The translations under genes were made by a program, and so were the position numbers. 64,000 nucleotides of DNA, taken from contig NZ_JAAMFG010000034.1 of NCBI RefSeq assembly GCF_011064545.1, positions 124,001 to 188,000 of the forward strand, given 5' to 3'. The stretch comes from Wenzhouxiangella sp. XN24. Its GTDB lineage: Bacteria; Pseudomonadota; Gammaproteobacteria; Steroidobacterales; XN24. Below the pieces are notes generated by a model, which saw only the letters and a list, made by a program, of their open reading frames with translations, did no database searches and was not told the DNA's origin. Shown here in pieces: positions 1-64,000 of the stretch. Each line of letters opens with the position of its first letter. The stretch's first letter is position 1.

Positions 1-90
1 GAAGATGCCGAACAAGGCGAAACCCCTGAGCGCATCGAGCACGTCATGGCGGTCGCTTTTCGCGGTCGGCGCGGCGGCGCTTGTCGCCAT
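1..90 (-). CDS. DUF418/YeiB-like membrane protein, N-terminal fragment
   Basis: Only the first 30 codons lie in the window; the gene continues past the left edge. Reading the minus strand from the ATG at 88-90 gives a short polar N-terminus followed by the segment DALRGFALFGIF, which is the hallmark start of DUF418/YeiB-type multi-pass inner-membrane proteins (usually about 350-400 residues). A GAGGG motif lies about ten bases upstream of the ATG. It has the same orientation as hemP and the heme receptor, so co-transcription is possible. The family has no firmly established function. The call rests on a single short motif. Confidence 0.6.
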   Translation of the reverse strand, partial: MATSAAAPTAKSDRHDVLDALRGFALFGIF

Positions 91-190
91 GATGCGTATC
101 CCTCACCCGGCCCGGAACGATTGCCGGGGGATGATACGCGTGTTGACCGCTGAAATGGCGTGCCTCGTGAATCCGTCGGCTGTTAATCTT

Positions 191-385
191 TCACTTGGTC
201 AGGATCAGTTTCCCCAGGCGCGTTTCGCGCAGTTCGTAGACTTGGCCCCGATGGCGGATGCGCAGGCGCCGATGCTCGCCTAGCAGGTCGCGGCTGTCCA
301 TTTCCCGCGTCGGCGCGGCCGTGTCAGGCGCACGCAGGCCATCCGCACAGGCCTGCGTGTCTTTGCTGCGGTTCAATCCAGCCAT
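191..385 (-). CDS. hemP: Hemin uptake protein HemP
   Basis: This is a 64-residue protein whose C-terminal half matches the small HemP family: an SRDLL segment, then I-x-H-x-G-x-x-Y-x-L-R-x-T-R and the terminal G-K-L-I-L-T-K. HemP proteins accompany TonB-dependent heme receptors; in some bacteria they act as DNA-binding activators of heme receptor expression, in others the role is unclear. The start codon overlaps the last 13 bases of the heme receptor gene upstream, so the two are almost certainly co-transcribed and translationally coupled. The residues before position 25 are poorly conserved, so a downstream start cannot be excluded. Confidence 0.8.
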   Translation of the reverse strand: MAGLNRSKDTQACADGLRAPDTAAPTREMDSRDLLGEHRRLRIRHRGQVYELRETRLGKLILTK

Positions 386-2523
386 TGCAAGTCCTTGGCT
401 ATGGTGAGTCGTATGCTGCGGCCGGGTTGGTCGATGCCGTTGGGATGGATGCGGTAGTCCTTGTCGAAGACATTGTCCAGCGCCAGGCGGAGCTCGAAGC
501 CCGACAGCAGGCCACGATCCGGCAGCCAGTTGAGGAACACGTCGGTCTTGCCGTAGCCGGGCGTTGCCAGTGCGCCTTCCGGCACATCGCGGCGATCGCT
601 CGAGGCAATGAGTTCCCCGCCCACGGACAGTTGGTCGCTCAGCAGGTGGACACCCGCAGCCAGCGCAACCCGGTCAGGTTGAACGCTCCCGAGGTCCTCG
701 CCGTCCGCACCCTCGCCCTCGATGGCGGTAAGCGCCGCCTGGACCCACCCGACGCGGCCCTGGAGCCGCACCGTCGCCTCGAACCCCTTGAGTTCTGCAT
801 CGACATTGCTGTTGGTCGTGATCCCCGGGAATTCCAGCGTCTGGGTGATCGGGTTGAAGGCCGGCGGGCCGGAGATGAAAATCACCGTCTGATCAACGAA
901 ATTCTTCACATCGCTGGTCCAGGCGGTGAGATCGAGTTCCATGTCCAGGTCACTGCCGAACAGCGAGGCGCGTCGCCAGCGCAGGCCAGCCTGGAATTGG
1001 CTCGATTCCTCCGGAAGGAGGCCTGGCGTCGGCACGAACTCGTTGATCACGATCTGGCCGGGCCCGAACGGCGCGACAAAGTGCACGCCGTCGGCGTACA
1101 GTTCGGTGAGGCTCGGCGCACGAAAAGCCTCGGCATACTCGGTCCACAGGTAAAGATCATCGGTGGGCGACCAGCCGATGGCCAGCCGCGGCGACACGCT
1201 GTCCTCATCCCGGCTTGGAAACGCACCTGCGGGCGCGTATTCGAACTCGTCGTAGCGCACACCCGGGATCATCGAGATGCGCTCGCCGAAGGGAATCTCG
1301 GCCTGGATGAAACCGGCGCGGTAGTCCACGTCGGCGTCCGGAAATTGCGGGCGATCGGCGCCTTCGCGCGTTCCGCTCTGTTCGTCGCCGTACAGCTCGA
1401 TACCATACGTCAGCCGCATGCCGTCGATCCCCCCGCCGAAGCGAGAGGAGTTGGTCACTTCCAGCCCGCGGGTTTCAAAGTTCGTCCGGTCCACACGCCC
1501 GTCGTCCAGGCGAAACTCGTCCGTGTCGACGTTGTTCCTGTAGGCGGAGAAATCCAGGTGCAGCCAACGGTTGCCCGGATCGTCGTAGCGATAGCGAAAA
1601 CGGGCGCTGTCGCGTTCCGTGCTCCGGTCCACGACGTTGGTGGGTGTGGCGACTGCGTTGGCGTTGGTGGGGTTGATGCCCTGGTTCTCGAAGCGGTCGA
1701 TCGTCAACTCCACGCGTTGGTGGCGTCCGGGCTCGAAACCGAACTTGAACAGCCCCTCGCCGATCTCGTCCTGCGTTGCCGCGATGGGATCGCCGCCGCC
1801 GTCTTCCAGGTCCTCGCGGACGTCACGCACCACGTAGCTGCCGAGGATGTCGAATGCGCCGGCCTGCCCATAGGCGATGGCCGATCCGCCCCACTCATCA
1901 CCGTTCGACTGGTGACTGGCCTTGAGCCGGGTCCCGAATCCGTTCCGGTCCCCCGTCATGTCACGGCCGTTGACGGTCTCGATGACGAAGACACCGCCGA
2001 GTGCACCGCTGCCGTACACGGCCGAGCTGGCGCCGCGCAGCACCTCGATGGAGCGGATCAGGTCCGGATCCACCAGGAAGCGGCCGCCGTGCGCCTTGTT
2101 GAAGTTCTGCCGTGTACCGTCGAGACGGATGATGACTTGCTCGTCGGCAAAGCCGCGGATCGCCGGCTCCTCTGCGATGCGTCGCGGCCCGCCCTGGACA
2201 TTCACGCCCGGTATCATCTCGAAAACGTCCTGAAAACCGTAGGGCTGTGTGTCTTGAATGCTTTCCCGCGTGAGCACCGACACCGCAGCCGGCGTCGTGA
2301 ACTGCTCGCGCTCGGTCCGCGTGGCTGAAACAACGATGGCGCCGAGATTCAGCACGGCACTCGGCGACCCGGCCACCGACGCGTCGCCTGGAGCGGAGAC
2401 GGCAGCGCCGGTTTCGGCCTGGCCGGCAGCGGGGGAGGAGAGCGCCAGGACGAGAGCGGTCTGGACGGTCATGGCGAGCCGCGGGCCCCGGCGGCGGACG
2501 GCACTGGCGGGCGGATTGAGCAT
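373..2523 (-). CDS. TonB-dependent heme/hemoglobin receptor, outer membrane
   Basis: This outer-membrane receptor of about 716 residues probably imports heme into the periplasm using TonB energy. After a signal peptide ending near A-A-G-Q-A comes a TonB box (IVVSATRTER), the plug domain, and a long beta-barrel containing the FRAP motif of heme receptors (EAFRAPSLTELY); the usual NPNL partner is degenerate (P-T-P-G-L-L-P-E). The chain ends in a C-terminal barrel strand. The ATG at 2521-2523 was chosen because AAGGGG precedes it by eight bases and it begins the signal peptide. An in-frame ATG at 2665-2667 falls inside the Fur box and is rejected. No tonB-exbBD genes are visible nearby. Confidence 0.88.
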   Translation of the reverse strand: MLNPPASAVRRRGPRLAMTVQTALVLALSSPAAGQAETGAAVSAPGDASVAGSPSAVLNLGAIVVSATRTEREQFTTPAAVSVLTRESIQDTQPYGFQDVFEMIPGVNVQGGPRRIAEEPAIRGFADEQVIIRLDGTRQNFNKAHGGRFLVDPDLIRSIEVLRGASSAVYGSGALGGVFVIETVNGRDMTGDRNGFGTRLKASHQSNGDEWGGSAIAYGQAGAFDILGSYVVRDVREDLEDGGGDPIAATQDEIGEGLFKFGFEPGRHQRVELTIDRFENQGINPTNANAVATPTNVVDRSTERDSARFRYRYDDPGNRWLHLDFSAYRNNVDTDEFRLDDGRVDRTNFETRGLEVTNSSRFGGGIDGMRLTYGIELYGDEQSGTREGADRPQFPDADVDYRAGFIQAEIPFGERISMIPGVRYDEFEYAPAGAFPSRDEDSVSPRLAIGWSPTDDLYLWTEYAEAFRAPSLTELYADGVHFVAPFGPGQIVINEFVPTPGLLPEESSQFQAGLRWRRASLFGSDLDMELDLTAWTSDVKNFVDQTVIFISGPPAFNPITQTLEFPGITTNSNVDAELKGFEATVRLQGRVGWVQAALTAIEGEGADGEDLGSVQPDRVALAAGVHLLSDQLSVGGELIASSDRRDVPEGALATPGYGKTDVFLNWLPDRGLLSGFELRLALDNVFDKDYRIHPNGIDQPGRSIRLTIAKDLQWLD

Positions 2524-2648
2524 TGGATGTACCCCTTGAGCTGTTGCGAATCCAGGGAATCGATCGTCTGGATGTCCTGGCTGGCGGGGGAATCCGCGGG
2601 CTGGGGCGATAGGTAATTGGTTGAAAGAAACTTCGGGAAGGCTAACAC

Positions 2649-2667
2649 GAATGAGAACGATTCGCAA
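2649..2667 (-). promoter_or_regulatory. Fur box upstream of the heme receptor gene
   Basis: On the minus strand the site reads TGCGAATCGTTCTCATTCG, close to the gammaproteobacterial Fur core AATGATTCTCATT (11 of 13 positions). It lies about 125 bases upstream of the receptor start. By analogy with Fur systems it would repress receptor and hemP expression when iron is plentiful. A fur gene is present at 29285. Confidence 0.6.
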
Positions 2668-2820
2668 ATAGGAATCTATGATTTGTCGCAGGGTTCCCGT
2701 GCGGTCGCTTGCGACCCGGCCTGGCTTCGTGCAGCCGCTTTTATCGATCTCGATATCGAGCTGCGCTGAGAACCGTCGCGGCCGGTGAACGGTCCGGTTT
2801 CGTGGACCGCGTCGCTGGCA

Positions 2821-3639
2821 CTATGGGATGCCTGGCTCGTTCTCGGAGTGTCCGGAATGCCGCACCCGGTCCATTGCGGCCTGCTGGCGCGCCTCACCTG
2901 CGAGCTCGATGAGTCGCGGGCGAAGCTCCTCGGCGCGGGCGAGTGGCGCCGGGTAGGTGTAGCGGCGGTGATCATCGCCTGATGCGAGATCGATACCCTC
3001 GGGGTCCAGCCCCGTGATGCGCCAGTCACCGTCGTCGGCGCCGCAGAGACGCGTCGCGTAAAGCCTGGTCGCGTCGCGGTGATCCAAGTTCATGTGTGCG
3101 ATCGCACCGGCTTCCATCGCATGCCATTCAGGCCAATCCGCACATCGGGTTTCCAGGTCCGCACGGTCCAGCGCGTAGGCTTTGCCGAAGCCCTGGACGT
3201 AGGCCGCTGACGCGATCTCGAAACGCCACAGGGAAAAATCCGGGAAGTCGATATAAAGCGAGGCCTTGGGATGCCGCTCGAGGTAGCGGCGCCGGCACCG
3301 GGCATGGGTTTCGCCAGCGAGGCGTCGGACCGTGCCGGTCAGTGAGAGGCGCGGATGCGCCAGTGGATCACCGCGGCCAGGCTCACCCAGGAGCAAGGCC
3401 GCCCGACCGTCGCGCGTCATCGCCTCGATCCGGCCGGAGAGCGAAGAATTCGGGAAGAGGGGCATGCCGTCGGTATCGGTGGCGAGCCCGACCCGGGACA
3501 CGCTCGGTCCGTACTCCATGGCGTCGACCAGCGCGAGAGCGCCATGGCGCGCAGTCCGGACCAACGTCCTCGCAGCCATGCGCACCGCATCGTCCACGGC
3601 TTGCAGGAGTGACTCTTTGTTGGGCTGCATGGGCGTCAT
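2821..3639 (-). CDS. hutZ: HugZ/HutZ-family heme oxygenase
   Basis: This is a 272-residue cytoplasmic protein with a pyridoxamine-5'-phosphate-oxidase-like split barrel (about residues 15-155) followed by a DUF2470 domain containing the segment IAHMNLDHRDA (about 195-205). That arrangement defines the HugZ/HutZ family of oxygen-dependent heme-degrading enzymes, which open heme to biliverdin-type products and release iron. It lies between the heme receptor and hutW and is read leftwards from the intergenic region that carries the second Fur box. The general split-barrel family also contains flavin enzymes, but the DUF2470 fusion and heme neighbourhood favour HugZ. An alternative start three codons downstream (MQPNKES) is possible. 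Confidence 0.82.
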   Translation of the reverse strand: MTPMQPNKESLLQAVDDAVRMAARTLVRTARHGALALVDAMEYGPSVSRVGLATDTDGMPLFPNSSLSGRIEAMTRDGRAALLLGEPGRGDPLAHPRLSLTGTVRRLAGETHARCRRRYLERHPKASLYIDFPDFSLWRFEIASAAYVQGFGKAYALDRADLETRCADWPEWHAMEAGAIAHMNLDHRDATRLYATRLCGADDGDWRITGLDPEGIDLASGDDHRRYTYPAPLARAEELRPRLIELAGEARQQAAMDRVRHSGHSENEPGIP

Positions 3640-3717
3640 ACCGAGTGGCGCTCAACTAGTTGGCAGGGTGGGTGGTCTGGAACTTGTCCCGTTCCAAGCG
3701 CTTGTCGGAATACTAAC

Positions 3718-3736
3718 GAAAACGATTCCCATTCGC
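3718..3736 (+). promoter_or_regulatory. Fur box between hutZ-like gene and hutW
   Basis: GAAAACGATTCCCATTCGC resembles the Fur consensus (GATAATGATAATCATTATC) and the typical AATGATTCTCATT core. It lies 26 bases before the hutW ATG and about 80 bases before the divergent hutZ-like gene, so it could control both transcripts. Confidence 0.6.
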
Positions 3737-3761
3737 AATCAACTCTGGCATAGTCGGGATT

Positions 3762-5237
3762 ATGAGCGTCATTCACCGATATTCGACTCCGGCGCAGGGG
3801 CTCGCCGCCGCAGGGCGGGCCGGAACTCGGCCAAATGGCGGCGTACCCGAGGCCGCAATGCCCGCCGACCTCGCAGAGGCACTCGCGGGGTTCATGGCCG
3901 CGACCCGCGGCGATCCGCTGCGCTCAGCGTTTTCCGATGTGCGGCGTGCGCACCCGGGCGGCCTCGCGGCGCCGGTGCCTGCAGAAGAGTTCGAAGCCCA
4001 CTGGGCTGTCATGTCGCAATCGCCCCGGTCGGGCCCCGGCACCGCATATGTTCACGTGCCTTTCTGCGAGACGCATTGCCTGTTCTGTGGCTTCTATAAA
4101 TACCACTGGCGGAAACGCGACGGCGCACCTTACGTAGACAGTGTGCTGACGCAGGCACGGCGCCTGCAGGGGCTCCCGCTGCTCGACGGCCCGCCGCTGC
4201 GGGCACTCTACCTGGGCGGGGGGACACCGACGATCCTCGCGGCGCCGGATCTCCACCGCCTGGTCAGCGAGTTGCGCGCGCTGCTTCCGCTGGCCCCCGA
4301 TTGCGAGATCACGCTGGAAGGTCGCATCCTCGCCTTCACGGAAGACAAAATGCGCGCGGCCTTCGACGCCGGCGTGAACCGCGTGTCGCTGGGCGTCCAG
4401 ACCTTCGATGAACCGGTTCGCCACAGCCTCGGGCGCAAGGCCGGCAGGCAGGCGGTGATCGCCACGCTGGAGAAGCTGGTCGCGCTCGACTGCGGTGCGA
4501 TCGTGATCGATCTCATCTATGGGCTGCCAGGGCAGTCCTTCGAGACCTGGGCGGAAGATCTGCGCCTCGTCGAGGCCATCGGCCTGGACGGCGTCGACCT
4601 CTATGGGCTCAACCTGATCCCGGGCACCCCGTTAACGACGGCCATCGACAAGCGCAAGCTCGATCCCGTGCCGCGCCAGGACCTCGGGGTGTTCTACGCC
4701 GCCGGTGCCGAGGCCATGGAGCAGGCCGGGTGGGAGGCGATCTCCACGTCGCACTGGCGCAGCCCGAGCCTGCGCGAACGCTCGGTCTACAACTATCTCA
4801 GCAAGACAGGCGCGGAGTGCATTGCCTTCGGCGCCGGCGCGGGCGGAGCGCTGGGCGGCGTCGGCTATCGCCTGACGCCGACCGTCGATGCCTATGCCAG
4901 GCAGCTGGACCAGGGCCAGTTGCCCATCACGAACATGTTCCGCGCACGGCCGGATGCCGCCTTGGTCAACATGATCCGCGCGGGCATGGAGCGTGGCAGG
5001 CTGGATTCGGCACGGGTTCGCGCGGCCCCCGGGGGCGAGGCTGCCATGGACGACCTGGAGCCGCTCCTGGCGCACTGGTCGCGGGCCGGGTTGATGGTGC
5101 GCCGCCAAAGGTTTTTCGATCTGACTGTCGCCGGCCGTTTCTGGCAGGTGGCTATGACCCAGCGAATCATCGGATTCCTGGACCACCCGCAGCGCCAGCC
5201 GATGGCGACCCTGCTGCTCGAAGAGGGCGAGAAATGA
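3762..5237 (+). CDS. hutW: Radical SAM anaerobic heme-degrading methyltransferase HutW/ChuW
   Basis: This is a 491-residue radical SAM enzyme with the 4Fe-4S ligand motif C-x3-C-x2-C at Cys102, Cys106 and Cys109 (P-F-C-E-T-H-C-L-F-C), preceded by YVHVPF. A GGGTP motif (about residue 151) and a HemN-like C-terminal domain follow. The ChuW/HutW family opens the porphyrin ring without oxygen by radical methyl transfer, releasing iron and forming anaerobilin. It resembles coproporphyrinogen dehydrogenase HemN, but the heme-uptake context and coupling to hutX argue for HutW. The gene ends in an ATGA overlap with hutX, so translation is probably coupled. A Fur-type site lies directly upstream. Confidence 0.9.
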   Translation: MSVIHRYSTPAQGLAAAGRAGTRPNGGVPEAAMPADLAEALAGFMAATRGDPLRSAFSDVRRAHPGGLAAPVPAEEFEAHWAVMSQSPRSGPGTAYVHVPFCETHCLFCGFYKYHWRKRDGAPYVDSVLTQARRLQGLPLLDGPPLRALYLGGGTPTILAAPDLHRLVSELRALLPLAPDCEITLEGRILAFTEDKMRAAFDAGVNRVSLGVQTFDEPVRHSLGRKAGRQAVIATLEKLVALDCGAIVIDLIYGLPGQSFETWAEDLRLVEAIGLDGVDLYGLNLIPGTPLTTAIDKRKLDPVPRQDLGVFYAAGAEAMEQAGWEAISTSHWRSPSLRERSVYNYLSKTGAECIAFGAGAGGALGGVGYRLTPTVDAYARQLDQGQLPITNMFRARPDAALVNMIRAGMERGRLDSARVRAAPGGEAAMDDLEPLLAHWSRAGLMVRRQRFFDLTVAGRFWQVAMTQRIIGFLDHPQRQPMATLLLEEGEK

Positions 5238-5737
5238 ACGACACGATCCCGGCCCGCCGCATCGATGCCACCCTGGCGGAATCCCCAACTGCTCCACTGG
5301 AAACCATCGCTGAGCGAGCCGGCACCACCGTCGCCGATGTGGTTCGGCGCCTGCCCGCCGGGGAAGCCGTTTGCGTCGATGGCGCGCACTTCGTGGATGT
5401 CATGGAGGATCTCGCGCAATGGGGCGAGATCACCTTCATCGTCAACACCGGCGATGTGATTCTCGAGGCCCGCGGCGAGGTGCCCGAGGGGAGCATCGGG
5501 CGCGGTTTCTACAACCTCAACGGCAAGCCGATCGGCGGGCATCTGAAGGCTGACGCCTGCGGGATGATCGCCTTCGTCTCACGCCAGCTTTTCGGTTCGC
5601 CCACCCGCTCGGTGCAGTTCTACGGCCATGCCGGCCACTGCCTGTTCAAAGTCTATCTGGGGCGAGACGAGGAACGACGGATCAAGGCCGACCAGGTCGA
5701 AAAATTCGTCGCGCTGCGCGAACGGCTGGCCTGCTGA
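5234..5737 (+). CDS. hutX: Heme utilization cytosolic carrier HutX/ChuX
   Basis: This 167-residue protein belongs to the HutX/ChuX family of cytosolic heme-binding proteins that pass heme to degrading enzymes. Recognisable parts are ITFIVNTGDVILEARGEVP and GRGFYNLNGKPIGGHLKAD, then the conserved stretch in which S-R-Q-L-F-G and S-V-Q-F-Y-G lead to G-H-C-L-F-K-V-Y-L-G-R-D-E. Its ATG overlaps the hutW stop (ATGA). The hutW-hutX pairing is the standard arrangement of anaerobic heme-degradation loci. Confidence 0.9.
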   Translation: MNDTIPARRIDATLAESPTAPLETIAERAGTTVADVVRRLPAGEAVCVDGAHFVDVMEDLAQWGEITFIVNTGDVILEARGEVPEGSIGRGFYNLNGKPIGGHLKADACGMIAFVSRQLFGSPTRSVQFYGHAGHCLFKVYLGRDEERRIKADQVEKFVALRERLAC

Positions 5738-5749
5738 GGAATCACAGCC

Positions 5750-6673
5750 ATGGAATCCAACGACTCGACAGCCGGAGAGTTGCCGCCACCACTCGCAGAT
5801 CGGCATCTCTTCTGTTTCGGCTGCGGTTACAGCGCGATGCGCCTGGGCCGGGAACTGCTTGCGGCAGGCGCACGAGTTTCCGGCACGAGCCGAACCGCAT
5901 CGGGCGTGGACCGGCTCGAAAAGCTCGGCATCGCGGCCCACGTCTTCGACGGCTCCACTGCGCTCCCTGCAGCGGCGTTCGAGGGGGTCACCGACGTACT
6001 GTCCTCGATCCCGCCGGGCACGGGCGGAGATGACGGCGTGCTGACGAGGCACAACACAATCCTTGCTGACCTGCCGACGCTCTGCTGGACGGCGCTCCTG
6101 TCTACCACCGGGGTGTATGGCGACACACGGGGGGCCTGGATCGACGAGAGCGCGCCCACCGACCCCCGCACGCCCGGCAACGAGCGGCGCGTCGCCTGCG
6201 AGGAACGCTGGCTCGCCTGGGGCTGCACCCACGGCAAGCCCGTGCAAATTTTCAGGCTGCCCGGCATCTACGGCCCGCACCGCTCGCCATTCGCCCGGCT
6301 GCTTGCCGGGGACGCCCGCCGTATCGTCAAGCCGGGCCAGGTGTTCAACCGCATTCACGTGGACGACATTGTCGCCGCGCTGCTGCTGGCCATGCAGGTG
6401 CCGGCGGCCGGGCCGGTGTTCCACCTGGCCGATGACGAGCCGGCGCCCGCGGACGAAGTGCTGACTCATGCCGCCGCGCTCCTCGGGCTGCCCCCGCCGC
6501 CCGCCGTGCCCTACCACGCGGCGGACCTGCCGCCCATGGCCCGCCACTTCTACGAGGAATGCAAGCGCCTGTCCAACGGCCGGGCGCGACAGGAGCTCGG
6601 CTTTGTACCCCGTTACCCGACCTACCGCGAGGGCCTGGCCGCGATTCTCGCGGAGGAAGCCGCCGGGCAATGA
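5750..6673 (+). CDS. NAD(P)-dependent SDR/epimerase (YeeZ-like) in the heme operon
   Basis: This 307-residue Rossmann-fold protein is of the atypical/extended SDR type. It has an N-terminal nucleotide-binding turn (FGCGYSAMRLG, about 20-30), a SGTSR segment that fits NADP preference, S-T-T-G-V-Y-G-D near 115-122, and RLPGIYGP (about 167-174). By sequence it resembles YeeZ-like putative epimerases of unknown substrate. It starts 12 bases after hutX and precedes hmuT by 16 bases, inside the heme operon. In E. coli O157 the corresponding position is held by chuY, the anaerobilin reductase; a comparable role here is an inference from context only. Confidence 0.75.
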   Translation: MESNDSTAGELPPPLADRHLFCFGCGYSAMRLGRELLAAGARVSGTSRTASGVDRLEKLGIAAHVFDGSTALPAAAFEGVTDVLSSIPPGTGGDDGVLTRHNTILADLPTLCWTALLSTTGVYGDTRGAWIDESAPTDPRTPGNERRVACEERWLAWGCTHGKPVQIFRLPGIYGPHRSPFARLLAGDARRIVKPGQVFNRIHVDDIVAALLLAMQVPAAGPVFHLADDEPAPADEVLTHAAALLGLPPPPAVPYHAADLPPMARHFYEECKRLSNGRARQELGFVPRYPTYREGLAAILAEEAAGQ

Positions 6674-6689
6674 ACATGGAGATCTCCCG

Positions 6690-7553
6690 ATGATACGTGT
6701 GCTTTTCTTGTTGCTCGCTACCTGTGTTTACGTCGCACCGGCCATGGCAGCCGAGCGTGTGATCTCGATCGGCGGATCGGTCACCGAAATCGTCTACATG
6801 CTGGAGCAAGAAGAGCGGCTGGTCGGGCGCGACACCACGTCCAGCTTCCCCCCGGAAGCCGAGTCGCTGCCGGACGTCGGTTACAAGCGCGCATTGTCGC
6901 CGGAAGGCGTCCTGTCGCTGGATCCGGATCTGGTGCTGGCGGAAGAGGGCAGCGGTCCGCATGAAACGATCGCCGTGCTGGAGAATGCGCGTGTCCGCTT
7001 CGTCACAGTGCCCACCGGTTACGGCGCGGAAGCGATCCGGGCCAAGATCGAAGTCGTAAGCGATGCCCTGGGCGTGCCGGACCGGGGCCGGCAGCTCGCC
7101 GACCGGATCGAGTCCGAGCTTGAAGCAGCGGTGGCGGCGGCCAGCACCGACCGGCCTGCGCGGGTCCTGTTCATCCTGTCGATGCAGGGTGGCCGGATCA
7201 TGGCCGGCGGTCGCGACACCAGCGCGGACGGCATCATCCGGCTCGCCGGCGCCGAGAATGCGATGACGGGTTTCACCGGCTACAAACCACTGACCGACGA
7301 GGCCGTGATCGCCACTGCACCTGACGTGATCCTGATGATGGAACGTGCGATGGCCGGCGACGACGCAGGCGGCAACCACGGGATAGACAATGACGCCTTG
7401 TTCAATCATCCCGGCCTGGCGGCGACCCCGGCTGCCGAAAGACAGGCGGTGGTGCGCATCGACGGGCTGTTGTTGCTCGGTTTCGGACCGCGCACCCCGG
7501 AGGCGGTGCGCGCCCTGACCTCGGCGCTGGCGGATTTCGATGAAGCCGGCTGA
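6690..7553 (+). CDS. hmuT: Periplasmic heme-binding protein of heme ABC transporter
   Basis: This 287-residue class III substrate-binding protein has a signal peptide cleaved near A-P-A-M-A. ISIGGSVTEIVYML and the LSPEGVLSLDPDLVLAEEG segment are typical of HmuT/HutB/PhuT hemin-binding proteins, as are the later G-G-R-D-T motif and a Y-K-P-L-T-D-E-A helix. It would bind heme delivered by the outer-membrane receptor and feed it to the permease encoded next. The ATG at 6690 follows GGAGATC in the spacer after the SDR gene. Confidence 0.88.
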   Translation: MIRVLFLLLATCVYVAPAMAAERVISIGGSVTEIVYMLEQEERLVGRDTTSSFPPEAESLPDVGYKRALSPEGVLSLDPDLVLAEEGSGPHETIAVLENARVRFVTVPTGYGAEAIRAKIEVVSDALGVPDRGRQLADRIESELEAAVAAASTDRPARVLFILSMQGGRIMAGGRDTSADGIIRLAGAENAMTGFTGYKPLTDEAVIATAPDVILMMERAMAGDDAGGNHGIDNDALFNHPGLAATPAAERQAVVRIDGLLLLGFGPRTPEAVRALTSALADFDEAG

Positions 7554-7571
7554 TCGCCTGTCGGTGCAAGG

Positions 7572-8660
7572 GTGAACGAGACGGTCATCAGCCCCGGAAT
7601 GACCTGGCCCGGATCGAGCGGCGCCGGGGATCGACGGCGGCTCGCCGCGCGCACCAGCCTGGCGCTGATCTTGTTGATGCTGCTCGTCAGCGTTGTCAGC
7701 CTCGGGATCGGCGCGGCGGATGCGTCGTTCTGGAACAGCCTGGTCACCCTGGCCCGTGGTGGCGAGCTGAGCGCGCTGGAGCGGGTCATCCTGTTCGACA
7801 TCAGGTTGCCGCGCCTGGCGATGGGCTTACTGGTCGGGGCCGCGCTGGCGGTCTCGGGCGCCGTGATGCAGGGCTTGTTCCGCAACCCGCTGGCCGATCC
7901 CGGGCTGGTCGGCGTCGGTGCAGGGGCCGGGCTGGGCGCGATCATCGCGATCGTGCTGGGCGCCTCGTTGCCTGCCGCGGTGAGCCTCGCGATCGGGCAC
8001 TACATCGTGCCGGTGGCTGCATTCCTCGGCGGTTGGGTGGCGACCCTCGTCCTTTACCAGGTGTCGACATCGCGGGGACGCACCTCGGTAGCGATGATGC
8101 TGCTGGCCGGGATCGCGTTGGGGGCGCTGGCCGCTGCGTTGTCCGGCATCCTGGTCTACATGGCGGATGACGCGCAGCTGCGTGATTTGACCTTCTGGGG
8201 GTTCGGCTCGCTGGCCGGCGCGACCTGGGGCAAGCTGATGGCCGCCGCGCCGCTGATATTGCTGGCGATGGCCGCAGCGCCTTTCCTGGCGCGCAGCCTC
8301 AACGCGCTGGCGCTGGGTGAAGCCGCCGCGGCGCACCTCGGCATCCCGATCCAGCGCATGAAGATGCTGGCGGTAGTGGTCGTGGCAATGGCGACCGGGG
8401 CGGCCGTCGCGGTGTCGGGCGGAATCGGCTTCATCGGCATCGTCGTACCGCACCTGCTGCGCATCAGCGTCGGTCCGGACCACCGCTACCTGTTGCTCAA
8501 CTCGGCCCTGCTCGGCGCCAGCCTGCTGGTGCTCGCCGATACCATCAGCCGCACCATCATCGCGCCGGCCGAGCTGCCGATCGGCATCCTGACCGCGGTC
8601 ATCGGCGGCCCTGTCTTCATCTGGATACTGCTGCGAAACCGCGGCATGCTGAACTTGTGA
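7572..8660 (+). CDS. hmuU: Heme ABC transporter permease (FecCD family)
   Basis: This 362-residue polytopic inner-membrane protein of the FecCD/BtuC family has about ten hydrophobic helices. It carries the family signatures G-A-x-L-A-V-S-G-A-V-M-Q-G and L-F-R-N-P-L-A-D-P-G-L-V-G near residues 95-117, and IGFIGIVVPHLLR near 285-297. It starts with GTG; an in-frame ATG nine codons later is an alternative. It sits between the binding protein and ATPase genes, completing a standard heme importer. Confidence 0.9.
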   Translation: MNETVISPGMTWPGSSGAGDRRRLAARTSLALILLMLLVSVVSLGIGAADASFWNSLVTLARGGELSALERVILFDIRLPRLAMGLLVGAALAVSGAVMQGLFRNPLADPGLVGVGAGAGLGAIIAIVLGASLPAAVSLAIGHYIVPVAAFLGGWVATLVLYQVSTSRGRTSVAMMLLAGIALGALAAALSGILVYMADDAQLRDLTFWGFGSLAGATWGKLMAAAPLILLAMAAAPFLARSLNALALGEAAAAHLGIPIQRMKMLAVVVVAMATGAAVAVSGGIGFIGIVVPHLLRISVGPDHRYLLLNSALLGASLLVLADTISRTIIAPAELPIGILTAVIGGPVFIWILLRNRGMLNL

Positions 8661-8667
8661 ACCATAT

Positions 8668-9480
8668 ATGCTGCATGCGACCCGACTCGAAGTTTCATTG
8701 AGCCAGCGTCCCATCCTCCGGGACGTGGAATTCCGTGCGCGACCCGGTCAGCTGACCGCGATCGTCGGTCCCAACGGCTCCGGCAAGACCACGCTGCTGC
8801 GCGCGCTGACCGGCGAAACACCGTTCACCGGGCGGGTCGAGTTGGACGGCGACGACATCACGGCCCTCAAGCCCTGGCAACTGGCGGCGCGCCGAGCCGT
8901 ATTGCCGCAGGCCACTCGCCTGGCGTTCCCCTTCACCGTGCTCGAAGTCGTCCGGATCGGCCTCTCCTGCGGCCGTGATGGGGGAAGGGAAAGGCTCGCC
9001 GAAGCCGCCCTGGCGCGCGTCGGTCTCAGCGGTTTCGAGGGACGCTTGTTCCATGAGCTGTCCGGCGGCGAACAGCAACGCACCCAACTGGCGAGAGTCC
9101 TGGTGCAGGTGTGGAATCCGGTGGTCGACGGCTTGCCATGCTGGCTGTTTCTCGACGAACCGGTCGCCAGCCTGGACATCGGGCAACAACTCGAAGTCAT
9201 GCGTCTCGCGCGCGAGTTCGCGACGGCTGGCGGCGGCGTGATCGCCGTCATGCATGATCTCAACCTGACGGCGATGTTCGCCGACAGCGTGGCGATCATG
9301 CGGGAGGGGCACCTGATGCAACAGGGTCCCCCGGGCGAGGTGCTCACGGATGGCTGCCTGAGTACGGCGTACGGATGCCGCGTGCGAGTCAATGTCACGC
9401 CGTCAGCGGGTGCGCCGTTTCTCTTGCCGCATGCCTGCGTCGAAACGGCTCGATTCGAACGATCGGTGTCCGCGCCTTGA
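8668..9480 (+). CDS. hmuV: Heme ABC transporter ATP-binding protein
   Basis: This 270-residue ABC ATPase has Walker A GPNGSGKT (34-41), a Q-loop (VLPQATR), the signature LSGGEQQR (about 130-137), Walker B WLFLDEP (about 166-172) and switch HDLN. It closely matches the HmuV/ChuV family, including the insertion between signature and Walker B (WNPVVDG) seen in heme importer ATPases. It starts seven bases after the permease stop. It powers heme import into the cytoplasm, where HutW, HugZ and IsdG-type enzymes could act. Confidence 0.92.
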   Translation: MLHATRLEVSLSQRPILRDVEFRARPGQLTAIVGPNGSGKTTLLRALTGETPFTGRVELDGDDITALKPWQLAARRAVLPQATRLAFPFTVLEVVRIGLSCGRDGGRERLAEAALARVGLSGFEGRLFHELSGGEQQRTQLARVLVQVWNPVVDGLPCWLFLDEPVASLDIGQQLEVMRLAREFATAGGGVIAVMHDLNLTAMFADSVAIMREGHLMQQGPPGEVLTDGCLSTAYGCRVRVNVTPSAGAPFLLPHACVETARFERSVSAP

Positions 9481-9532
9481 GAACCGAGCCAGGGTTTTTT
9501 CCGCCATCGAACCACACAAAAAATGGAGTGAC

Positions 9533-9862
9533 ATGACCATGTACATCGCGATGAACCGCTTTCACATTCGTCCGGGTGAGGAAGAGACCTTCGAGAACAT
9601 CTGGAAGCAGCGCGAAAGTCGGCTTCGTGAACTGCCGGGATTTCGCTCGTTTCGCCTGTTGCGAGGGGAAAGCCAGGAGGAATTCACGCTCTTTGCCTCG
9701 CACACGATCTGGGATTCCGAGGCCGCATTCCAGGCGTGGACGAAGTCCGAAGCATTTCGCCAGGCCCACAAGAACGCCGGCGCCCATAACAACGTCTACC
9801 TGGGGCATCCGAGGTTCGAGGGATTCCAGGAAGTGCCGGGTACGGCGGAATCCGCGGAATAG
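9533..9862 (+). CDS. IsdG-type heme-degrading monooxygenase (ABM domain)
   Basis: This is a 109-residue single ABM-fold protein. It keeps the catalytic triad of IsdG/IsdI heme oxygenases: Asn8 (YIAMNRF), Trp69 (AFQAWTKS) and His79 (FRQAHKNA). The ten-residue Trp-to-His spacing is the same as in staphylococcal IsdG (Trp67/His77). Such enzymes bind heme as dimers and open it oxygen-dependently. It follows hmuV by 52 bases and is probably in the same transcript. GGAG lies 4 bases before the first ATG and 10 before a second one (MYIAMN), so either start is possible. Confidence 0.82.
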   Translation: MTMYIAMNRFHIRPGEEETFENIWKQRESRLRELPGFRSFRLLRGESQEEFTLFASHTIWDSEAAFQAWTKSEAFRQAHKNAGAHNNVYLGHPRFEGFQEVPGTAESAE

Positions 9863-10057
9863 ACGCGGGGCAATGCGCCGCCGGCAGAGCCGGAGATGGC
9901 GTACCATGCCCAACAGGAGTTGCCGGCCGTTGCGGCCTGGCTGAAGCAAAACTGTTTGGTCCGCCGATTGGCGCGATCGTTCAAGCGCGCAGGCGCTTCC
10001 AGCGGTAATCATTCCTCACGGGCCGCCAACCGGCCGGACCTACCGCTGAGGCAACGG

Positions 10058-11005
10058 ATGACGGATTTCGCGAGCAATATCCTGTTTACCCTGGTCGCGC
10101 GCCAACTGGCGCGGCAGGGTATCGCGGCGCCCGGCGACCTGGCGCCGGCGCCGACTCGCGGCACGGTGGATCTCGCCGACAAGTCCACGCTTCTGTCGGC
10201 GGTCTATGCCACGCACGGCGCACTGCCGATCCTGCGCATCGGGCAGGGCGTCGGCGAGTCGGGCCCGGAGCCGACGCTTCAGGCCCTGATGATGGCCCGT
10301 GATCCCAAGGAACTGGTGGTCCGCTGGCAGCGCCTGGAACGCTACGTGCATTCCCGTCATCGCGTCCTGTTGCGCCGGGAGGAGGGGCATGAACTCCTGC
10401 TGGAGCATGTCTCGATCCGCGACGGGGAGACGCCGAGCGCGGGGGAGGATCTGCTGATCCTTGGGCTGTTGCTGGCATTGTCAGAAGCAGTGGGCGCAGA
10501 GGGGTTGACCGCCGCCCTGGTGGGCCCGCGGAGCGAGACGCCCGTCTACCGGGACGGCGTTGTCCTGGATCCGGGTCGCCATGTCGCGGGGACTGCCCTC
10601 TGGCGCATCGGCTGGCGGGGCACAGCGTCGGGTCGAGAGGTGGCGGCAGAGGCCTCGCCCTTGCCATTCCCGGTCGTGGACAATGCCCGCCGACTGGTGG
10701 ACCGCCTGATGGCCCTGGTGATGGACGACTGCACGCGGCCGTGGGCGCTCGACGCCGTGGCCCGGCAGCTCGGCCATTCCTCCCGCACCTTGCAGCGTCG
10801 CCTGCGCGAAGCCGGGACCAGCTTCGGCGCGCTGGTTCGCACCGCGCAGATACGCAGGGCGACGGAATTGCTGCTCGATGGAAGCCTTTCAGTCGCGGAA
10901 ATCGGCCTGATCTGTGGCTTCAGCGATCAGGCGCATTTCACCCGCGAGTTCAAGCGTCGCACCAATATCTCGCCCGGCCGATATCGAGCCGAATTTTCAT
11001 CCTGA
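10058..11005 (+). CDS. AraC-family transcriptional regulator
   Basis: This is a 315-residue regulator. The N-terminal two thirds resemble the arabinose-binding-like domain of the AraC subgroup found in OruR/ArgR-like regulators. The C-terminal 90 residues form the double helix-turn-helix: W-A-L-D-A-V-A-R-Q-L, then S-S-R-T-L-Q-R-R-L-R-E, and finally I-G-L-I-C-G-F-S-D-Q-A-H-F-T-R-E-F-K-R-R. The ATG at 10058 is chosen because GAGG lies six bases upstream. An upstream in-frame ATG at 9896 would add 54 residues of unlikely composition. It heads a row of five same-strand genes and may control them; the ligand is unknown. Confidence 0.85.
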   Translation: MTDFASNILFTLVARQLARQGIAAPGDLAPAPTRGTVDLADKSTLLSAVYATHGALPILRIGQGVGESGPEPTLQALMMARDPKELVVRWQRLERYVHSRHRVLLRREEGHELLLEHVSIRDGETPSAGEDLLILGLLLALSEAVGAEGLTAALVGPRSETPVYRDGVVLDPGRHVAGTALWRIGWRGTASGREVAAEASPLPFPVVDNARRLVDRLMALVMDDCTRPWALDAVARQLGHSSRTLQRRLREAGTSFGALVRTAQIRRATELLLDGSLSVAEIGLICGFSDQAHFTREFKRRTNISPGRYRAEFSS

Positions 11006-11026
11006 AATCACCCCCCCAAGAGTTCC

Positions 11027-11737
11027 ATGAAACAAAATCCTGACGTTTCGCCCCTGTGCGATCCGGCGATCCGGACCAACGGACATGCCTACCTGGGCAA
11101 CCATCGCTCTCGCCGGCCGATCTGGTCGGTCGAATTGAGCGCCGCGACGGATGCGACGGAGGCACAGGCCACGCGCCGCTTTTTCGGGATCGGCGGCGCG
11201 ACTGTTTCCGAGGAGATCTCCGTACTGTCGCCCGAAGGCAGCCTGCTGCAAGTGACCGCCCACCAGCCCTACCTGGAGGAGGAGGCGTTTGCGCACATTC
11301 GTTCGGCCGAGAACGGCCAGAGCACCATCCATTACCGCCTCTCGGTGAACGGCATGCTGCGCGAACGGACCGAACGGGTCCGACTGCCCGTCGTCACGCT
11401 CTCTTTCCTGCCATTGTTCGCCGGCCTTCATGCGGCGGAGCTGCTGGCCGGGCGCATGATCAAGGCCCGGTTCCCTGTGTTGAAGGTGATGCGGTCAGCC
11501 ACCGTGGTCCTGCGCGCCCATCGCACGCCGGGGGGCGCGGATGTCCAGGTGACGCCGACCAGCCCGCTGCTGCGTCTTCTGTTTGGCACCACGGTGTATC
11601 GGTTCGACGCAGGCTTGGCGGTGCTGCTCGGCTACCGCGGCCTGCTCGACCCCCGGGACCGCAAGCACAACGGCCGCTGGCATGAGTACCTGGGCAGCAT
11701 CGACCTGGCGCGGCCCCTGCCGTTGCCGGGATGCTGA
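11027..11737 (+). CDS. Conserved hypothetical protein in AraC-led operon
   Basis: This is a 236-residue protein of no recognised family. The N-terminus has no signal peptide. The middle carries I-G-G-A-T-V-S-E-E-I-S-V-L-S-P-E-G and then a run of beta-rich sequence. A moderately hydrophobic stretch at about 125-145 (VVTLSFLPLFAGLHAAELL) could touch a membrane. It begins 21 bases after the araC-type gene and overlaps the start of the next SDR gene by seven bases, so the two are probably translationally coupled and may act in one pathway. No function can be assigned from sequence. Confidence 0.65.
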   Translation: MKQNPDVSPLCDPAIRTNGHAYLGNHRSRRPIWSVELSAATDATEAQATRRFFGIGGATVSEEISVLSPEGSLLQVTAHQPYLEEEAFAHIRSAENGQSTIHYRLSVNGMLRERTERVRLPVVTLSFLPLFAGLHAAELLAGRMIKARFPVLKVMRSATVVLRAHRTPGGADVQVTPTSPLLRLLFGTTVYRFDAGLAVLLGYRGLLDPRDRKHNGRWHEYLGSIDLARPLPLPGC

Positions 11738-12501
11738 CGGTGCGGAGCATGGACCTGCGCGACAGGGATATTTTGCTGACGGGCGGGACCAACGGCATCG
11801 GTCTGGCGCTCACCGGCCAGCTGGTCGGCGCCGGCGTGCGACGCATCTTCGTGGTCGGGCGGGACCCGGCCCGGCTGGATGCGGTGGCGGCGCGCTTCCC
11901 CGGTCGGATCGAGCCGCTGCGCGCCGACCTGTCCGTCCCCACGGAGGTAGATCGGCTGGTGGCAGCCATGAAGGAAGGCGCACCCGATCTGTCCATAGTC
12001 ATCAACAATGCCGGCGTCCAGACACTGACGGATTTCATCTGCACCGACGCTGGCGCATATGTCCCGGAACTTCGCGCAGAGATCGAGGCGAACTTCGCGG
12101 CCGTGGTTGCACTGACCTGCGGGCTGTTGCCGCACCTGATCGCGCAGCCGTCCGCCATGGTGGTCAACGTCACTTCCGGCCTGGCGCTCGCACCCAAGAA
12201 GTCCTCGCCCGTGTATTGCGCCACCAAGGCGGCCGTTCGAGCCTTCAGCAAGGGCCTTCGCTACCAGGCGCTGGATCATGCACCGCAGCTCAAGGTGGTG
12301 GAGGCGCTGCCGCCTCTGGTGGACACTGACATGACCCGGGGCCGGGGTCGCGGGAAAATCAGCGCAGACGCCTGCGCGCGGCAGATTCTTCAGGGCATGC
12401 GCTCCGGACGGGACGAGATCTACGTCGGCAAATCCAGGCTGCTGCGCGCGATACAGGGACTCTCCCCGGCGCTGGCTGACCGCATCATGCGTAACGGGTA
12501 G
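11731..12501 (+). CDS. Short-chain dehydrogenase (DltE-like)
   Basis: This 256-residue classical SDR has the cofactor motif TGGTNGIG (17-24), NNAG (92-95), catalytic Ser149 and the Y-x3-K pair Tyr162/Lys166 (PVYCATKAAV). R-D-P-A-R after the second beta strand suggests NADP(H). It resembles DltE-type SDRs of unknown substrate. The annotated start overlaps the preceding hypothetical gene; an in-frame ATG at 11749 (MDLRDRD) begins where most relatives begin and may be the real start. The gene ends eight bases before the next one, consistent with an operon. Confidence 0.85.
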   Translation: MLTVRSMDLRDRDILLTGGTNGIGLALTGQLVGAGVRRIFVVGRDPARLDAVAARFPGRIEPLRADLSVPTEVDRLVAAMKEGAPDLSIVINNAGVQTLTDFICTDAGAYVPELRAEIEANFAAVVALTCGLLPHLIAQPSAMVVNVTSGLALAPKKSSPVYCATKAAVRAFSKGLRYQALDHAPQLKVVEALPPLVDTDMTRGRGRGKISADACARQILQGMRSGRDEIYVGKSRLLRAIQGLSPALADRIMRNG

Positions 12502-12509
12502 GCAAGAGC

Positions 12510-13244
12510 ATGCGAGTTGCCATCCCTGCGGTATTTGCGACCCTGCTCCTGGCGTTGCCTGCCGCCACTCAAGCGGAGACCCGGGAGGCCGTGGTCGACT
12601 TCAGCAACCGGCAGGGCCAGCCTGAGCGCTGGGTGCTCATGGAAACCGTCAGCGGTGACGCAGCGGATCGCAGCGTGCGGCGGGAATACCGCCGCGACGG
12701 CGAGCTCTTCTATGTCGAGATGAGCCGGGTGGTGGACGGCACCCTGACCGAACTCCTGGTCACCGACAGGCGCGAAGGTGGTGAGCCGGTACGGGTGACA
12801 CGGCTCGGCGACCGTCTGACCTTCACCCCTCTGTATGAGGGCGCGGCACCTCGCAGTGAAACGGTGACCGGGGAAGTGCTCGCGGTCGGCCAGGTGGCGC
12901 CGCGCCTCGCAGAGCTTCTGCGCAATGAGCCGGGGATTCGCGAGCATCGTTTCCGCGTGCCCATCACGAAGGCCTTGAAGAGCGCGCCCATGCGCGCGCG
13001 GCTCACTGCTGTCACGGCGGATACCTTCGATGTGGAGTTGCGTTCGTCCGACTTCCTGGTCCAGACCTTCTTCATGCGGGACAGCTTCCGCATGAGCGTG
13101 GAGCGCGAGTCCGGGCGACTAATCCGCTTCGAGGGACAGCCCGAACCCTATGATCTTTCGTCCGGCCGGGCCCGTTCCATCTGGACAGCACACGATTTCG
13201 CGGCGGTCGAGCCCGATCCCTCCGCTGTCGCAGGAGAAAACTGA
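12510..13244 (+). CDS. Secreted hypothetical protein
   Basis: This 244-residue protein has a clear signal peptide (RVAIPAVFATLLLALPA, cleavage near A-T-Q-A-E). The mature part is predicted mostly beta, without cysteines or recognised catalytic motifs, and looks like a periplasmic ligand-binding or lipoprotein-like beta protein. It lies between an SDR gene and a small membrane protein gene in the same direction with gaps of eight and one bases. The operon context suggests an envelope role for the AraC-regulated unit, but no family is recognised. Confidence 0.65.
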   Translation: MRVAIPAVFATLLLALPAATQAETREAVVDFSNRQGQPERWVLMETVSGDAADRSVRREYRRDGELFYVEMSRVVDGTLTELLVTDRREGGEPVRVTRLGDRLTFTPLYEGAAPRSETVTGEVLAVGQVAPRLAELLRNEPGIREHRFRVPITKALKSAPMRARLTAVTADTFDVELRSSDFLVQTFFMRDSFRMSVERESGRLIRFEGQPEPYDLSSGRARSIWTAHDFAAVEPDPSAVAGEN

Positions 13245-13245
13245 C

Positions 13246-13854
13246 ATGTCCGCATTGCCTGATTCGGGGCAGAAGCGACCATCGCGCGCGGCGCGTCTCG
13301 TCGTCTCGCTGGAGCGGCGGGCCGACCGGCCCTGGTTCCTGCCGGCGGTGAGCATATTTCCGCTGAGCGACTACGTGCTGCCGTTTCTGCCCAACCAGAT
13401 GCTGTTGCTGGGCTTGTCCGTCGTGCTGCCGCGTCGGTGGTGGCAGCTGGCGCTGGCCTTCGTGCTGGCGACCGGGCTCGGCGCGCTGCTGACCGCGTTC
13501 GCCATCCAGGAATGGGGCCAGCCGCTGCTGGAGAGACTTTTCGGCGGCGGTCCGGAAAGCAGGACTGTGGCGGAGGTGATGACCGCGATTGAACGTTATG
13601 GCCTGGTGGCGCTGGTCGGGCTTGCCATGCTGCCATGGCCGCCCCGCACCGCCGTGATCGTCTGCGCGATTGCCGGGCTGTCCGTAATTTCGATCGGTGT
13701 CGCGGTGGCGGCCGGGCGAATCGTGCCGGCCGCTGCCTACACGCTCATAGGTGCGCGTGCACCGGGGCTGTTGAGGGGCTGGCGTCGGATCGACGACCTG
13801 CTCACCGAGATCGACGCGGTGCGACCGGTTGCGGTGGTGCGAAAAAGTTCGTAA
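13246..13854 (+). CDS. Small polytopic membrane protein, YqaA/VTT-like
   Basis: This is a 202-residue protein with about four hydrophobic segments (near 38-55, 60-85, 115-135 and 140-165) and a basic N-terminus. The pattern of two short helices, N-Q-M-L-L-L-G and a proline-containing L-P-W-P-P-R-T-A-V turn is reminiscent of YqaA/DedA-superfamily membrane proteins, some of which move lipids. The similarity is weak. The ATG at 13246 follows the previous stop by one base with AGGAG upstream, making it the fifth gene of the AraC-led row. Confidence 0.6.
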   Translation: MSALPDSGQKRPSRAARLVVSLERRADRPWFLPAVSIFPLSDYVLPFLPNQMLLLGLSVVLPRRWWQLALAFVLATGLGALLTAFAIQEWGQPLLERLFGGGPESRTVAEVMTAIERYGLVALVGLAMLPWPPRTAVIVCAIAGLSVISIGVAVAAGRIVPAAAYTLIGARAPGLLRGWRRIDDLLTEIDAVRPVAVVRKSS

Positions 13855-13919
13855 CACGAAGATTCGGCTTGGTCACGCCAGCCTCGCGGGGTGTCGGCGA
13901 CCGCATCGATTCGTATTGC

Positions 13920-14876
13920 TTATCTCCGTGGTTGCGGATCAGGCAACCGGGTCTGGAGGAGGGCGGCAGCCATGGCCTCTCCGCTGTCGAATGCCGCCTC
14001 CACGCGAGGACCGCCCGCCCAGTCTCCGCAGGCCCCGACCTGCCTGGCCGGGTCCCATACATAAGGGACGCCGGCAGTCTGTTCGAGCCGTGCAAACCGC
14101 CAGCGATGGATCATCCGAAACACAGGATCGACAGGTCCGATATAGGGGCGGAGGGCCCGGAGCAATGTGTCTGTCATGCGCTCGTCCGAGTCTTCGAGAT
14201 GCGCCCTCGACCACTCGGGTGTGGCATGCACCACCAGGGTCTCCAGGGCGCCGGAGCGCCCGGGCTTGGTGTTGTTCCGCGCGATCCAGGCAATCGGACC
14301 GTCAGGCGGACTGAGCGAGGCTTCCTGCAAGCCGGTAGCTTCATCGAAGGCCAGCAGCAGTGTGATGCATGGCGCGTATCGCACGCGCTCCAGTTCGATG
14401 AACCGGATCCCGGCCGAGGCGGCGAGCGGAGCGACCTGGGGGGCCGGGAGGGCCATGACGACTGCCTCGAACGAGTCCTCTCGGATGGGGTTGCCCGGTG
14501 CGTCTTCCGATAGCAGTCGCCAGCATCCGGGGCCCCCTGCGAGCGTGGTCACCCGGTACTCCCGAATCACCTTGAGTCCCTCAGCAAGCGCCCGGGCGGG
14601 CGCCGTCATCGCAGGGCTGCCGACCCACTTGCCGGGTAACCACTCGGCCACGACGCCCTGGTCATACCAGTGCGCCAACCGGGACTGGAAACGCGGCCCT
14701 CTCGCCGTGAAGTATTGCGCTCCGTGGTCGAACTGGAGATCGTTCACCCGGCGCGTCGCCATGCGTCCGCCGAGGCCCCGGCTTTTATCGAAGACGGTGC
14801 AGTCTGCGCCGGCCGCTGCCAGTGTTCGGGCGGCGCTCAGGCCGGCCATGCCGGCGCCGATGATTGCGATTTTCAT
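13920..14876 (-). CDS. FAD-dependent oxidoreductase, renalase-like
   Basis: This 318-residue flavoprotein has the N-terminal dinucleotide-binding motif IAIIGAGMAGLSAARTL (3-19), then C-T-V-F-D-K-S-R-G-L-G-G-R-M and F-D-H-G-A-Q-Y-F. That combination identifies the renalase-like amine/NAD(P)H oxidase branch. Near the C-terminus is a second FAD contact with G-D-W-A-G-G-P-R-V-E-A-A-F. In bacteria, renalase-like enzymes oxidise aberrant dihydro-NAD(P) isomers; the substrate here is unknown. It follows the TauD-type dioxygenase gene by 38 bases on the same strand. Confidence 0.82.
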   Translation of the reverse strand: MKIAIIGAGMAGLSAARTLAAAGADCTVFDKSRGLGGRMATRRVNDLQFDHGAQYFTARGPRFQSRLAHWYDQGVVAEWLPGKWVGSPAMTAPARALAEGLKVIREYRVTTLAGGPGCWRLLSEDAPGNPIREDSFEAVVMALPAPQVAPLAASAGIRFIELERVRYAPCITLLLAFDEATGLQEASLSPPDGPIAWIARNNTKPGRSGALETLVVHATPEWSRAHLEDSDERMTDTLLRALRPYIGPVDPVFRMIHRWRFARLEQTAGVPYVWDPARQVGACGDWAGGPRVEAAFDSGEAMAAALLQTRLPDPQPRR

Positions 14877-14914
14877 GGATATGAGGCTGCGTTGGACCGG
14901 TTGGCGGAACGGAG

Positions 14915-15952
14915 CTAGTTCTGCATCGGGATATCGTCATCCCAGCGGAAGCCAAGCCCGCCGAACTGCCACACGCCCGCCCCGAAGGGATTTGGCCCGG
15001 CGATATCGAGCTGCAGCGGCAAGCCGAAGTCGGGCGCCAGTTCACGGACTCCGCGGACCGTGCTCCGGTCCATGATGCGCAGGCCCTGTTCTTCTGCGGG
15101 CAGGTGCGCCTGGGGCGATGCGCGATGTGCTACGGCGAGATTGTCGATGAACAGGCAGTCATTGGCCTCGTACTCGTAAGCGATGCTATAGCCGTGCTCG
15201 AAACCCGCATTGAGAATGTCGTTGTACTCATGGCACAGCCGCCTCAGCGCCTCGGCATCCAGCAGCCGAAAACCGTCCTCTCCTGGCAGCTTTTCGATCA
15301 CTGCACCCGTCATCCCGAGGTGGAGCCACAAGCTCCTGCGCCCGGTGAGGGGATGTTCGTGCACCGCCGGGTGCACCACGCCGGAAGAGGAATTGACGGA
15401 CGAGAGGCGACGCCAGAATGCCTGCCGCGCCTCCGGTAGCGCGTCGTAGGCCGCCCCCTGGTGCGCAAAGCAGGTGCCGCCACCCCGTTCGGCAGGCCGG
15501 ATCATGTGATAACCCGAGTGGGAGAAGGTGGTCGTATTGAAACTGCCGTCGTTGTGCCACTGCGGTCCGACGCCGGGTATTCCCTGGCGTCGATCATTCG
15601 ACAGGCGAAAGATATGCCGATTGCCGCCCGGCGTGGCGGGGTGTACCCCGTGGGTGCTGTGCAGCTCCTTCCCGCCCCACCAGCAGCTGGCGCGCAGGAA
15701 ACCGTCCACACTGAGCTGCGTCTCGTTCTTGAACACGACGAAGCCGCGACTGGCCATCTCGTACTCGAGCGCTTCCACTACTGGGGGCGCCGGCGGGGCC
15801 TCGGAGGCGAGGTCGATCCCGTAAACGGCGGCGCCGACGGGATCGAGCGGCACGATTTCCGCGCCAGCCTCGGCGAGCACGCGAATGCTCGACTCTGCAA
15901 CGGGGGAGATGATCGGGGAGGGCGTTTTCGATTCTGATTCGGGTCTGTCCAT
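14915..15952 (-). CDS. TauD/TfdA-family Fe(II)/2-oxoglutarate dioxygenase
   Basis: This 345-residue protein keeps the facial triad of the TauD family: His133 and Asp135 in Q-W-H-N-D-G-S-F, and distal His276 in VAHRAS, with a downstream Arg (about 292-296) for 2-oxoglutarate. Enzymes of this superfamily hydroxylate or cleave sulfonates, halogenated acids, gamma-butyrobetaine and others; the substrate here cannot be read from sequence. The N-terminal 40 residues are low-complexity and variable. It is probably co-transcribed with the renalase-like gene. Confidence 0.82.
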   Translation of the reverse strand: MDRPESESKTPSPIISPVAESSIRVLAEAGAEIVPLDPVGAAVYGIDLASEAPPAPPVVEALEYEMASRGFVVFKNETQLSVDGFLRASCWWGGKELHSTHGVHPATPGGNRHIFRLSNDRRQGIPGVGPQWHNDGSFNTTTFSHSGYHMIRPAERGGGTCFAHQGAAYDALPEARQAFWRRLSSVNSSSGVVHPAVHEHPLTGRRSLWLHLGMTGAVIEKLPGEDGFRLLDAEALRRLCHEYNDILNAGFEHGYSIAYEYEANDCLFIDNLAVAHRASPQAHLPAEEQGLRIMDRSTVRGVRELAPDFGLPLQLDIAGPNPFGAGVWQFGGLGFRWDDDIPMQN

Positions 15953-16003
15953 ACCCCGACCCTAACAAAATGTGGCTTTTTCAGCAGCCGGCGGCTCCCG
16001 CAC

Positions 16004-17548
16004 TCAAAGCTGGCTCTTCGGAATGATGCGTGCGAACCAGGCCATGACCCGCTGTCCCCAGGTCGTCTCCGGCTCCTTCAGGTAAATGATCTCTTCGCCG
16101 TCCTTGTGTCCGCGCCAGCGAAGCGCACCGTCGTCGTTCAGGAACACCTCGTAGGCCTGATTTTCGAGCGCTGCGTCGATCAGCGACGCGTAGCGCAGCG
16201 CGAGTTCGCGGTCGCGGATAATCACGCCCAGTTCCGTATTGAGATTCGCGGAGCGCGGATCGAAGTTGAACGAACCGATGAACACCTCCTTGTCGTCGAC
16301 AATGAAGGCCTTGGTGTGCAGCGTCGCCTTTGCGCCGCTGGCATCGACGAATTCTGTCCCGGCAACGTCCGCATCGGGTCGTGCCTCGTAGATCTCGACC
16401 CCGGCGGCGAGCAGCGGTACGCGTGAGGGTGCGTAGCCGCCATGCACCGTGAACTGGTTGTTCGCCGCCAGCGAATTGGTAATGACGGTCACCTCGACAC
16501 CGCGCTGCTCGAGGGCGGCCAGGCCTTCCACACCGTCTTTCATGGGTACGAAATACGGTGAAATGATGATCAGCTGATGTTGGGCCGAGCGAATGGATTC
16601 GACCAGTGGCGTGACGATCGAATCGGCAGTGCTCGCTTTGGCCTTGATGCCCTTGTCGGGCGAATCGACGACCAGCTCATAAGGCGCCCACCTCAAAATA
16701 TCTTTCCCGGGCTCCAGGTATCGCAGGTATTGCGTACGAACGGCTTCCGCGTACTTCGAGCCGCGGAGGTTGTCCATCGAATCCGAAAGACGGTTGCGCA
16801 ACATATTCAGGGCGGTTTCGGGGGCATCCGGTTTCTTCACGAAGGCCGACACCGGTAAAGAGGCGACGTGATTCCAGTACGTGTCGAACATATCGGACAC
16901 GTCCTGGACCACGGGACCGATCCCCATGACATCCAGGTCGCCGAAATTCGCATCCTCCCGTGCGCCGAAGTATTCGTCCGCTATGTTGCGTCCGCCGATG
17001 ATGGTGACCTGGTTGTCGACGGTGAAGGACTTGTTGTGCATGCGGCGGTTGATACGCCCGAAACCGGTCAAAGCGCTCTGTGCCTTGCCGGCTGCACCAC
17101 GATGGAAGGGATTGAATATGCGGATCTCGAAGTTCGGGTGCGAGTGCAGGGCGGCCAGGTCCGTGTCGTAGCCGGAGGTGAACATGTCGTCGATCAGGAG
17201 TCGCACCCGGACGCCGCGGTCGGCCGCCTGCAGCAGCGTGTATACGAACACCCGCCCGACGATGTCGTTCTTGATCAGGTAGTACTGCACGTCGATGCTT
17301 TTGTCCGCGTGTTGCGCGAGCAGCAGGCGCGCGGTCAGCGCGTCGATTCCGTCATTCATCGAGTAGAAGCCGGACTGCTCCGATGGGCGCTGCGCGACGA
17401 TGGGTTCGACCGCTTTCCCGAGACGCGTATCGGAGGTGTCCGGCAAGACATAGCTCTCTTGCCTTGGGTGGTCATAGTCGATCGTCGCGCAGCCCGCCGC
17501 GACGTACAGGATGCCCAGGATGAAACTGGCGCGGACGGGCCTGTTCAT
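16004..17548 (-). CDS. clsC: ClsC-like phospholipase D lipoprotein (cardiolipin synthase C type)
   Basis: This 514-residue protein has two HKD motifs: H-N-K-S-F-T-V-D followed by I-G-G-R-N, and H-T-K-A-F-I-V-D followed by I-G-S-F-N-F-D-P-R-S. The N-terminus is a lipoprotein signal (V-A-A-G-C), pointing to anchoring at the membrane. Two-HKD proteins of this layout (YmdC/ClsC) make cardiolipin from phosphatidylglycerol and phosphatidylethanolamine, though other phospholipases D share the fold. The ATG at 17546-17548 starts the signal peptide; an in-frame ATG 25 codons upstream is less likely. Confidence 0.82.
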   Translation of the reverse strand: MNRPVRASFILGILYVAAGCATIDYDHPRQESYVLPDTSDTRLGKAVEPIVAQRPSEQSGFYSMNDGIDALTARLLLAQHADKSIDVQYYLIKNDIVGRVFVYTLLQAADRGVRVRLLIDDMFTSGYDTDLAALHSHPNFEIRIFNPFHRGAAGKAQSALTGFGRINRRMHNKSFTVDNQVTIIGGRNIADEYFGAREDANFGDLDVMGIGPVVQDVSDMFDTYWNHVASLPVSAFVKKPDAPETALNMLRNRLSDSMDNLRGSKYAEAVRTQYLRYLEPGKDILRWAPYELVVDSPDKGIKAKASTADSIVTPLVESIRSAQHQLIIISPYFVPMKDGVEGLAALEQRGVEVTVITNSLAANNQFTVHGGYAPSRVPLLAAGVEIYEARPDADVAGTEFVDASGAKATLHTKAFIVDDKEVFIGSFNFDPRSANLNTELGVIIRDRELALRYASLIDAALENQAYEVFLNDDGALRWRGHKDGEEIIYLKEPETTWGQRVMAWFARIIPKSQL

Positions 17549-17670
17549 GTCAAACGACTCCGGTTGAGGCGACCCATGCAGCACGGTGGCCGGCATTGCG
17601 TACGTTGCCACACTGGCGCGCACGAGACGAGTATCATGCGCTGGTCCCGGGCCCGGAGAGCCGTTTCTTT

Positions 17671-18681
17671 ATGTCTTCGAAGTATCTTGGTACCTCCCTG
17701 GTGCTGTGTGCGTTCCTTGTGCCCGGCGGTGCATTGGCCGCCGACGTCATATACATGCAGAACGGTGACCGCATTACCGGCGACATCAAGCGCGTGTGGG
17801 ACAACGAGCTTTTCCTGGAGACGGACTACGCCGACGAATTTCCGGTCTCACTGGACGCCATCGCGCGCATCGAATCCGACGAGGAGCTCGAAATCGAGTT
17901 ACGCGATCACAGCGAGGTGATCGGCCGCTTCGCCACCGATGCCGCGGGCAACATGATCCTGGTCACTGACGCCGGCAGTCGGGCGTTCTCGCCGATGGAT
18001 ATCGAGGAACTCACGGAACTGGAGGACGAGTTCGACTGGGATGTCCGCTCCGATTTCTCCTACAGGGCGACGCAAGGCAACACGGACACCAGCAATTTCC
18101 TGTGGCAGGCAGCGGGCGGCGTGAAGATCGGTGATCATCGCCACCGGGGGGATTTGCGTTTTGATCGCATCGACCAGGACGGGCTCACGACGAAGGAGCA
18201 GTACGCAGCCAACTACGTGTATAGCTGGTTCTTCTCCGACACCTGGTTCCTGGCCTCCGGTATCGGCTACGAACGCGACCCCTTGCGCGAGCTCAGCTAC
18301 CGCTACACGCCCGGTGCCGGGCTGGGTTACCAGTTCTTCGACGATGCCTATCGGCAATTCGAGGTTGCACTCTCCGCTGTCGGCGTTCGAGAGAGACTGG
18401 GCGGCATTACCGAGAAATCGTCCGCCGTGCGTTGGGATCTGCGCTATCGCCGTGACCTGCTCGGCGGTGACCTGGAGTTCTACCATGACCACCGCCTTTG
18501 GACGTATGTCACCGGCCGCTCGAACAAGGTCGTCGATACCACGACCGGCATCCGCTGGGACGTGTGGGGCGACGTCTACATGAACATCCAGTTCGACTGG
18601 GACTGGGAGTCTGAACCGGCGGCCGGTAACGAGAAGGAAGACATCACCTACGCGATCGGCATTGGGGTGGAACTCGATTAG
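17671..18681 (+). CDS. DUF481 outer-membrane-type protein (YdiY-like)
   Basis: This 336-residue protein has a signal peptide ending G-G-A-L-A-A. The mature N-terminus (VIYMQNGDRITGDIK) is a short beta module, and the rest is a DUF481 domain of alternating aromatic beta strands typical of salt-induced outer-membrane proteins such as YdiY. It has no cysteines and ends in hydrophobic strands. It is divergent from the clsC-like gene, sharing a 122-base control region. The exact function of DUF481 proteins is unknown. Confidence 0.82.
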   Translation: MSSKYLGTSLVLCAFLVPGGALAADVIYMQNGDRITGDIKRVWDNELFLETDYADEFPVSLDAIARIESDEELEIELRDHSEVIGRFATDAAGNMILVTDAGSRAFSPMDIEELTELEDEFDWDVRSDFSYRATQGNTDTSNFLWQAAGGVKIGDHRHRGDLRFDRIDQDGLTTKEQYAANYVYSWFFSDTWFLASGIGYERDPLRELSYRYTPGAGLGYQFFDDAYRQFEVALSAVGVRERLGGITEKSSAVRWDLRYRRDLLGGDLEFYHDHRLWTYVTGRSNKVVDTTTGIRWDVWGDVYMNIQFDWDWESEPAAGNEKEDITYAIGIGVELD

Positions 18682-18772
18682 TTGTGCAGGCCGTGCGGCG
18701 ACCAGGTCCCGGAATGGCGGTTCGGCGAGCGCTGCTGGATTTCCGCTTCTGAACGACGCTGCGGTTCCCGAT

Positions 18773-19513
18773 TCAGGGCCGCTCGGCCAGCCATTGCAGG
18801 AACGCCCGGCGCGTCTCGCTGCTGGCTTCCTGCCACCACTCCTTCATGAGATCCAGCGGGTCGGCTTCCCGGGGCGGGGCGGATTTGGTTTCCTGCTCGC
18901 TGACGAGCGGCGACCCGGGGCTCGATGTGCCCGCAGCCGCTGGCGCGCCGGTCGCCGGCAGCGGTTCGACCTCCCGGTGCCCATCCGCGGTCTCCGCCGA
19001 CGGCACGAGCGTGTCGTCAAATGACATGGCCGCCACCAGTCCCCGGCGGAACTGCACGCCGCTGTCCGTGGACGCCGTGCGCCGGCCACTCGAAAGCTCC
19101 TCCGACCAGCCGCTGAAATCGATCGCCAGTTCACGGGCTGCGTCGAGATCCGCCGGCCGGTCGTAATCGAGGCGGTACCGTTCGCCCGCCCGTGCTTCGA
19201 CCACGAACAGGGCAGGGTCGGAACGCAGTACCTCATGCTGTTCGCCCAACTCCCACAGCTCTCGATAGAACACGAGAATTTCATAGCGGCCGGGCGCGAC
19301 CTCGAGAATTTTGTCGCCAATGCTCATCATGCCGCTGCCGCCGGCGATCTCTTTGCCGTTGACCGAGGCCACCTCGAGCTGTTCGGGCATGACGATGGTC
19401 GCGACATCCGCAGGCGCCAGTTGCGAATCGTGCAGGGTGATGGGCTTCGACGCACAGCCCGAGAGGACCCCGGTCGATATCGCGAGCAACAGCAGACAGG
19501 ATAATCTAAACAT
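18773..19513 (-). CDS. DUF2057 lipoprotein
   Basis: This 246-residue protein has a lipobox (V-L-S-G-C) after a short signal sequence, so it is probably membrane-anchored in the envelope. Residues 25-140 fit the DUF2057/YccT family: I-T-L-H-D and MPEQLEVASVNGKEI, then G-R-Y-E-I-L-V-F-Y-R-E-L-W. A proline-, alanine- and serine-rich linker is followed by a charged C-terminal helix (L-M-K-E-W-W-Q-E-A), longer than usual for the family. The ATG at 19511-19513 is preferred because GGAG lies eight bases upstream; the GTG at 19522 overlaps that ribosome site. Confidence 0.75.
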   Translation of the reverse strand: MFRLSCLLLLAISTGVLSGCASKPITLHDSQLAPADVATIVMPEQLEVASVNGKEIAGGSGMMSIGDKILEVAPGRYEILVFYRELWELGEQHEVLRSDPALFVVEARAGERYRLDYDRPADLDAARELAIDFSGWSEELSSGRRTASTDSGVQFRRGLVAAMSFDDTLVPSAETADGHREVEPLPATGAPAAAGTSSPGSPLVSEQETKSAPPREADPLDLMKEWWQEASSETRRAFLQWLAERP

Positions 19514-19744
19514 GTGACGCACTCCGGCAGGCGAGGGACTCGGGCGAGGCTAACACAGAGCCACGACCGGCCGGGTAGTGGCGATCATCGCGATCACAGC
19601 GAGGACACTAGTGATAAGCGACCCTATGTGAGCGGTGGATCGGTCGATCGGGCCGCCAGCCGATGCGATACGAGAATTTCCTCATACGAGTCCGCGCGGT
19701 CGCCGGGACGTACACGCCGGCAGTCGTTTACACTCGGCTGCACG

Positions 19745-20209
19745 ATGAACCGATCCGAGTCGCTTTTTCTCACCGTGTTCGTGCCTGGCGTGGCGCTCGC
19801 GTTTTTGGTGCCCGCATTGGTTTTCGTGTTGTGCGCGCTGTTTGCCGATATGTCGGTGGTCGAAAGCCTTGCAGCCGTCGCGACGCAGTTCCGGGCCGAG
19901 CGCCATCCATTGCTCGGTGCCGCGATCCTCGGCACGCTGCCGGTGGTGGTGCTGACGCTGGTGGGCTGGTTGCTGGCACGCAAGCTCGACAAGGTGCGCG
20001 TGCGCGCGATCGCCCAGGCGGGCCTGGTCGGTATCGCGCTGGTCCTGGTGTGGGTCAATGTCGAGTTCTGGCCGGGCTATCTGCCCGATAGAACCTTCCT
20101 CGGATTTCCGCACGGGCTCGAGTTCGTTATCGGGCCGGTTTTTTTCGCGCCGCCGGCCATGCTGATCGCGATGCTGGCGGCCTGGTTCGCGACGCGCCCG
20201 CCTGCTTAA
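19745..20209 (+). CDS. Hypothetical inner-membrane protein
   Basis: This 154-residue protein has about four transmembrane segments (near 8-32, 55-78, 85-105 and 125-148) and no recognised family. The ATG at 19745 is the first that gives a membrane-type N-terminus. Its stop overlaps the start of the following NTR/SH3-like secreted protein (TAATG), so the two are likely translated together. The 230 bases upstream hold no other convincing gene. Confidence 0.6.
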   Translation: MNRSESLFLTVFVPGVALAFLVPALVFVLCALFADMSVVESLAAVATQFRAERHPLLGAAILGTLPVVVLTLVGWLLARKLDKVRVRAIAQAGLVGIALVLVWVNVEFWPGYLPDRTFLGFPHGLEFVIGPVFFAPPAMLIAMLAAWFATRPPA

Positions 20210-21273
20210 TGAGGCGCATCTTCCTGCTCTTGTGTCTCTCCATCGTTTCGGCGCCAGCCGATGCGTGCCGTTGCGCGCAGCGGAGCCTGGCCGACTATTT
20301 TGATGGAGCCACGGAGGTCACGACGGCCCGGCTGATCGCAGCCAGGCAGAACGATGCAGATCCGGCGCGGCTCGAGCTGCGGTTCGAAATTGTTGCACCG
20401 GCGTGGAAATCATCGCGCACCCTGGCGGTCGGTACGCAGATTAATTACAGCACCGCATCGAGTTCGGCGGCCTGCGGCCTTTCGCCCGAATCAGGGGCCA
20501 TCTACGTGTTGTTCGCGTACTCGTCCGCCGAAACGCCGGAGGCCGAATTGCACGTAGACACCTGCAGCGGGAGTCGGGTGTTGTTGCCGGCTGACGGGCG
20601 AGCACCCGAAGGGTTCAAGGATGTGCCGGCACGTTTCGTGTCGCAGCAACTCAACGCACTGGCCGGCCTCGCCGTGCTCGGTGAGGTCGCGGCGGCACAG
20701 CCCGACCCGACAGATCCGGACAATACGACGCTCGTGGGCTTGCTCGACGTTTCGGGTTTCAGCCACGCCGGGCATGCGCGTCTGTTGGAGAGCCCCGCCC
20801 GCGATGCCCCGATAATTTTGCAGCCCGAAGGCTATGCGGATCTGCAATCCCGCGAGGTGGACTACGAAGTTCCGGCCGCCGTGGTTTATGCCCACGTCGA
20901 CGGCTGGTACAAGCTGCGGACCGCGGACGGCGTATTCGGCTGGTTGCCGCCGGACTATGCGGGCACCTTCTTTCCCTACGCGGATCTGCTTGTCCGTCGC
21001 CTGGCCTATGTATCGCTGCCGTGGCACGGTTTCGTCTGGCCGGCGCCTGGCGCGGGGCTGCCGCTGCGCATGCTTCCGCCTGAAGGAAAACACGAACAGC
21101 CGGTGGAAGTGCTCGAAACACAGATCGTTGGTGGTTCACCCTGGTTCCGCGTCAACCTGATGACGACCAGTCCGTGCGAAGGTGGCGAAAGCGCGCGGGG
21201 CACCGGAGGGTGGGTGCCGGCATATCGCGAAGACGGTACGCCACTCGCCTGGTTTTACTCTCGCGGGTGCTGA
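20209..21273 (+). CDS. Secreted protein with TIMP/NTR-like domain and SH3-like domains
   Basis: This 354-residue exported protein has a signal peptide that ends A-D-A directly before C-R-C, so the mature chain probably begins Cys-x-Cys. The first 120 residues fit the NTR (netrin/TIMP-like) pattern: C-R-C, A-C-G-L followed by a G-x-I-Y-V-L-F-A strand, and D-T-C-S-G-S. Residues about 190-250 contain an SH3-like unit (G-W-Y-K-L-R-T-A-D-G-V-F-G-W-L), and the end may hold another (S-P-W-F-R-V-N plus G-T-G-G-W-V). TIMP-type domains inhibit metalloproteases through the N-terminal cysteine, but bacterial NTR-like domains are mostly uncharacterised. Confidence 0.7.
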   Translation: MRRIFLLLCLSIVSAPADACRCAQRSLADYFDGATEVTTARLIAARQNDADPARLELRFEIVAPAWKSSRTLAVGTQINYSTASSSAACGLSPESGAIYVLFAYSSAETPEAELHVDTCSGSRVLLPADGRAPEGFKDVPARFVSQQLNALAGLAVLGEVAAAQPDPTDPDNTTLVGLLDVSGFSHAGHARLLESPARDAPIILQPEGYADLQSREVDYEVPAAVVYAHVDGWYKLRTADGVFGWLPPDYAGTFFPYADLLVRRLAYVSLPWHGFVWPAPGAGLPLRMLPPEGKHEQPVEVLETQIVGGSPWFRVNLMTTSPCEGGESARGTGGWVPAYREDGTPLAWFYSRGC

Positions 21274-21337
21274 ATGCGAGGAAAAGACTATTCGGTGCGC
21301 TTGGCCGGCGCCCTGCGTACTCTTCTACAATACGAGC

Positions 21338-22135
21338 ATGCAGACAAGTACTCCAAAAGTTAATCAGACCGGCCTGCTTCTGGCCAACACCGCCTCCCTG
21401 CTTTTTGCTCTGGTCATGAATGCCTTGGCCGGCAGTTCCGTCTTCAGCGGGAAAACCGTGGGCGATGTGAGCAAGATTTATGACACGCTGTTCGCGCCCG
21501 CTGGATACGCGTTCGCGATCTGGGGGCTGATTTATCTGCTGCTAATTCTATTCGTCGGATACCAATGGTTCGCGTGGCTGAGGCATAACGACGACCGGGA
21601 ACTGCAACAAACCGGGCTCTGGCTGAGCCTGGCCAACCTGGCCAATGGTTTCTGGATCGTGGCCTGGTTGACCGAGTCCATCGGGATTTCCGTCCTGCTT
21701 ATGCTTGTTCTTCTGATTTCTCTGCTGGTTTTGGTGGTACGGCTTCGGTTGGAAATCTGGGATGCCCCGCTGCGGATCATCGTGTTTGTATGGTGGCCGA
21801 TAGTCATTTATCTGGGCTGGATAGTTGTCGCTACGGTGGCCAATGTGGCCGCCTGGCTGGTCAGCATGGGCTGGCACGGCGGCTTCATGGGGGCGTCGAA
21901 CTGGACCATCCTGTTGATCGCTGCCGCCACGATGATCTACGTCGCTCTGGTCTGGTTCCGCAACATGCGGGAAGCCGCGCTGGTGGGCATCTGGGCGTTG
22001 ATCGCCATCGCTGTGCGGCAATGGCAGACGCACGACGAGATCGTGATCGTCGCTTCGATCGGTGCCGTCACATTGTTCACGATCGTTTCCTGGCACGCCT
22101 ATAAGAATCGGGAGTCTTCACCGTTGGCTCACTGA
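21338..22135 (+). CDS. TspO/MBR-like tryptophan-rich membrane protein
   Basis: This 265-residue, tryptophan-rich protein has about seven to eight hydrophobic helices. The segment FAPAGYAFAIWGLIYLLL (about 48-65) is the TspO/MBR hallmark, followed by L-S-L-A-N-L-A-N-G-F-W-I. It is longer than classical TspO (about 160 residues) and belongs to the long TspO-like group, whose role (porphyrin, sterol or stress signalling) is not settled. The ATG at 21338 begins the conserved part. It stands alone between two unknown secreted-protein genes. Confidence 0.75.
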   Translation: MQTSTPKVNQTGLLLANTASLLFALVMNALAGSSVFSGKTVGDVSKIYDTLFAPAGYAFAIWGLIYLLLILFVGYQWFAWLRHNDDRELQQTGLWLSLANLANGFWIVAWLTESIGISVLLMLVLLISLLVLVVRLRLEIWDAPLRIIVFVWWPIVIYLGWIVVATVANVAAWLVSMGWHGGFMGASNWTILLIAAATMIYVALVWFRNMREAALVGIWALIAIAVRQWQTHDEIVIVASIGAVTLFTIVSWHAYKNRESSPLAH

Positions 22136-22157
22136 TCAGCCAGTCTGTCTGTTCGCA

Positions 22158-23480
22158 CTAGTTGCCGAGCACCTGGTCCAGCCGCGCGTATACAGACTGC
22201 ACATCATTGTGTGCACAGCCCTTGTTGACGAAGGACTGAATACGGTGGCGGCCATCAATTATTTCGCCGATGACGGATTCTGCGCCAGAGGTGGTGCTCC
22301 CCGCGCTGCGGGCGTCGACTTCGCGGCTGAGAATGCTTGAAGCATAGTAAGCCTGGTTGGCCTGGTCATAGGCGAAATAGCGCGGCTCGAACTTCCGATC
22401 GATTGTCAGGGTGTAGGGTTCGCTGGCCTGCCGGCTGCCAATCGTGAAGCCGTCCTGATCGATGGTTCGTTCGATCAGGACGATCTGGAACGACACCGGA
22501 TCGGCGATGTGGGTCGGACATGTCTTCGAGTAGACAATGAGGAATTCGTTGTGGAACTGCCGAAAATAGCCAGTGTAGCGATTGCGAATCTCAGACAGGT
22601 CGCCGGCCACCATTGCGCCCAGGACATCATCGAAGGTCTTGATCGTATCCAGGTCGCGTGAGGCGCCATAGCCGGTTGCAACGGCGGACCACATGCCGTT
22701 GGCCAATGTGGCATCGACGCTGCAATCCTGGCTGGTGCAGATGAAAGTGTCCGCCATCGGGCCGGGGATGAACCTGATCTGCATGACATCCGGACACTGT
22801 GCCTGGACCTGCGGGGCGGCCATCTCAGCGAATCTGCGGAAAGTCCCGAGGCTGGGTTTGCGCGCGCCGCTGGAATTCATGCTGCCAAGCGGCAGCGTCA
22901 TGCGGTCCTGGCAAATGGCGTAGCCCCGAAGTGCGATGCCCGTGAGCAGATCCTGCACGGCCAGCATGACCCGCGGCCCTGAAGGTAGCGCGGCAATCTG
23001 CGCGTCAACTGGATTGGCGGCCGCTGCGACGCTGAGGGCTGCCGCCGTGTTGGCCCAGCCTGCAGAGCGGGCAAATGACGCCACTCGCGGTCTGTCGGGC
23101 CGGTTGGCCAGGACGGTGTCCACGCGCTCGAGTTCCGGGCAGGCCGACTGCAACTGCTCGACAAGCCGGCCGGCCAGGCCGTCGGCATTGAGATCGGCAA
23201 ACTTACCCGACTTTTCGAAGCGAGTGACGTCTGCACGATCATTGATACTCAGGTCTGCCTCGATCTGCTCCCCGCATGGTCCTTGATAATGGGCGAGATC
23301 GGTGCTGGCGACGCCCCGCAACATGACGGCAATCACGAGCTGCCCGTCTGGCAGGCTCTGGGTCATGACCTGATACGGGCCGTCGGATTCCACGTTGGGC
23401 TGGGAGGCCGAGGTCGGAACAGACGCCGCCAGCATGGTGACGGTGGCCAGTGCAGACAATACCGACTGTGATCTCAACAT
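22158..23480 (-). CDS. Secreted hypothetical protein
   Basis: This 440-residue protein has a signal peptide cleaved near S-V-P-T-S-A-S. The mature part contains several spaced cysteines that could form disulfides (G-P-C-G, Q-S-A-C-P, A-I-C-Q-D, A-Q-C-P-D, F-I-C-T-S-Q-D-C, K-T-C-P). No catalytic motif or known family was recognised. It converges with the TspO-like gene, and the 239 bases between it and fic hold no convincing gene. Export and disulfide folding are inferences from the signal peptide and cysteine spacing. Confidence 0.65.
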   Translation of the reverse strand: MLRSQSVLSALATVTMLAASVPTSASQPNVESDGPYQVMTQSLPDGQLVIAVMLRGVASTDLAHYQGPCGEQIEADLSINDRADVTRFEKSGKFADLNADGLAGRLVEQLQSACPELERVDTVLANRPDRPRVASFARSAGWANTAAALSVAAAANPVDAQIAALPSGPRVMLAVQDLLTGIALRGYAICQDRMTLPLGSMNSSGARKPSLGTFRRFAEMAAPQVQAQCPDVMQIRFIPGPMADTFICTSQDCSVDATLANGMWSAVATGYGASRDLDTIKTFDDVLGAMVAGDLSEIRNRYTGYFRQFHNEFLIVYSKTCPTHIADPVSFQIVLIERTIDQDGFTIGSRQASEPYTLTIDRKFEPRYFAYDQANQAYYASSILSREVDARSAGSTTSGAESVIGEIIDGRHRIQSFVNKGCAHNDVQSVYARLDQVLGN

Positions 23481-23719
23481 TTGGCGCTTCCTTCACACTA
23501 GACCATGACTTGAACAAGGCTTCGGGTAGATAGCCCTTATGGGGGGCTTAGGTTAGCACCGGCGTTTGACATTGTGGCGCGTTGTATATCTGGTTTTCGG
23601 TGCCATTCCTCGCCCGGTGCAGGTCGAATAGAGTCCGCGTTTGCGCAAACCAGCGCGATCAGCAGCTGCCTTGGAATATTTATGGCGTCTGTCGGAAGGT
23701 CACTGGGCGATCGGCGCGA

Positions 23720-24868
23720 TCACTGCGACAGCAACTCGATGTAGGGCTGGTAACTGTAAAGCCGATTCTTCTTCTGGCCGGTCATCTCCGTCACGATGCC
23801 CAGGTCTTCAAGTACTTTGACGGCCGCATTGGCGGTCGGAAAGGTGGTGTCCAGCCGCTTGCGCGCCCGCTCGATGGTGAAGCGCGGCATCATCGGCAGC
23901 ATTTCAAACAGTCGATAGCTGGCAGGTCCCGCCTTCGCCGATTCCAGCAGACGGCGCCGGTCGCTCGCAACCAGAGTTGCGATGGCGATGATGCCGCGTT
24001 CGGCTTCACTCGCGGCTGTTGCCACGCCCTCAAGAAAGAACGCGACCCAGGACTCCCAGTCACCCTCGCTGCGGATGATCGACAGGCGGCGGTAATATTC
24101 GGCCTGGTGCCGTTTCAGGTAGCCGCTCAGGTACATGAGCGGCTCGGGGAGCAGTCGCCAGTATTCGAGCAGCGATGCGATCAGCAGACGTCCGATGCGG
24201 CCATTGCCGTCGAGGAAAGGATGAATCGTCTCGAACTGAGCGTGTGCCAGCGCGATTTTCACGAGAGGCGGGAGCGTGTCGGCGTCATCGTGAATGAATC
24301 GCTCCAGGTCGGCCAGCAGATCTGGCACCCGGTCGGCCGGTGGCGGCACGAAGGCGGCGTTGCCCGGACGAGTGCCGCCGATCCAGTTCTGGGAGCGCCG
24401 CAGCTCCCCGGGCTGCTTGCCGGCACCGCGTACCCCGTCCATCAGGACACGGTGAGCCTCACGCAGCATGCGCACGCTGATTGGTAAACTATTGGGATCG
24501 CGGAGGTTGTCCTGTACCAGCCGAAATGCCCGCAGATAGTTGGTGACCTCCTCAAGGTCTTCCGTGTTGCTGACGGCGAACCCGGCTTCCTCATCGAACA
24601 GGTCGGTCAATGTGGCCTGGGTGCCTTCGATTTGCGAGGTCAGCAGTGCCTCCTTGCGGATCGCGCTGTACAGGAGCCAGTCGACGGATGGCACCAGCCC
24701 CGATACCCCGGACAGGCGGGCGAGTGTGAGCTCTGCCTGGTGGTTCAGGTCCGCATACACTTCCGGTCCCAGCGCAGGTTCGGCCGGGGGCAGCGGATGC
24801 GGCACGAAGGCTTGAACCGATTCACTCTGCGTGGTCGAGAGGGCGTAAGTGCCGGTGACGCGCTTCAT
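23720..24868 (-). CDS. Fic-family AMP-transferase with C-terminal winged helix
   Basis: This is a 382-residue class II Fic protein. It has an inhibitory motif T-S-Q-I-E-G (77-82, matching S/T-x3-E-G/N) and the active-site loop HPFLDGNGRIGR (216-227). The C-terminal 70 residues (F-T-I-E-R-A-R-K-R-L, then A-A-V-K-V-L-E-D-L-G-I-V) look like a winged helix-turn-helix. The layout is that of SoFic-type adenylyl-transferases, which modify protein hydroxyls with AMP from ATP. Upstream lie evenly spaced palindromes that could be its own operators. No Shine-Dalgarno motif precedes the ATG. No antitoxin gene is adjacent; inhibition is intrinsic. Confidence 0.88.
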   Translation of the reverse strand: MKRVTGTYALSTTQSESVQAFVPHPLPPAEPALGPEVYADLNHQAELTLARLSGVSGLVPSVDWLLYSAIRKEALLTSQIEGTQATLTDLFDEEAGFAVSNTEDLEEVTNYLRAFRLVQDNLRDPNSLPISVRMLREAHRVLMDGVRGAGKQPGELRRSQNWIGGTRPGNAAFVPPPADRVPDLLADLERFIHDDADTLPPLVKIALAHAQFETIHPFLDGNGRIGRLLIASLLEYWRLLPEPLMYLSGYLKRHQAEYYRRLSIIRSEGDWESWVAFFLEGVATAASEAERGIIAIATLVASDRRRLLESAKAGPASYRLFEMLPMMPRFTIERARKRLDTTFPTANAAVKVLEDLGIVTEMTGQKKNRLYSYQPYIELLSQ

Positions 24869-24870
24869 GG

Positions 24871-24937
24871 TAAAGATGTCTTTAGTACAAACTTGACGTA
24901 TTAAAGCATCCTTTAATTTATTGCGCTACCGCTAAAG
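24871..24937. promoter_or_regulatory. Operator-like palindromes at 31-base spacing upstream of fic
   Basis: TAAAGATGTCTTTA (24871-24884) and TTAAAGCATCCTTTAA (24901-24916) share the core TAAAG-N4-CTTTA; a third TAAAG half-site starts at 24933. The TAAAG units begin at 24871, 24902 and 24933, exactly 31 bases apart (three helical turns). The first ends two bases from the fic start codon, so a bound protein would block translation or transcription. Confidence 0.5.
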
Positions 24938-25098
24938 CAGCATCCATTGGAAGCTTGGAGACGACCCCTCGCCCAGCCGCACGGCGAGCCTCCCCGTCAT
25001 CGGTTTTTCGATCACGCACCTCAGCCCCTCCGTCCAAGTTGGAGGCTGACAGAATCCTGACGAAACGGAGCCGAATCCAGCCTTCTGGAGCGTAATCC

Positions 25099-25133
25099 AA
25101 AAAAATAAGCCGCTAATAAAATCAGCGGCTTAT
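25099..25133 (-). terminator. Intrinsic terminator of ssrA
   Basis: On the minus strand a ten-base-pair stem (ATAAGCCGCT pairing with AGCGGCTTAT across a nine-base loop) is followed by seven U residues. It ends transcription about ten bases after the encoded tmRNA 3' CCA. Confidence 0.85.
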
Positions 25134-25143
25134 GGTAGGTAGA

Positions 25144-25505
25144 TGGTGGAGGCGGCGGGAATCGAACCCGCGTCCGCGAGCCCTCCGCCCGGAGGTCTAC
25201 ATGCTTATTCACGTCTATTGTTTTAACCGATTGCTACCCGACGGACAGGGAAAACAAGCGGCGATCCCTAATGAGATTTAACCGATCGACCTCGGGCAGG
25301 TTTCACGGCGATCTTGTGAGTTATGACGCCTGAAATCTGGTGCTCACAAGCACGCGTCCAGTCAGACGGCACCCTACCGGGTTTTAAGCGGCGAGTGCGT
25401 AGTTGTCGTCGTTGGCAACTAAAGTTTGCAAAGTGTTTTACGAGGTCCCTGCACCTCGGCATGCACCCCGAGTTTTGCGACACACGTCGAAGCCATGTCG
25501 CCCCC
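25144..25505 (-). ncRNA. ssrA: Transfer-messenger RNA (tmRNA)
   Basis: The minus strand begins GGGGGCGACATGGCTTCGAC at 25505 and ends with a T-arm (GGTTCGATTCC) and encoded CCA at 25144, about 362 bases. The acceptor stem pairs GGGGGCG with CGCCTCC and includes the G3-U pair required for alanine charging. The resume codon GCC starts a reading frame at 25416 for the tag A-N-D-D-N-Y-A-L-A-A, ending in TAA at 25384. It rescues stalled ribosomes together with SmpB, encoded about 1 kb away. Confidence 0.95.
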
Positions 25506-25625
25506 GGTCATCAGTACGACCCCAAGTCTACGCCCAAGGTTCCCCTGGCGCCAGCGAGCGGCGCGGTGGCGGGAAACCGGCGCAGGATTTATATTCGCCG
25601 CAAAATAAAACAGGGGAGGGGGACG

Positions 25626-26456
25626 ATGCCTTATCCACGCGCTTACCTGGCGCTTCTGGTGCTGGTCCCGATGATCATCCTGGCTTTCTGGCCGGGGTAC
25701 TTCTCGAGACTGGGAGAAACGCCCTGGACTATTCATGTTCACGGCGTCACCGCGTCCGTCTGGGTCCTTGCGTTGATCGTCCAGAGCTGGGCGATTCATC
25801 GTCGGCAGATCGGTCTCCATCGGACCGTCGGGCGCGCGACTTTCGTCCTCGTGCCCGTCTTTATCGCCGGAGGCCTGCTGGTCCTGCAGAGCATGGCGCA
25901 GGGGACCTTTGGTGGCACTCGCCCGTTTCTGGTCATGTTCGGCCCCGGGCTGGGCGCACTGGACCTGCTCTCGGTGTTGTTTTTTTCGGGTTTCTTCTAT
26001 GCGGCCCTGCGCCACCGCCGCAATGTCCAGCTGCATGCCCGCTACATGCTGGCCACGATCTTGCTCCTGGTGACGCCGATCAGTTCACGGCTGCTGAACG
26101 GTTTTGTGCCGGGACTCAGGATCCAGGGGCCCGAGGACATGCACCTGTTCACCTTGGGGGTCCACCTGGGTAACGCGATGGCACTGGCCGTTGCGTTGGG
26201 CCTGTATTTCGGGGCGCGTCGCCACGGCCGGCCTTTCCTGCTGGCGGCGGTTTTTCTGGTCGCCTCGAGCATCTGCTTCCAGTGGGCGGCGGCCGCCGGC
26301 CCGTGGCTCGTGTTTTTCCGGGCCCTCGGCGAGATGCCCACCGCCGCGCTGCTCGCGGTGGGCCTTGGACTGGGCGCGCTCGTGGTTTACCTCGGATGGC
26401 GCGGCCCACCCAAGGGCGTCGGCAAGCCGCTCGCAGGACCGGTGCCCGGATCCTGA
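25626..26456 (+). CDS. Polytopic membrane protein of unknown function
   Basis: This 276-residue protein has about seven to eight hydrophobic helices. Paired histidines occur at or near helix ends (IHVHGVTAS at about 36-44, GLHRTVGR at about 63-70), and further histidines sit near helices four and five (Q-L-H-A-R-Y, M-H-L-F, G-V-H-L-G). This recalls DUF2306-like or cytochrome-b561-like membrane proteins that could hold heme, but no family is assigned with confidence. AGGGGAGGGGG lies just upstream of the ATG. It is transcribed away from ssrA and converges on smpB. Confidence 0.65.
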   Translation: MPYPRAYLALLVLVPMIILAFWPGYFSRLGETPWTIHVHGVTASVWVLALIVQSWAIHRRQIGLHRTVGRATFVLVPVFIAGGLLVLQSMAQGTFGGTRPFLVMFGPGLGALDLLSVLFFSGFFYAALRHRRNVQLHARYMLATILLLVTPISSRLLNGFVPGLRIQGPEDMHLFTLGVHLGNAMALAVALGLYFGARRHGRPFLLAAVFLVASSICFQWAAAAGPWLVFFRALGEMPTAALLAVGLGLGALVVYLGWRGPPKGVGKPLAGPVPGS

Positions 26457-26506
26457 TTTTTCAGTTACAAAAGGCCTGAAGTAATCATTCCAACTAATTG
26501 TAAATA

Positions 26507-26992
26507 TTACCTTTTAAGGATCCTTGCCTTCTGCCGCTCCCAGTCCCGATCCCGTTCGGTGGCCCGCTTGTCATGCTGCTTCTTGCCCTTGGCCAGGCCG
26601 ATCTCGAGCTTGGCGCGGCCCTGCTTCCAGTACAGCGCCAGCGGCACCATGGTGTAGCCGGCGCGCTCCACCGAGCCGATCAGCCGGTCGATCTCGCGCC
26701 GCTGCAGCAGCAGCTTGCGGCTGCGGCCTGCGTCGGGATGCACGTGGGTAGAGGCGGAGTTCAGCGGCGTGATATTGGCGCCTACCAGCCAGATTTCTCC
26801 CCCGCGGACCACGACATAGGCTTCGGCGATCTGCGCGCGGCCGACACGCAGGCTCTTGACTTCCCAGCCCTCGAGAACCAGCCCGGCTTCGAGCTTTTCC
26901 TCGATAAAATAGTCGTGCCGCGCCTTCTTGTTAAGTGCGATCGTCGATCCCCCGGTGCCGGAGGCGGCCTTTTTCTTCGCGGTGCTCATCAT
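26507..26992 (-). CDS. smpB: SsrA-binding protein SmpB
   Basis: This 161-residue protein has the SmpB beta-barrel core: [12 protein letters not shown], then G-W-E-V-K-S-L-R and [12 protein letters not shown]. The basic C-terminal tail ([20 protein letters not shown]) becomes helical in the ribosome decoding centre. It binds tmRNA and delivers it to stalled ribosomes. The double ATG at 26987-26992 is the likely start; a longer reading frame upstream has no homologous sequence. The first 15 residues ([10 protein letters not shown]) are a low-complexity extension. Confidence 0.95.
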
Positions 26993-27106
26993 GTTTTCCG
27001 GGGTCTGTGATCGCGGTTCGAAAGGGCGCGAGCGGCGTGGTTGTTGCCGCAAGGCCGGATTTAATCCAAAATCGCCGGCCTTTGACAGCGCAGGGTCCCA
27101 CCCGGC

Positions 27107-28495
27107 ATGGCCAAGCGTACATCGCTGCACGGCCTCTGGTCGTCTCGACTGGCCTTCATTCTCGCCGTAAGCGGTTCCGCGGTCGGTCTCGGGAACATAT
27201 GGAAGTTTCCCTACGTCGCGGGCGCGAATGGCGGTGGCGCTTTCGTCCTTTTCTATCTGCTGTGCGTGGCCCTGATCGGCCTGCCCATTATGATGGCAGA
27301 AATCCTCATCGGCCGGCGCGGGCGCCGCAATCCGGTGGCGACGATGCGCATCGTCGGCGAGGAAGAGGGCAGCCGGCCGAGCTGGGCGCTGGTCGGGGTC
27401 ATGGGCGTGATCGCCGGCATCATCATCCTCTCTTTTTATAGCGTCATCGCGGGCTGGTCATTGTCGTATGTCGGCCACGCCGCCCTGAACCGCTTCTCCG
27501 GTGCCGGGGCGGAGGAGGTCAACGCGCTGTTCGGGGGGCTGCTGGCCGACTGGCGGGTACTGGCGTTCTGGCACACCGCGTTCATGATCCTGACGATTTT
27601 CGTGGTCGCCCGGGGTGTCGAACGCGGGCTGGAACGCGCCGTGCGCTTCCTGATGCCTTCGCTGGCCGTCCTGATGGTCGCCTTGCTGGGCTACGCGATG
27701 ATCAACGGCGATTTCCGGGGCGGCGTCAATTTCCTGCTGGAAGCTGATTTTTCCAAGCTGACGGGGGACGCCATGCTCGCGGCCCTGGGACAGGCGTTCT
27801 TCAGCCTCAGCATAGGCATGGGCGCGATCATGGCGTATGGCGCCTACCTGCCGGAGGGCACCTCGATCACCAACACGTCGATCTCGGTGGTGCTCGCGGA
27901 TACGGGTATGGCGTTGCTCGCCGGCCTGGCGATCTTCCCCATCGTTTTTGCGCACGGTCTCGATCCGGGCGCCGGGCCGGGCCTCATTTTCCAGACCCTG
28001 CCGCTGGCGTTCGGCAACATGGCGGGCGGGCACGTGTTCGGCCTGCTCTTCTTTATCCTGCTCACCTTTGCGGCGTGGACCTCGTCCATCGGCCTCATCG
28101 AGCCGGCGGTGGCCTGGGCGGTGGAGACACGGGGCCGGAGTCGTCCGGCCTCGGCGATCGCCATCGGCGTCGTGATCTGGCTCCTGGGGTTCCTGACAAT
28201 CCTGTCCTTCAACGAACTGGCGGATTTCAGGGTGCTGGGCCGCACCTTGTTCGAGAACCTCGATCACCTCTCCAGCAATATCCTGTTGCCGCTCGGCGGC
28301 CTGTTCATCACCATCTTCGCCGGCTGGGTGATGGCCAAGACATCGACATCGGACGAACTGGACATCGGCACCGGCGGATTGTTCAGCCTCTGGCGTTTCC
28401 TGGCGCGCTGGGTGGCGCCCGTCGCCGTGCTGTTGGTGTTTCTGCACGCCACCGGGTTGCTGGGATGGTTCGGGCTGGCGGGGTCCGCGGGATGA
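27107..28495 (+). CDS. NSS-family sodium-dependent transporter
   Basis: This is a 462-residue protein with about 11-12 transmembrane helices. The first helix contains the family signature [20 protein letters not shown], which holds the sodium and substrate site of LeuT-type transporters. F-F-S-L-S-I-G-M-G and the later [10 protein letters not shown] further support the family. It would import an amino acid or related solute with sodium. It ends in an ATGA overlap with rnfH, and sits where many gammaproteobacteria carry ratA between smpB and rnfH. The substrate is unknown. Confidence 0.9.
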
Positions 28496-28824
28496 CCGGC
28501 CCGGACGAGACCATCGAGGTCGAAGTGGCTTACGCCCGGCCCGAGCGACAGTTGATCCTGGCGGTCGAGGTGCCGCGGGGGACCAGTGCCGCGGAGGCAG
28601 TGCGGCTGTCGGGCATCGAGGAGAAGTTTCCCGAGATCGACCTCGGCTCGCAGCGGCTGGGCATCTTCGGCAAGTTGTGCAAGGCGGACAGGGAGCTCAA
28701 TCCCGGCGACCGGGTCGAAATTTACCGGCCCTTGCTTGCCGATCCACGGGCTGCGCGGCGCGAGCTGGCGGCGGCCGGCAAGAGCATGGGCAAGGGTGGT
28801 CGCGACGAACCTGCAGAGCGCTAG
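28492..28824 (+). CDS. rnfH: RnfH/RatB family protein
   Basis: This 110-residue protein has a ubiquitin-like beta-grasp core: V-E-V-A-Y-A-R-P-E-R-Q, then S-G-I-E-E-K-F-P-E-I-D and G-I-F-G-K-L-C-K, ending in P-G-D-R-V-E-I-Y-R-P-L. This fits the RnfH/UPF0125 family. It may act in a toxin-antitoxin pair (RatAB) or with Rnf complexes, but its role is not well established; no ratA is seen nearby. The start overlaps the transporter stop, and the gene converges on bamE with an eight-base gap. Confidence 0.88.
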   Translation: MTGPDETIEVEVAYARPERQLILAVEVPRGTSAAEAVRLSGIEEKFPEIDLGSQRLGIFGKLCKADRELNPGDRVEIYRPLLADPRAARRELAAAGKSMGKGGRDEPAER

Positions 28825-28833
28825 CGGCTGCGC

Positions 28834-29202
28834 TCAGGCGTCGTAGAAGGGTTCCGGCTTCTCCGCGAGTTCGTCCTCGCGCTCGATCCGGCTCACCCGG
28901 CCATCCTCGAACCAGACCGTCAGGCGGCTGCTGATTTCCTCGCGGCTGCGGCCCACCTTGAAATAGAACACGTAGTCCCAGCGCGCGCTGTTGAACGGAT
29001 CCGCCACCATCGGTGTGCCGATCAGGAAGCGAACCTGGCTCTGGGTCATGCCCACTTCCAGCTGGTCCACATCCTTCGCTTCGAGGTAGTTACCCTGCTG
29101 GATATTCATCCGGTAGGGACGCAGCGAGAAATCCTTGACGGCTGCGCAACCGGTCAGCAGTACGATGACGGTGAGCACGAAAAGGCGGCTTGGCTGGAGC
29201 AT
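28834..29202 (-). CDS. bamE: Outer-membrane assembly lipoprotein BamE
   Basis: This 122-residue lipoprotein has a lipobox (L-L-T-G-C) after a short signal peptide. The BamE core follows: the Y-R-M-N-I-Q-Q-G-N-Y motif, V-G-M-T-Q-S-Q-V-R-F-L-I-G-T-P and D-P-F-N-S-A-R-W-D-Y. It is the small subunit of the BAM machine that inserts beta-barrel proteins, here presumably including the heme receptor. It is divergent from fur, as in many gammaproteobacteria. Confidence 0.95.
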   Translation of the reverse strand: MLQPSRLFVLTVIVLLTGCAAVKDFSLRPYRMNIQQGNYLEAKDVDQLEVGMTQSQVRFLIGTPMVADPFNSARWDYVFYFKVGRSREEISSRLTVWFEDGRVSRIEREDELAEKPEPFYDA

Positions 29203-29216
29203 GGGAACCCGAACAG

Positions 29217-29246
29217 TTGGAGTGGACAGCGAGCGTAGGCGATAAT
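29217..29246 (+). promoter_or_regulatory. Possible sigma-70 promoter of fur
   Basis: TTGGAG (29217-29222) and GATAAT (29241-29246) are separated by 18 bases and lie 39 bases before the fur ATG. It is a reasonable but unproven match to the housekeeping consensus. Confidence 0.35.
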
Positions 29247-29284
29247 AACAGAAGACCGGTCAACGCTCGCCTCGGGAGGCGCTC

Positions 29285-29716
29285 ATGGAATCCAAGGAAC
29301 TCAGGAAAGTCGGGCTGAAAGTCACGTTGCCACGGCTGAAGATTCTCGAGATTCTCGAGGCTAACCCCCAGCGGCACATGAGTGCCGAGGATGTCTACAA
29401 GCACTTGCTGGATTCGGATGCGGAGATCGGCCTTGCGACGGTTTATCGCGTCCTCACGCAGTTCGAGGCTGCCGGCCTGGTGCGACGACACAATTTCGAG
29501 GGCGGCAGCGCCGTCTTCGAGATGGACGACGGCGCACACCACGACCATATCATCTGCCAGCAGTGCGGCTACGTGGAGGAGTTCGTGGATCAGGTGATCG
29601 AGGCGCGCCAGGACGTGGCGGCCGCCGCCCACGGTTTCACCGTGGCCGACCATTCGCTGGTGATCTACGGCAACTGCACGCGCAAGAACTGTCCGAATCT
29701 CAACGACACCGACTGA
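29285..29716 (+). CDS. fur: Ferric uptake regulator Fur
   Basis: This 143-residue regulator has an N-terminal winged helix (V-T-L-P-R-L-K-I-L-E-I-L, then L-A-T-V-Y-R-V-L-T-Q-F) and the metal-binding stretch H-H-D-H-I-I-C-Q-Q-C-G, followed by a C-terminal N-C-T-R-K-N-C. It represses iron genes when Fe(II) is bound, and is the natural regulator for the heme locus at 191-9862. GGGAGG lies just upstream of the start. It is divergent from bamE. Confidence 0.96.
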   Translation: MESKELRKVGLKVTLPRLKILEILEANPQRHMSAEDVYKHLLDSDAEIGLATVYRVLTQFEAAGLVRRHNFEGGSAVFEMDDGAHHDHIICQQCGYVEEFVDQVIEARQDVAAAAHGFTVADHSLVIYGNCTRKNCPNLNDTD

Positions 29717-29760
29717 CCTTGAGCCGAGGAGCGGCGGGACGCTCAGTCGCGACCGGCTCC

Positions 29761-31437
29761 TCAGTCACGGCTGGCCCGCTTACGCATTTCCCGGGCGTGA
29801 GCGCGCGTCGTGCCGGTGATCTCGACCCCGCCCAGCATGCGCGCGAGCTCTTCCACCTTTTCTTTTTCCGTCAATGGTTTGAGGTTCGTTCTGGTGGTCT
29901 CCCCATCAGTCAACTTGGCCACCCTGAGGTGGTGATCCGCCTGGCTCGCGACCTGCGGGAGATGCGTAACGCACAGTACCTGGGCGCGTGTACCAAGCTC
30001 GGCAAGCCGGCGGCCGACGATTTCCGCCACGCCACCGCCGATGCCTGCATCGACCTCGTCGAACACCATCACGGGCGTCGGCTGGGCGCTCCTGGCCGCC
30101 ACCTGGATCGCGAGGCTGATGCGTGACAGCTCGCCGCCGGAGGCCACCCGCGCGACGGGCGCGGGTGGCTGGCCGGGGTTGGCGCTCACCAGGAACTCGA
30201 TGTTGTCGAGGCCGTGCGCCGCGCACGGGCCTTCGGCGTCGTGTTCGACGGCCACGACGAATCGCCCCCCGGGCATCCCCAGCTGGTGCATCAGCGCCGT
30301 GACCTGGGTGGAGAGCGTCTCTGCGACTTCGGCTCGCGCCGCGCCGAGTTTCGCGGCGGCCTGCCGGTAGCTTGCCTCGGCCGCTGCCAGCCGTTCCGCC
30401 GAGCGTCCCAGGCGGACCTCGGCCTCCTCCAGGGTTTCGATCTCGGCGGCCAGGTCAGACTGGCGGCCGGACAGCTCGTCGGGTGCGACCTGGTGCTTGT
30501 GGGCCAGCGCCTTGATGCCTTCGAGCCGCGCCTGGACGACATCGAGCCGTGCCGGGTCCATTTCGATTCCGCCAAGGTAGCGACGCAGTTCCGTGGCGGC
30601 CTCGGCCAGCTGGATCTCGGCTTCGGCGAGAAGGCGCTGCGGACCCGCCAGGCGGGCATCGAAATCGGCCAGTTCCGCCAGTGATTCCGCTGCGCGCGCG
30701 ACCGCGTCGTGGGCGGCCCCCGCATCTGCCTCGTAGACCAGTTCGAGCGCGGCTCCGGCACCTTCGGCCAGCCTGCCGGCATTGGCGAGCCGCGAGAACT
30801 CTGCCTCCAGCTCGCCAGCTTCACCCGCCACCGGGGCGAACGCCTCCAGCTCCCGGAACTGGTAACGCAGCAGGTCGAGGCGTTGTTCCCGTTCCCGGCC
30901 GGCGCCTTCCAGCTGGCGGCGTTCGGCCAGCGCCTCGCGCCAGTCCTGCCACGCTGCTTCCAGTTGTCCCAGTGGTTCCTTATCCGTGAGCCGGGCATCG
31001 AGGAGCTCACGCTGCGCGGCCGGCTGCGCCAGCGACTGGTGCTCGTGCTGGCCATGGATCTCGACCAGCCGTTCACCGAGTTCGCGCAGCGTCTGCAGGG
31101 TCGTCGGACTGCCGTTGATCCAGGCGCGGGACCGCCCCTCCGCGCCGATCACGCGGCGCAGGACGCATTCGTCGTCCGCGTCGAGTTCGTGCTCAGCCAG
31201 CCAGGCGGCGGCCCCGGGCAAATCACCGAGCTCGAAGCTCGCCGTGATCTCGGCCCGCTCGGCACCATGGCGCACGGCGCTCGCATCTGCACGATCACCG
31301 AGGACCAGTCCCAGCGCATCGACCAGGATCGACTTGCCCGCGCCGGTTTCACCGGTCAAAACGGTCATTCCCGCCCCGAGCTCGAGGGATACGGCGTCGA
31401 TGATCGCGAAGTCGCGGACCGAGATGGCAGACAACAT
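29761..31437 (-). CDS. recN: DNA repair protein RecN
   Basis: This 558-residue SMC-like ATPase has Walker A G-E-T-G-A-G-K-S (about 29-36) and long central coiled coils. The signature V-A-S-G-G-E-L-S-R-I-S-L-A-I-Q is followed by Walker B V-M-V-F-D-E-V-D-A-G-I-G-G. RecN acts in double-strand break repair. It is next to nadK on the same strand with only nine bases between them, the common gammaproteobacterial arrangement. Confidence 0.95.
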   Translation of the reverse strand: MLSAISVRDFAIIDAVSLELGAGMTVLTGETGAGKSILVDALGLVLGDRADASAVRHGAERAEITASFELGDLPGAAAWLAEHELDADDECVLRRVIGAEGRSRAWINGSPTTLQTLRELGERLVEIHGQHEHQSLAQPAAQRELLDARLTDKEPLGQLEAAWQDWREALAERRQLEGAGREREQRLDLLRYQFRELEAFAPVAGEAGELEAEFSRLANAGRLAEGAGAALELVYEADAGAAHDAVARAAESLAELADFDARLAGPQRLLAEAEIQLAEAATELRRYLGGIEMDPARLDVVQARLEGIKALAHKHQVAPDELSGRQSDLAAEIETLEEAEVRLGRSAERLAAAEASYRQAAAKLGAARAEVAETLSTQVTALMHQLGMPGGRFVVAVEHDAEGPCAAHGLDNIEFLVSANPGQPPAPVARVASGGELSRISLAIQVAARSAQPTPVMVFDEVDAGIGGGVAEIVGRRLAELGTRAQVLCVTHLPQVASQADHHLRVAKLTDGETTRTNLKPLTEKEKVEELARMLGGVEITGTTRAHAREMRKRASRD

Positions 31438-31446
31438 GAGCGGCGT

Positions 31447-32355
31447 TCAGCCTTCGCCGACGCCGTCGTAACGGCTCTGGCTGCCGCGTCCCCAGTGGAG
31501 CTTGGAGCGCAGCAGGCGAAAGTAATCGTACCCGCGCGGGTGGATGAGCACCACGCGTTCCTCGGCCGCCCGCACCAGCAGGCGTTGTCCGGCCGTCAGT
31601 TCGCCGAGCGGCTGGCCGTCGCAGGAGACTTCGGCGCGCGTGTCGGGGCGCTCCAGTACGCGGACCTCGATGCGTGCATCGTTGCGGATCACGATGGGGC
31701 GGTCCGAGAGGGTATGCGGGCAGATCGGCACGAGCGTGATGGCTTCGAGCGAGGGGTGGATGATCGGGCCGCCGCCGGACAGCGCATACGCGGTGGAGCC
31801 GGTCGGTGTGGCGATGACGAGCCCGTCACCGCCGTGGGTGTTGACGTAGACGCCGTCGATCCAGTTTTCGAAATCCAGCATGCGTCCCGTGTCGCGTTTC
31901 TGCAGCACGACGTCGTTGAGCGCCAGGGCGCGTCGCGGGGTGTCCTCACCGTTGGCGACGACGGCCTCGAGCATCAGGCGGTGTTCCTCCTCGAAGTCCC
32001 CGCCGAGCACCTCGTCCAACCGGCGCAGCATCTCGCCCGGCGTGATATCGGCGAGAAACCCCAGTCGGCCGCGGTTGATGCCGAGCAGCGGCACGTCTTT
32101 GCCTGCCACCAGCCGGGAGGCGTAGAGCATGGTGCCGTCGCCCCCGATGGCGACGACGAGTTCGGCCACGTCGGACCACTCGCCCTCGGGCAGGGGCTCG
32201 GTGTCGCCGGCAGGAAAATCCGGATGCACTGCCGGATCGAGCAATACCCTGGTGCCTTTCGCGGCAAGGTGCCGCGCAAGTATCAGCATCGAGTCTCCGA
32301 CGCGCGGGTCCCGGTGTTTTCCTGTCAGTGCGATCGTCTGGAATCGTCGACTCAT
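31447..32355 (-). CDS. nadK: NAD kinase
   Basis: This 302-residue kinase makes NADP from NAD using ATP or polyphosphate. It has GGDGT (71-75), the NAD-contacting L-N-D-V-V-L-Q-K-R and a P-T-G-S-T-A-Y-A-L-S-G-G-G-P motif. The ATG at 32353-32355 (MSRRFQTIAL) was chosen because homologues begin here; an upstream in-frame ATG adds 17 arginine-rich residues. It is divergent from hrcA. Confidence 0.94.
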   Translation of the reverse strand: MSRRFQTIALTGKHRDPRVGDSMLILARHLAAKGTRVLLDPAVHPDFPAGDTEPLPEGEWSDVAELVVAIGGDGTMLYASRLVAGKDVPLLGINRGRLGFLADITPGEMLRRLDEVLGGDFEEEHRLMLEAVVANGEDTPRRALALNDVVLQKRDTGRMLDFENWIDGVYVNTHGGDGLVIATPTGSTAYALSGGGPIIHPSLEAITLVPICPHTLSDRPIVIRNDARIEVRVLERPDTRAEVSCDGQPLGELTAGQRLLVRAAEERVVLIHPRGYDYFRLLRSKLHWGRGSQSRYDGVGEG

Positions 32356-32498
32356 GCAGTGTCCATGTCCGTCACGGGGCCGCGTTCTTGTAGCACGAAG
32401 CCGCAAGGCGGGCCAGCGCCCGAATCGCGCGGGGGCGCGCAGATATCATCTTCAAGTCGCCCGGAGGGACTGTCGCGATGGCGCCACGGCACTTTGCC

Positions 32499-32528
32499 TT
32501 GACACTGCGGAATCGCGGTTGCTAGCTT
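32499..32528 (+). promoter_or_regulatory. Possible sigma-70 promoter of hrcA
   Basis: TTGACA (32499-32504) and TAGCTT (32523-32528) are 18 bases apart, about 55 bases before the hrcA ATG. No CIRCE inverted repeat (TTAGCACTC-N9-GAGTGCTAA) is visible in the 227-base nadK-hrcA region. Confidence 0.4.
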
Positions 32529-32582
32529 GGCGAGTCATCTGCGCCGCGGCGCAAGGCCCGTGCTTGCGGCGCCGGAGAAACC

Positions 32583-33641
32583 ATGTCCAATCGATCGGTT
32601 GAGGCGGAACTGTCGGATCGTGCCCGGCACCTGCTCAAGGTGCTGGTGGAGCGCTATATCCGCGACGGCCAGCCGGTCGGCTCGCGGACCCTGTCGAAGG
32701 ACTCCGGTCTCGACCTGTCGCCCGCCACGATCCGCAACGTGATGGCGGACCTGGAGGAAATGGGTCTTGTCGTGGCGCCGCACACCTCCGCCGGACGCGT
32801 GCCGACCCCGAAAGGAATCCGGCTGTTCGTCGATGCGCTGTTGAAGGTGCAGCCGCTGTCCGATGCCGCAATTCGCCGTCTCCAGGCGGAGATGGACGCG
32901 GTACGCACGGGTGACGGTGACATGGTGGGTTCGGCCTCGTCGTTGCTCTCGGCCCTCACACGGATGGCCGGCGTGGTGACGGTACCGCGCCGCAGCCACT
33001 CCTCGTTGCGCCAGATCGAGTTCCTGCCGCTGTCGGATCGCCGGGTGCTCGCCATCCTGGTCATCGACGAGAAAGAGGTGCAGAACCGCATCATTCACAT
33101 GGACCGGGACTACAGCAGCGACGAGTTGCGCGAGGCGGCGAATTATCTCAATGAGCAGTTTGCCGGCCAGTCGCTGACCAGCGTCCGGGAGAAACTGCTT
33201 GCCGAGCTCGCCGATACCCGCGAAACCATGAACAGCATGATGGTCGGTGCGATCAGCATGGCGCGCCAGGCTTTCGAGACGGTCAAGGATCCCGCCCAGG
33301 GCTTCGTGCTGGCCGGCGAGACCAACCTGATGCAGTTCGCGGAACTGTCGAACGTCGAGCGGCTCCGCAGCCTGTTCGAGGCCTTCGCCAAGCAGCGCGA
33401 CATCCTGCATCTGCTGGACCAGTGCCTGGCGGCGGAAAGCCTGCAGATTTTCATCGGCGAGGAATCCGGCTACCGCATCCTGGAATCGGTCAGCGTGGTC
33501 GCCAGCCCGTACTCGGTAGGCGACGAGGTCGTGGGCGTGCTCGGGGTGATCGGACCGACCCGCATGGCGTATGACCGGATCATCCCGATCGTCGACATCA
33601 CGGCGCGGCTGCTGGGGTCGGCCTTGAATTCCCGGGACTAG
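32583..33641 (+). CDS. hrcA: Heat-inducible transcription repressor HrcA
   Basis: This 352-residue repressor has an N-terminal winged helix: L-V-E-R-Y-I-R-D-G-Q-P-V-G-S-R-T-L, then L-S-P-A-T-I-R-N-V-M-A-D-L-E, followed by the H-T-S-A-G-R-V-P-T turn. A GAF-like domain follows and ends in G-P-T-R-M-A-Y-D-R-I-I-P. HrcA normally binds CIRCE elements to repress chaperone genes and depends on GroE. It heads hrcA-grpE-dnaK-dnaJ; GGAG lies upstream of the ATG. No CIRCE is seen in this window. Confidence 0.94.
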   Translation: MSNRSVEAELSDRARHLLKVLVERYIRDGQPVGSRTLSKDSGLDLSPATIRNVMADLEEMGLVVAPHTSAGRVPTPKGIRLFVDALLKVQPLSDAAIRRLQAEMDAVRTGDGDMVGSASSLLSALTRMAGVVTVPRRSHSSLRQIEFLPLSDRRVLAILVIDEKEVQNRIIHMDRDYSSDELREAANYLNEQFAGQSLTSVREKLLAELADTRETMNSMMVGAISMARQAFETVKDPAQGFVLAGETNLMQFAELSNVERLRSLFEAFAKQRDILHLLDQCLAAESLQIFIGEESGYRILESVSVVASPYSVGDEVVGVLGVIGPTRMAYDRIIPIVDITARLLGSALNSRD

Positions 33642-33747
33642 GCCCCAGATAAGGCGCAGGACGCCAACAGGCACACTGAAGACAACTGGACACACTTGCG
33701 GCGGTCGCGCGGCGGCTGGCGCTTTTCCGAGCATGGAGAACAGGTCA

Positions 33748-34314
33748 ATGGGCGAGACGGACAGGGATACGGCGGCGGCCGGCCCGGGCGCGGCGGCCGA
33801 GGGCGCTGAGGGGTCGGAACAGCGACAGGCCGGCGAGCCTGACCTGAGCATCGAGGCACGCCTCGAGCGGGCCGAAAACGCGGCCGCGGATTTCCGTGAG
33901 CAGTTCCTGCGCACCGCCGCCGAACTGGAAAACGTCCGACGTCGCGCGGCGCGGGACGTCGAAAGCGCCCGGCGATACGGCGTCGAGCGCTTCGCCCGGG
34001 AAATGCTGGCCGTCGTGGACAGTCTCGAGATCGGGCTCGAGTCCGCGCGCGGCGCGGGGGAGAGCGGTGCCGTGGCCGAGGGCATGGATGCCACGTTGCG
34101 GCTGCTGGTTTCGGCGCTGGAGAAATTCGACGTGACCCCGATCGAGGCACTCGGCGCGCCCTTCGACCCGGATGCACACGAGGCGATCATGACCCAGCCC
34201 TCGTCGGAGGCCGAGCCGGATACGGTCATCGGCGTGATCCAGCAGGGTTTCCGGATCCACGACCGGCTGTTGCGCCCGGCGCGGGTGATCGTGGCGCGCG
34301 CGCCCGACGCCTGA
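33748..34314 (+). CDS. grpE: Nucleotide exchange factor GrpE
   Basis: This GrpE of about 188 residues releases ADP from DnaK. The N-terminal coiled coil ([14 protein letters not shown], then [10 protein letters not shown]) leads to the C-terminal beta domain with H-E-A-I-M-T-Q-P and [19 protein letters not shown]. An ATG five codons upstream (33733) is possible; the one at 33748 has GGAG nine bases ahead and is preferred. It lies between hrcA and dnaK. Confidence 0.94.
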
Positions 34315-34327
34315 TGCACCGCGGGCC

Positions 34328-34355
34328 CTTGAAAGTGCGGATCGGGCCCCCATGT
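34328..34355 (+). promoter_or_regulatory. Sigma-32 heat-shock promoter of dnaK
   Basis: CTTGAAA (34328-34334) and CCCCATGT (34348-34355), 13 bases apart, match the RpoH consensus CTTGAAA/CCCCATNT almost perfectly. Transcription would start near 34361, about 50 bases before dnaK. This rules out an in-frame ATG at 34352 as the dnaK start, because that ATG is part of the -10 element. Confidence 0.8.
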
Positions 34356-34411
34356 TCAGACCCAGCGGGCCGAAAGGCGAAACGCAAGAATTCAAACTGG
34401 AGACGATTGAA

Positions 34412-36340
34412 ATGGGCAAGGTGATCGGAATTGACCTCGGGACCACTAATTCCTGCGTGGCCATCATGGAGGGGAAGACCCCGAAAGTCATCGAGAACAG
34501 CGAAGGCGATCGCACCACGCCGTCGACGGTGGCCTTCACCAAGGACGGCGAGGTGCTGGTGGGCCAGCCCGCCAAGCGCCAGGCCGTCACCAACCCCCAG
34601 AACACGCTGTTCGCGGTCAAGCGCCTGATCGGGCGCCGTTACGACGACCCGGTGGTCGCCAAGGACCGCGACATGGTGTCTTACAAGATCGTGGAAGCGG
34701 ATAACGGCGACGCCTGGGTCGAAGCCGCCGGCAAGCGCATGGCGCCGCCGGAGATCTCTGCCCGCGTCTTGATGAAGATGAAGAAGACCGCGGAGGATTA
34801 CCTCGGCGAGCCCGTCACCGAGGCCGTGATCACTGTGCCGGCTTATTTCAACGACTCCCAGCGCCAGGCCACCAAGGACGCGGGCAAGATCGCCGGCCTG
34901 GAAGTCAAGCGCATCATCAACGAGCCGACGGCGGCGGCGCTGGCCTACGGCCTGGACAAGCAGCGCGGCGACCGCAAGGTCGCGGTCTATGACCTCGGCG
35001 GCGGCACCTTCGATATCTCGATCATCGAGATCGCCGAAGTCGATGGCGAGCACCAGTTCGAAGTGCTCGCCACCAACGGCGATACCTTCCTCGGCGGCGA
35101 GGACTTCGACCTCAAGGTCATCCAGTACCTCGCCGACAGCTTCGAGAAGGACAGCGGCATCGACATCCGCAAGGATGCGCTCGCCATGCAGCGCCTCAAG
35201 GAAGCGGCCGAGAAGGCCAAGATCGAGCTGTCTTCCTCGCAGCAGACCGAGGTAAACCTGCCCTACATCACGGCCGACGCCAGCGGCCCGAAGCATCTCA
35301 ACATCAAGCTGACCCGCGCGAAACTCGAGTCGCTGGTGGAAGACCTGGTGCGCCGGACCATCGAGCCGTGCAAGATCGCGCTGAAGGATGCGGGTCTCAA
35401 GGTCGGTGATATCGAGGACGTGATCCTCGTCGGCGGCCAGAGCCGCATGCCGAAGGTGCAGGAAGCGGTCAAGGACTTCTTCGGCAAGGAGCCGAAGCGG
35501 GACGTGAACCCGGACGAGGCCGTGGCCATCGGCGCCGCGATCCAGGCGGGCGTGCTCTCGGGCGAAGTGAAGGACGTGCTGCTGCTCGACGTGACCCCGC
35601 TGTCGCTGGGGATCGAGACCCTCGGCGGCGTCATGACGAAGCTCATCGACAAGAACACCACGATCCCGACCAAGGCTAACCAGGTGTTCTCGACCGCGGA
35701 CGACAACCAGACGGCGGTGACGATTCACGTCCTGCAGGGCGAGCGCGAGCGCGCCGTGGACAACAAGTCGCTCGGACGCTTCGACCTCACCGACCTGCCG
35801 GTGGCGCCGCGTGGCGTGCCGCAGATCGAGGTCACATTCGACATCGACGCCAACGGTATCCTGAACGTGTCGGCTAAAGACAAGGCGACCGGCAAGGAAC
35901 AGAAGATCGTCATCAAGGCCTCCAGCGGCCTGACCGAGGACGAGATCAACCAGATGGTTTCGGACGCCGAGGCCCATGCCGCGGAGGACAAGAAGTTCCG
36001 CGAGCTGGTCGATGCCCGCAACCAGGCCGAGGCGCTGATTCACTCGAGCGAGAAATCGCTGGAGGACCTGGGCGAGAAGGTGCAGCCCGAGGAGCGCGCC
36101 AATATCGAGTCGGCAATCTCCGATCTCAAGGATGCGGTGAAATCCGACGACAAGGCGCGTATCGATGCGAAATCGCGTGCGCTCGGCGAGGCGTCGGCCA
36201 CCGTCATGCAGCGCGTCTACGCCGAGGAGGCCAAGGCGGGCGCCGGCGCCGAAGGTGGCGAGCAGGGCGGCGCCGAGCAGGCCAGGGACGAGGATGTCGT
36301 CGATGCCGAGTTCGAGGAAGTCAAGGAAGACAACAAGTAA
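34412..36340 (+). CDS. dnaK: Molecular chaperone DnaK (Hsp70)
   Basis: This 642-residue Hsp70 begins [21 protein letters not shown]. The ATPase domain (1-380) contains [20 protein letters not shown] and V-G-G-Q-S-R-M-P. The substrate domain starts near [11 protein letters not shown], and the acidic C-terminus ends [12 protein letters not shown]. The start is fixed by homology, by GGAG nine bases upstream and by the sigma-32 promoter. It works with GrpE and DnaJ encoded on either side. Confidence 0.98.
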
Positions 36341-36372
36341 GTCTCCGTGCAGGAGGCTCATGTTCGATAAAC

Positions 36373-36416
36373 GGGGACACGCCTTGCCCGGCAGCTGATG
36401 CCGGGGACGTGTCCCC
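36373..36416. repeat. REP-like extended hairpin between dnaK and dnaJ
   Basis: An outer nine-base stem (GGGGACACG with CGTGTCCCC) encloses an inner seven-base stem (CCCGGCA with TGCCGGG) and a five-base loop. Its right end is also a palindrome, GGGGACGTGTCCCC. No U-run follows, so it is not a classical terminator; it could be an extragenic repeat or a transcript-stabilising hairpin that sets the dnaK to dnaJ ratio. Confidence 0.55.
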
Positions 36417-36436
36417 ATGCAAATTCGGAGCGCCGC

Positions 36437-37573
36437 ATGGCGAAGCGCGATTACTACGAGGCTCTCGGGCTGCCTCGGAATGCCACCGAGGCTGAACTGA
36501 AGACAGCCTATCGGCGGCTTGCCATGAAATTTCACCCGGATCGCAACCCCGGCGATGCCCAGGCCGAAGCGTCGTTCAAGGAAATCAAGGAAGCCTGGGA
36601 GGTCCTCAAAGACCCCCGCAAACGGGCGGCCTACGACCAGTTCGGCCATGCCGGGCTCGGGGGCGAGGGACCGGGGGGCGGGGGCTTCGCCGGCGGCGAA
36701 GCGTTCAGCGATATTTTCGGTGAGGTCTTCGGCGATATTTTCGGCTCCGGCCGACGCAGCCGGTCCCGTGTCTATCGCGGCGCAGACCTGCGTTACGAAG
36801 TCGAACTCGAGCTCGAACAGGCCGCCTTCGGTGACACCGTCACGATCAGCCTCCCGCTGGCGGTGGAATGCACCGTGTGCCATGGCAGCGGGGCCAAGGC
36901 GGGCTCCAGTGCGGTGCCGTGCCGGACCTGCGGCGGCCGTGGGGCGGTGCGCATGCAGCAGGGGTTCTTCGCAGTCGAGCAGACCTGCCGGGCTTGTCAC
37001 GGCCAGGGCACGGTCATCGAGGATCCATGCGAGGCGTGCCACGGCGAAGGCCGGGTCCGGGATACCAAGACGCTCGCGGTGAAGATTCCTGCCGGCGTGG
37101 ACAGCGGCGATCGCATCCGGCTGGGCGGCGAGGGCGAGGCGGGACCCAATGGCGGTCCCCCGGGCGATCTCTACGTGGAGATCGTGGTCAAGCCGCACAC
37201 CATATTCGAGCGCCAGGGCGCCGACCTCGCCTGCGAGATTCCCGTGAGTTTCGCCTCGGCCGCGCTCGGCGGCGAGGTCGAAGTGCCGGTGCTGGGCGAA
37301 AAGACCCGCGAGCAGCTGAAGATTCCCGAGGGCACCCAGAGCGGCAAGGTGTTCCGTCTCCGAGGCAAGGGCATTCGCCCGGTACGTGGTGGTCCCCAGG
37401 GTGACCTGATGGTGCACGTCGTGGTGGAAACGCCCGTCGGCCTGAACAAGCGCCAGAAGGAACTGCTGCGCGAGTTCGAGAGCAACCTGCGGGACAGCAA
37501 GCGCAGTCACAGCCCGAGAGAACAGGGCTGGATGGACAAGGCACGCGGCTTTTTCGACAGGTTGAGCTCGTGA
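36437..37573 (+). CDS. dnaJ: Co-chaperone DnaJ
   Basis: This 378-residue type I J-protein has a J domain (about 1-70) with the H-P-D triad in M-K-F-H-P-D-R, then a Gly/Phe-rich region ([10 protein letters not shown]). Four zinc motifs follow ([32 protein letters not shown]), then the C-terminal substrate domain. The ATG at 36437 has GGAG six bases ahead; an upstream ATG at 36398 lies inside the hairpin and is rejected. The stop overlaps the GTG of dapB. Confidence 0.97.
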
Positions 37574-38400
37574 GTTCCTCGATCCCCGTCGCCGTCCTCG
37601 GCGCCCCCGGGCGCATGGGGCAGACGCTGTTGCGCTGCCTGCCGGAGTTTCCGGGGCTTGTGCTGAAGGGCGCCCTGAGTGCCCCCGGGGACGGCCTGCA
37701 GGGACGCGACGCGGGTGAAGTGGCGGGACTTCCGGAACTGGGCGTGGCGCTCGACGAGCGGATCGACAGCGCGCTGACGGGGGTTCGGGTGGCCATCGAT
37801 TTCACCCTGGGCGAAGCCGTCCCGGGCAACGCGGACGCCTGTCGCCGGGCCGGGGTCGGGCTGGTGTGCGGCGTCACGGGGCTCGATGCCGCGGCTCACG
37901 AAGCGCTGCACGCGGCCGCCCGGCAGGTGCCGGTCTTGTGGGCCCCGAACATGAGCGCAGGCGTCGCCGTACTGGAACGTATTGCCGCGCTCGCGGCGGC
38001 GGCGCTGGGGGATTTCGATGCAGCCGTGCAGGACGTGCATCATGCCGCAAAGCGCGACGCGCCCTCGGGCACGGCATTGGCATTGGGTCGCGCGGTCGCC
38101 CTTGCGCGCGGCCTGGACGCCGCGGCGGCGCAGCCGGATGCCGAGCCGGGTACGGAACTCCAAGCGCCGGCCCTGCGGTACGGCGCCTTGCGCGTGGGCG
38201 ACGTGGTGGGGGAACACACCGTGCTGCTGGCGGGTCCCGGTGAACGCCTGGCCTTGTCGCATATCGCCACGGACAGGGCGATATTCGCCCGCGGCGCTTT
38301 GCGCGCCGCAGCCTGGCTGGCCGATCGACCCGCCGGAATGTACACGCTCGGCGAGGTTCTCGGGCTCGGACGCGTGGACACTCTGGCAGGCGGTCAGTAA
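37570..38400 (+). CDS. dapB: 4-hydroxy-tetrahydrodipicolinate reductase
   Basis: This 276-residue NAD(P)H enzyme of the diaminopimelate/lysine pathway supplies the cell-wall cross-linking amino acid. It has the cofactor turn V-L-G-A-P-G-R-M-G (where many have G-x-x-G-R-M-G), G-V-T-G, and the active-site stretch [14 protein letters not shown]. The start codon is GTG, overlapping the dnaJ stop. The dnaJ-dapB-carA order is common in gammaproteobacteria. Confidence 0.95.
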
Positions 38401-38445
38401 ACTATCGAATTCAGGCGTGGGCCTGATCTAATCGGACGGGAATTT

Positions 38446-38524
38446 CGCCCCTGCAGCCAGCAGGGACGGGCGTTTCACCGAGTAAAGAGCGGGACGGGAC
38501 CAGCGCGGGCCCTTCCCGCTTTTA
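38446..38524 (+). promoter_or_regulatory. Two hairpins between dapB and carA (possible attenuator or dapB terminator)
   Basis: Hairpin one pairs CGCCCCTGC (38446-38454) with the GCAG...CGGGCG side ending at 38472. Hairpin two pairs AGCGGGA (38488-38494) with TCCCGCT (38514-38520) and is followed by TTTA. The second stands only 29 bases before the carA ATG, too close for a promoter between them, so a carA transcript would have to read through it. No leader peptide with an arginine or pyrimidine cue was found. Confidence 0.4.
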
Positions 38525-38549
38525 GCATGCGCGAGAGAAAATCCGGGAG

Positions 38550-39686
38550 ATGGATGTGACGGAGCCGGCAGTCCTGGGACTTGAAGACGGCACGGTGTTT
38601 CGCGGCCTTTCGGTCGGTGCCGCGGGAGAAACTGTCGGCGAGGTCGTCTTCAATACGGCGATGTCGGGTTACCAGGAGATCCTCACGGATCCTTCTTACG
38701 CACAGCAGATCGTCACGCTGACCTATCCCCATATCGGCAACACCGGCGCCAACCCCGAAGACTGCGAGTCGGACCGGGTCCATGCGGCCGGGCTCGTGAT
38801 GCGCGACATGCCCCCTCGGTCGAGCAACTACCGGGCGACCGAAACGCTGCCGGAGTACCTGCGCCGGGAAGGCCTGGTGGCGATTTCCGACATCGATACG
38901 CGCGAGTTGACCCGCCTCATCCGCGAGAAGGGCGCCCAGTCGGGATGCATTCTCGCGGGCAGTGATGACGGCGCGGCTGCGGTCGCGAAAGCCCGCGAGT
39001 TCCCTGGCCTGAAAGGGATGGATCTCGCCCGGGTGGTGTCCAGCCGGAAACCCTATGAATGGACCGAAGGCGCATGGCGCCACGCCCAGGAGCCCCGGGA
39101 GCCGGTCGCAACGGCCTATCGCGTGGTGGCCTGGGACTACGGCATCAAGAGAAACATCCTCCGCCTGCTGGTCGATGCCGGCTGCGCGGTGACGGTCGTA
39201 CCGGCGCTGACGCCGGCCGCCGACGTGCTGGCAATGAAGCCGGACGGGGTATTCCTGTCGAACGGGCCGGGCGATCCGGAACCCTGCGTTTACGCGATCG
39301 AGGCCACGCGGGCCTGCATGGCGGCGGGTGTGCCGGTGTTCGGCATCTGCCTCGGCCACCAGATCCTGGGACTGGCCGGCGGCGCGCGGACCCTGAAGAT
39401 GAAATTCGGTCACCACGGCGCCAACCATCCGGTACAGGACCTCGACACGGGCCAGGTGCTGATCACCAGCCAGAACCACGGCTTCGCCGTCGATGAGCAG
39501 ACCTTGCCGGCGAACATGCGTGCCACGCACCGCTCGCTGTTCGATGGGACCCTGCAGGGCATCGAGCGTACGGACTGCCCCGCCTTTTCTTTCCAGGGCC
39601 ACCCCGAGGCAAGCCCGGGACCGCATGACCTGCGGCCCTTGTTCGGCCGCTTCACGGCCATGATGGCGACGGCGAAACAGCAATGA
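38550..39686 (+). CDS. carA: Carbamoyl-phosphate synthase small subunit
   Basis: This 378-residue glutaminase subunit feeds ammonia to CarB for arginine and pyrimidine synthesis. The N-terminal domain starts ALV-like ([10 protein letters not shown]). The class I amidotransferase domain has the nucleophile Cys in F-G-I-C-L-G-H-Q, the G-H-H-G-A-N-H-P-V stretch and His/Glu in Q-G-H-P-E-A. It is followed by carB after 42 bases. The hairpin-bearing leader upstream may regulate it. Confidence 0.96.
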
Positions 39687-39728
39687 CTCACCACCTGAGC
39701 CGGCCCGTGGACTCGGGCAGGGATGGAC

Positions 39729-42949
<3,221 letters not shown>

Positions 42950-42953
<4 letters not shown>

Positions 42954-43426
42954 ACAAGGTGCCGATGACCGCCGGCGGGGTGGAGCGCCTGCGCGAAGAA
43001 CTCGCCCGGCTCAAGACGGTCGAGCGGCCGCGGATCAGCCAGGCGATCGGCGAGGCCCGGGCGCACGGCGATCTCAAGGAAAATGCTGAGTATCACGCCG
43101 CGAAGGAGCAGCAGGGCCTCGCAGAGGCGCGCATCCGGGACCTCGAGTACAAGCTGTCGCATGTCGAGATCATCGACGTCCGCAAGCTGAATGCCGGGGG
43201 ACGGGTGGTGTTCGGCGCCACTGTCGAGCTGTTTTGCGCCACCGAGGAAACGGAGCTGCGCTACCAGATCGTCGGCGAGGAGGAGGCGGACATCAAGGCG
43301 GGACGCATTTCGATCGCCTCGCCGATCGCCCGGGCGCTGATCGGCAAGAGCGAGGGTGACGAGATCACCGTGCAGGCGCCGGGCGGCGACCGCGTCTACG
43401 AAATACTTCAGGTGTTATACATCTGA
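42950..43426 (+). CDS. greA: Transcription elongation factor GreA
   Basis: This 158-residue factor has an N-terminal coiled coil with the acidic tip [10 protein letters not shown] that reaches into RNA polymerase, then an FKBP-like domain ([12 protein letters not shown], then [11 protein letters not shown]). It rescues backtracked polymerase by stimulating transcript cleavage. Its last 12 bases overlap the convergent yhbY gene. Confidence 0.96.
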
Positions 43427-43729
43427 GCGTGGCGCTTTCGGCAACAGGATCTTGCGTTCGTCCGGATTGGGCCGCCACAGCAGTGCGACGTTGCCGATGC
43501 GCTGCACGAGCTCGGCACCGGAGCCTGCGCAGATCTCACGTATCATTTCGTCACGGGCCCCACGGTCGCTGCTACGCACGCGGACTTTCAGGAGCTCGTG
43601 ATGGTCCAGCGTGCCTTCGAGTTCCGCAAGAAATCCAGGCGACAGGCCGGCATTGCCGGTCGACAACAGGGGCTGCAGCTCATGCCCAAGTTTTCTCAAA
43701 TATTTTCTTTGCTTTTCATTCAACGACAT
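43415..43729 (-). CDS. yhbY: YhbY-type RNA-binding protein (CRM domain)
   Basis: This 104-residue CRM-domain protein has [19 protein letters not shown] and [17 protein letters not shown]. YhbY is associated with pre-50S ribosomal particles. It is divergent from rlmE, also a 50S assembly gene, and converges with greA with overlapping ends. The C-terminal tail (K-I-L-L-P-K-A-P) is slightly longer than in E. coli. Confidence 0.93.
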
Positions 43730-43843
43730 GAGCGTGTTTCTTCTAGTAATACATGAGTCCGGATACGCTCGTCGGCAGCGACGCCGGCCGGGCGGGCGCG
43801 TAGTCTAGCAGGGCATGGGTTGCGCACAGGAATCTGCCGGTAC

Positions 43844-44470
43844 ATGACGGGACGAACACGCCACGGTAAGCGCTGGATGGACGAACACGTCGCCGATGAA
43901 TTCGTGCGGCGGGCCAAGCAGGAGGGCTGGCGGGGTCGCGCGGTGTTCAAGTTGATCGAGATCCAGGAGAAGGATCGCCTGATCAAGCCGAATATGACCG
44001 TGGTCGATCTCGGGGCGGCTCCGGGCGCCTGGAGCCAGTATGCTTTACGTGCCGTCGGGCATCGGGGACGGGTGATCGCGCTGGATTTGCTGCCGATGGA
44101 CCCGCTGGCCGGGGTGGAATTCATCGCGGGCGACTTCCGCGAACAGGCCACGCTGGAGGCTCTGGAGGCTGCGCTCGGGGAGGACCGGCCGGGGGTTGTA
44201 ATGAGTGATATGGCCCCCAATATCAGTGGGGTGCCGACCGTGGACCAGCCGCGGGCGATGTACCTCGCGGAACTCGCGCTGGACTTTGCGCGCGCGCATT
44301 TGACTCCGGGAGGGGGCCTGGTGACGAAAGTATTCCAGGGAGAGGGCAGTGACGCCCTCGTCAAGGAGGCCCGCAAGAGTTTTGGTACTGTACGCATGCG
44401 CAAGCCGAAGGCGTCGCGGGACCGGAGCAGGGAGTTTTATCTGGTGGCGGGAAACTACCAAGGCTTATAG
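43844..44470 (+). CDS. rlmE: 23S rRNA 2'-O-ribose U2552 methyltransferase RlmE
   Basis: This 208-residue SAM enzyme of the FtsJ/RrmJ type has the cofactor motif [12 protein letters not shown]. The K-D-K-E tetrad sits in F-K-L-I-E-I, M-S-D-M-A-P-N, V-T-K-V-F-Q-G and R-E-F-Y-L-V-A. It methylates the A-loop of 23S rRNA late in 50S assembly. The ATG at 43844 starts the conserved part; an upstream TTG would add eight residues. It precedes ftsH by 58 bases, the classical heat-shock pair. Confidence 0.95.
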
Positions 44471-44528
44471 TGTCTAAAATATCCAACTGGGGCCTCGGTC
44501 CCGCATTGCCAGCTGAGGAGCGAGGTCA

Positions 44529-46445
44529 TTGAACGATCTAGCCAAGAACATCGTGTTGTGGATCGTCATCGCAGTGGTGCTGCTGACGGTGTTCAACAGT
44601 TTCGGGACTGCACCGCGCACGGTGCAGGACATCCCGTATTCGACTTTCCTGCAACGCGTGGATGAAGGCTCTGTCCAGGAAGTGGTCTTCGAAGGCGACG
44701 AGATCATCGGCACCTTCTCTGGCGGCGAACGATTTACGACGTACAGCCCCGAAACGGACAACCGCGCCCTGATCGGCGAACTCAAGAACGCCGGCGTGAC
44801 CTTCCGCTCCAGCCCCCCGCAGCAGCAGTCCTTCCTGATGCAGCTGTTCATTTCCTCGTTCCCGATCCTCCTCTTGATCGCCGTCTGGGTGTACTTCATG
44901 CGCCAGATGCAGGGCGGCGGAGGCGGACGCGGCGCGATGTCCTTCGGCAAGAGCCGCGCCCGGCTGCTCGGCGAGGACCAGGTCTCGGTCACCTTCGCAG
45001 ACGTGGCCGGGGTCGAGGAGGCCAAGGAGGAAGTCAGCGAGATCGTGGATTTCCTCAAGGACCCGGCCAAGTTCCAGCGGCTCGGGGGGAAGATTCCCAA
45101 GGGCGTGCTGATGGTCGGCTCGCCCGGCACCGGCAAGACGCTCCTGGCGCGCGCGATCGCCGGCGAGGCCAAGGTGCCGTTCTTCACGATCTCGGGATCC
45201 GACTTCGTCGAGATGTTCGTCGGCGTGGGTGCTTCCCGGGTCCGCGACATGTTCGAGCAGGCCAAGAAGCACGCACCCTGCATCATCTTCATCGACGAGA
45301 TCGACGCGGTCGGCCGCCATCGCGGTGCCGGCCTCGGCGGCGGGCACGACGAGCGTGAGCAGACGCTGAACCAGCTGCTGGTGGAGATGGACGGCTTCGA
45401 GGGTAACGAGGGCATCATCGTCATCGCCGCCACGAACCGTCCGGACGTGCTCGACCCGGCGCTGCTGCGCCCGGGGCGCTTCGACCGCCAGGTCGTGGTG
45501 CCGCTGCCCGACGTGCGCGGCCGCGAGCAGATTCTCAAGGTCCACATGCGCAAGGTGCCGCTGGCCGATGACGTGCGGCCGGGTATCATCGCGCGCGGCA
45601 CGCCGGGTTTCTCCGGCGCCGATCTCGCGAACCTCGTCAACGAGGCCGCGCTGTTCGCGGCGCGGGCGAATCGTCGCACCGTGACAATGGAGGAATTCGA
45701 GAAGGCCAAGGACAAGATCATGATGGGCGCGGAGCGCCGCTCCATGGTGATGAACGACGCGGAGAAGAAGCTGACGGCCTACCACGAGGCGGGACACGCC
45801 ATCGTGGGTCTCAATGTTCCGGACCACGATCCGGTCTACAAGGTGAGCATCATTCCGCGCGGGCGGGCGCTCGGCATTACGATGTTCCTCCCCGAGGAGG
45901 ACCGCTACAGCTACAGCAAGCGCCGGCTCGAAAGCCAGATCGCCTCGCTGTTCGGCGGGCGCATCGCCGAAGAGCTCATTTTCGGCGGGGAGGCCGTGAC
46001 GACCGGGGCATCCAACGACATCGAGCGGGCCACCAGCCTGGCGCGCAACATGGTGACGAAGTGGGGTCTTTCGGAGCGACTCGGACCGCTGGCTTACAGC
46101 GAGGACGACGGCGAGATCTTCCTCGGCCGTTCGGTGACGCAGCACAAGCAGGTGTCCGACGTCACGGCGCACGCCATCGACGAGGAGATCCGCTCGATCA
46201 TCGACAACAATTATCGGCGCGCCCAGCAGATCCTCGAGGACCGGATGGATAACCTCCATGCCATGGCCGAGGCGCTGATCAAGTACGAGACGATCGACGA
46301 AGGGCAGATCAAGGACATCATGGCCGGGCGCGAGCCGCGGCCACCTGCCGACTGGACGGATACGCCGCCGGCGGTGCCCACGGAGCCGCGTCCCCAGGAC
46401 GGGGGCGATCCCAATCCGATTGCCGGGCCCGCGAGTCAGCACTGA
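44529..46445 (+). CDS. ftsH: ATP-dependent zinc metalloprotease FtsH
   Basis: This 638-residue inner-membrane AAA+ protease has two N-terminal helices (about 7-24 and 103-122). Walker A G-S-P-G-T-G-K-T lies near 197, Walker [10 protein letters not shown], the arginine-finger region L-R-P-G-R-F-D-R-Q and zinc motif H-E-A-G-H near 419. It degrades membrane proteins and, in E. coli, sigma-32 and LpxC. The start codon is TTG, supported by GAGGAG eight bases upstream and by homology. Confidence 0.96.
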
Positions 46446-46470
46446 GGCGGGGGCGATATCGTCTCTCGTC

Positions 46471-46505
46471 ACGGAGAACGCCGGGCCAGCCCCGGCGTTT
46501 TCCGT
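46471..46505 (+). terminator. Intrinsic terminator-like hairpin after ftsH
   Basis: ACGGA and AACGCCGG pair with CCGGCGTT and TCCGT across a short loop, with four T residues inside the descending arm. It lies 26 bases after the ftsH stop and before folP. The U-run is short, so partial read-through is likely. Confidence 0.6.
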
Positions 46506-46571
46506 ATTGGCAGCGTGAGATCGGGCCGGGCGGAGGTTAAACTGCCCGCTGCTCCGGTTCCCGGTTCTTCC

Positions 46572-47432
46572 ATGCACCTCGAATTACGCACCCGTCGTCT
46601 GGCGCTCGATCAGCCCCTGGTCATGGGCGTGCTCAACGTGACGCCGGACTCGTTCTCCGACGGGGGGCGCTTTGCGGCAACCGAGGCGGCGCTGCGACAG
46701 GCGCGAAAGCTCGCGGCGGAAGGCGCGGGCCTCCTGGATATCGGCGGCGAGTCTACCCGACCGGGTGCCGCGCCGGTCGCGGTCGAGGAGGAGCTCCGGC
46801 GTGTGCTTCCCGTGATCGAGGCGCTGGTGCGCGAACATGGACCGCCGTTGTCGATCGACACCGCCAAGCCCGAGGTGATGCTCGCTGCATCCGCGGCGGG
46901 CGCGGAATTGATCAATGACGTGCGCGCACTTCGGGCGCCGGGTGCGCTGGAGGCCGCCGCTGCGAGCGGTTGCGCCGTGTGCCTGATGCATATGCAGGGG
47001 GAGCCGCGCACCATGCAGTCCGCGCCCGCGTACGGCGATGTGGTGGAGGAGGTCTATGCTTTCCTGGCAGACCGCATCGAGGCCTGTTTGCGGGCCGGCA
47101 TCGAGCTGGAGCGCATCCTCGTCGATCCGGGCTTCGGCTTCGGCAAGACACTGGAACACAACCTGCTGCTGATGCGGGGGTTGTCGCGTTTCACCGCGCT
47201 GGGCGTGCCCGTGCTCGTCGGCGTCTCGCGCAAATCGATGATCGGCACGGTGACCGGGCGCAGCGTCGAGGCCCGTGTCGCCGGCGGCCTGGCGCTGGCG
47301 GCATTGGCGGTGGGCTCCGGGGCGCGGATAATCCGCAGCCACGACGTGGCCGAGACGCTGGACGCCGTGAGGATGGCCGCTGCCGTGACGGCGGTCGGCG
47401 ACGACAACGAGCATGAGGGAGTGCAGGGATGA
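46572..47432 (+). CDS. folP: Dihydropteroate synthase
   Basis: This 286-residue TIM-barrel enzyme joins dihydropterin pyrophosphate and p-aminobenzoate for folate. Motifs are G-V-L-N-V-T-P-D-S-F-S-D-G-G, D-I-G-G-E-S-T-R-P-G-A, L-S-I-D-T-A-K-P-E-V, D-P-G-F-G-F-G-K-T and G-V-S-R-K-S-M-I-G. The ATG at 46572 (MHLELRTRRL) is preferred over an upstream in-frame GTG. The stop overlaps the start of glmM, the usual partner. Confidence 0.95.
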   Translation: MHLELRTRRLALDQPLVMGVLNVTPDSFSDGGRFAATEAALRQARKLAAEGAGLLDIGGESTRPGAAPVAVEEELRRVLPVIEALVREHGPPLSIDTAKPEVMLAASAAGAELINDVRALRAPGALEAAAASGCAVCLMHMQGEPRTMQSAPAYGDVVEEVYAFLADRIEACLRAGIELERILVDPGFGFGKTLEHNLLLMRGLSRFTALGVPVLVGVSRKSMIGTVTGRSVEARVAGGLALAALAVGSGARIIRSHDVAETLDAVRMAAAVTAVGDDNEHEGVQG

Positions 47433-48766
47433 GCAGACGATATTTCGGTACCGACGGAGTCCGCGGACGGGTGGGGCAGCCGCCCATGACCGTGGATTTC
47501 GCCCTGCGACTGGCGAGCGCCGCCGCACGGGTGCTCGCGCCGCAAGGCGGTACCGTGCTGATCGGCAAGGACACGCGCCTGTCCGGCTACATGTTCGAGG
47601 CTGCGCTGGAGGCCGGTTTTACCGCGGCCGGAGCCAATGTCCTGCTGGCCGGCCCCTTGCCGACCCCGGCGGTCGCTTATCTGTGCCGCCAGCTCGGGGC
47701 CGATTTCGGAATCGTCATCAGCGCCTCGCATAACCTCTATGACGACAACGGCATCAAGATTTTCGCCGCGGGCGGAGAAAAGCTCACGGACGAACAGGAG
47801 GCCGCGATCGAGGCCCTGCTCGACGAGCCGCCCGTGACGCTTGAATCCACGAGCCTGGGCCGGGCGCGCCGGGTCGACCAGGCGCGCGTCGATTACCAGG
47901 AGTTCTGCAAGGCGATGTTGCCGGCAGGAACGACCCTGGCTGGCTTCAAGCTGGTGATCGATTGCGCTCACGGCGCCGCCTACAAGGTCGCGCCTCGTGT
48001 ACTGGCCGAGCTCGGCGCCGAAATCATCCCGATCGGCTGTTCGCCGAACGGGAGGAACATCAACCAGGGTTGCGGCTCGACCCATCCGGAATTGCTGGCG
48101 ACGACCGTGACGGGCGTGGGCGCCAGCATGGGTGTGGCGCTGGACGGCGACGGCGACCGTTGTGTGCTGGTGGACGAGCGGGGCACGCTGGTGGACGGCG
48201 ACCAGTTGCTCTACGTGCTGGCCCGCGACGCCCAGGCGCGTGGCGAATTGCGCGGCCCGGTGGTCGGTACGGCGATGAGCAATCTCGGCCTGGAGCAGGC
48301 GCTCGATGCGCTGGGAATCCCCTTCCTGCGTGCGGCCGTGGGCGATCGCTACGTCATGAGCATGTTGAAAGCCAACGGGGGGGAGCTGGGGGGCGAGACC
48401 TCCGGTCACCTGATCAACCTGGCCAGGACATCGACCGGCGACGGCCTGGCGACCGCGCTGCAGGTGCTCGGCGTGATGCAACGGACCGGCGAGCCCCTGT
48501 CGGCGCTGGTGGCCGGCATGCAGCGCATGCCGCAAACCATGATCAACGTGCGGGTGGAGCAACGCATCGACTGCGATGCCGTGCCGGAGATCCGCGAGGC
48601 AAAGGCTGCGGTGGAGGCGGAACTCGGCACGCGCGGCCGGGTGGTGCTGCGCGCGTCCGGGACTGAGCCGCTCATTCGGGTCATGGTCGAGGCGGCCGCG
48701 GCTGCCGAGGCGCTCAGCCTGGCGGAGCGCCTGGCCGAGACGGTCAGGGCGGCGGCAAAACATTGA
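47429..48766 (+). CDS. glmM: Phosphoglucosamine mutase
   Basis: This 445-residue enzyme converts glucosamine-6-phosphate to glucosamine-1-phosphate for peptidoglycan and LPS. It begins with R-Y-F-G-T-D-G-V-R-G, and has the phosphoserine loop I-S-A-S-H-N, the metal loop D-G-D-G-D-R, the sugar loop G-G-E-T-S-G-H and the phosphate site R-A-S-G-T-E-P. Its ATG overlaps the folP stop. Confidence 0.97.
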   Translation: MSRRYFGTDGVRGRVGQPPMTVDFALRLASAAARVLAPQGGTVLIGKDTRLSGYMFEAALEAGFTAAGANVLLAGPLPTPAVAYLCRQLGADFGIVISASHNLYDDNGIKIFAAGGEKLTDEQEAAIEALLDEPPVTLESTSLGRARRVDQARVDYQEFCKAMLPAGTTLAGFKLVIDCAHGAAYKVAPRVLAELGAEIIPIGCSPNGRNINQGCGSTHPELLATTVTGVGASMGVALDGDGDRCVLVDERGTLVDGDQLLYVLARDAQARGELRGPVVGTAMSNLGLEQALDALGIPFLRAAVGDRYVMSMLKANGGELGGETSGHLINLARTSTGDGLATALQVLGVMQRTGEPLSALVAGMQRMPQTMINVRVEQRIDCDAVPEIREAKAAVEAELGTRGRVVLRASGTEPLIRVMVEAAAAAEALSLAERLAETVRAAAKH

Positions 48767-48820
48767 TTTCGCCCGGGGCGGCGGCTAAAGTGCCGCGGCT
48801 TTACGGGCCGGGAGACCGGA

Positions 48821-49573
48821 ATGAGACAAAAGCTGGTTGCGGGTAACTGGAAGATGCATGGCTCGCGGACGTTCACGCGTTCGCTACTGGCGGAGCTGGC
48901 CGCGGCGTTCCCCGACGGCGCGCCCTGCGATATTGCCGTGTGTCCCCCTTATCCCTACCTGCCGGAGGCGGTCGGCTGCGCCGCCGGCAGTCCGATCCTG
49001 GTCGGCGCGCAGGACATCTCGGCCGAGGACGAGGGTGCCTTCACCGGTGAAGTGTCGGGCGGGATGCTCGCCGACCTCGGCTGTCGCTTCGCCATCGTCG
49101 GGCATTCCGAGCGGCGCAGCCTGCACGGCGAAAGCGATGAACTCGTGGCGCGCAAGTTCGGCGCCGCCCAGCGTCACGGCCTGGTGCCGATTCTCTGCGT
49201 GGGCGAGAGTCTCGAGGAGCGCGAGGCCGAGCGGACCGAGGCGGTGGTCGGGCGCCAGCTCAAGGCGGTGCTCGATAGCGCAGGCATCGAAGCCTTTTCC
49301 CATGCCGTGATCGCGTACGAGCCCATCTGGGCGATCGGGACGGGCCGGACGGCCTCGCCGGAACAGGCGCAAGCCGTGCATGCATTTATCCGTGGCCTGT
49401 TGCGTTCCGAAAATGCTACAATTTCGGACTTCGTCAAGGTGCTGTACGGCGGGAGCGTGAAGGCCGCCAATGCAGCCGATATTTTTGCCATGCCGGATGT
49501 CGACGGCGGACTCGTGGGCGGCGCCTCCCTGGAGAGCGCGGGTTTCGCGGGTATCTGCCGGGCCGCCGGTTGA
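48821..49573 (+). CDS. tpiA: Triosephosphate isomerase
   Basis: This 250-residue TIM barrel has N-W-K-M-H-G near the start (catalytic Lys), His in I-V-G-H-S-E-R-R, Glu in [11 protein letters not shown] and the phosphate loop Y-G-G-S-V-K. It interconverts dihydroxyacetone phosphate and glyceraldehyde-3-phosphate. GGAG lies upstream of the ATG. It is followed by secG after 19 bases, a common gammaproteobacterial order. Confidence 0.97.
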
Positions 49574-49592
49574 GCAGCGGAAACCATATTCG

Positions 49593-49970
49593 ATGTTGCA
49601 GACCCTAGCTACCGTAAGCCACGTTTTCCTGGCGATCGCCATCATCGCCCTGGTCCTTCTGCAGAAGGGCAAGGGTGCGGATGCCGGCGCGGCCTTCGGC
49701 GCGGGAGCCTCCGGGACCGTGTTCGGTTCGCGTGGCACGACCTCGTTCCTGAGCAGGACGACGGCGATTCTCGCGACGATGTTTTTCCTCACCAGTCTCG
49801 GCCTGGCCTATCTTGCCGGCCAGCGCACCGAGCCTGAAAGTATCCTCGAGCGGGCGCCGATGACTGCACCGGCCGACCAGGCGCCGAGCGTGATCCCGGC
49901 GCCGGAGACGGATGTACCGGGCCTGCCGGCCACCGAGACGCCGGCCGAGGAGTCCGGGCCGCCGGAATAG
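49593..49970 (+). CDS. secG: Protein-export membrane protein SecG
   Basis: This 125-residue subunit of the SecYEG channel has two membrane helices (about 5-22 and 55-75) around the conserved [27 protein letters not shown] segment. The C-terminal 45 residues are a proline-, alanine- and glutamate-rich tail of variable sequence. It lies between tpiA and tRNA-Leu. Confidence 0.93.
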
Positions 49971-49999
49971 GGTCGGCGGCGCATTTCGATGTCTGACAT

Positions 50000-50084
50000 G
50001 CGGATGTGGTGGAACTGGTAGACACGCTGTCTTGAGGGGGCAGTGGCGAAAGCCGTGTCGGTTCGAGTCCGACCATCCGCACCA
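50000..50084 (+). tRNA. tRNA-Leu (anticodon GAG)
   Basis: The acceptor stem GCGGATG pairs with CATCCGC, and the anticodon loop TTGAGGG gives GAG (reads CUC/CUU). A long variable arm (TGGCGAAAGCCGT) fits a class II leucine tRNA, followed by the T-arm GGTTCGAGTCC and encoded CCA. It lies between secG and nuoA. Confidence 0.97.
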
Positions 50085-50166
50085 TTTTCTTGTCCCTCCC
50101 GGCGGGGAAATCTGGAACCGCCGGGGGCGCGAATAGAAAACCAGGGGGAGGCGAACAGGAAAGGGA

Positions 50167-50523
50167 ATGCTCGAGAATTACCTGCCAGTCCTCGTTTTCC
50201 TCCTGATCGCGACCCTGCTGGGCGGGGCGCTGCTTTCGCTGGGCTTCATTCTTGGCCCGCGGCGCCCGGATGACGAGAAGACGTCGCCTTACGAGTGCGG
50301 CTTCGAGGCGTTCGAGGATTCCCGCATGAAGTTCGACGTCCGCTATTACCTGGTCGCCATCCTGTTCATCATCTTCGACCTGGAGATCGCTTTTCTCTTC
50401 CCGTGGGCCGTGTCGCTCGACGCCGTCGGCGGCTTCGGCATGCTCGCCATGGCGGTTTTTTTGCTCATCCTGGTCGTGGGCTTCATCTACGAATGGAAAA
50501 AGGGAGCGCTGGAATGGGATTGA
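50167..50523 (+). CDS. nuoA: NADH-quinone oxidoreductase subunit A
   Basis: This 118-residue membrane subunit has three helices and the conserved [10 protein letters not shown] loop plus [18 protein letters not shown]. It belongs to the quinone-side membrane arm of complex I. Its stop overlaps the start of nuoB by ten bases. It opens the nuo operon, 82 bases after tRNA-Leu. Confidence 0.97.
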
Positions 50524-51014
50524 ATACCCCCGTGCCGGCCTCGCTGGGCAAGAGCCAGCAACCCGGCATCGTCACGACGTCCGTGGATGCGGTCGTCAAC
50601 TGGGCGCGGACGGGTTCGATGTGGCCGATGACCTTCGGTCTCGCCTGTTGTGCGATCGAGATGATGCATGCCGGAGCTGCGCGCTACGACCTCGACCGCT
50701 TCGGCGTGATTTTTCGTCCCAGTCCCCGCCAGTCCGACGTGATGATTGTGGCCGGCACGCTGGTAAACAAGATGGCCCCGGCCCTCCGCAAGGTCTATGA
50801 CCAGATGTCCGAGCCTCGCTGGGTCATCTCCATGGGCAGCTGCGCCAACGGCGGCGGTTATTACCATTATTCCTACGCGGTGGTGCGCGGCTGCGATCGC
50901 ATCGTGCCCGTCGATGTCTACGTGCCGGGCTGCCCGCCGACCGCCGAGGCGCTCATTTTCGGGATTCTGCAGCTGCAGAAGAAAATCCGTCGCACCAACA
51001 CGATTGCGCGATGA
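50514..51014 (+). CDS. nuoB: NADH-quinone oxidoreductase subunit B
   Basis: This 166-residue subunit carries the terminal cluster N2: vicinal Cys in [10 protein letters not shown], then G-S-C-A-N-G-G-G and P-G-C-P-P-T-A-E. It passes electrons to ubiquinone at the junction with NuoD and NuoH. It overlaps nuoA at its start and nuoC at its end. Confidence 0.97.
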
Positions 51015-51691
51015 ATATGCGGAGCGAAAGACTGGCAGAGCGCATTCGCGCGCGGTTCGGTGACGATGCGGAACTGCTGCATGGCGTCGCGAACGAATTG
51101 ACGCTGGTCGTCGCTCCCGGGGAACTGATCGAGACGGCAACGGTGCTGCGGGACGAGCCGGGTTTCGAGTTTGCCATGCTCGTGGAACTCGCCGCGGTCG
51201 ATTACCTGGTTTACGGACTCGACGAGTGGAAGACCCGCAGCGCGACGGAATCCGGGTTCAGCCGCGGGGTCGTGCGGGGCTCGCCGCCGGTGTCTCCCGA
51301 CACGCCGAAACGCTTCGCCGTGGCGTATCACCTCCTGTCGCTCAGTCTCAATCATCGCCTGCGGCTGCGTTGCTACCCGGCGCCGGGCGATCCGCCGCGG
51401 CTGCCGACCGTGAACGATGTCTGGCCCGCCGCCAACTGGCTTGAGCGGGAGGCGTTCGACCTGTTCGGCGTCCTGTTCGACGGCCATCCGGACCTGCGCC
51501 GGATCCTCACGGACTACGGTTTCATCGGCCATCCTTTCCGCAAGGATTTCCCGTTGATCGGCCAGGTGCAGGTGCGCTACGACGCGGACGAGAAGCGGGT
51601 CGTTTACGAGCCCGTGGATATCGAGCCGCGCACGCTGGTGCCGAGGGTCATCCGTGACGACCACCGCTATGACCCGGCCATGAAGGACTGA
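51011..51691 (+). CDS. nuoC: NADH-quinone oxidoreductase subunit C
   Basis: This 226-residue peripheral arm subunit has V-Y-H-L-L-S-L-like strands, then [33 protein letters not shown] and H-P-F-R-K-D-F-P-L, the family hallmarks. It is separate from nuoD, unlike the fused NuoCD of E. coli. It starts within the nuoB stop (ATGA). Confidence 0.96.
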
Positions 51692-51694
51692 TCG

Positions 51695-52948
51695 ATGGCC
51701 GAGATCCGCAGCTTCACGATGAACTTCGGCCCGCAGCATCCGGCGGCGCACGGGGTCCTGCGCCTCGTGCTGGAGATGGACGGCGAGACGATCCAGAAGG
51801 CCGATCCGCACATCGGGCTGCTGCATCGCGCGACCGAAAAGCTGGCGGAAAGCAAGCCGTTCAACCAGTCCATCGGTTACATGGACCGGCTCGATTACAC
51901 CTCGATGATGTGCAACGAACACGCCTACGTGCTGGCGATCGAGCGCCTGCTCGGCGTCGAGCCGCCGCTTCGGGCGCAATACATCCGCGTCATGTTCGAC
52001 GAGATCACGCGAATCCTGAATCACCTGATGTGGCTCGGCGCGCATGGCCTGGACATCGGCGCGATGACGATGTTCCTCTACTGCTTCCGCGAGCGCGAGG
52101 ATCTCATGGACTGCTACGAGGCGGTGTCCGGCACGCGCATGCACGCGACGTACTACCGGCCCGGGGGGGTACACCGCGACCTGCCTCTGGAAATGCCCCG
52201 CTACGAGGGTTCGCGGTTTCGCAGCAAGAAGGCGACGGACAAGCTCAACGAGGCGCGCTCCGGCTCGCTGCTGGATTTTATCGAGGACTTCACGGACCGT
52301 TTCCCGGCCTGCGTCGACGACTACGAAACGCTGCTCACGGACAACCGGATCTGGAAGCAGCGGACGGTGAACATCGGCGTCGTCTCCCCGGAACGGGCCG
52401 TGGCGCTGGGGTTCACCGGGCCGATGCTGCGCGGCTCCGGAATCGCCTGGGACCTGCGCAAGAAGCAGCCGTACGAGGTTTATTCCGAGATGGATTTCGA
52501 CATTCCCGTCGGGACCAACGGGGATTGCTACGACCGTTACCTCGTGCGGGTGGAGGAACTGCGCCAGTCCAATCGCATCATCCGCCAGTGCGTGCGCTGG
52601 CTGCGGGAGAATCCCGGCCCGGTCTCGATCGCCGACCAGAAGATCGTGCCGCCGCGCCGCGTCGACATGAAGGACGACATGGAATCCCTGATTCATCATT
52701 TCAAGCTCTACACCGAGGGATACTGCGTTCCCGAGGGCGAGGTCTACGCGGCCATCGAGGGACCGAAAGGCGAGTTCGGTTGCTACCTCGTCTCCGATGG
52801 CGCCAACAAGCCGTACCGCGTCAAGTTGCGCCCGCCCGGTTTCATTCACATGGCGGCACTCGACGAGATGGTCCGGGGGCACATGCTGGCCGACGTGGTC
52901 GCGGTGATCGGCACGATCGACGTCGTGTTCGGGGAGGTGGACCGATGA
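51695..52948 (+). CDS. nuoD: NADH-quinone oxidoreductase subunit D
   Basis: This 417-residue hydrogenase-like subunit lines the quinone cavity. It begins with [14 protein letters not shown], has P-H-I-G-L-L-H-R, and ends in V-F-G-E-V-D-R. It forms the quinone site with NuoB and NuoH. It follows nuoC after three bases and overlaps nuoE. Confidence 0.97.
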
Positions 52949-53451
52949 GCGCGACGGAGAAGCAGGCGACCGCCGTGCTTTCGGCCCATCTGCGCGAGGA
53001 GATCGATCGCTGGGTGACACGTTTTCCGCCGGGCCGGCAGCGCTCGGCGGTGCTCACGGCGCTGCGCGTCGCACAACACGAGAACGGCGGCTACCTCACG
53101 CCCGAACTGATGGACGGGATCGCGGCCTACCTGGATATGCCCTCGGTCCAGGTCTACGAGGTCGCGACCTTTTATTCGATGTTCGAGACGTCACCCTGCG
53201 GGCGCCACCACGTCTCGATCTGCACCAATGTCTCCTGCATGTTGCGCGGCGGAAACGAGCTGCTGAGCCATGCCGAGAAGACGCTGGGCATCAAGGTGGG
53301 CGAGAGCACGCCGGATGGCCGCATTTTCCTCAAGCGCGAGGAGGAATGTCTTGCGGCCTGCATCGGTGCGCCGATGGCCATGGTGGACCATGTCTACCAT
53401 GAGAACCTGACGCCCGAGAAACTCGACGAACTCCTCGAGGGGCTGGACTGA
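52945..53451 (+). CDS. nuoE: NADH-quinone oxidoreductase subunit E
   Basis: This 168-residue thioredoxin-like subunit carries the 2Fe-2S cluster N1a. The ligands are C-T-N-V-S-C (C-x4-C) and C-L-A-A-C (C-x3-C). It belongs to the NADH-oxidising module with NuoF and NuoG. Its stop overlaps the nuoF start (TGATG). Confidence 0.96.
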
Positions 53452-54758
53452 TGGGGCGACCGATGAACCAGGTCTGTTTCGCGCCCCTGGACCGGGACGC
53501 TTCGTGGACTTTGCCGGTATACGAAGCCACGGGCGGCTACACCGCATGGCGGTCACTCCTGCAGGACGGTACGGCCCCTTCGAGCATCATCGACGAAATC
53601 AAGGCCTCCGGCCTGCGCGGGCGCGGCGGAGCCGGCTTCCCGACGGGCCTGAAGTGGAGCTTCATGCCGAAGGACCCTGCGATCCAGAAATACGTAGTGT
53701 GCAATTCGGACGAGAGCGAACCCGGCACCTGCAGCGACCGCGACATCCTGCGCTATAACCCGCATGCGGTCATCGAGGGCATGGCGATTGCCGGGTACGC
53801 GATGGGCGCCACGGTGGGATACAACTACATCCGGGGCGAGTTCCTGGCCGAACCCATCCCGCGCTTCGAAAGCGCGCTGGCAGAGGCTTACGCGGCCGGC
53901 TTGCTCGGCAAGAACATCCTCGGCAGCGGCGTGGATTTCGATCTTTACACCTTCATCGGTGCAGGCGCCTACATCTGTGGCGAGGAGACGGCCCTGCTGG
54001 AGTCGCTCGAAGGCAAGCAGGGCAAGCCGCGGTTCAAGCCGCCGTTTCCCGCCAACAAGGGCGTGTTCGGCCAGCCGACGACGATCAACAACACCCAGAC
54101 TTTCGCGTCCGTCCCGGCGATCATGCGGCACGGTGCGGGCTGGTTCGCCGAACTGGGCGTCGAGGGTTCCGGCGGCACAGCGATCTTCTCCGTGTCCGGC
54201 CACGTAACGAATCCGGGGAACTTCGAGGTCGGGCTGGGCATTCCCTTTCGGGAACTGCTGGCATTGGCCGGAGGGGTGTGGAAAGGGCGCAAGCTCAAGG
54301 CCGTCATTCCGGGGGGATCGTCCGCGCCTGTCGTGCCGGCGGCTGCCATTCTCGAGGCCCTCATGGACTTCGAGTCGATCAAGAAAGCGGGCTCCATGCT
54401 CGGCTCCGGCGCGGTGATGGTGATGGACGAGTCCACCTGCATGGTGCGCATGCTGGAGCGCATCAGCCGTTTCTACTTCGCCGAATCCTGCGGCCAGTGC
54501 ACGCCCTGTCGCGAGGGCACCGGCTGGATGAATCGCGTCCTGCTGCGCATCCTGGCAGGGCAGGGGCGCAGCGAAGACCTGGACCTGCTGGACAGCGTTT
54601 CCCGTCGTATCGAGGGTCACACGATCTGCGCTTTCGGTGACGCCGCGGCCTGGCCGGTGCAAAGTTTCATCAAGCATTTCCGCCCCGAGTTCGAGTACAT
54701 GATCGAGCATCGCGGGCGCAGCCTCGTCGATGGTGCCGCCGGGACACAGGCCGCCTGA
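53451..54758 (+). CDS. nuoF: NADH-quinone oxidoreductase subunit F
   Basis: This 435-residue NADH-binding flavoprotein has the FMN/NADH loop [23 protein letters not shown] and the N3 4Fe-4S site [12 protein letters not shown]. It accepts the hydride from NADH. It overlaps nuoG with TGATG. An internal ATG four codons in (MNQVCF) is an alternative start. Confidence 0.97.
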
Positions 54759-56926
54759 TGGACAAGGATTTCGTCAACATCGAGGTCAACGGCAAGGCGC
54801 TCCAGGCGCCGCGCGGCAAGATGATCATCGAGATCACGGATGCCGAGGCGGTCTACGTGCCGCGTTTCTGTTATCACCCGAAGCTCAGCATTGCCGCGAA
54901 CTGCCGCATGTGCCTCGTCGAAGTCGAGGGTGCGCCCAAGCCGTTGCCGGCCTGTGCCACGCCGATCATGGAGGGCATGAAGATCCACACCCGTTCGGGC
55001 CGGGCGATCGCGGCGCAGAAGGCGACGATGGAGTTCCTGCTGATCAATCACCCGCTGGATTGCCCGATCTGCGACCAGGGCGGCGAGTGCGAGCTGCAGG
55101 ACATCGCGATGGGCTTCGGCTCCGATGTGTCCCGCTTCACGGAACGCAAGCGGATCGTCAAGGACAAGAACCTCGGGCCGCTCGTCTCCACGGACATGAC
55201 GCGGTGTATCCATTGCACCCGCTGCGTGCGCTTCGGCCAGGAGATTGCCGGGATCCAGGAACTCGGCACGGTGGGTCGCGGCGAGAGCACGGAGATCGGG
55301 ACATTCATCGAGCGCAGCGTCGATCACGAGCTGTCGGGCAACATCATAGACGTCTGCCCGGTCGGTGCGCTGAACAACAAGCCGTACCGTTACCGTGCCC
55401 GCGCCTGGGAGATGACCCAGCACGACACGGTCTCCCCGCACGACTGTACGGGCGCGCATCTTTACACCCACACGCTGCGCGGCAGGGTGATGCGCAACGT
55501 GCCGCGCAACTGCGAAGAGATCAACGAGACCTGGGCGGCAGACCGCGACCGCTACGGATGTCACGGGCTGTATTCGCCGGACCGGCTGGAGCACCCCATG
55601 GTCCGGGGCGGCGACGGCGAATGGCAGGAGGCCTCCTGGGAAGATGCATTGCTGCGCACGGCCGAGGGCCTCAGGTCGGCGCGACCCGAACTCACCGGGT
55701 TTCTTGCTGCGCCCGGCGCCACGCTCGAGGAGCACTACCTGCTGGCCAGGCTGGCGCGCGGACTGGGCAGCCCCAACCTCGACCACCGGCTGCGCCGCAG
55801 CGATTTTTCCTGCCAGGAAGAAGATCCCCTGGCGCCGGGCATCGGGATCCGCATAAGCGACATCGATGACTTGTCCGGCCTCCTGGTGATCGGTTCCGAC
55901 TTGCGTCGCGAGGTGCCCGTCCTGGCTCACCGCGTGCGCCAGGCCGCCCTGCGGGGCGCACGTGTCGGATTCCTCAATCCGGACGCGTTCGAGTGGCTGT
56001 TCCCGGTTGCCGGGGAAAGCATTGCGCCATTTGCGGCGCAGGCGGAAGCCCTGGCGAAAGTGTTGGCGGCGGCGTGCGACGGAGACTTCAGCGGGCTGCC
56101 GGATCCGCTGGCGGATCAGCTGCGGGACCTGGCGCCCGGGCCCGCAGAGCGCGCGCTCGCCCAGGTGTTGGCCGGGGAGGGTCCGCGTGCGGTCTGGCTG
56201 GGCCTGCTTGCACAGCGCCATCCCGGCTTCGCCGACCTGCGGGTGCTCGCCGCGGCCCTGTGCGCCCGTACCGGCGCAACGCTCGGCTACCTCGGCGAAG
56301 GCGCCAATGCCGCGGGTGCCTGCCTCGCCGGGCTCCTGCCGCACAGGGAGATCGGCGGTCGCCCTGCACCCCGGGTCGGGCTGGACACGCTCGGCATGCT
56401 CGGGGGCAAGCTCCAGGCCCTGGTGACGCTCGGACTCGAGCCGGAACACGACACGGCCGCGGGTATTGGCGCACTCGCCGGGCTGGCGGCGACCGATTTC
56501 GTCGTCTGCCTTGCCCCGTGGGCCACGCCGGCGATGCGTGATTACGCCGACGTGCTGCTGCCCGTGGGCGCCGCTTACGAAACTTCCGGGACCTTCGTGA
56601 ACTGCGAGGGTCGTCGGCAGAGCTTCCCCGGCGCCGGACGCCCCGTCGGCGAAGCGCGTCCGGCGTGGAAAGTGCTGCGCGTGCTCGGCAACCATCTCGA
56701 CCTCGAAGGCTTCGAATACCAGTCCTCGGTCGATGTTCTCGCGGAACTCGAAACGCGGCTCGCCGAGCCCGGACCGGATCCGGAGGTGACCCTGCGGGCC
56801 GTCGCGCTGCGCCACGAGGGCGAAATCGATGCGCCCGGCATGTATGCGACCGACATGCTCCTGCGTCGCTCACAGCCACTCCAGGACACCGCTGAAGGGC
56901 GTCGCGGCGGGAGGCGCTGGACATGA
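54758..56926 (+). CDS. nuoG: NADH-quinone oxidoreductase subunit G
   Basis: This 722-residue iron-sulfur subunit has an N-terminal 2Fe-2S domain ([10 protein letters not shown], then N-C-R-M-C-L-V-E), the His-ligated cluster ([14 protein letters not shown]) and the N4 site ([10 protein letters not shown]). A reduced molybdopterin-like domain follows. The first cysteine of the extra N7 cluster (S-P-H-D-C-T-G) lacks the following C-x2-C-x3-C partners, so N7 is absent. It is shorter than E. coli NuoG (about 900 residues). Confidence 0.96.
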
Positions 56927-57969
56927 TCGAGGCGTGGTTCGGTCTCCCGGGCGGCCTGCAACAGACGTTGATCGTCGTGTTGCAGGTGCTGCTGGTCGTC
57001 GTGCCACTGATTCTCACGGTCGCCTACCTGACCCTCGCCGAGCGCAAGGTCATCGGCTGGATCCAGAATCGCGTGGGCCCGAATCGCGTCGGCCCGAAAG
57101 GCCTGCTGCAGCCATTTGCCGACGTGCTGAAGCTGCTCGTGAAGGAAATCGTCATCCCGGCGAAGTCCAGCCGCTTCCTGTTCGTCATCGCGCCCTTGCT
57201 GGCGATCGTCCCGGCTTTTGCCACCTGGGCGGTCATTCCCGTCAGCCCGGAATTCGTGCTGGCCGACATCAATGCCGGCGTGCTTTACGTTCTCGCGCTG
57301 ACCTCGATGGGCGTGTACGGCATCATCCTCGCCGGCTGGGCCTCCAATTCGAAGTACGCCCTGCTCGGCGCGATGCGCTCCGCCGCCCAGATCGTGGCCT
57401 ACGAAATCGCGATGGGATTCGCGCTGGTGGGCGTGTTGATGGCGAGCGGAAGTCTCAACCTGGGCGCCATCGTGCGCGCCCAGGAGGGCAGCGTGGCGCA
57501 CTGGTTCTGGTTGCCGCTGCTGCCGCTTTTCGTCGTCTACTTCATTTCCGGCGTGGCGGAGACCAACCGTGCGCCCTTCGATGTCGCCGAGGGCGAGTCC
57601 GAGATCGTCGCCGGTTTCCACGTAGAGTATTCCGGCATGGCCTTCGCGGTGTTTTTCCTCGCGGAGTACGCCAACATGGTGCTGATCTCGGCGCTGGCCG
57701 CGATCTTCTTCTTCGGCGGCTGGTTGTCGCCGTTCCAGGGCCTTCCGCTCCTGGGCGACACCTTTCTCGCCGCGCCGTCCTTCTTCTGGTTCGCCATGAA
57801 GACGGCCTTCTTCCTGTTCTGCTTTCTTTGGTTCCGGGCCACGTTCCCTCGTTACCGCTATGACCAGATCATGCGGCTCGGCTGGAAAGTATTCATTCCC
57901 GTGACGCTCGTCTGGCTGTTCGTCGAAGGCCTGATGATCTGGTTCGATTTCGGCCCCTGGTTCAACTGA
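56923..57969 (+). CDS. nuoH: NADH-quinone oxidoreductase subunit H
   Basis: This 348-residue membrane subunit has about eight helices. [16 protein letters not shown] is the conserved first loop, and [20 protein letters not shown] is the quinone-site loop. It links the peripheral and membrane arms. It starts in an ATGA overlap with nuoG and its stop overlaps the start of nuoI. Confidence 0.97.
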
Positions 57970-58457
57970 TGTCATCACTGCGCAATATCACCAAGACCCT
58001 GTTCCTCACCGAGCTCCTCGCCGGGCTGCGCCTTACATTGCGTAACCTTTTCAAGCGCAAGGTGACGGTGCATTACCCGGAAGAGAAGGCGCCCCAGTCG
58101 CCGCGCTTTCGCGGCCTGCACGCGCTGCGCCGGTATCCCAACGGCGAGGAGCGCTGTATCGCCTGCAAGTTGTGCGAAGCGGTCTGCCCGGCGCTGGCCA
58201 TCACCATCGAGAGCGACGTCGGCGAGAACGGGCTTCGCCGCACGACGCGCTACGACATCGACCTGTTCAAGTGCATCTACTGCGGCTTCTGCGAAGAGGC
58301 CTGCCCGGTCGACTCGATCGTCGAGACGCGGATCCACGAGTACCACATGGAAAATCCCGGCGAGAACATCATGACCAAGGAGAAACTCCTCGCCATAGGC
58401 GACAAGTACGAAGCCATGATCGCCTCAGACAAAGCGGCCGACGCAAGTTACCGATAG
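57969..58457 (+). CDS. nuoI: NADH-quinone oxidoreductase subunit I
   Basis: This 162-residue ferredoxin-like subunit has two 4Fe-4S motifs, [12 protein letters not shown] and [12 protein letters not shown], holding N6a and N6b. It bridges electrons from NuoG to NuoB. It follows nuoH directly. Confidence 0.97.
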
Positions 58458-58466
58458 GACATCGCA

Positions 58467-59069
58467 GTGATCGAGGCCATCATTTTCTATGTCTTCGGCG
58501 CGATCCTCCTGGGCGCTGCGATCGGCGTCATCGCGTCCAGGAACGCCGTACATTCGGCCATGTTCCTGGTGCTGAGTTTTTTCACCAGCGCTTTCCTGTG
58601 GTTACTGCTCGAGGCGGAATTTCTCGCCATCGTCCTGGTACTCGTCTATGTCGGCGCGGTGATGGTGCTGTTTTTGTTCGTCGTGATGATGCTCGATGTC
58701 GGGGTGGATCGACTGCGCGGCGGGTTCACGCGCTATGCGCCCCTGAGCCTCGTGGTCGTGGCGCTGGTGATGGGCATGCTCGGCGTGCTCGTCTGGAGCC
58801 GGACGGGCGAGCTCAGCATGATCAATGCGCCGCCGCGCGCACCCGCGGACTACAGCAATACCGAGGCGCTCGGGGCGGTGCTGTACACCGAGTACGTGTA
58901 CGCTTTCGAGCTCGCGGCGGTACTGCTGCTGGTGGCGATCGTAGCGGCCATCACGCTGACGATGCGTAAGCGCCCGGACCTGAAAGTCCAGGATATCGGC
59001 AAGCAGGTGGCCACCCGGCGCCAGGACAGGGTCCGGCTGGTGCGCATGGATGCGGAGAAGGACGAATGA
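58467..59069 (+). CDS. nuoJ: NADH-quinone oxidoreductase subunit J
   Basis: This 200-residue membrane subunit has five helices. Features include [41 protein letters not shown] and a charged C-terminal tail. It takes part in coupling between quinone site and pump modules. It overlaps nuoK. Confidence 0.95.
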
Positions 59070-59371
59070 TCGGCCTGCCGCATTACCTCACCCTTGCAGC
59101 GATCCTGTTCACCCTGTCGATCGCCGGCATCTTCATCAATCGCCGCAACGTCATTCTTTTGTTGATGTGCGTGGAACTGATGTTGCTGGCGGTGAATTTC
59201 AATTTCATCATCATGTCCCGTTTCCTGGACGATATCGCGGGACAGGTCTTCGTGTTCTTCATTCTCACGGTCGCCGCCGCGGAGGCCGCCATCGGCCTGG
59301 CGATTCTCGTCGTGCTGTTTCGCAGCCGACGCAGCGTGCAGGTGGATGACATGGACTCGATGAAGGGCTGA
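59066..59371 (+). CDS. nuoK: NADH-quinone oxidoreductase subunit K
   Basis: This 101-residue subunit has three helices and two buried acidic residues, in [10 protein letters not shown] and A-A-E-A-A-I-G-L-A. It is an Mrp-type proton-channel component. It overlaps the nuoJ stop (ATGA) and is followed by nuoL after three bases. Confidence 0.96.
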
Positions 59372-59374
59372 GCC

Positions 59375-61342
59375 ATGGAACAGGTCTATCTCACCATCGT
59401 TCTCGCCCCCTTGCTCGCAGCCGTCGTGGTCGGACTGTTCGGTCGGCTGATCGGGCGGACCGGTGCCCATACCCTGACGATCTTCGGCGTGGGACTGTCG
59501 TTCGCGCTTTCCGCGTGGGTGCTCCGCGGGCTGGTGAACGGCACGATCGAGCCGTTCAACGGGACGGTGTACGAATGGGCCGTCGTAGACGGCATTCGCA
59601 TGGAAGTGGGCTTTCTCGTGGACCGGCTCTCGGCGCTGATGATGGCGGTCGTGACCTTCGTCTCCCTGTGCGTCCACGTCTACACCATCGGTTACATGCG
59701 GGACGATCCGGGTTACCAGCGCTTTTTCAGCTACATCTCGCTGTTCACCTTCTCCATGCTGATGCTGGTGATGGCGAACAATTTCCTGCAGTTGTTTTTC
59801 GGCTGGGAGGCCGTCGGTCTCGTCAGTTACCTGCTGATCGGTTTCTGGTTCAAGAAGCCCTCGGCCGTCCACGCCAACATGAAGGCCTTCCTGGTGAACC
59901 GGGTCGGGGATTTCGGCTTCCTGTTGGGCATCGCCGGCGTGCTGTTCTGGTTCGGCAGCCTCGATTACCAGACGGTGTTCGAGCGCGCCCCGGCGCTCGC
60001 CGGGACACAGGTGGAGATCTTCCCGGGGGTGGGCTGGTCGGCGATGACGGTCGTCTGCATCCTGCTGTTCATCGGCGCCATGGGCAAGTCGGCGCAGGTG
60101 CCCCTGCATGTCTGGTTGCCGGACTCGATGGAAGGCCCGACACCGATCTCCGCGCTGATCCACGCCGCGACGATGGTCACGGCGGGCATTTTCATGGTGG
60201 CGCGGATGTCGCCGCTGTTCGAGTTTTCGGCGACGGCCTTGTCGGTGGTGCTCGTGATCGGCGCCACGACGGCGTTGTTCATGGGCCTGCTGGGCATCGT
60301 GCAGAACGACATCAAGCGGGTCGTAGCCTATTCCACACTGTCCCAGCTCGGCTACATGACGGTCGCGCTCGGGGCCTCGGCCTATGCCGCCGGCATGTTC
60401 CACCTTGCCACCCATGCCTTTTTCAAGGCGCTGCTGTTCCTGGCCGCCGGCAGCGTGATCATCGCCATGCACCACGAGCAGGACATCCGCAGGATGGGTG
60501 GGCTGCGGCGCTACCTGCCGATCACCTACTGGACGGCGTTGATCGGCTCGCTGGCGCTCATCGGTTTCCCCGGTTTCTCCGGGTTCTTTTCGAAGGACGC
60601 GATCATCGAGGCCGTGCATCTCGCGGAGCTTCCCGGCGCCGGTTACGCCTATGCCTGCGTCACGGCCGGCGTGTTCATCACGGCCCTGTACAGCTTCCGC
60701 ATGTTCTTCCTCGTGTTTCACGGCAAGGAGCGTTTCGGCGCAGAAACGCGCAGCCACCTTCAAGAGCCCCCGGCCGTGGTGACGGGTCCCCTGGTCCTGC
60801 TTGCCATTCCCTCGATTTTCATCGGCTGGCTGGCGATGGAAGCAGTGTTGTTCGGCGGTTACTTCGGCGACGCGATCCAGGTGTCCCCGGATCGCGACAC
60901 GCTGGCGGCCCTGGCGGCAAAAGGCATCGACAGCCCGACGGCCATGCTGGGCCATGTGCTCGCAGCGCCTGCGTTGTGGCTCTCCCTGGCGGGCGTCGCG
61001 ACGGCCTGGTTCCTGTACCTCCGACGTCCCGAGTTGCCCGGCAGGATCGCCGGCCGCCTCACCCTGGTGAACCGTGTCCTGGAGCGCAAGTACTACTTCG
61101 ACGCCTTCAATGAGCGCGTCCTTGCGCCGCTGGCCCGCGGCACCGGCGGGCTGTTCTGGCGGGCAGGAGACACCGCGCTGATCGACGGCCTGATCGTGAA
61201 CGGCTCGGCGCGGGCGGTGGGCTGGCTGTCCGGCGTCGTGCGCCGCGTGCAGTCCGGCTACCTGTATCACTATGCCTTCGCGATGTTCATCGGCCTTGCG
61301 CTGATGCTCGCCTGGCTCAGCCTCAGCACGACGCAAGGGTAG
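59375..61342 (+). CDS. nuoL: NADH-quinone oxidoreductase subunit L
   Basis: This 655-residue antiporter-like proton pump subunit has about 16 helices. It includes L-F-F-G-W-E-A-V-G-L-V-S-Y, K-S-A-Q-V-P-L-H-V-W-L-P-D-S-M and H-A-A-T-M-V-T-A-G-I-F, and a lateral helix near the C-terminus. It sits at the distal end of the membrane arm. Confidence 0.97.
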   Translation: MEQVYLTIVLAPLLAAVVVGLFGRLIGRTGAHTLTIFGVGLSFALSAWVLRGLVNGTIEPFNGTVYEWAVVDGIRMEVGFLVDRLSALMMAVVTFVSLCVHVYTIGYMRDDPGYQRFFSYISLFTFSMLMLVMANNFLQLFFGWEAVGLVSYLLIGFWFKKPSAVHANMKAFLVNRVGDFGFLLGIAGVLFWFGSLDYQTVFERAPALAGTQVEIFPGVGWSAMTVVCILLFIGAMGKSAQVPLHVWLPDSMEGPTPISALIHAATMVTAGIFMVARMSPLFEFSATALSVVLVIGATTALFMGLLGIVQNDIKRVVAYSTLSQLGYMTVALGASAYAAGMFHLATHAFFKALLFLAAGSVIIAMHHEQDIRRMGGLRRYLPITYWTALIGSLALIGFPGFSGFFSKDAIIEAVHLAELPGAGYAYACVTAGVFITALYSFRMFFLVFHGKERFGAETRSHLQEPPAVVTGPLVLLAIPSIFIGWLAMEAVLFGGYFGDAIQVSPDRDTLAALAAKGIDSPTAMLGHVLAAPALWLSLAGVATAWFLYLRRPELPGRIAGRLTLVNRVLERKYYFDAFNERVLAPLARGTGGLFWRAGDTALIDGLIVNGSARAVGWLSGVVRRVQSGYLYHYAFAMFIGLALMLAWLSLSTTQG

Positions 61343-61351
61343 GGGACCGGA

Positions 61352-62866
61352 ATGCCGACCAACCTGCCGCTGCTGAGCATACTGATCTGGCTGCCCATTC
61401 TCGGCGGACTGCTCGTGCTCGCGGCGGGCGACCGAAGAACGCCCCTCGCGCGGCAACTGGCGTTGGCTGTGGCCTTGCTCACCCTGCTCGCGAGCCTGCC
61501 GCTGTGGATCCGCTTCGACGCGACGACCGCGGCCATGCAGTTCACCGAGCGCGCTGCATGGATTCCGGCTTTCGACGCCTGGTACCACCTCGGCGTGGAC
61601 GGGATCTCCATGCCGCTGATCCTGCTCACGACCTTCATCACCGTGCTGGTGGTGATCGCGGGCTGGCAGAGCATCACCAGCCGCCCGGCACAGTATTTCG
61701 CCGCGTTCCTGATACTCGAAGGCATGATGATCGGCGTCTTCGCGGCCGTCGATGCGCTGCTGTTCTACGTCTTCTGGGAAGCCATGCTGATCCCGATGTT
61801 CATCATCATCGGCATATGGGGCGGGGCACGACGGGTCTACGCGACGCTGAAGTTCTTCCTCTATACCTTCCTCGGGTCCGTGTTCATGCTGGTCTCGCTG
61901 ATCTACCTGCGGGTGGCGAGCGGCTCTTACGACATCCCGACCCTGCACGCATGGCCGCTCGGCATGACGGAGCAGATGCTCATCTTCCTCGCGTTCCTGG
62001 CGGCATTCGCCGTGAAAGTGCCGATGTGGCCGGTGCATACCTGGCTGCCGGATGCCCACGTGGAGGCGCCGACGGGGGGCTCGGTGATCCTGGCGGCCAT
62101 CATGCTGAAAATGGGCGGCTACGGCTTCCTGCGATTCAGCCTGCCGATCACCCCGGATGCCAGCCAGGCGCTCGACTGGCTGATGATCGCGCTGTCGCTC
62201 ATTGCCGTGGTTTATATCGGCTTCGTGGCGCTGGTGCAGAACGACATGAAGAAGCTGATCGCCTATTCGTCGATCGCGCACATGGGTTTCGTGACGCTCG
62301 GGCTGTTCATCGCCTGGCGCATCCTCGACAACACCGGCGCGGCGGAAGGCATCGTCATGGGCCTGCAGGGCGGCATGGTCCAGATGATCTCGCACGGCCT
62401 GATCTCCGGGGCGATGTTCCTTTGCGTGGGGGTGCTTTACGATCGCATGCACAGTCGCGAGATCTCGGCCTATGGCGGTGTGGCGAATACCATGCCCTGG
62501 TTCGCGGCGTTCTTCGTCCTGTTCGCGATGGCCAATGCCGGCCTGCCCGGAACCTCGGGCTTCGTCGGCGAGTTTTTGGTGATTCTCGCGAGCTTCAAGG
62601 CCAACTTCTGGTACGCAGTCCTGGCCGCGACCACGCTGGTGCTCGGCGCCGCGTACACCCTGTGGATGGTGAAGCGGGTGCTCTACGGCGAGGTGGCCAA
62701 CGAGCGCGTCGCCGCGCTTGAGGACATCGGTCGGCGCGAGTTTCTCGTGCTGGGCATACTGGCCGCGGCAGTGCTGCTGCTCGGTCTCTGGCCGGCTCCC
62801 TTAATCGATGCGATGGCCGTCACCCTGCAGGCGCTCGCGGATCACGTGGTGCAGTCCAAGCTATGA
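61352..62866 (+). CDS. nuoM: NADH-quinone oxidoreductase subunit M
   Basis: This 504-residue antiporter-like pump subunit has about 14 helices. It has F-Y-V-F-W-E-A-M-L-I-P-M-F, V-P-M-W-P-V-H-T-W-L-P-D-A-H-V-E-A-P-T and Y-S-S-I-A-H-M-G. It ends in an ATGA overlap with nuoN. Confidence 0.97.
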   Translation: MPTNLPLLSILIWLPILGGLLVLAAGDRRTPLARQLALAVALLTLLASLPLWIRFDATTAAMQFTERAAWIPAFDAWYHLGVDGISMPLILLTTFITVLVVIAGWQSITSRPAQYFAAFLILEGMMIGVFAAVDALLFYVFWEAMLIPMFIIIGIWGGARRVYATLKFFLYTFLGSVFMLVSLIYLRVASGSYDIPTLHAWPLGMTEQMLIFLAFLAAFAVKVPMWPVHTWLPDAHVEAPTGGSVILAAIMLKMGGYGFLRFSLPITPDASQALDWLMIALSLIAVVYIGFVALVQNDMKKLIAYSSIAHMGFVTLGLFIAWRILDNTGAAEGIVMGLQGGMVQMISHGLISGAMFLCVGVLYDRMHSREISAYGGVANTMPWFAAFFVLFAMANAGLPGTSGFVGEFLVILASFKANFWYAVLAATTLVLGAAYTLWMVKRVLYGEVANERVAALEDIGRREFLVLGILAAAVLLLGLWPAPLIDAMAVTLQALADHVVQSKL

Positions 62867-64000
62867 ACGGCATGACTCAATTCGCTCCCGCGACGGCGGA
62901 AATCTTCCTGATGGCGGCGGCTTGTGTCGTGCTGCTGGCCGACCTGTTTCTCGCCCAACGGCATCGGATCGTGACGTACTGGCTGGCGCTGGCCGCGTTG
63001 CTGGGCACGGCGCTTTGCCTCGCCGGTACGGCACCGGAGGGGCGCGTCGTCACGCTCAGCGGCGCCTTCGTCGCGGATCCGCTGTCGCAGCTGCTGAAAC
63101 TGTTCACTTGTGGCGTCGTCGCCGTGACCTTCTTGTATGCGCGGGATTACCTGCGGGCCAGGGACCTGTTCAAGGGGGAATATTTCGTTCTTGGCCTGTT
63201 CGCCACGCTCGGCATATTCGTCATGATCTCGGCGCACAGCATGCTGAGCCTGTATCTCGGCCTGGAACTGATGTCCCTGTCGCTGTATGCGATGGTCGCG
63301 TTCAACCGGGACAGCCCGATGGCGGCCGAGGCGGCCATGAAGTACTTCATTCTCGGTGCCATCGCGACAGGCTGCTTCCTGTATGGCACGTCGATCCTTT
63401 ACGGCGTCACCGGCTCCCTGGACCTGGGTGAAATCGCGCAGCGCGCCGGCGAACTGGACCGCCTTGACATCCATATCCTGGTGGCGCTCTCTTTCATCCT
63501 GGTCGGGGTGGCTTTCAAGTTCGGCGCCGTGCCGTTCCACATGTGGCTGCCCGACGTCTACCAGGGCGCGATCACTCCGGTGACCCTGTTCATCGGTACG
63601 GCCGCGAAGATCGCCTCGCTGGCCATGATCTACCGGGTGCTGGTCGAGGGGCTCGGCGCACTGCATGGCAGCTGGGCGGACATGCTGGCGGTCCTGGCCG
63701 TGTTGTCGATGGCCATCGGCAACATCGTGGCCATCGCCCAGGACAACCTGAAGCGGATGCTCGCCTACTCGACGATTTCCCATGTCGGCTTCATCCTGCT
63801 GGGCATCCTTGCCGGCACGGTCGGGGGGTACGAGGCCGCGATCTATTACACGCTCGCCTACGTGATCATGGCCGGCGCCGCCTTCGGCATGATCATCCTG
63901 CTCAGCCGGCGCGGGTTCGAGGCGGAGGCCATCGACGATTTTCGTGGCCTGAATGCCCGCAGCCCGTGGTTCGCCGCCATCATGCTGATCGTCATGTTCA
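62863..64000 (+). CDS. nuoN: NADH-quinone oxidoreductase subunit N (partial)
   Basis: The first 379 codons of this antiporter-like pump subunit lie in the window; it continues past the right edge (family length about 480). It has L-Y-L-G-L-E-L-M-S-L-S-L-Y, F-G-A-V-P-F-H-M-W-L-P-D-V-Y-Q-G and Y-S-T-I-S-H-V-G-F. It is the last subunit of the nuo operon. Confidence 0.96.
   Translation, partial: MNGMTQFAPATAEIFLMAAACVVLLADLFLAQRHRIVTYWLALAALLGTALCLAGTAPEGRVVTLSGAFVADPLSQLLKLFTCGVVAVTFLYARDYLRARDLFKGEYFVLGLFATLGIFVMISAHSMLSLYLGLELMSLSLYAMVAFNRDSPMAAEAAMKYFILGAIATGCFLYGTSILYGVTGSLDLGEIAQRAGELDRLDIHILVALSFILVGVAFKFGAVPFHMWLPDVYQGAITPVTLFIGTAAKIASLAMIYRVLVEGLGALHGSWADMLAVLAVLSMAIGNIVAIAQDNLKRMLAYSTISHVGFILLGILAGTVGGYEAAIYYTLAYVIMAGAAFGMIILLSRRGFEAEAIDDFRGLNARSPWFAAIMLIVMF

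Follow-up and report, generated by a model that had tools for sequence, protein, structure and literature searches.

A YeeZ/3ius-type SDR behind hutW-hutX in Wenzhouxiangella sp. XN24 as a candidate anaerobilin reductase

The window analysed here, a 64,000-nucleotide stretch of contig NZ_JAAMFG010000034.1 of Wenzhouxiangella sp. XN24, carries a heme locus in which an SDR of the YeeZ/3ius type is encoded directly behind hutW and hutX. The evidence leans slightly towards a dedicated accessory role for this SDR in the HutW pathway, in which it would most likely reduce anaerobilin with NADPH. Its role is best read as analogous, not homologous, to that of ChuY. According to excerpts of PMC10404700 and PMC12670364, ChuW/HutW opens heme to anaerobilin, freeing iron; anaerobilin is cytotoxic, and E. 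coli reduces it through ChuY, at the expense of NADPH, whereas Fusobacterium uses HmuF, a flavodoxin-like protein. Since both ChuY and HmuF carry out this reduction, the slot is already filled by unrelated enzymes, and an SDR located behind hutX, where E. coli has an unrelated reductase, is therefore a reasonable candidate for the same job. It would constitute the third component of a hutW-hutX-SDR module with a Rhodobacterales-type HutW. With heme received from HutX, the radical SAM enzyme HutW would open the ring without oxygen to yield anaerobilin; the SDR, with NADPH, would then put a hydride onto a conjugated bridge of anaerobilin and thereby detoxify it. This step would parallel the detoxification by ChuY and HmuF in their respective hosts, although the enzyme would come from a different SDR subfamily, one without the YxxxK pair. 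If this is true, a third reductase, from an unassigned SDR family, would mean that the anaerobilin-reduction step has been repeatedly reinvented, and one branch of the large uncharacterised 3ius/YeeZ-type family would be given a function. Anaerobic heme use would moreover extend beyond the pathogens and oral bacteria studied so far to environmental bacteria such as Paracoccus and Cereibacter.

The SDR open reading frame (5750..6673, + strand) encodes 307 aa from an ATG start, with a GAGGA motif 5' of the start at 5736-5740. It belongs to the gene order hutW-hutX-SDR-hmuTUV-hmuQ, all on the + strand. hutW/chuW (3762..5237) encodes a member of the radical SAM anaerobilin synthase family (TIGR04107, 490.6 bits for a cut-off of 400), and its 3' end shares 4 nt with the 5' end of hutX (5234..5737), the gene of the cytosolic heme carrier (TIGR04108, 189.5 bits, cut-off 110). 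The hutX stop at 5737 leaves 12 intergenic bases before the SDR start, and hmuT begins 16 nt downstream of the SDR with an ATG at 6690. The product of hmuT (6690..7553) is a periplasmic binding protein (PF01497) assigned to heme from its context. It is followed by the FecCD permease gene hmuU (7572..8660; PF01032), the heme ABC ATPase gene hmuV (8668..9480; NF010068, 308.6 bits, cut-off 261) and hmuQ (9539..9862, start at 9533 or 9539), which encodes a heme-degrading monooxygenase (NF053649, 154.6 bits, cut-off 130). Coordinates and profile matches confirm the preliminary description, which had placed the SDR 12 bases after hutX and ahead of hmuTUV. The layout suggests that hutWX-SDR-hmuTUV-hmuQ is a single, co-transcribed operon. 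On the - strand, a HugZ-like protein (2821..3639; PF10615 and PF13883, with a TIGR04109 match under the cut-off) is encoded divergently from hutW, next to a TonB-dependent heme receptor (373..2667; TIGR01785, 406 bits) whose real start may lie further in. A Fur-box-like 19-mer without assigned strand (3718..3736), between hugZ and hutW, agrees at 13 of 19 positions with the Fur-box consensus; it is one of three sites with this score in the 64 kb, and none scores above 13. A second Fur-box-like stretch, upstream of the heme receptor (2647-2665), reaches 11 of 19 against the same consensus, a score that 81 sites of the window have exactly. The promoter/terminator scan found no more than was found in shuffled controls.

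The preliminary description had considered the SDR larger than ChuY and of another subfamily, and this holds: 307 aa with PF01370 versus 209 aa with PF13460 (1.9e-35) for the compared ChuY, which matches the structures 5guy and 5ffq. As with ChuY of E. coli O157:H7, it is an NAD(P)-binding protein of SDR type encoded by the third gene, directly behind hutW/chuW and hutX/chuX. It differs from ChuY in size and Pfam family and by the lack of sequence similarity, so that the two share a position but neither sequence homology nor the PF13460 domain. The SDR was tried as a ChuY homologue and rejected, the best BLASTP E value being 0.40 over 17 residues. No ChuY query reached an E value below 0.65 in the syntenic locus of the congener G389 or in seven Rhodobacterales hutW loci. 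HmuF/FldH of Fusobacterium nucleatum resembles the window SDR in another way, as the excerpts of PMC10404700 describe an unrelated protein that occupies the same pathway slot and adjoins the anaerobilin synthase. However, HmuF/FldH has a flavodoxin fold with FMN and heme, whereas the window protein is an SDR: its predicted model fits 3ius and extended SDRs, not a flavodoxin, over nearly the full length. The SDR 3ius of Ruegeria (Silicibacter) pomeroyi and the queG-linked alphaproteobacterial SDR belong to the same subfamily as the window SDR, but 3ius lies in a generic alphaproteobacterial clade, apart from the hut-linked copies. E. coli YeeZ is a remote homologue. The window SDR is 31% identical to a protein encoded in genome G763 (E 1.3e-14), and the DNA of that protein matches E. 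coli yeeZ at about 65%; the label "YeeZ-like" is thus fair but remote. In G763 this gene lies about 1.07 Mb from chuW on the same contig, and chuW is followed by chuY. The literature search returned no paper on YeeZ function. In the excerpts of PMC12423496, the alphaproteobacterial genes Hden_0599-0601 of Hyphomicrobium denitrificans are named ChuW-ChuX-ChuY, and through these the hutW-hutX-SDR gene order may already have been published in part, with the third gene called ChuY. No description of this SDR in an anaerobilin-reductase role was found in the open-licence literature, subscription papers being mostly outside the search.

The only Pfam match of the window SDR is PF01370 (2.8e-06), and the closest solved structure is the functionally unknown 3ius (E 5e-68). 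The predicted model, for which 39 proteins were aligned, has high confidence (pLDDT 94.0, pTM 0.91) and superimposes on 3ius with a Z score of 36.8 and an rmsd of 2.0 over 281 residues (44% identity). The next fold matches, sugar-nucleotide enzymes and others, have Z scores of 27.4 or lower. The window protein is thus predicted to adopt the extended-SDR fold. The match is a generic one, with 703 PDB chains at E <= 0.001 and, among the matches listed, mostly sugar-nucleotide enzymes. TerB, an NADP-dependent oxidoreductase, fits the model with a Z score of 26.7 (rmsd 2.8, 275 residues aligned), tied with many sugar epimerases. ChuY is absent among the best 50 fold matches, which has no bearing on fold kinship. 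Classical SDRs carry a catalytic Tyr-x3-Lys (YxxxK) pair. This pair is missing here: in the 16 rows compared, R147 stands at the Lys position and no row has a Tyr at the Tyr position. Full-length homology to 3ius together with this atypical active site places the protein among the YeeZ/3ius-type SDRs. R147, S118 and V122-Y123-G124 are invariant in the 39 rows of structure alignment A2, which comprises the window SDR and 38 of the 80 loci kept in the genome-wide scan. T46 and R48, after the second strand, are nearly invariant in A2, a conservation that would suit NADP as cofactor. The AvaA7 family profile NF058621 also matches the window SDR (E 2.2e-14, 53.8 bits, far under the cut-off of 400). 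The excerpts of PMC10777205 describe AvaA7 as swapping a diazo group for a hydride from NADPH; a remote relative by sequence, it performs NADPH hydride chemistry on a conjugated substrate. The residues that mark the hut-linked rows are often common to rows of family f190 (see below) or gamma-type rows and give no clue to the substrate.

Within the order sample, HutW was detected at E <= 1e-100 in 2 of 196 genomes, that of the window (G000) and G389, both of the same genus. G389, taken as Thioalkalivibrio sp. XN8, has the whole locus including the SDR, with identities to the window of 88% for the SDR, 86% for HutW and 92% for HutX. The SDR is under purifying selection between these two genomes (dN/dS 0.26), its value being the highest among the nine genes compared (0.06-0.20 for the others). 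Tblastn searches of plasmids yielded 19 records with the SDR and 19 with HutW. Two records were recovered with both queries and have the genes together: pORIO2 of Cereibacter azotoformans, typed as conjugative, and p1 of Paracoccus methylovorus. Both have the order hutW-hutX-SDR with an annotated hutX/SDR overlap of 4 nt, and they are the only Rhodobacterales in the plasmid HutW list. The remaining 17 of the 19 SDR records gave no HutW match at 1e-60. HutW is present in 5 of 374 sampled genomes of the Roseivivax lentus family; the SDR is directly behind hutX in two of them (L182 and L183), and the hutW loci of the others (L184, L185 and L186) gave no SDR match at 1e-5 in the 10.7-19.5 kb examined. 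Altogether, four of the seven Rhodobacterales hutW loci examined, two of them on plasmids, have the order hutW-hutX-SDR. HutW was detected in 14 of the 398 genomes of the phylum sample; apart from that of the window itself, all 13 belong to the same class. The SDR was found in none of these 13 loci of other families within 1.5 kb past the HutW match, and again in none of the five that were re-read over 10 kb; four of the 13 loci have chuY, seven have hutZ and two have neither (L085, L088). HutW was found in none of 240 genomes of a family-spread class sample around G603, and searches of phages, of viral contigs and of the genus of G1502 (two genomes) led nowhere. The coupling of the SDR to hutW/hutX where no chuY is detected, which the preliminary description had suggested as a check, is seen in both HutW-positive genomes of the order sample, each of the window's genus, and in four of the seven Rhodobacterales loci, but not in the other three.

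HutW and HutX are encoded in all six SDR-linked hut loci. HmuQ and a HugZ-like protein are found in both loci of the window's genus; no match to the oxygen-dependent HmuQ/HugZ was found in the four Rhodobacterales SDR loci. hmuTUV lies near the SDR in the window's genus, L170 and L183; L171 and L182 have weaker ABC matches only, and the SDR-less L186 also has hmuTUV. As HutW/HutX occur in six of six loci while HmuQ, HugZ and hmuTUV vary, the constant partner of the SDR is the anaerobic ring opener with its heme carrier. The anaerobilin reductase reading is supported by the tight position of the gene and by the same order in G389, pORIO2, p1 and two Roseivivax lentus-family genomes. Moreover, the SDR was not seen in the 11 sampled loci having chuY or hutZ, and the SDR fold performs NAD(P)H hydride transfer. 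The hydride chemistry of AvaA7 and the fit to TerB point the same way, as does the extra paralogue in the hut-linked genomes checked (see below).

The SDR family is far commoner than HutW in the class, with a match in 78 of 185 genomes versus HutW in 1 of 369. A genome-wide scan (A1) found 165 relatives, of which 80 were kept. One of the 80 kept loci (XN8) is a heme locus and 79 are not. Since the two peptide patterns of A1 recovered none of the Rhodobacterales hut-linked copies, 1 in 80 understates the linkage. A further 17 A1 loci have only HmuV/HmuU-like ABC matches of 25-35% identity; in L097 the nearest of these is some 3.4 kb away from the SDR, and several A1 loci end early at contig ends. 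The contig of L095 is recorded as Mycobacterium sp. KBS0706; its SDR groups with those of Inquilinus limosus, and the contig may be misnamed. A queG gene is found no more than 600 nt from the generic alphaproteobacterial member in 55 of the 79 loci, a proximity that hints at a separate housekeeping role; in L205 this SDR (4998-5873) adjoins queG, the epoxyqueuosine reductase gene. The nearest relatives outside the genus are those of family f190 (two copies in G375, and G387), with 67-68% identity and non-heme neighbourhoods, and neither genome has HutW at E <= 1e-100. The two G375 copies (L067 and L069) are very similar and lie near the ends of two contigs with differing flanks, reflecting either a duplication or an assembly break. 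A second full-length family member is encoded elsewhere in each of the four hut-linked genomes checked (G000, G389, G1502 and G1516), and one full-length member elsewhere in the HutW-positive genomes without a linked SDR (G1518, G1513 and G1405). The order sample includes seven members of the window's family: the hut-type SDR is present in the two that have HutW, and the remaining five, in which HutW was not detected, carry only a gamma-type paralogue. Taken literally, the family as a whole does occur mostly away from heme loci (79 of 80 loci; 78 of 185 genomes versus 1 of 369), an outcome that the preliminary description had named as refuting its proposal. On the other side, most non-heme members belong to clades separate from the hut-linked copies, and in each of the four genomes checked the hut-linked copy is an additional paralogue.

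Such a distribution would be accounted for if the SDR had another job, for example that of the queG-linked members, and had entered the operon as a passenger or through operon growth. This is unlikely in our view, although the family is mostly off heme genes and often adjoins queG (55/79), three of the seven Rhodobacterales hutWX loci have no SDR and the f190 relatives lie away from heme genes. A passenger would not be expected in the identical place behind hutX in six loci of two well separated lineages, nor under purifying selection, and the four hut-linked genomes checked keep a separate family member. The same observations weigh on the anaerobilin reductase reading, as the family is mostly not heme-linked, its f190 relatives are in non-heme surroundings and three of the seven loci do without the SDR, though those genomes keep a full-length member elsewhere. 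The dN/dS of the SDR is also the top value of its locus, its fold match is generic, and the hut-linked rows are not one clade (see below).

Two other roles within heme metabolism were considered. The SDR could aid HutW, either by feeding it electrons as an NAD(P)H:flavin reductase or by acting as a heme/anaerobilin chaperone, rather than reduce a bilin. The immediate linkage to hutW-hutX fits this, ChuW is reported to take electrons from flavodoxin (excerpts of PMC12670364), and ChuY is reported to have FMN reductase activity and porphyrin affinity (excerpts of PMC6775658). However, Pfam gives NAD(P)-binding families only and no flavin-binding one, and three hutWX loci manage without the SDR, which makes a helper of HutW rather improbable. 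Reduction of biliverdin, or a similar bilin, produced by the oxygen-dependent HmuQ or the HugZ-like protein is improbable to much the same degree: these genes share the locus with the SDR in the window and G389, but no match to them was found in the four Rhodobacterales SDR loci, whereas hutW and hutX are in all six. The window locus itself is likely to contain three heme-degradation routes, through the HugZ-like protein, the HmuQ monooxygenase and anaerobic ring opening by HutW; those four loci did not show this combination.

The history of the hut-linked SDRs was examined in a 60-row tree, a hand-picked subset from which the duplicates L037-L039 were omitted, as they were from the comparison of marker residues; the 155-row set omits L012 (187 aa) and L197 (no match at 1e-5). 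The four Rhodobacterales hut-linked copies form a clade (support 100/99), as do the window, G389 and f190 copies (100/99). The generic alphaproteobacterial members, among them 3ius as well as the second copies found in G1502 and G1516, form a third clade that excludes both others (98/90); the branching order of the three has a support of 93/47. This separate clade of resident generic copies indicates that the hut-linked SDRs are old paralogues, not recent duplicates of a resident gene. An exclusive clade of hut-linked SDRs was rejected (p-AU 0.0001). A single clade of hut-linked and f190 copies, a group defined after the tree was seen, withstood the AU test (p 0.40). Two histories would fit: an old module, with f190 having lost hutW or acquired the SDR only, or two separate recruitments of the SDR to hutWX. 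In a HutW tree of 19 rows, 10 of them from same-class loci, the window HutW clusters with those of Rhodobacterales (94/99), with which it shares 52-58% identity, as against 33-36% with five same-class loci and up to 43% with a Rahnella plasmid copy. The SDR-less rows are interspersed among the SDR-linked rows, which fits an old module with losses. Somewhat short of even odds, we would place the broader proposal that this extended-type SDR without YxxxK evolved independently as a third class of anaerobilin reductase and spread, together with hutW and hutX, as a mobile hutW-hutX-SDR module among Rhodobacterales (one plasmid being typed as conjugative) and into a gammaproteobacterial genus. Finally, the TonB receptor gene of both plasmid hut loci is followed by a gene for a 120-aa protein that matches no Pfam family (L170 12050-12412; L171 6683-7045).
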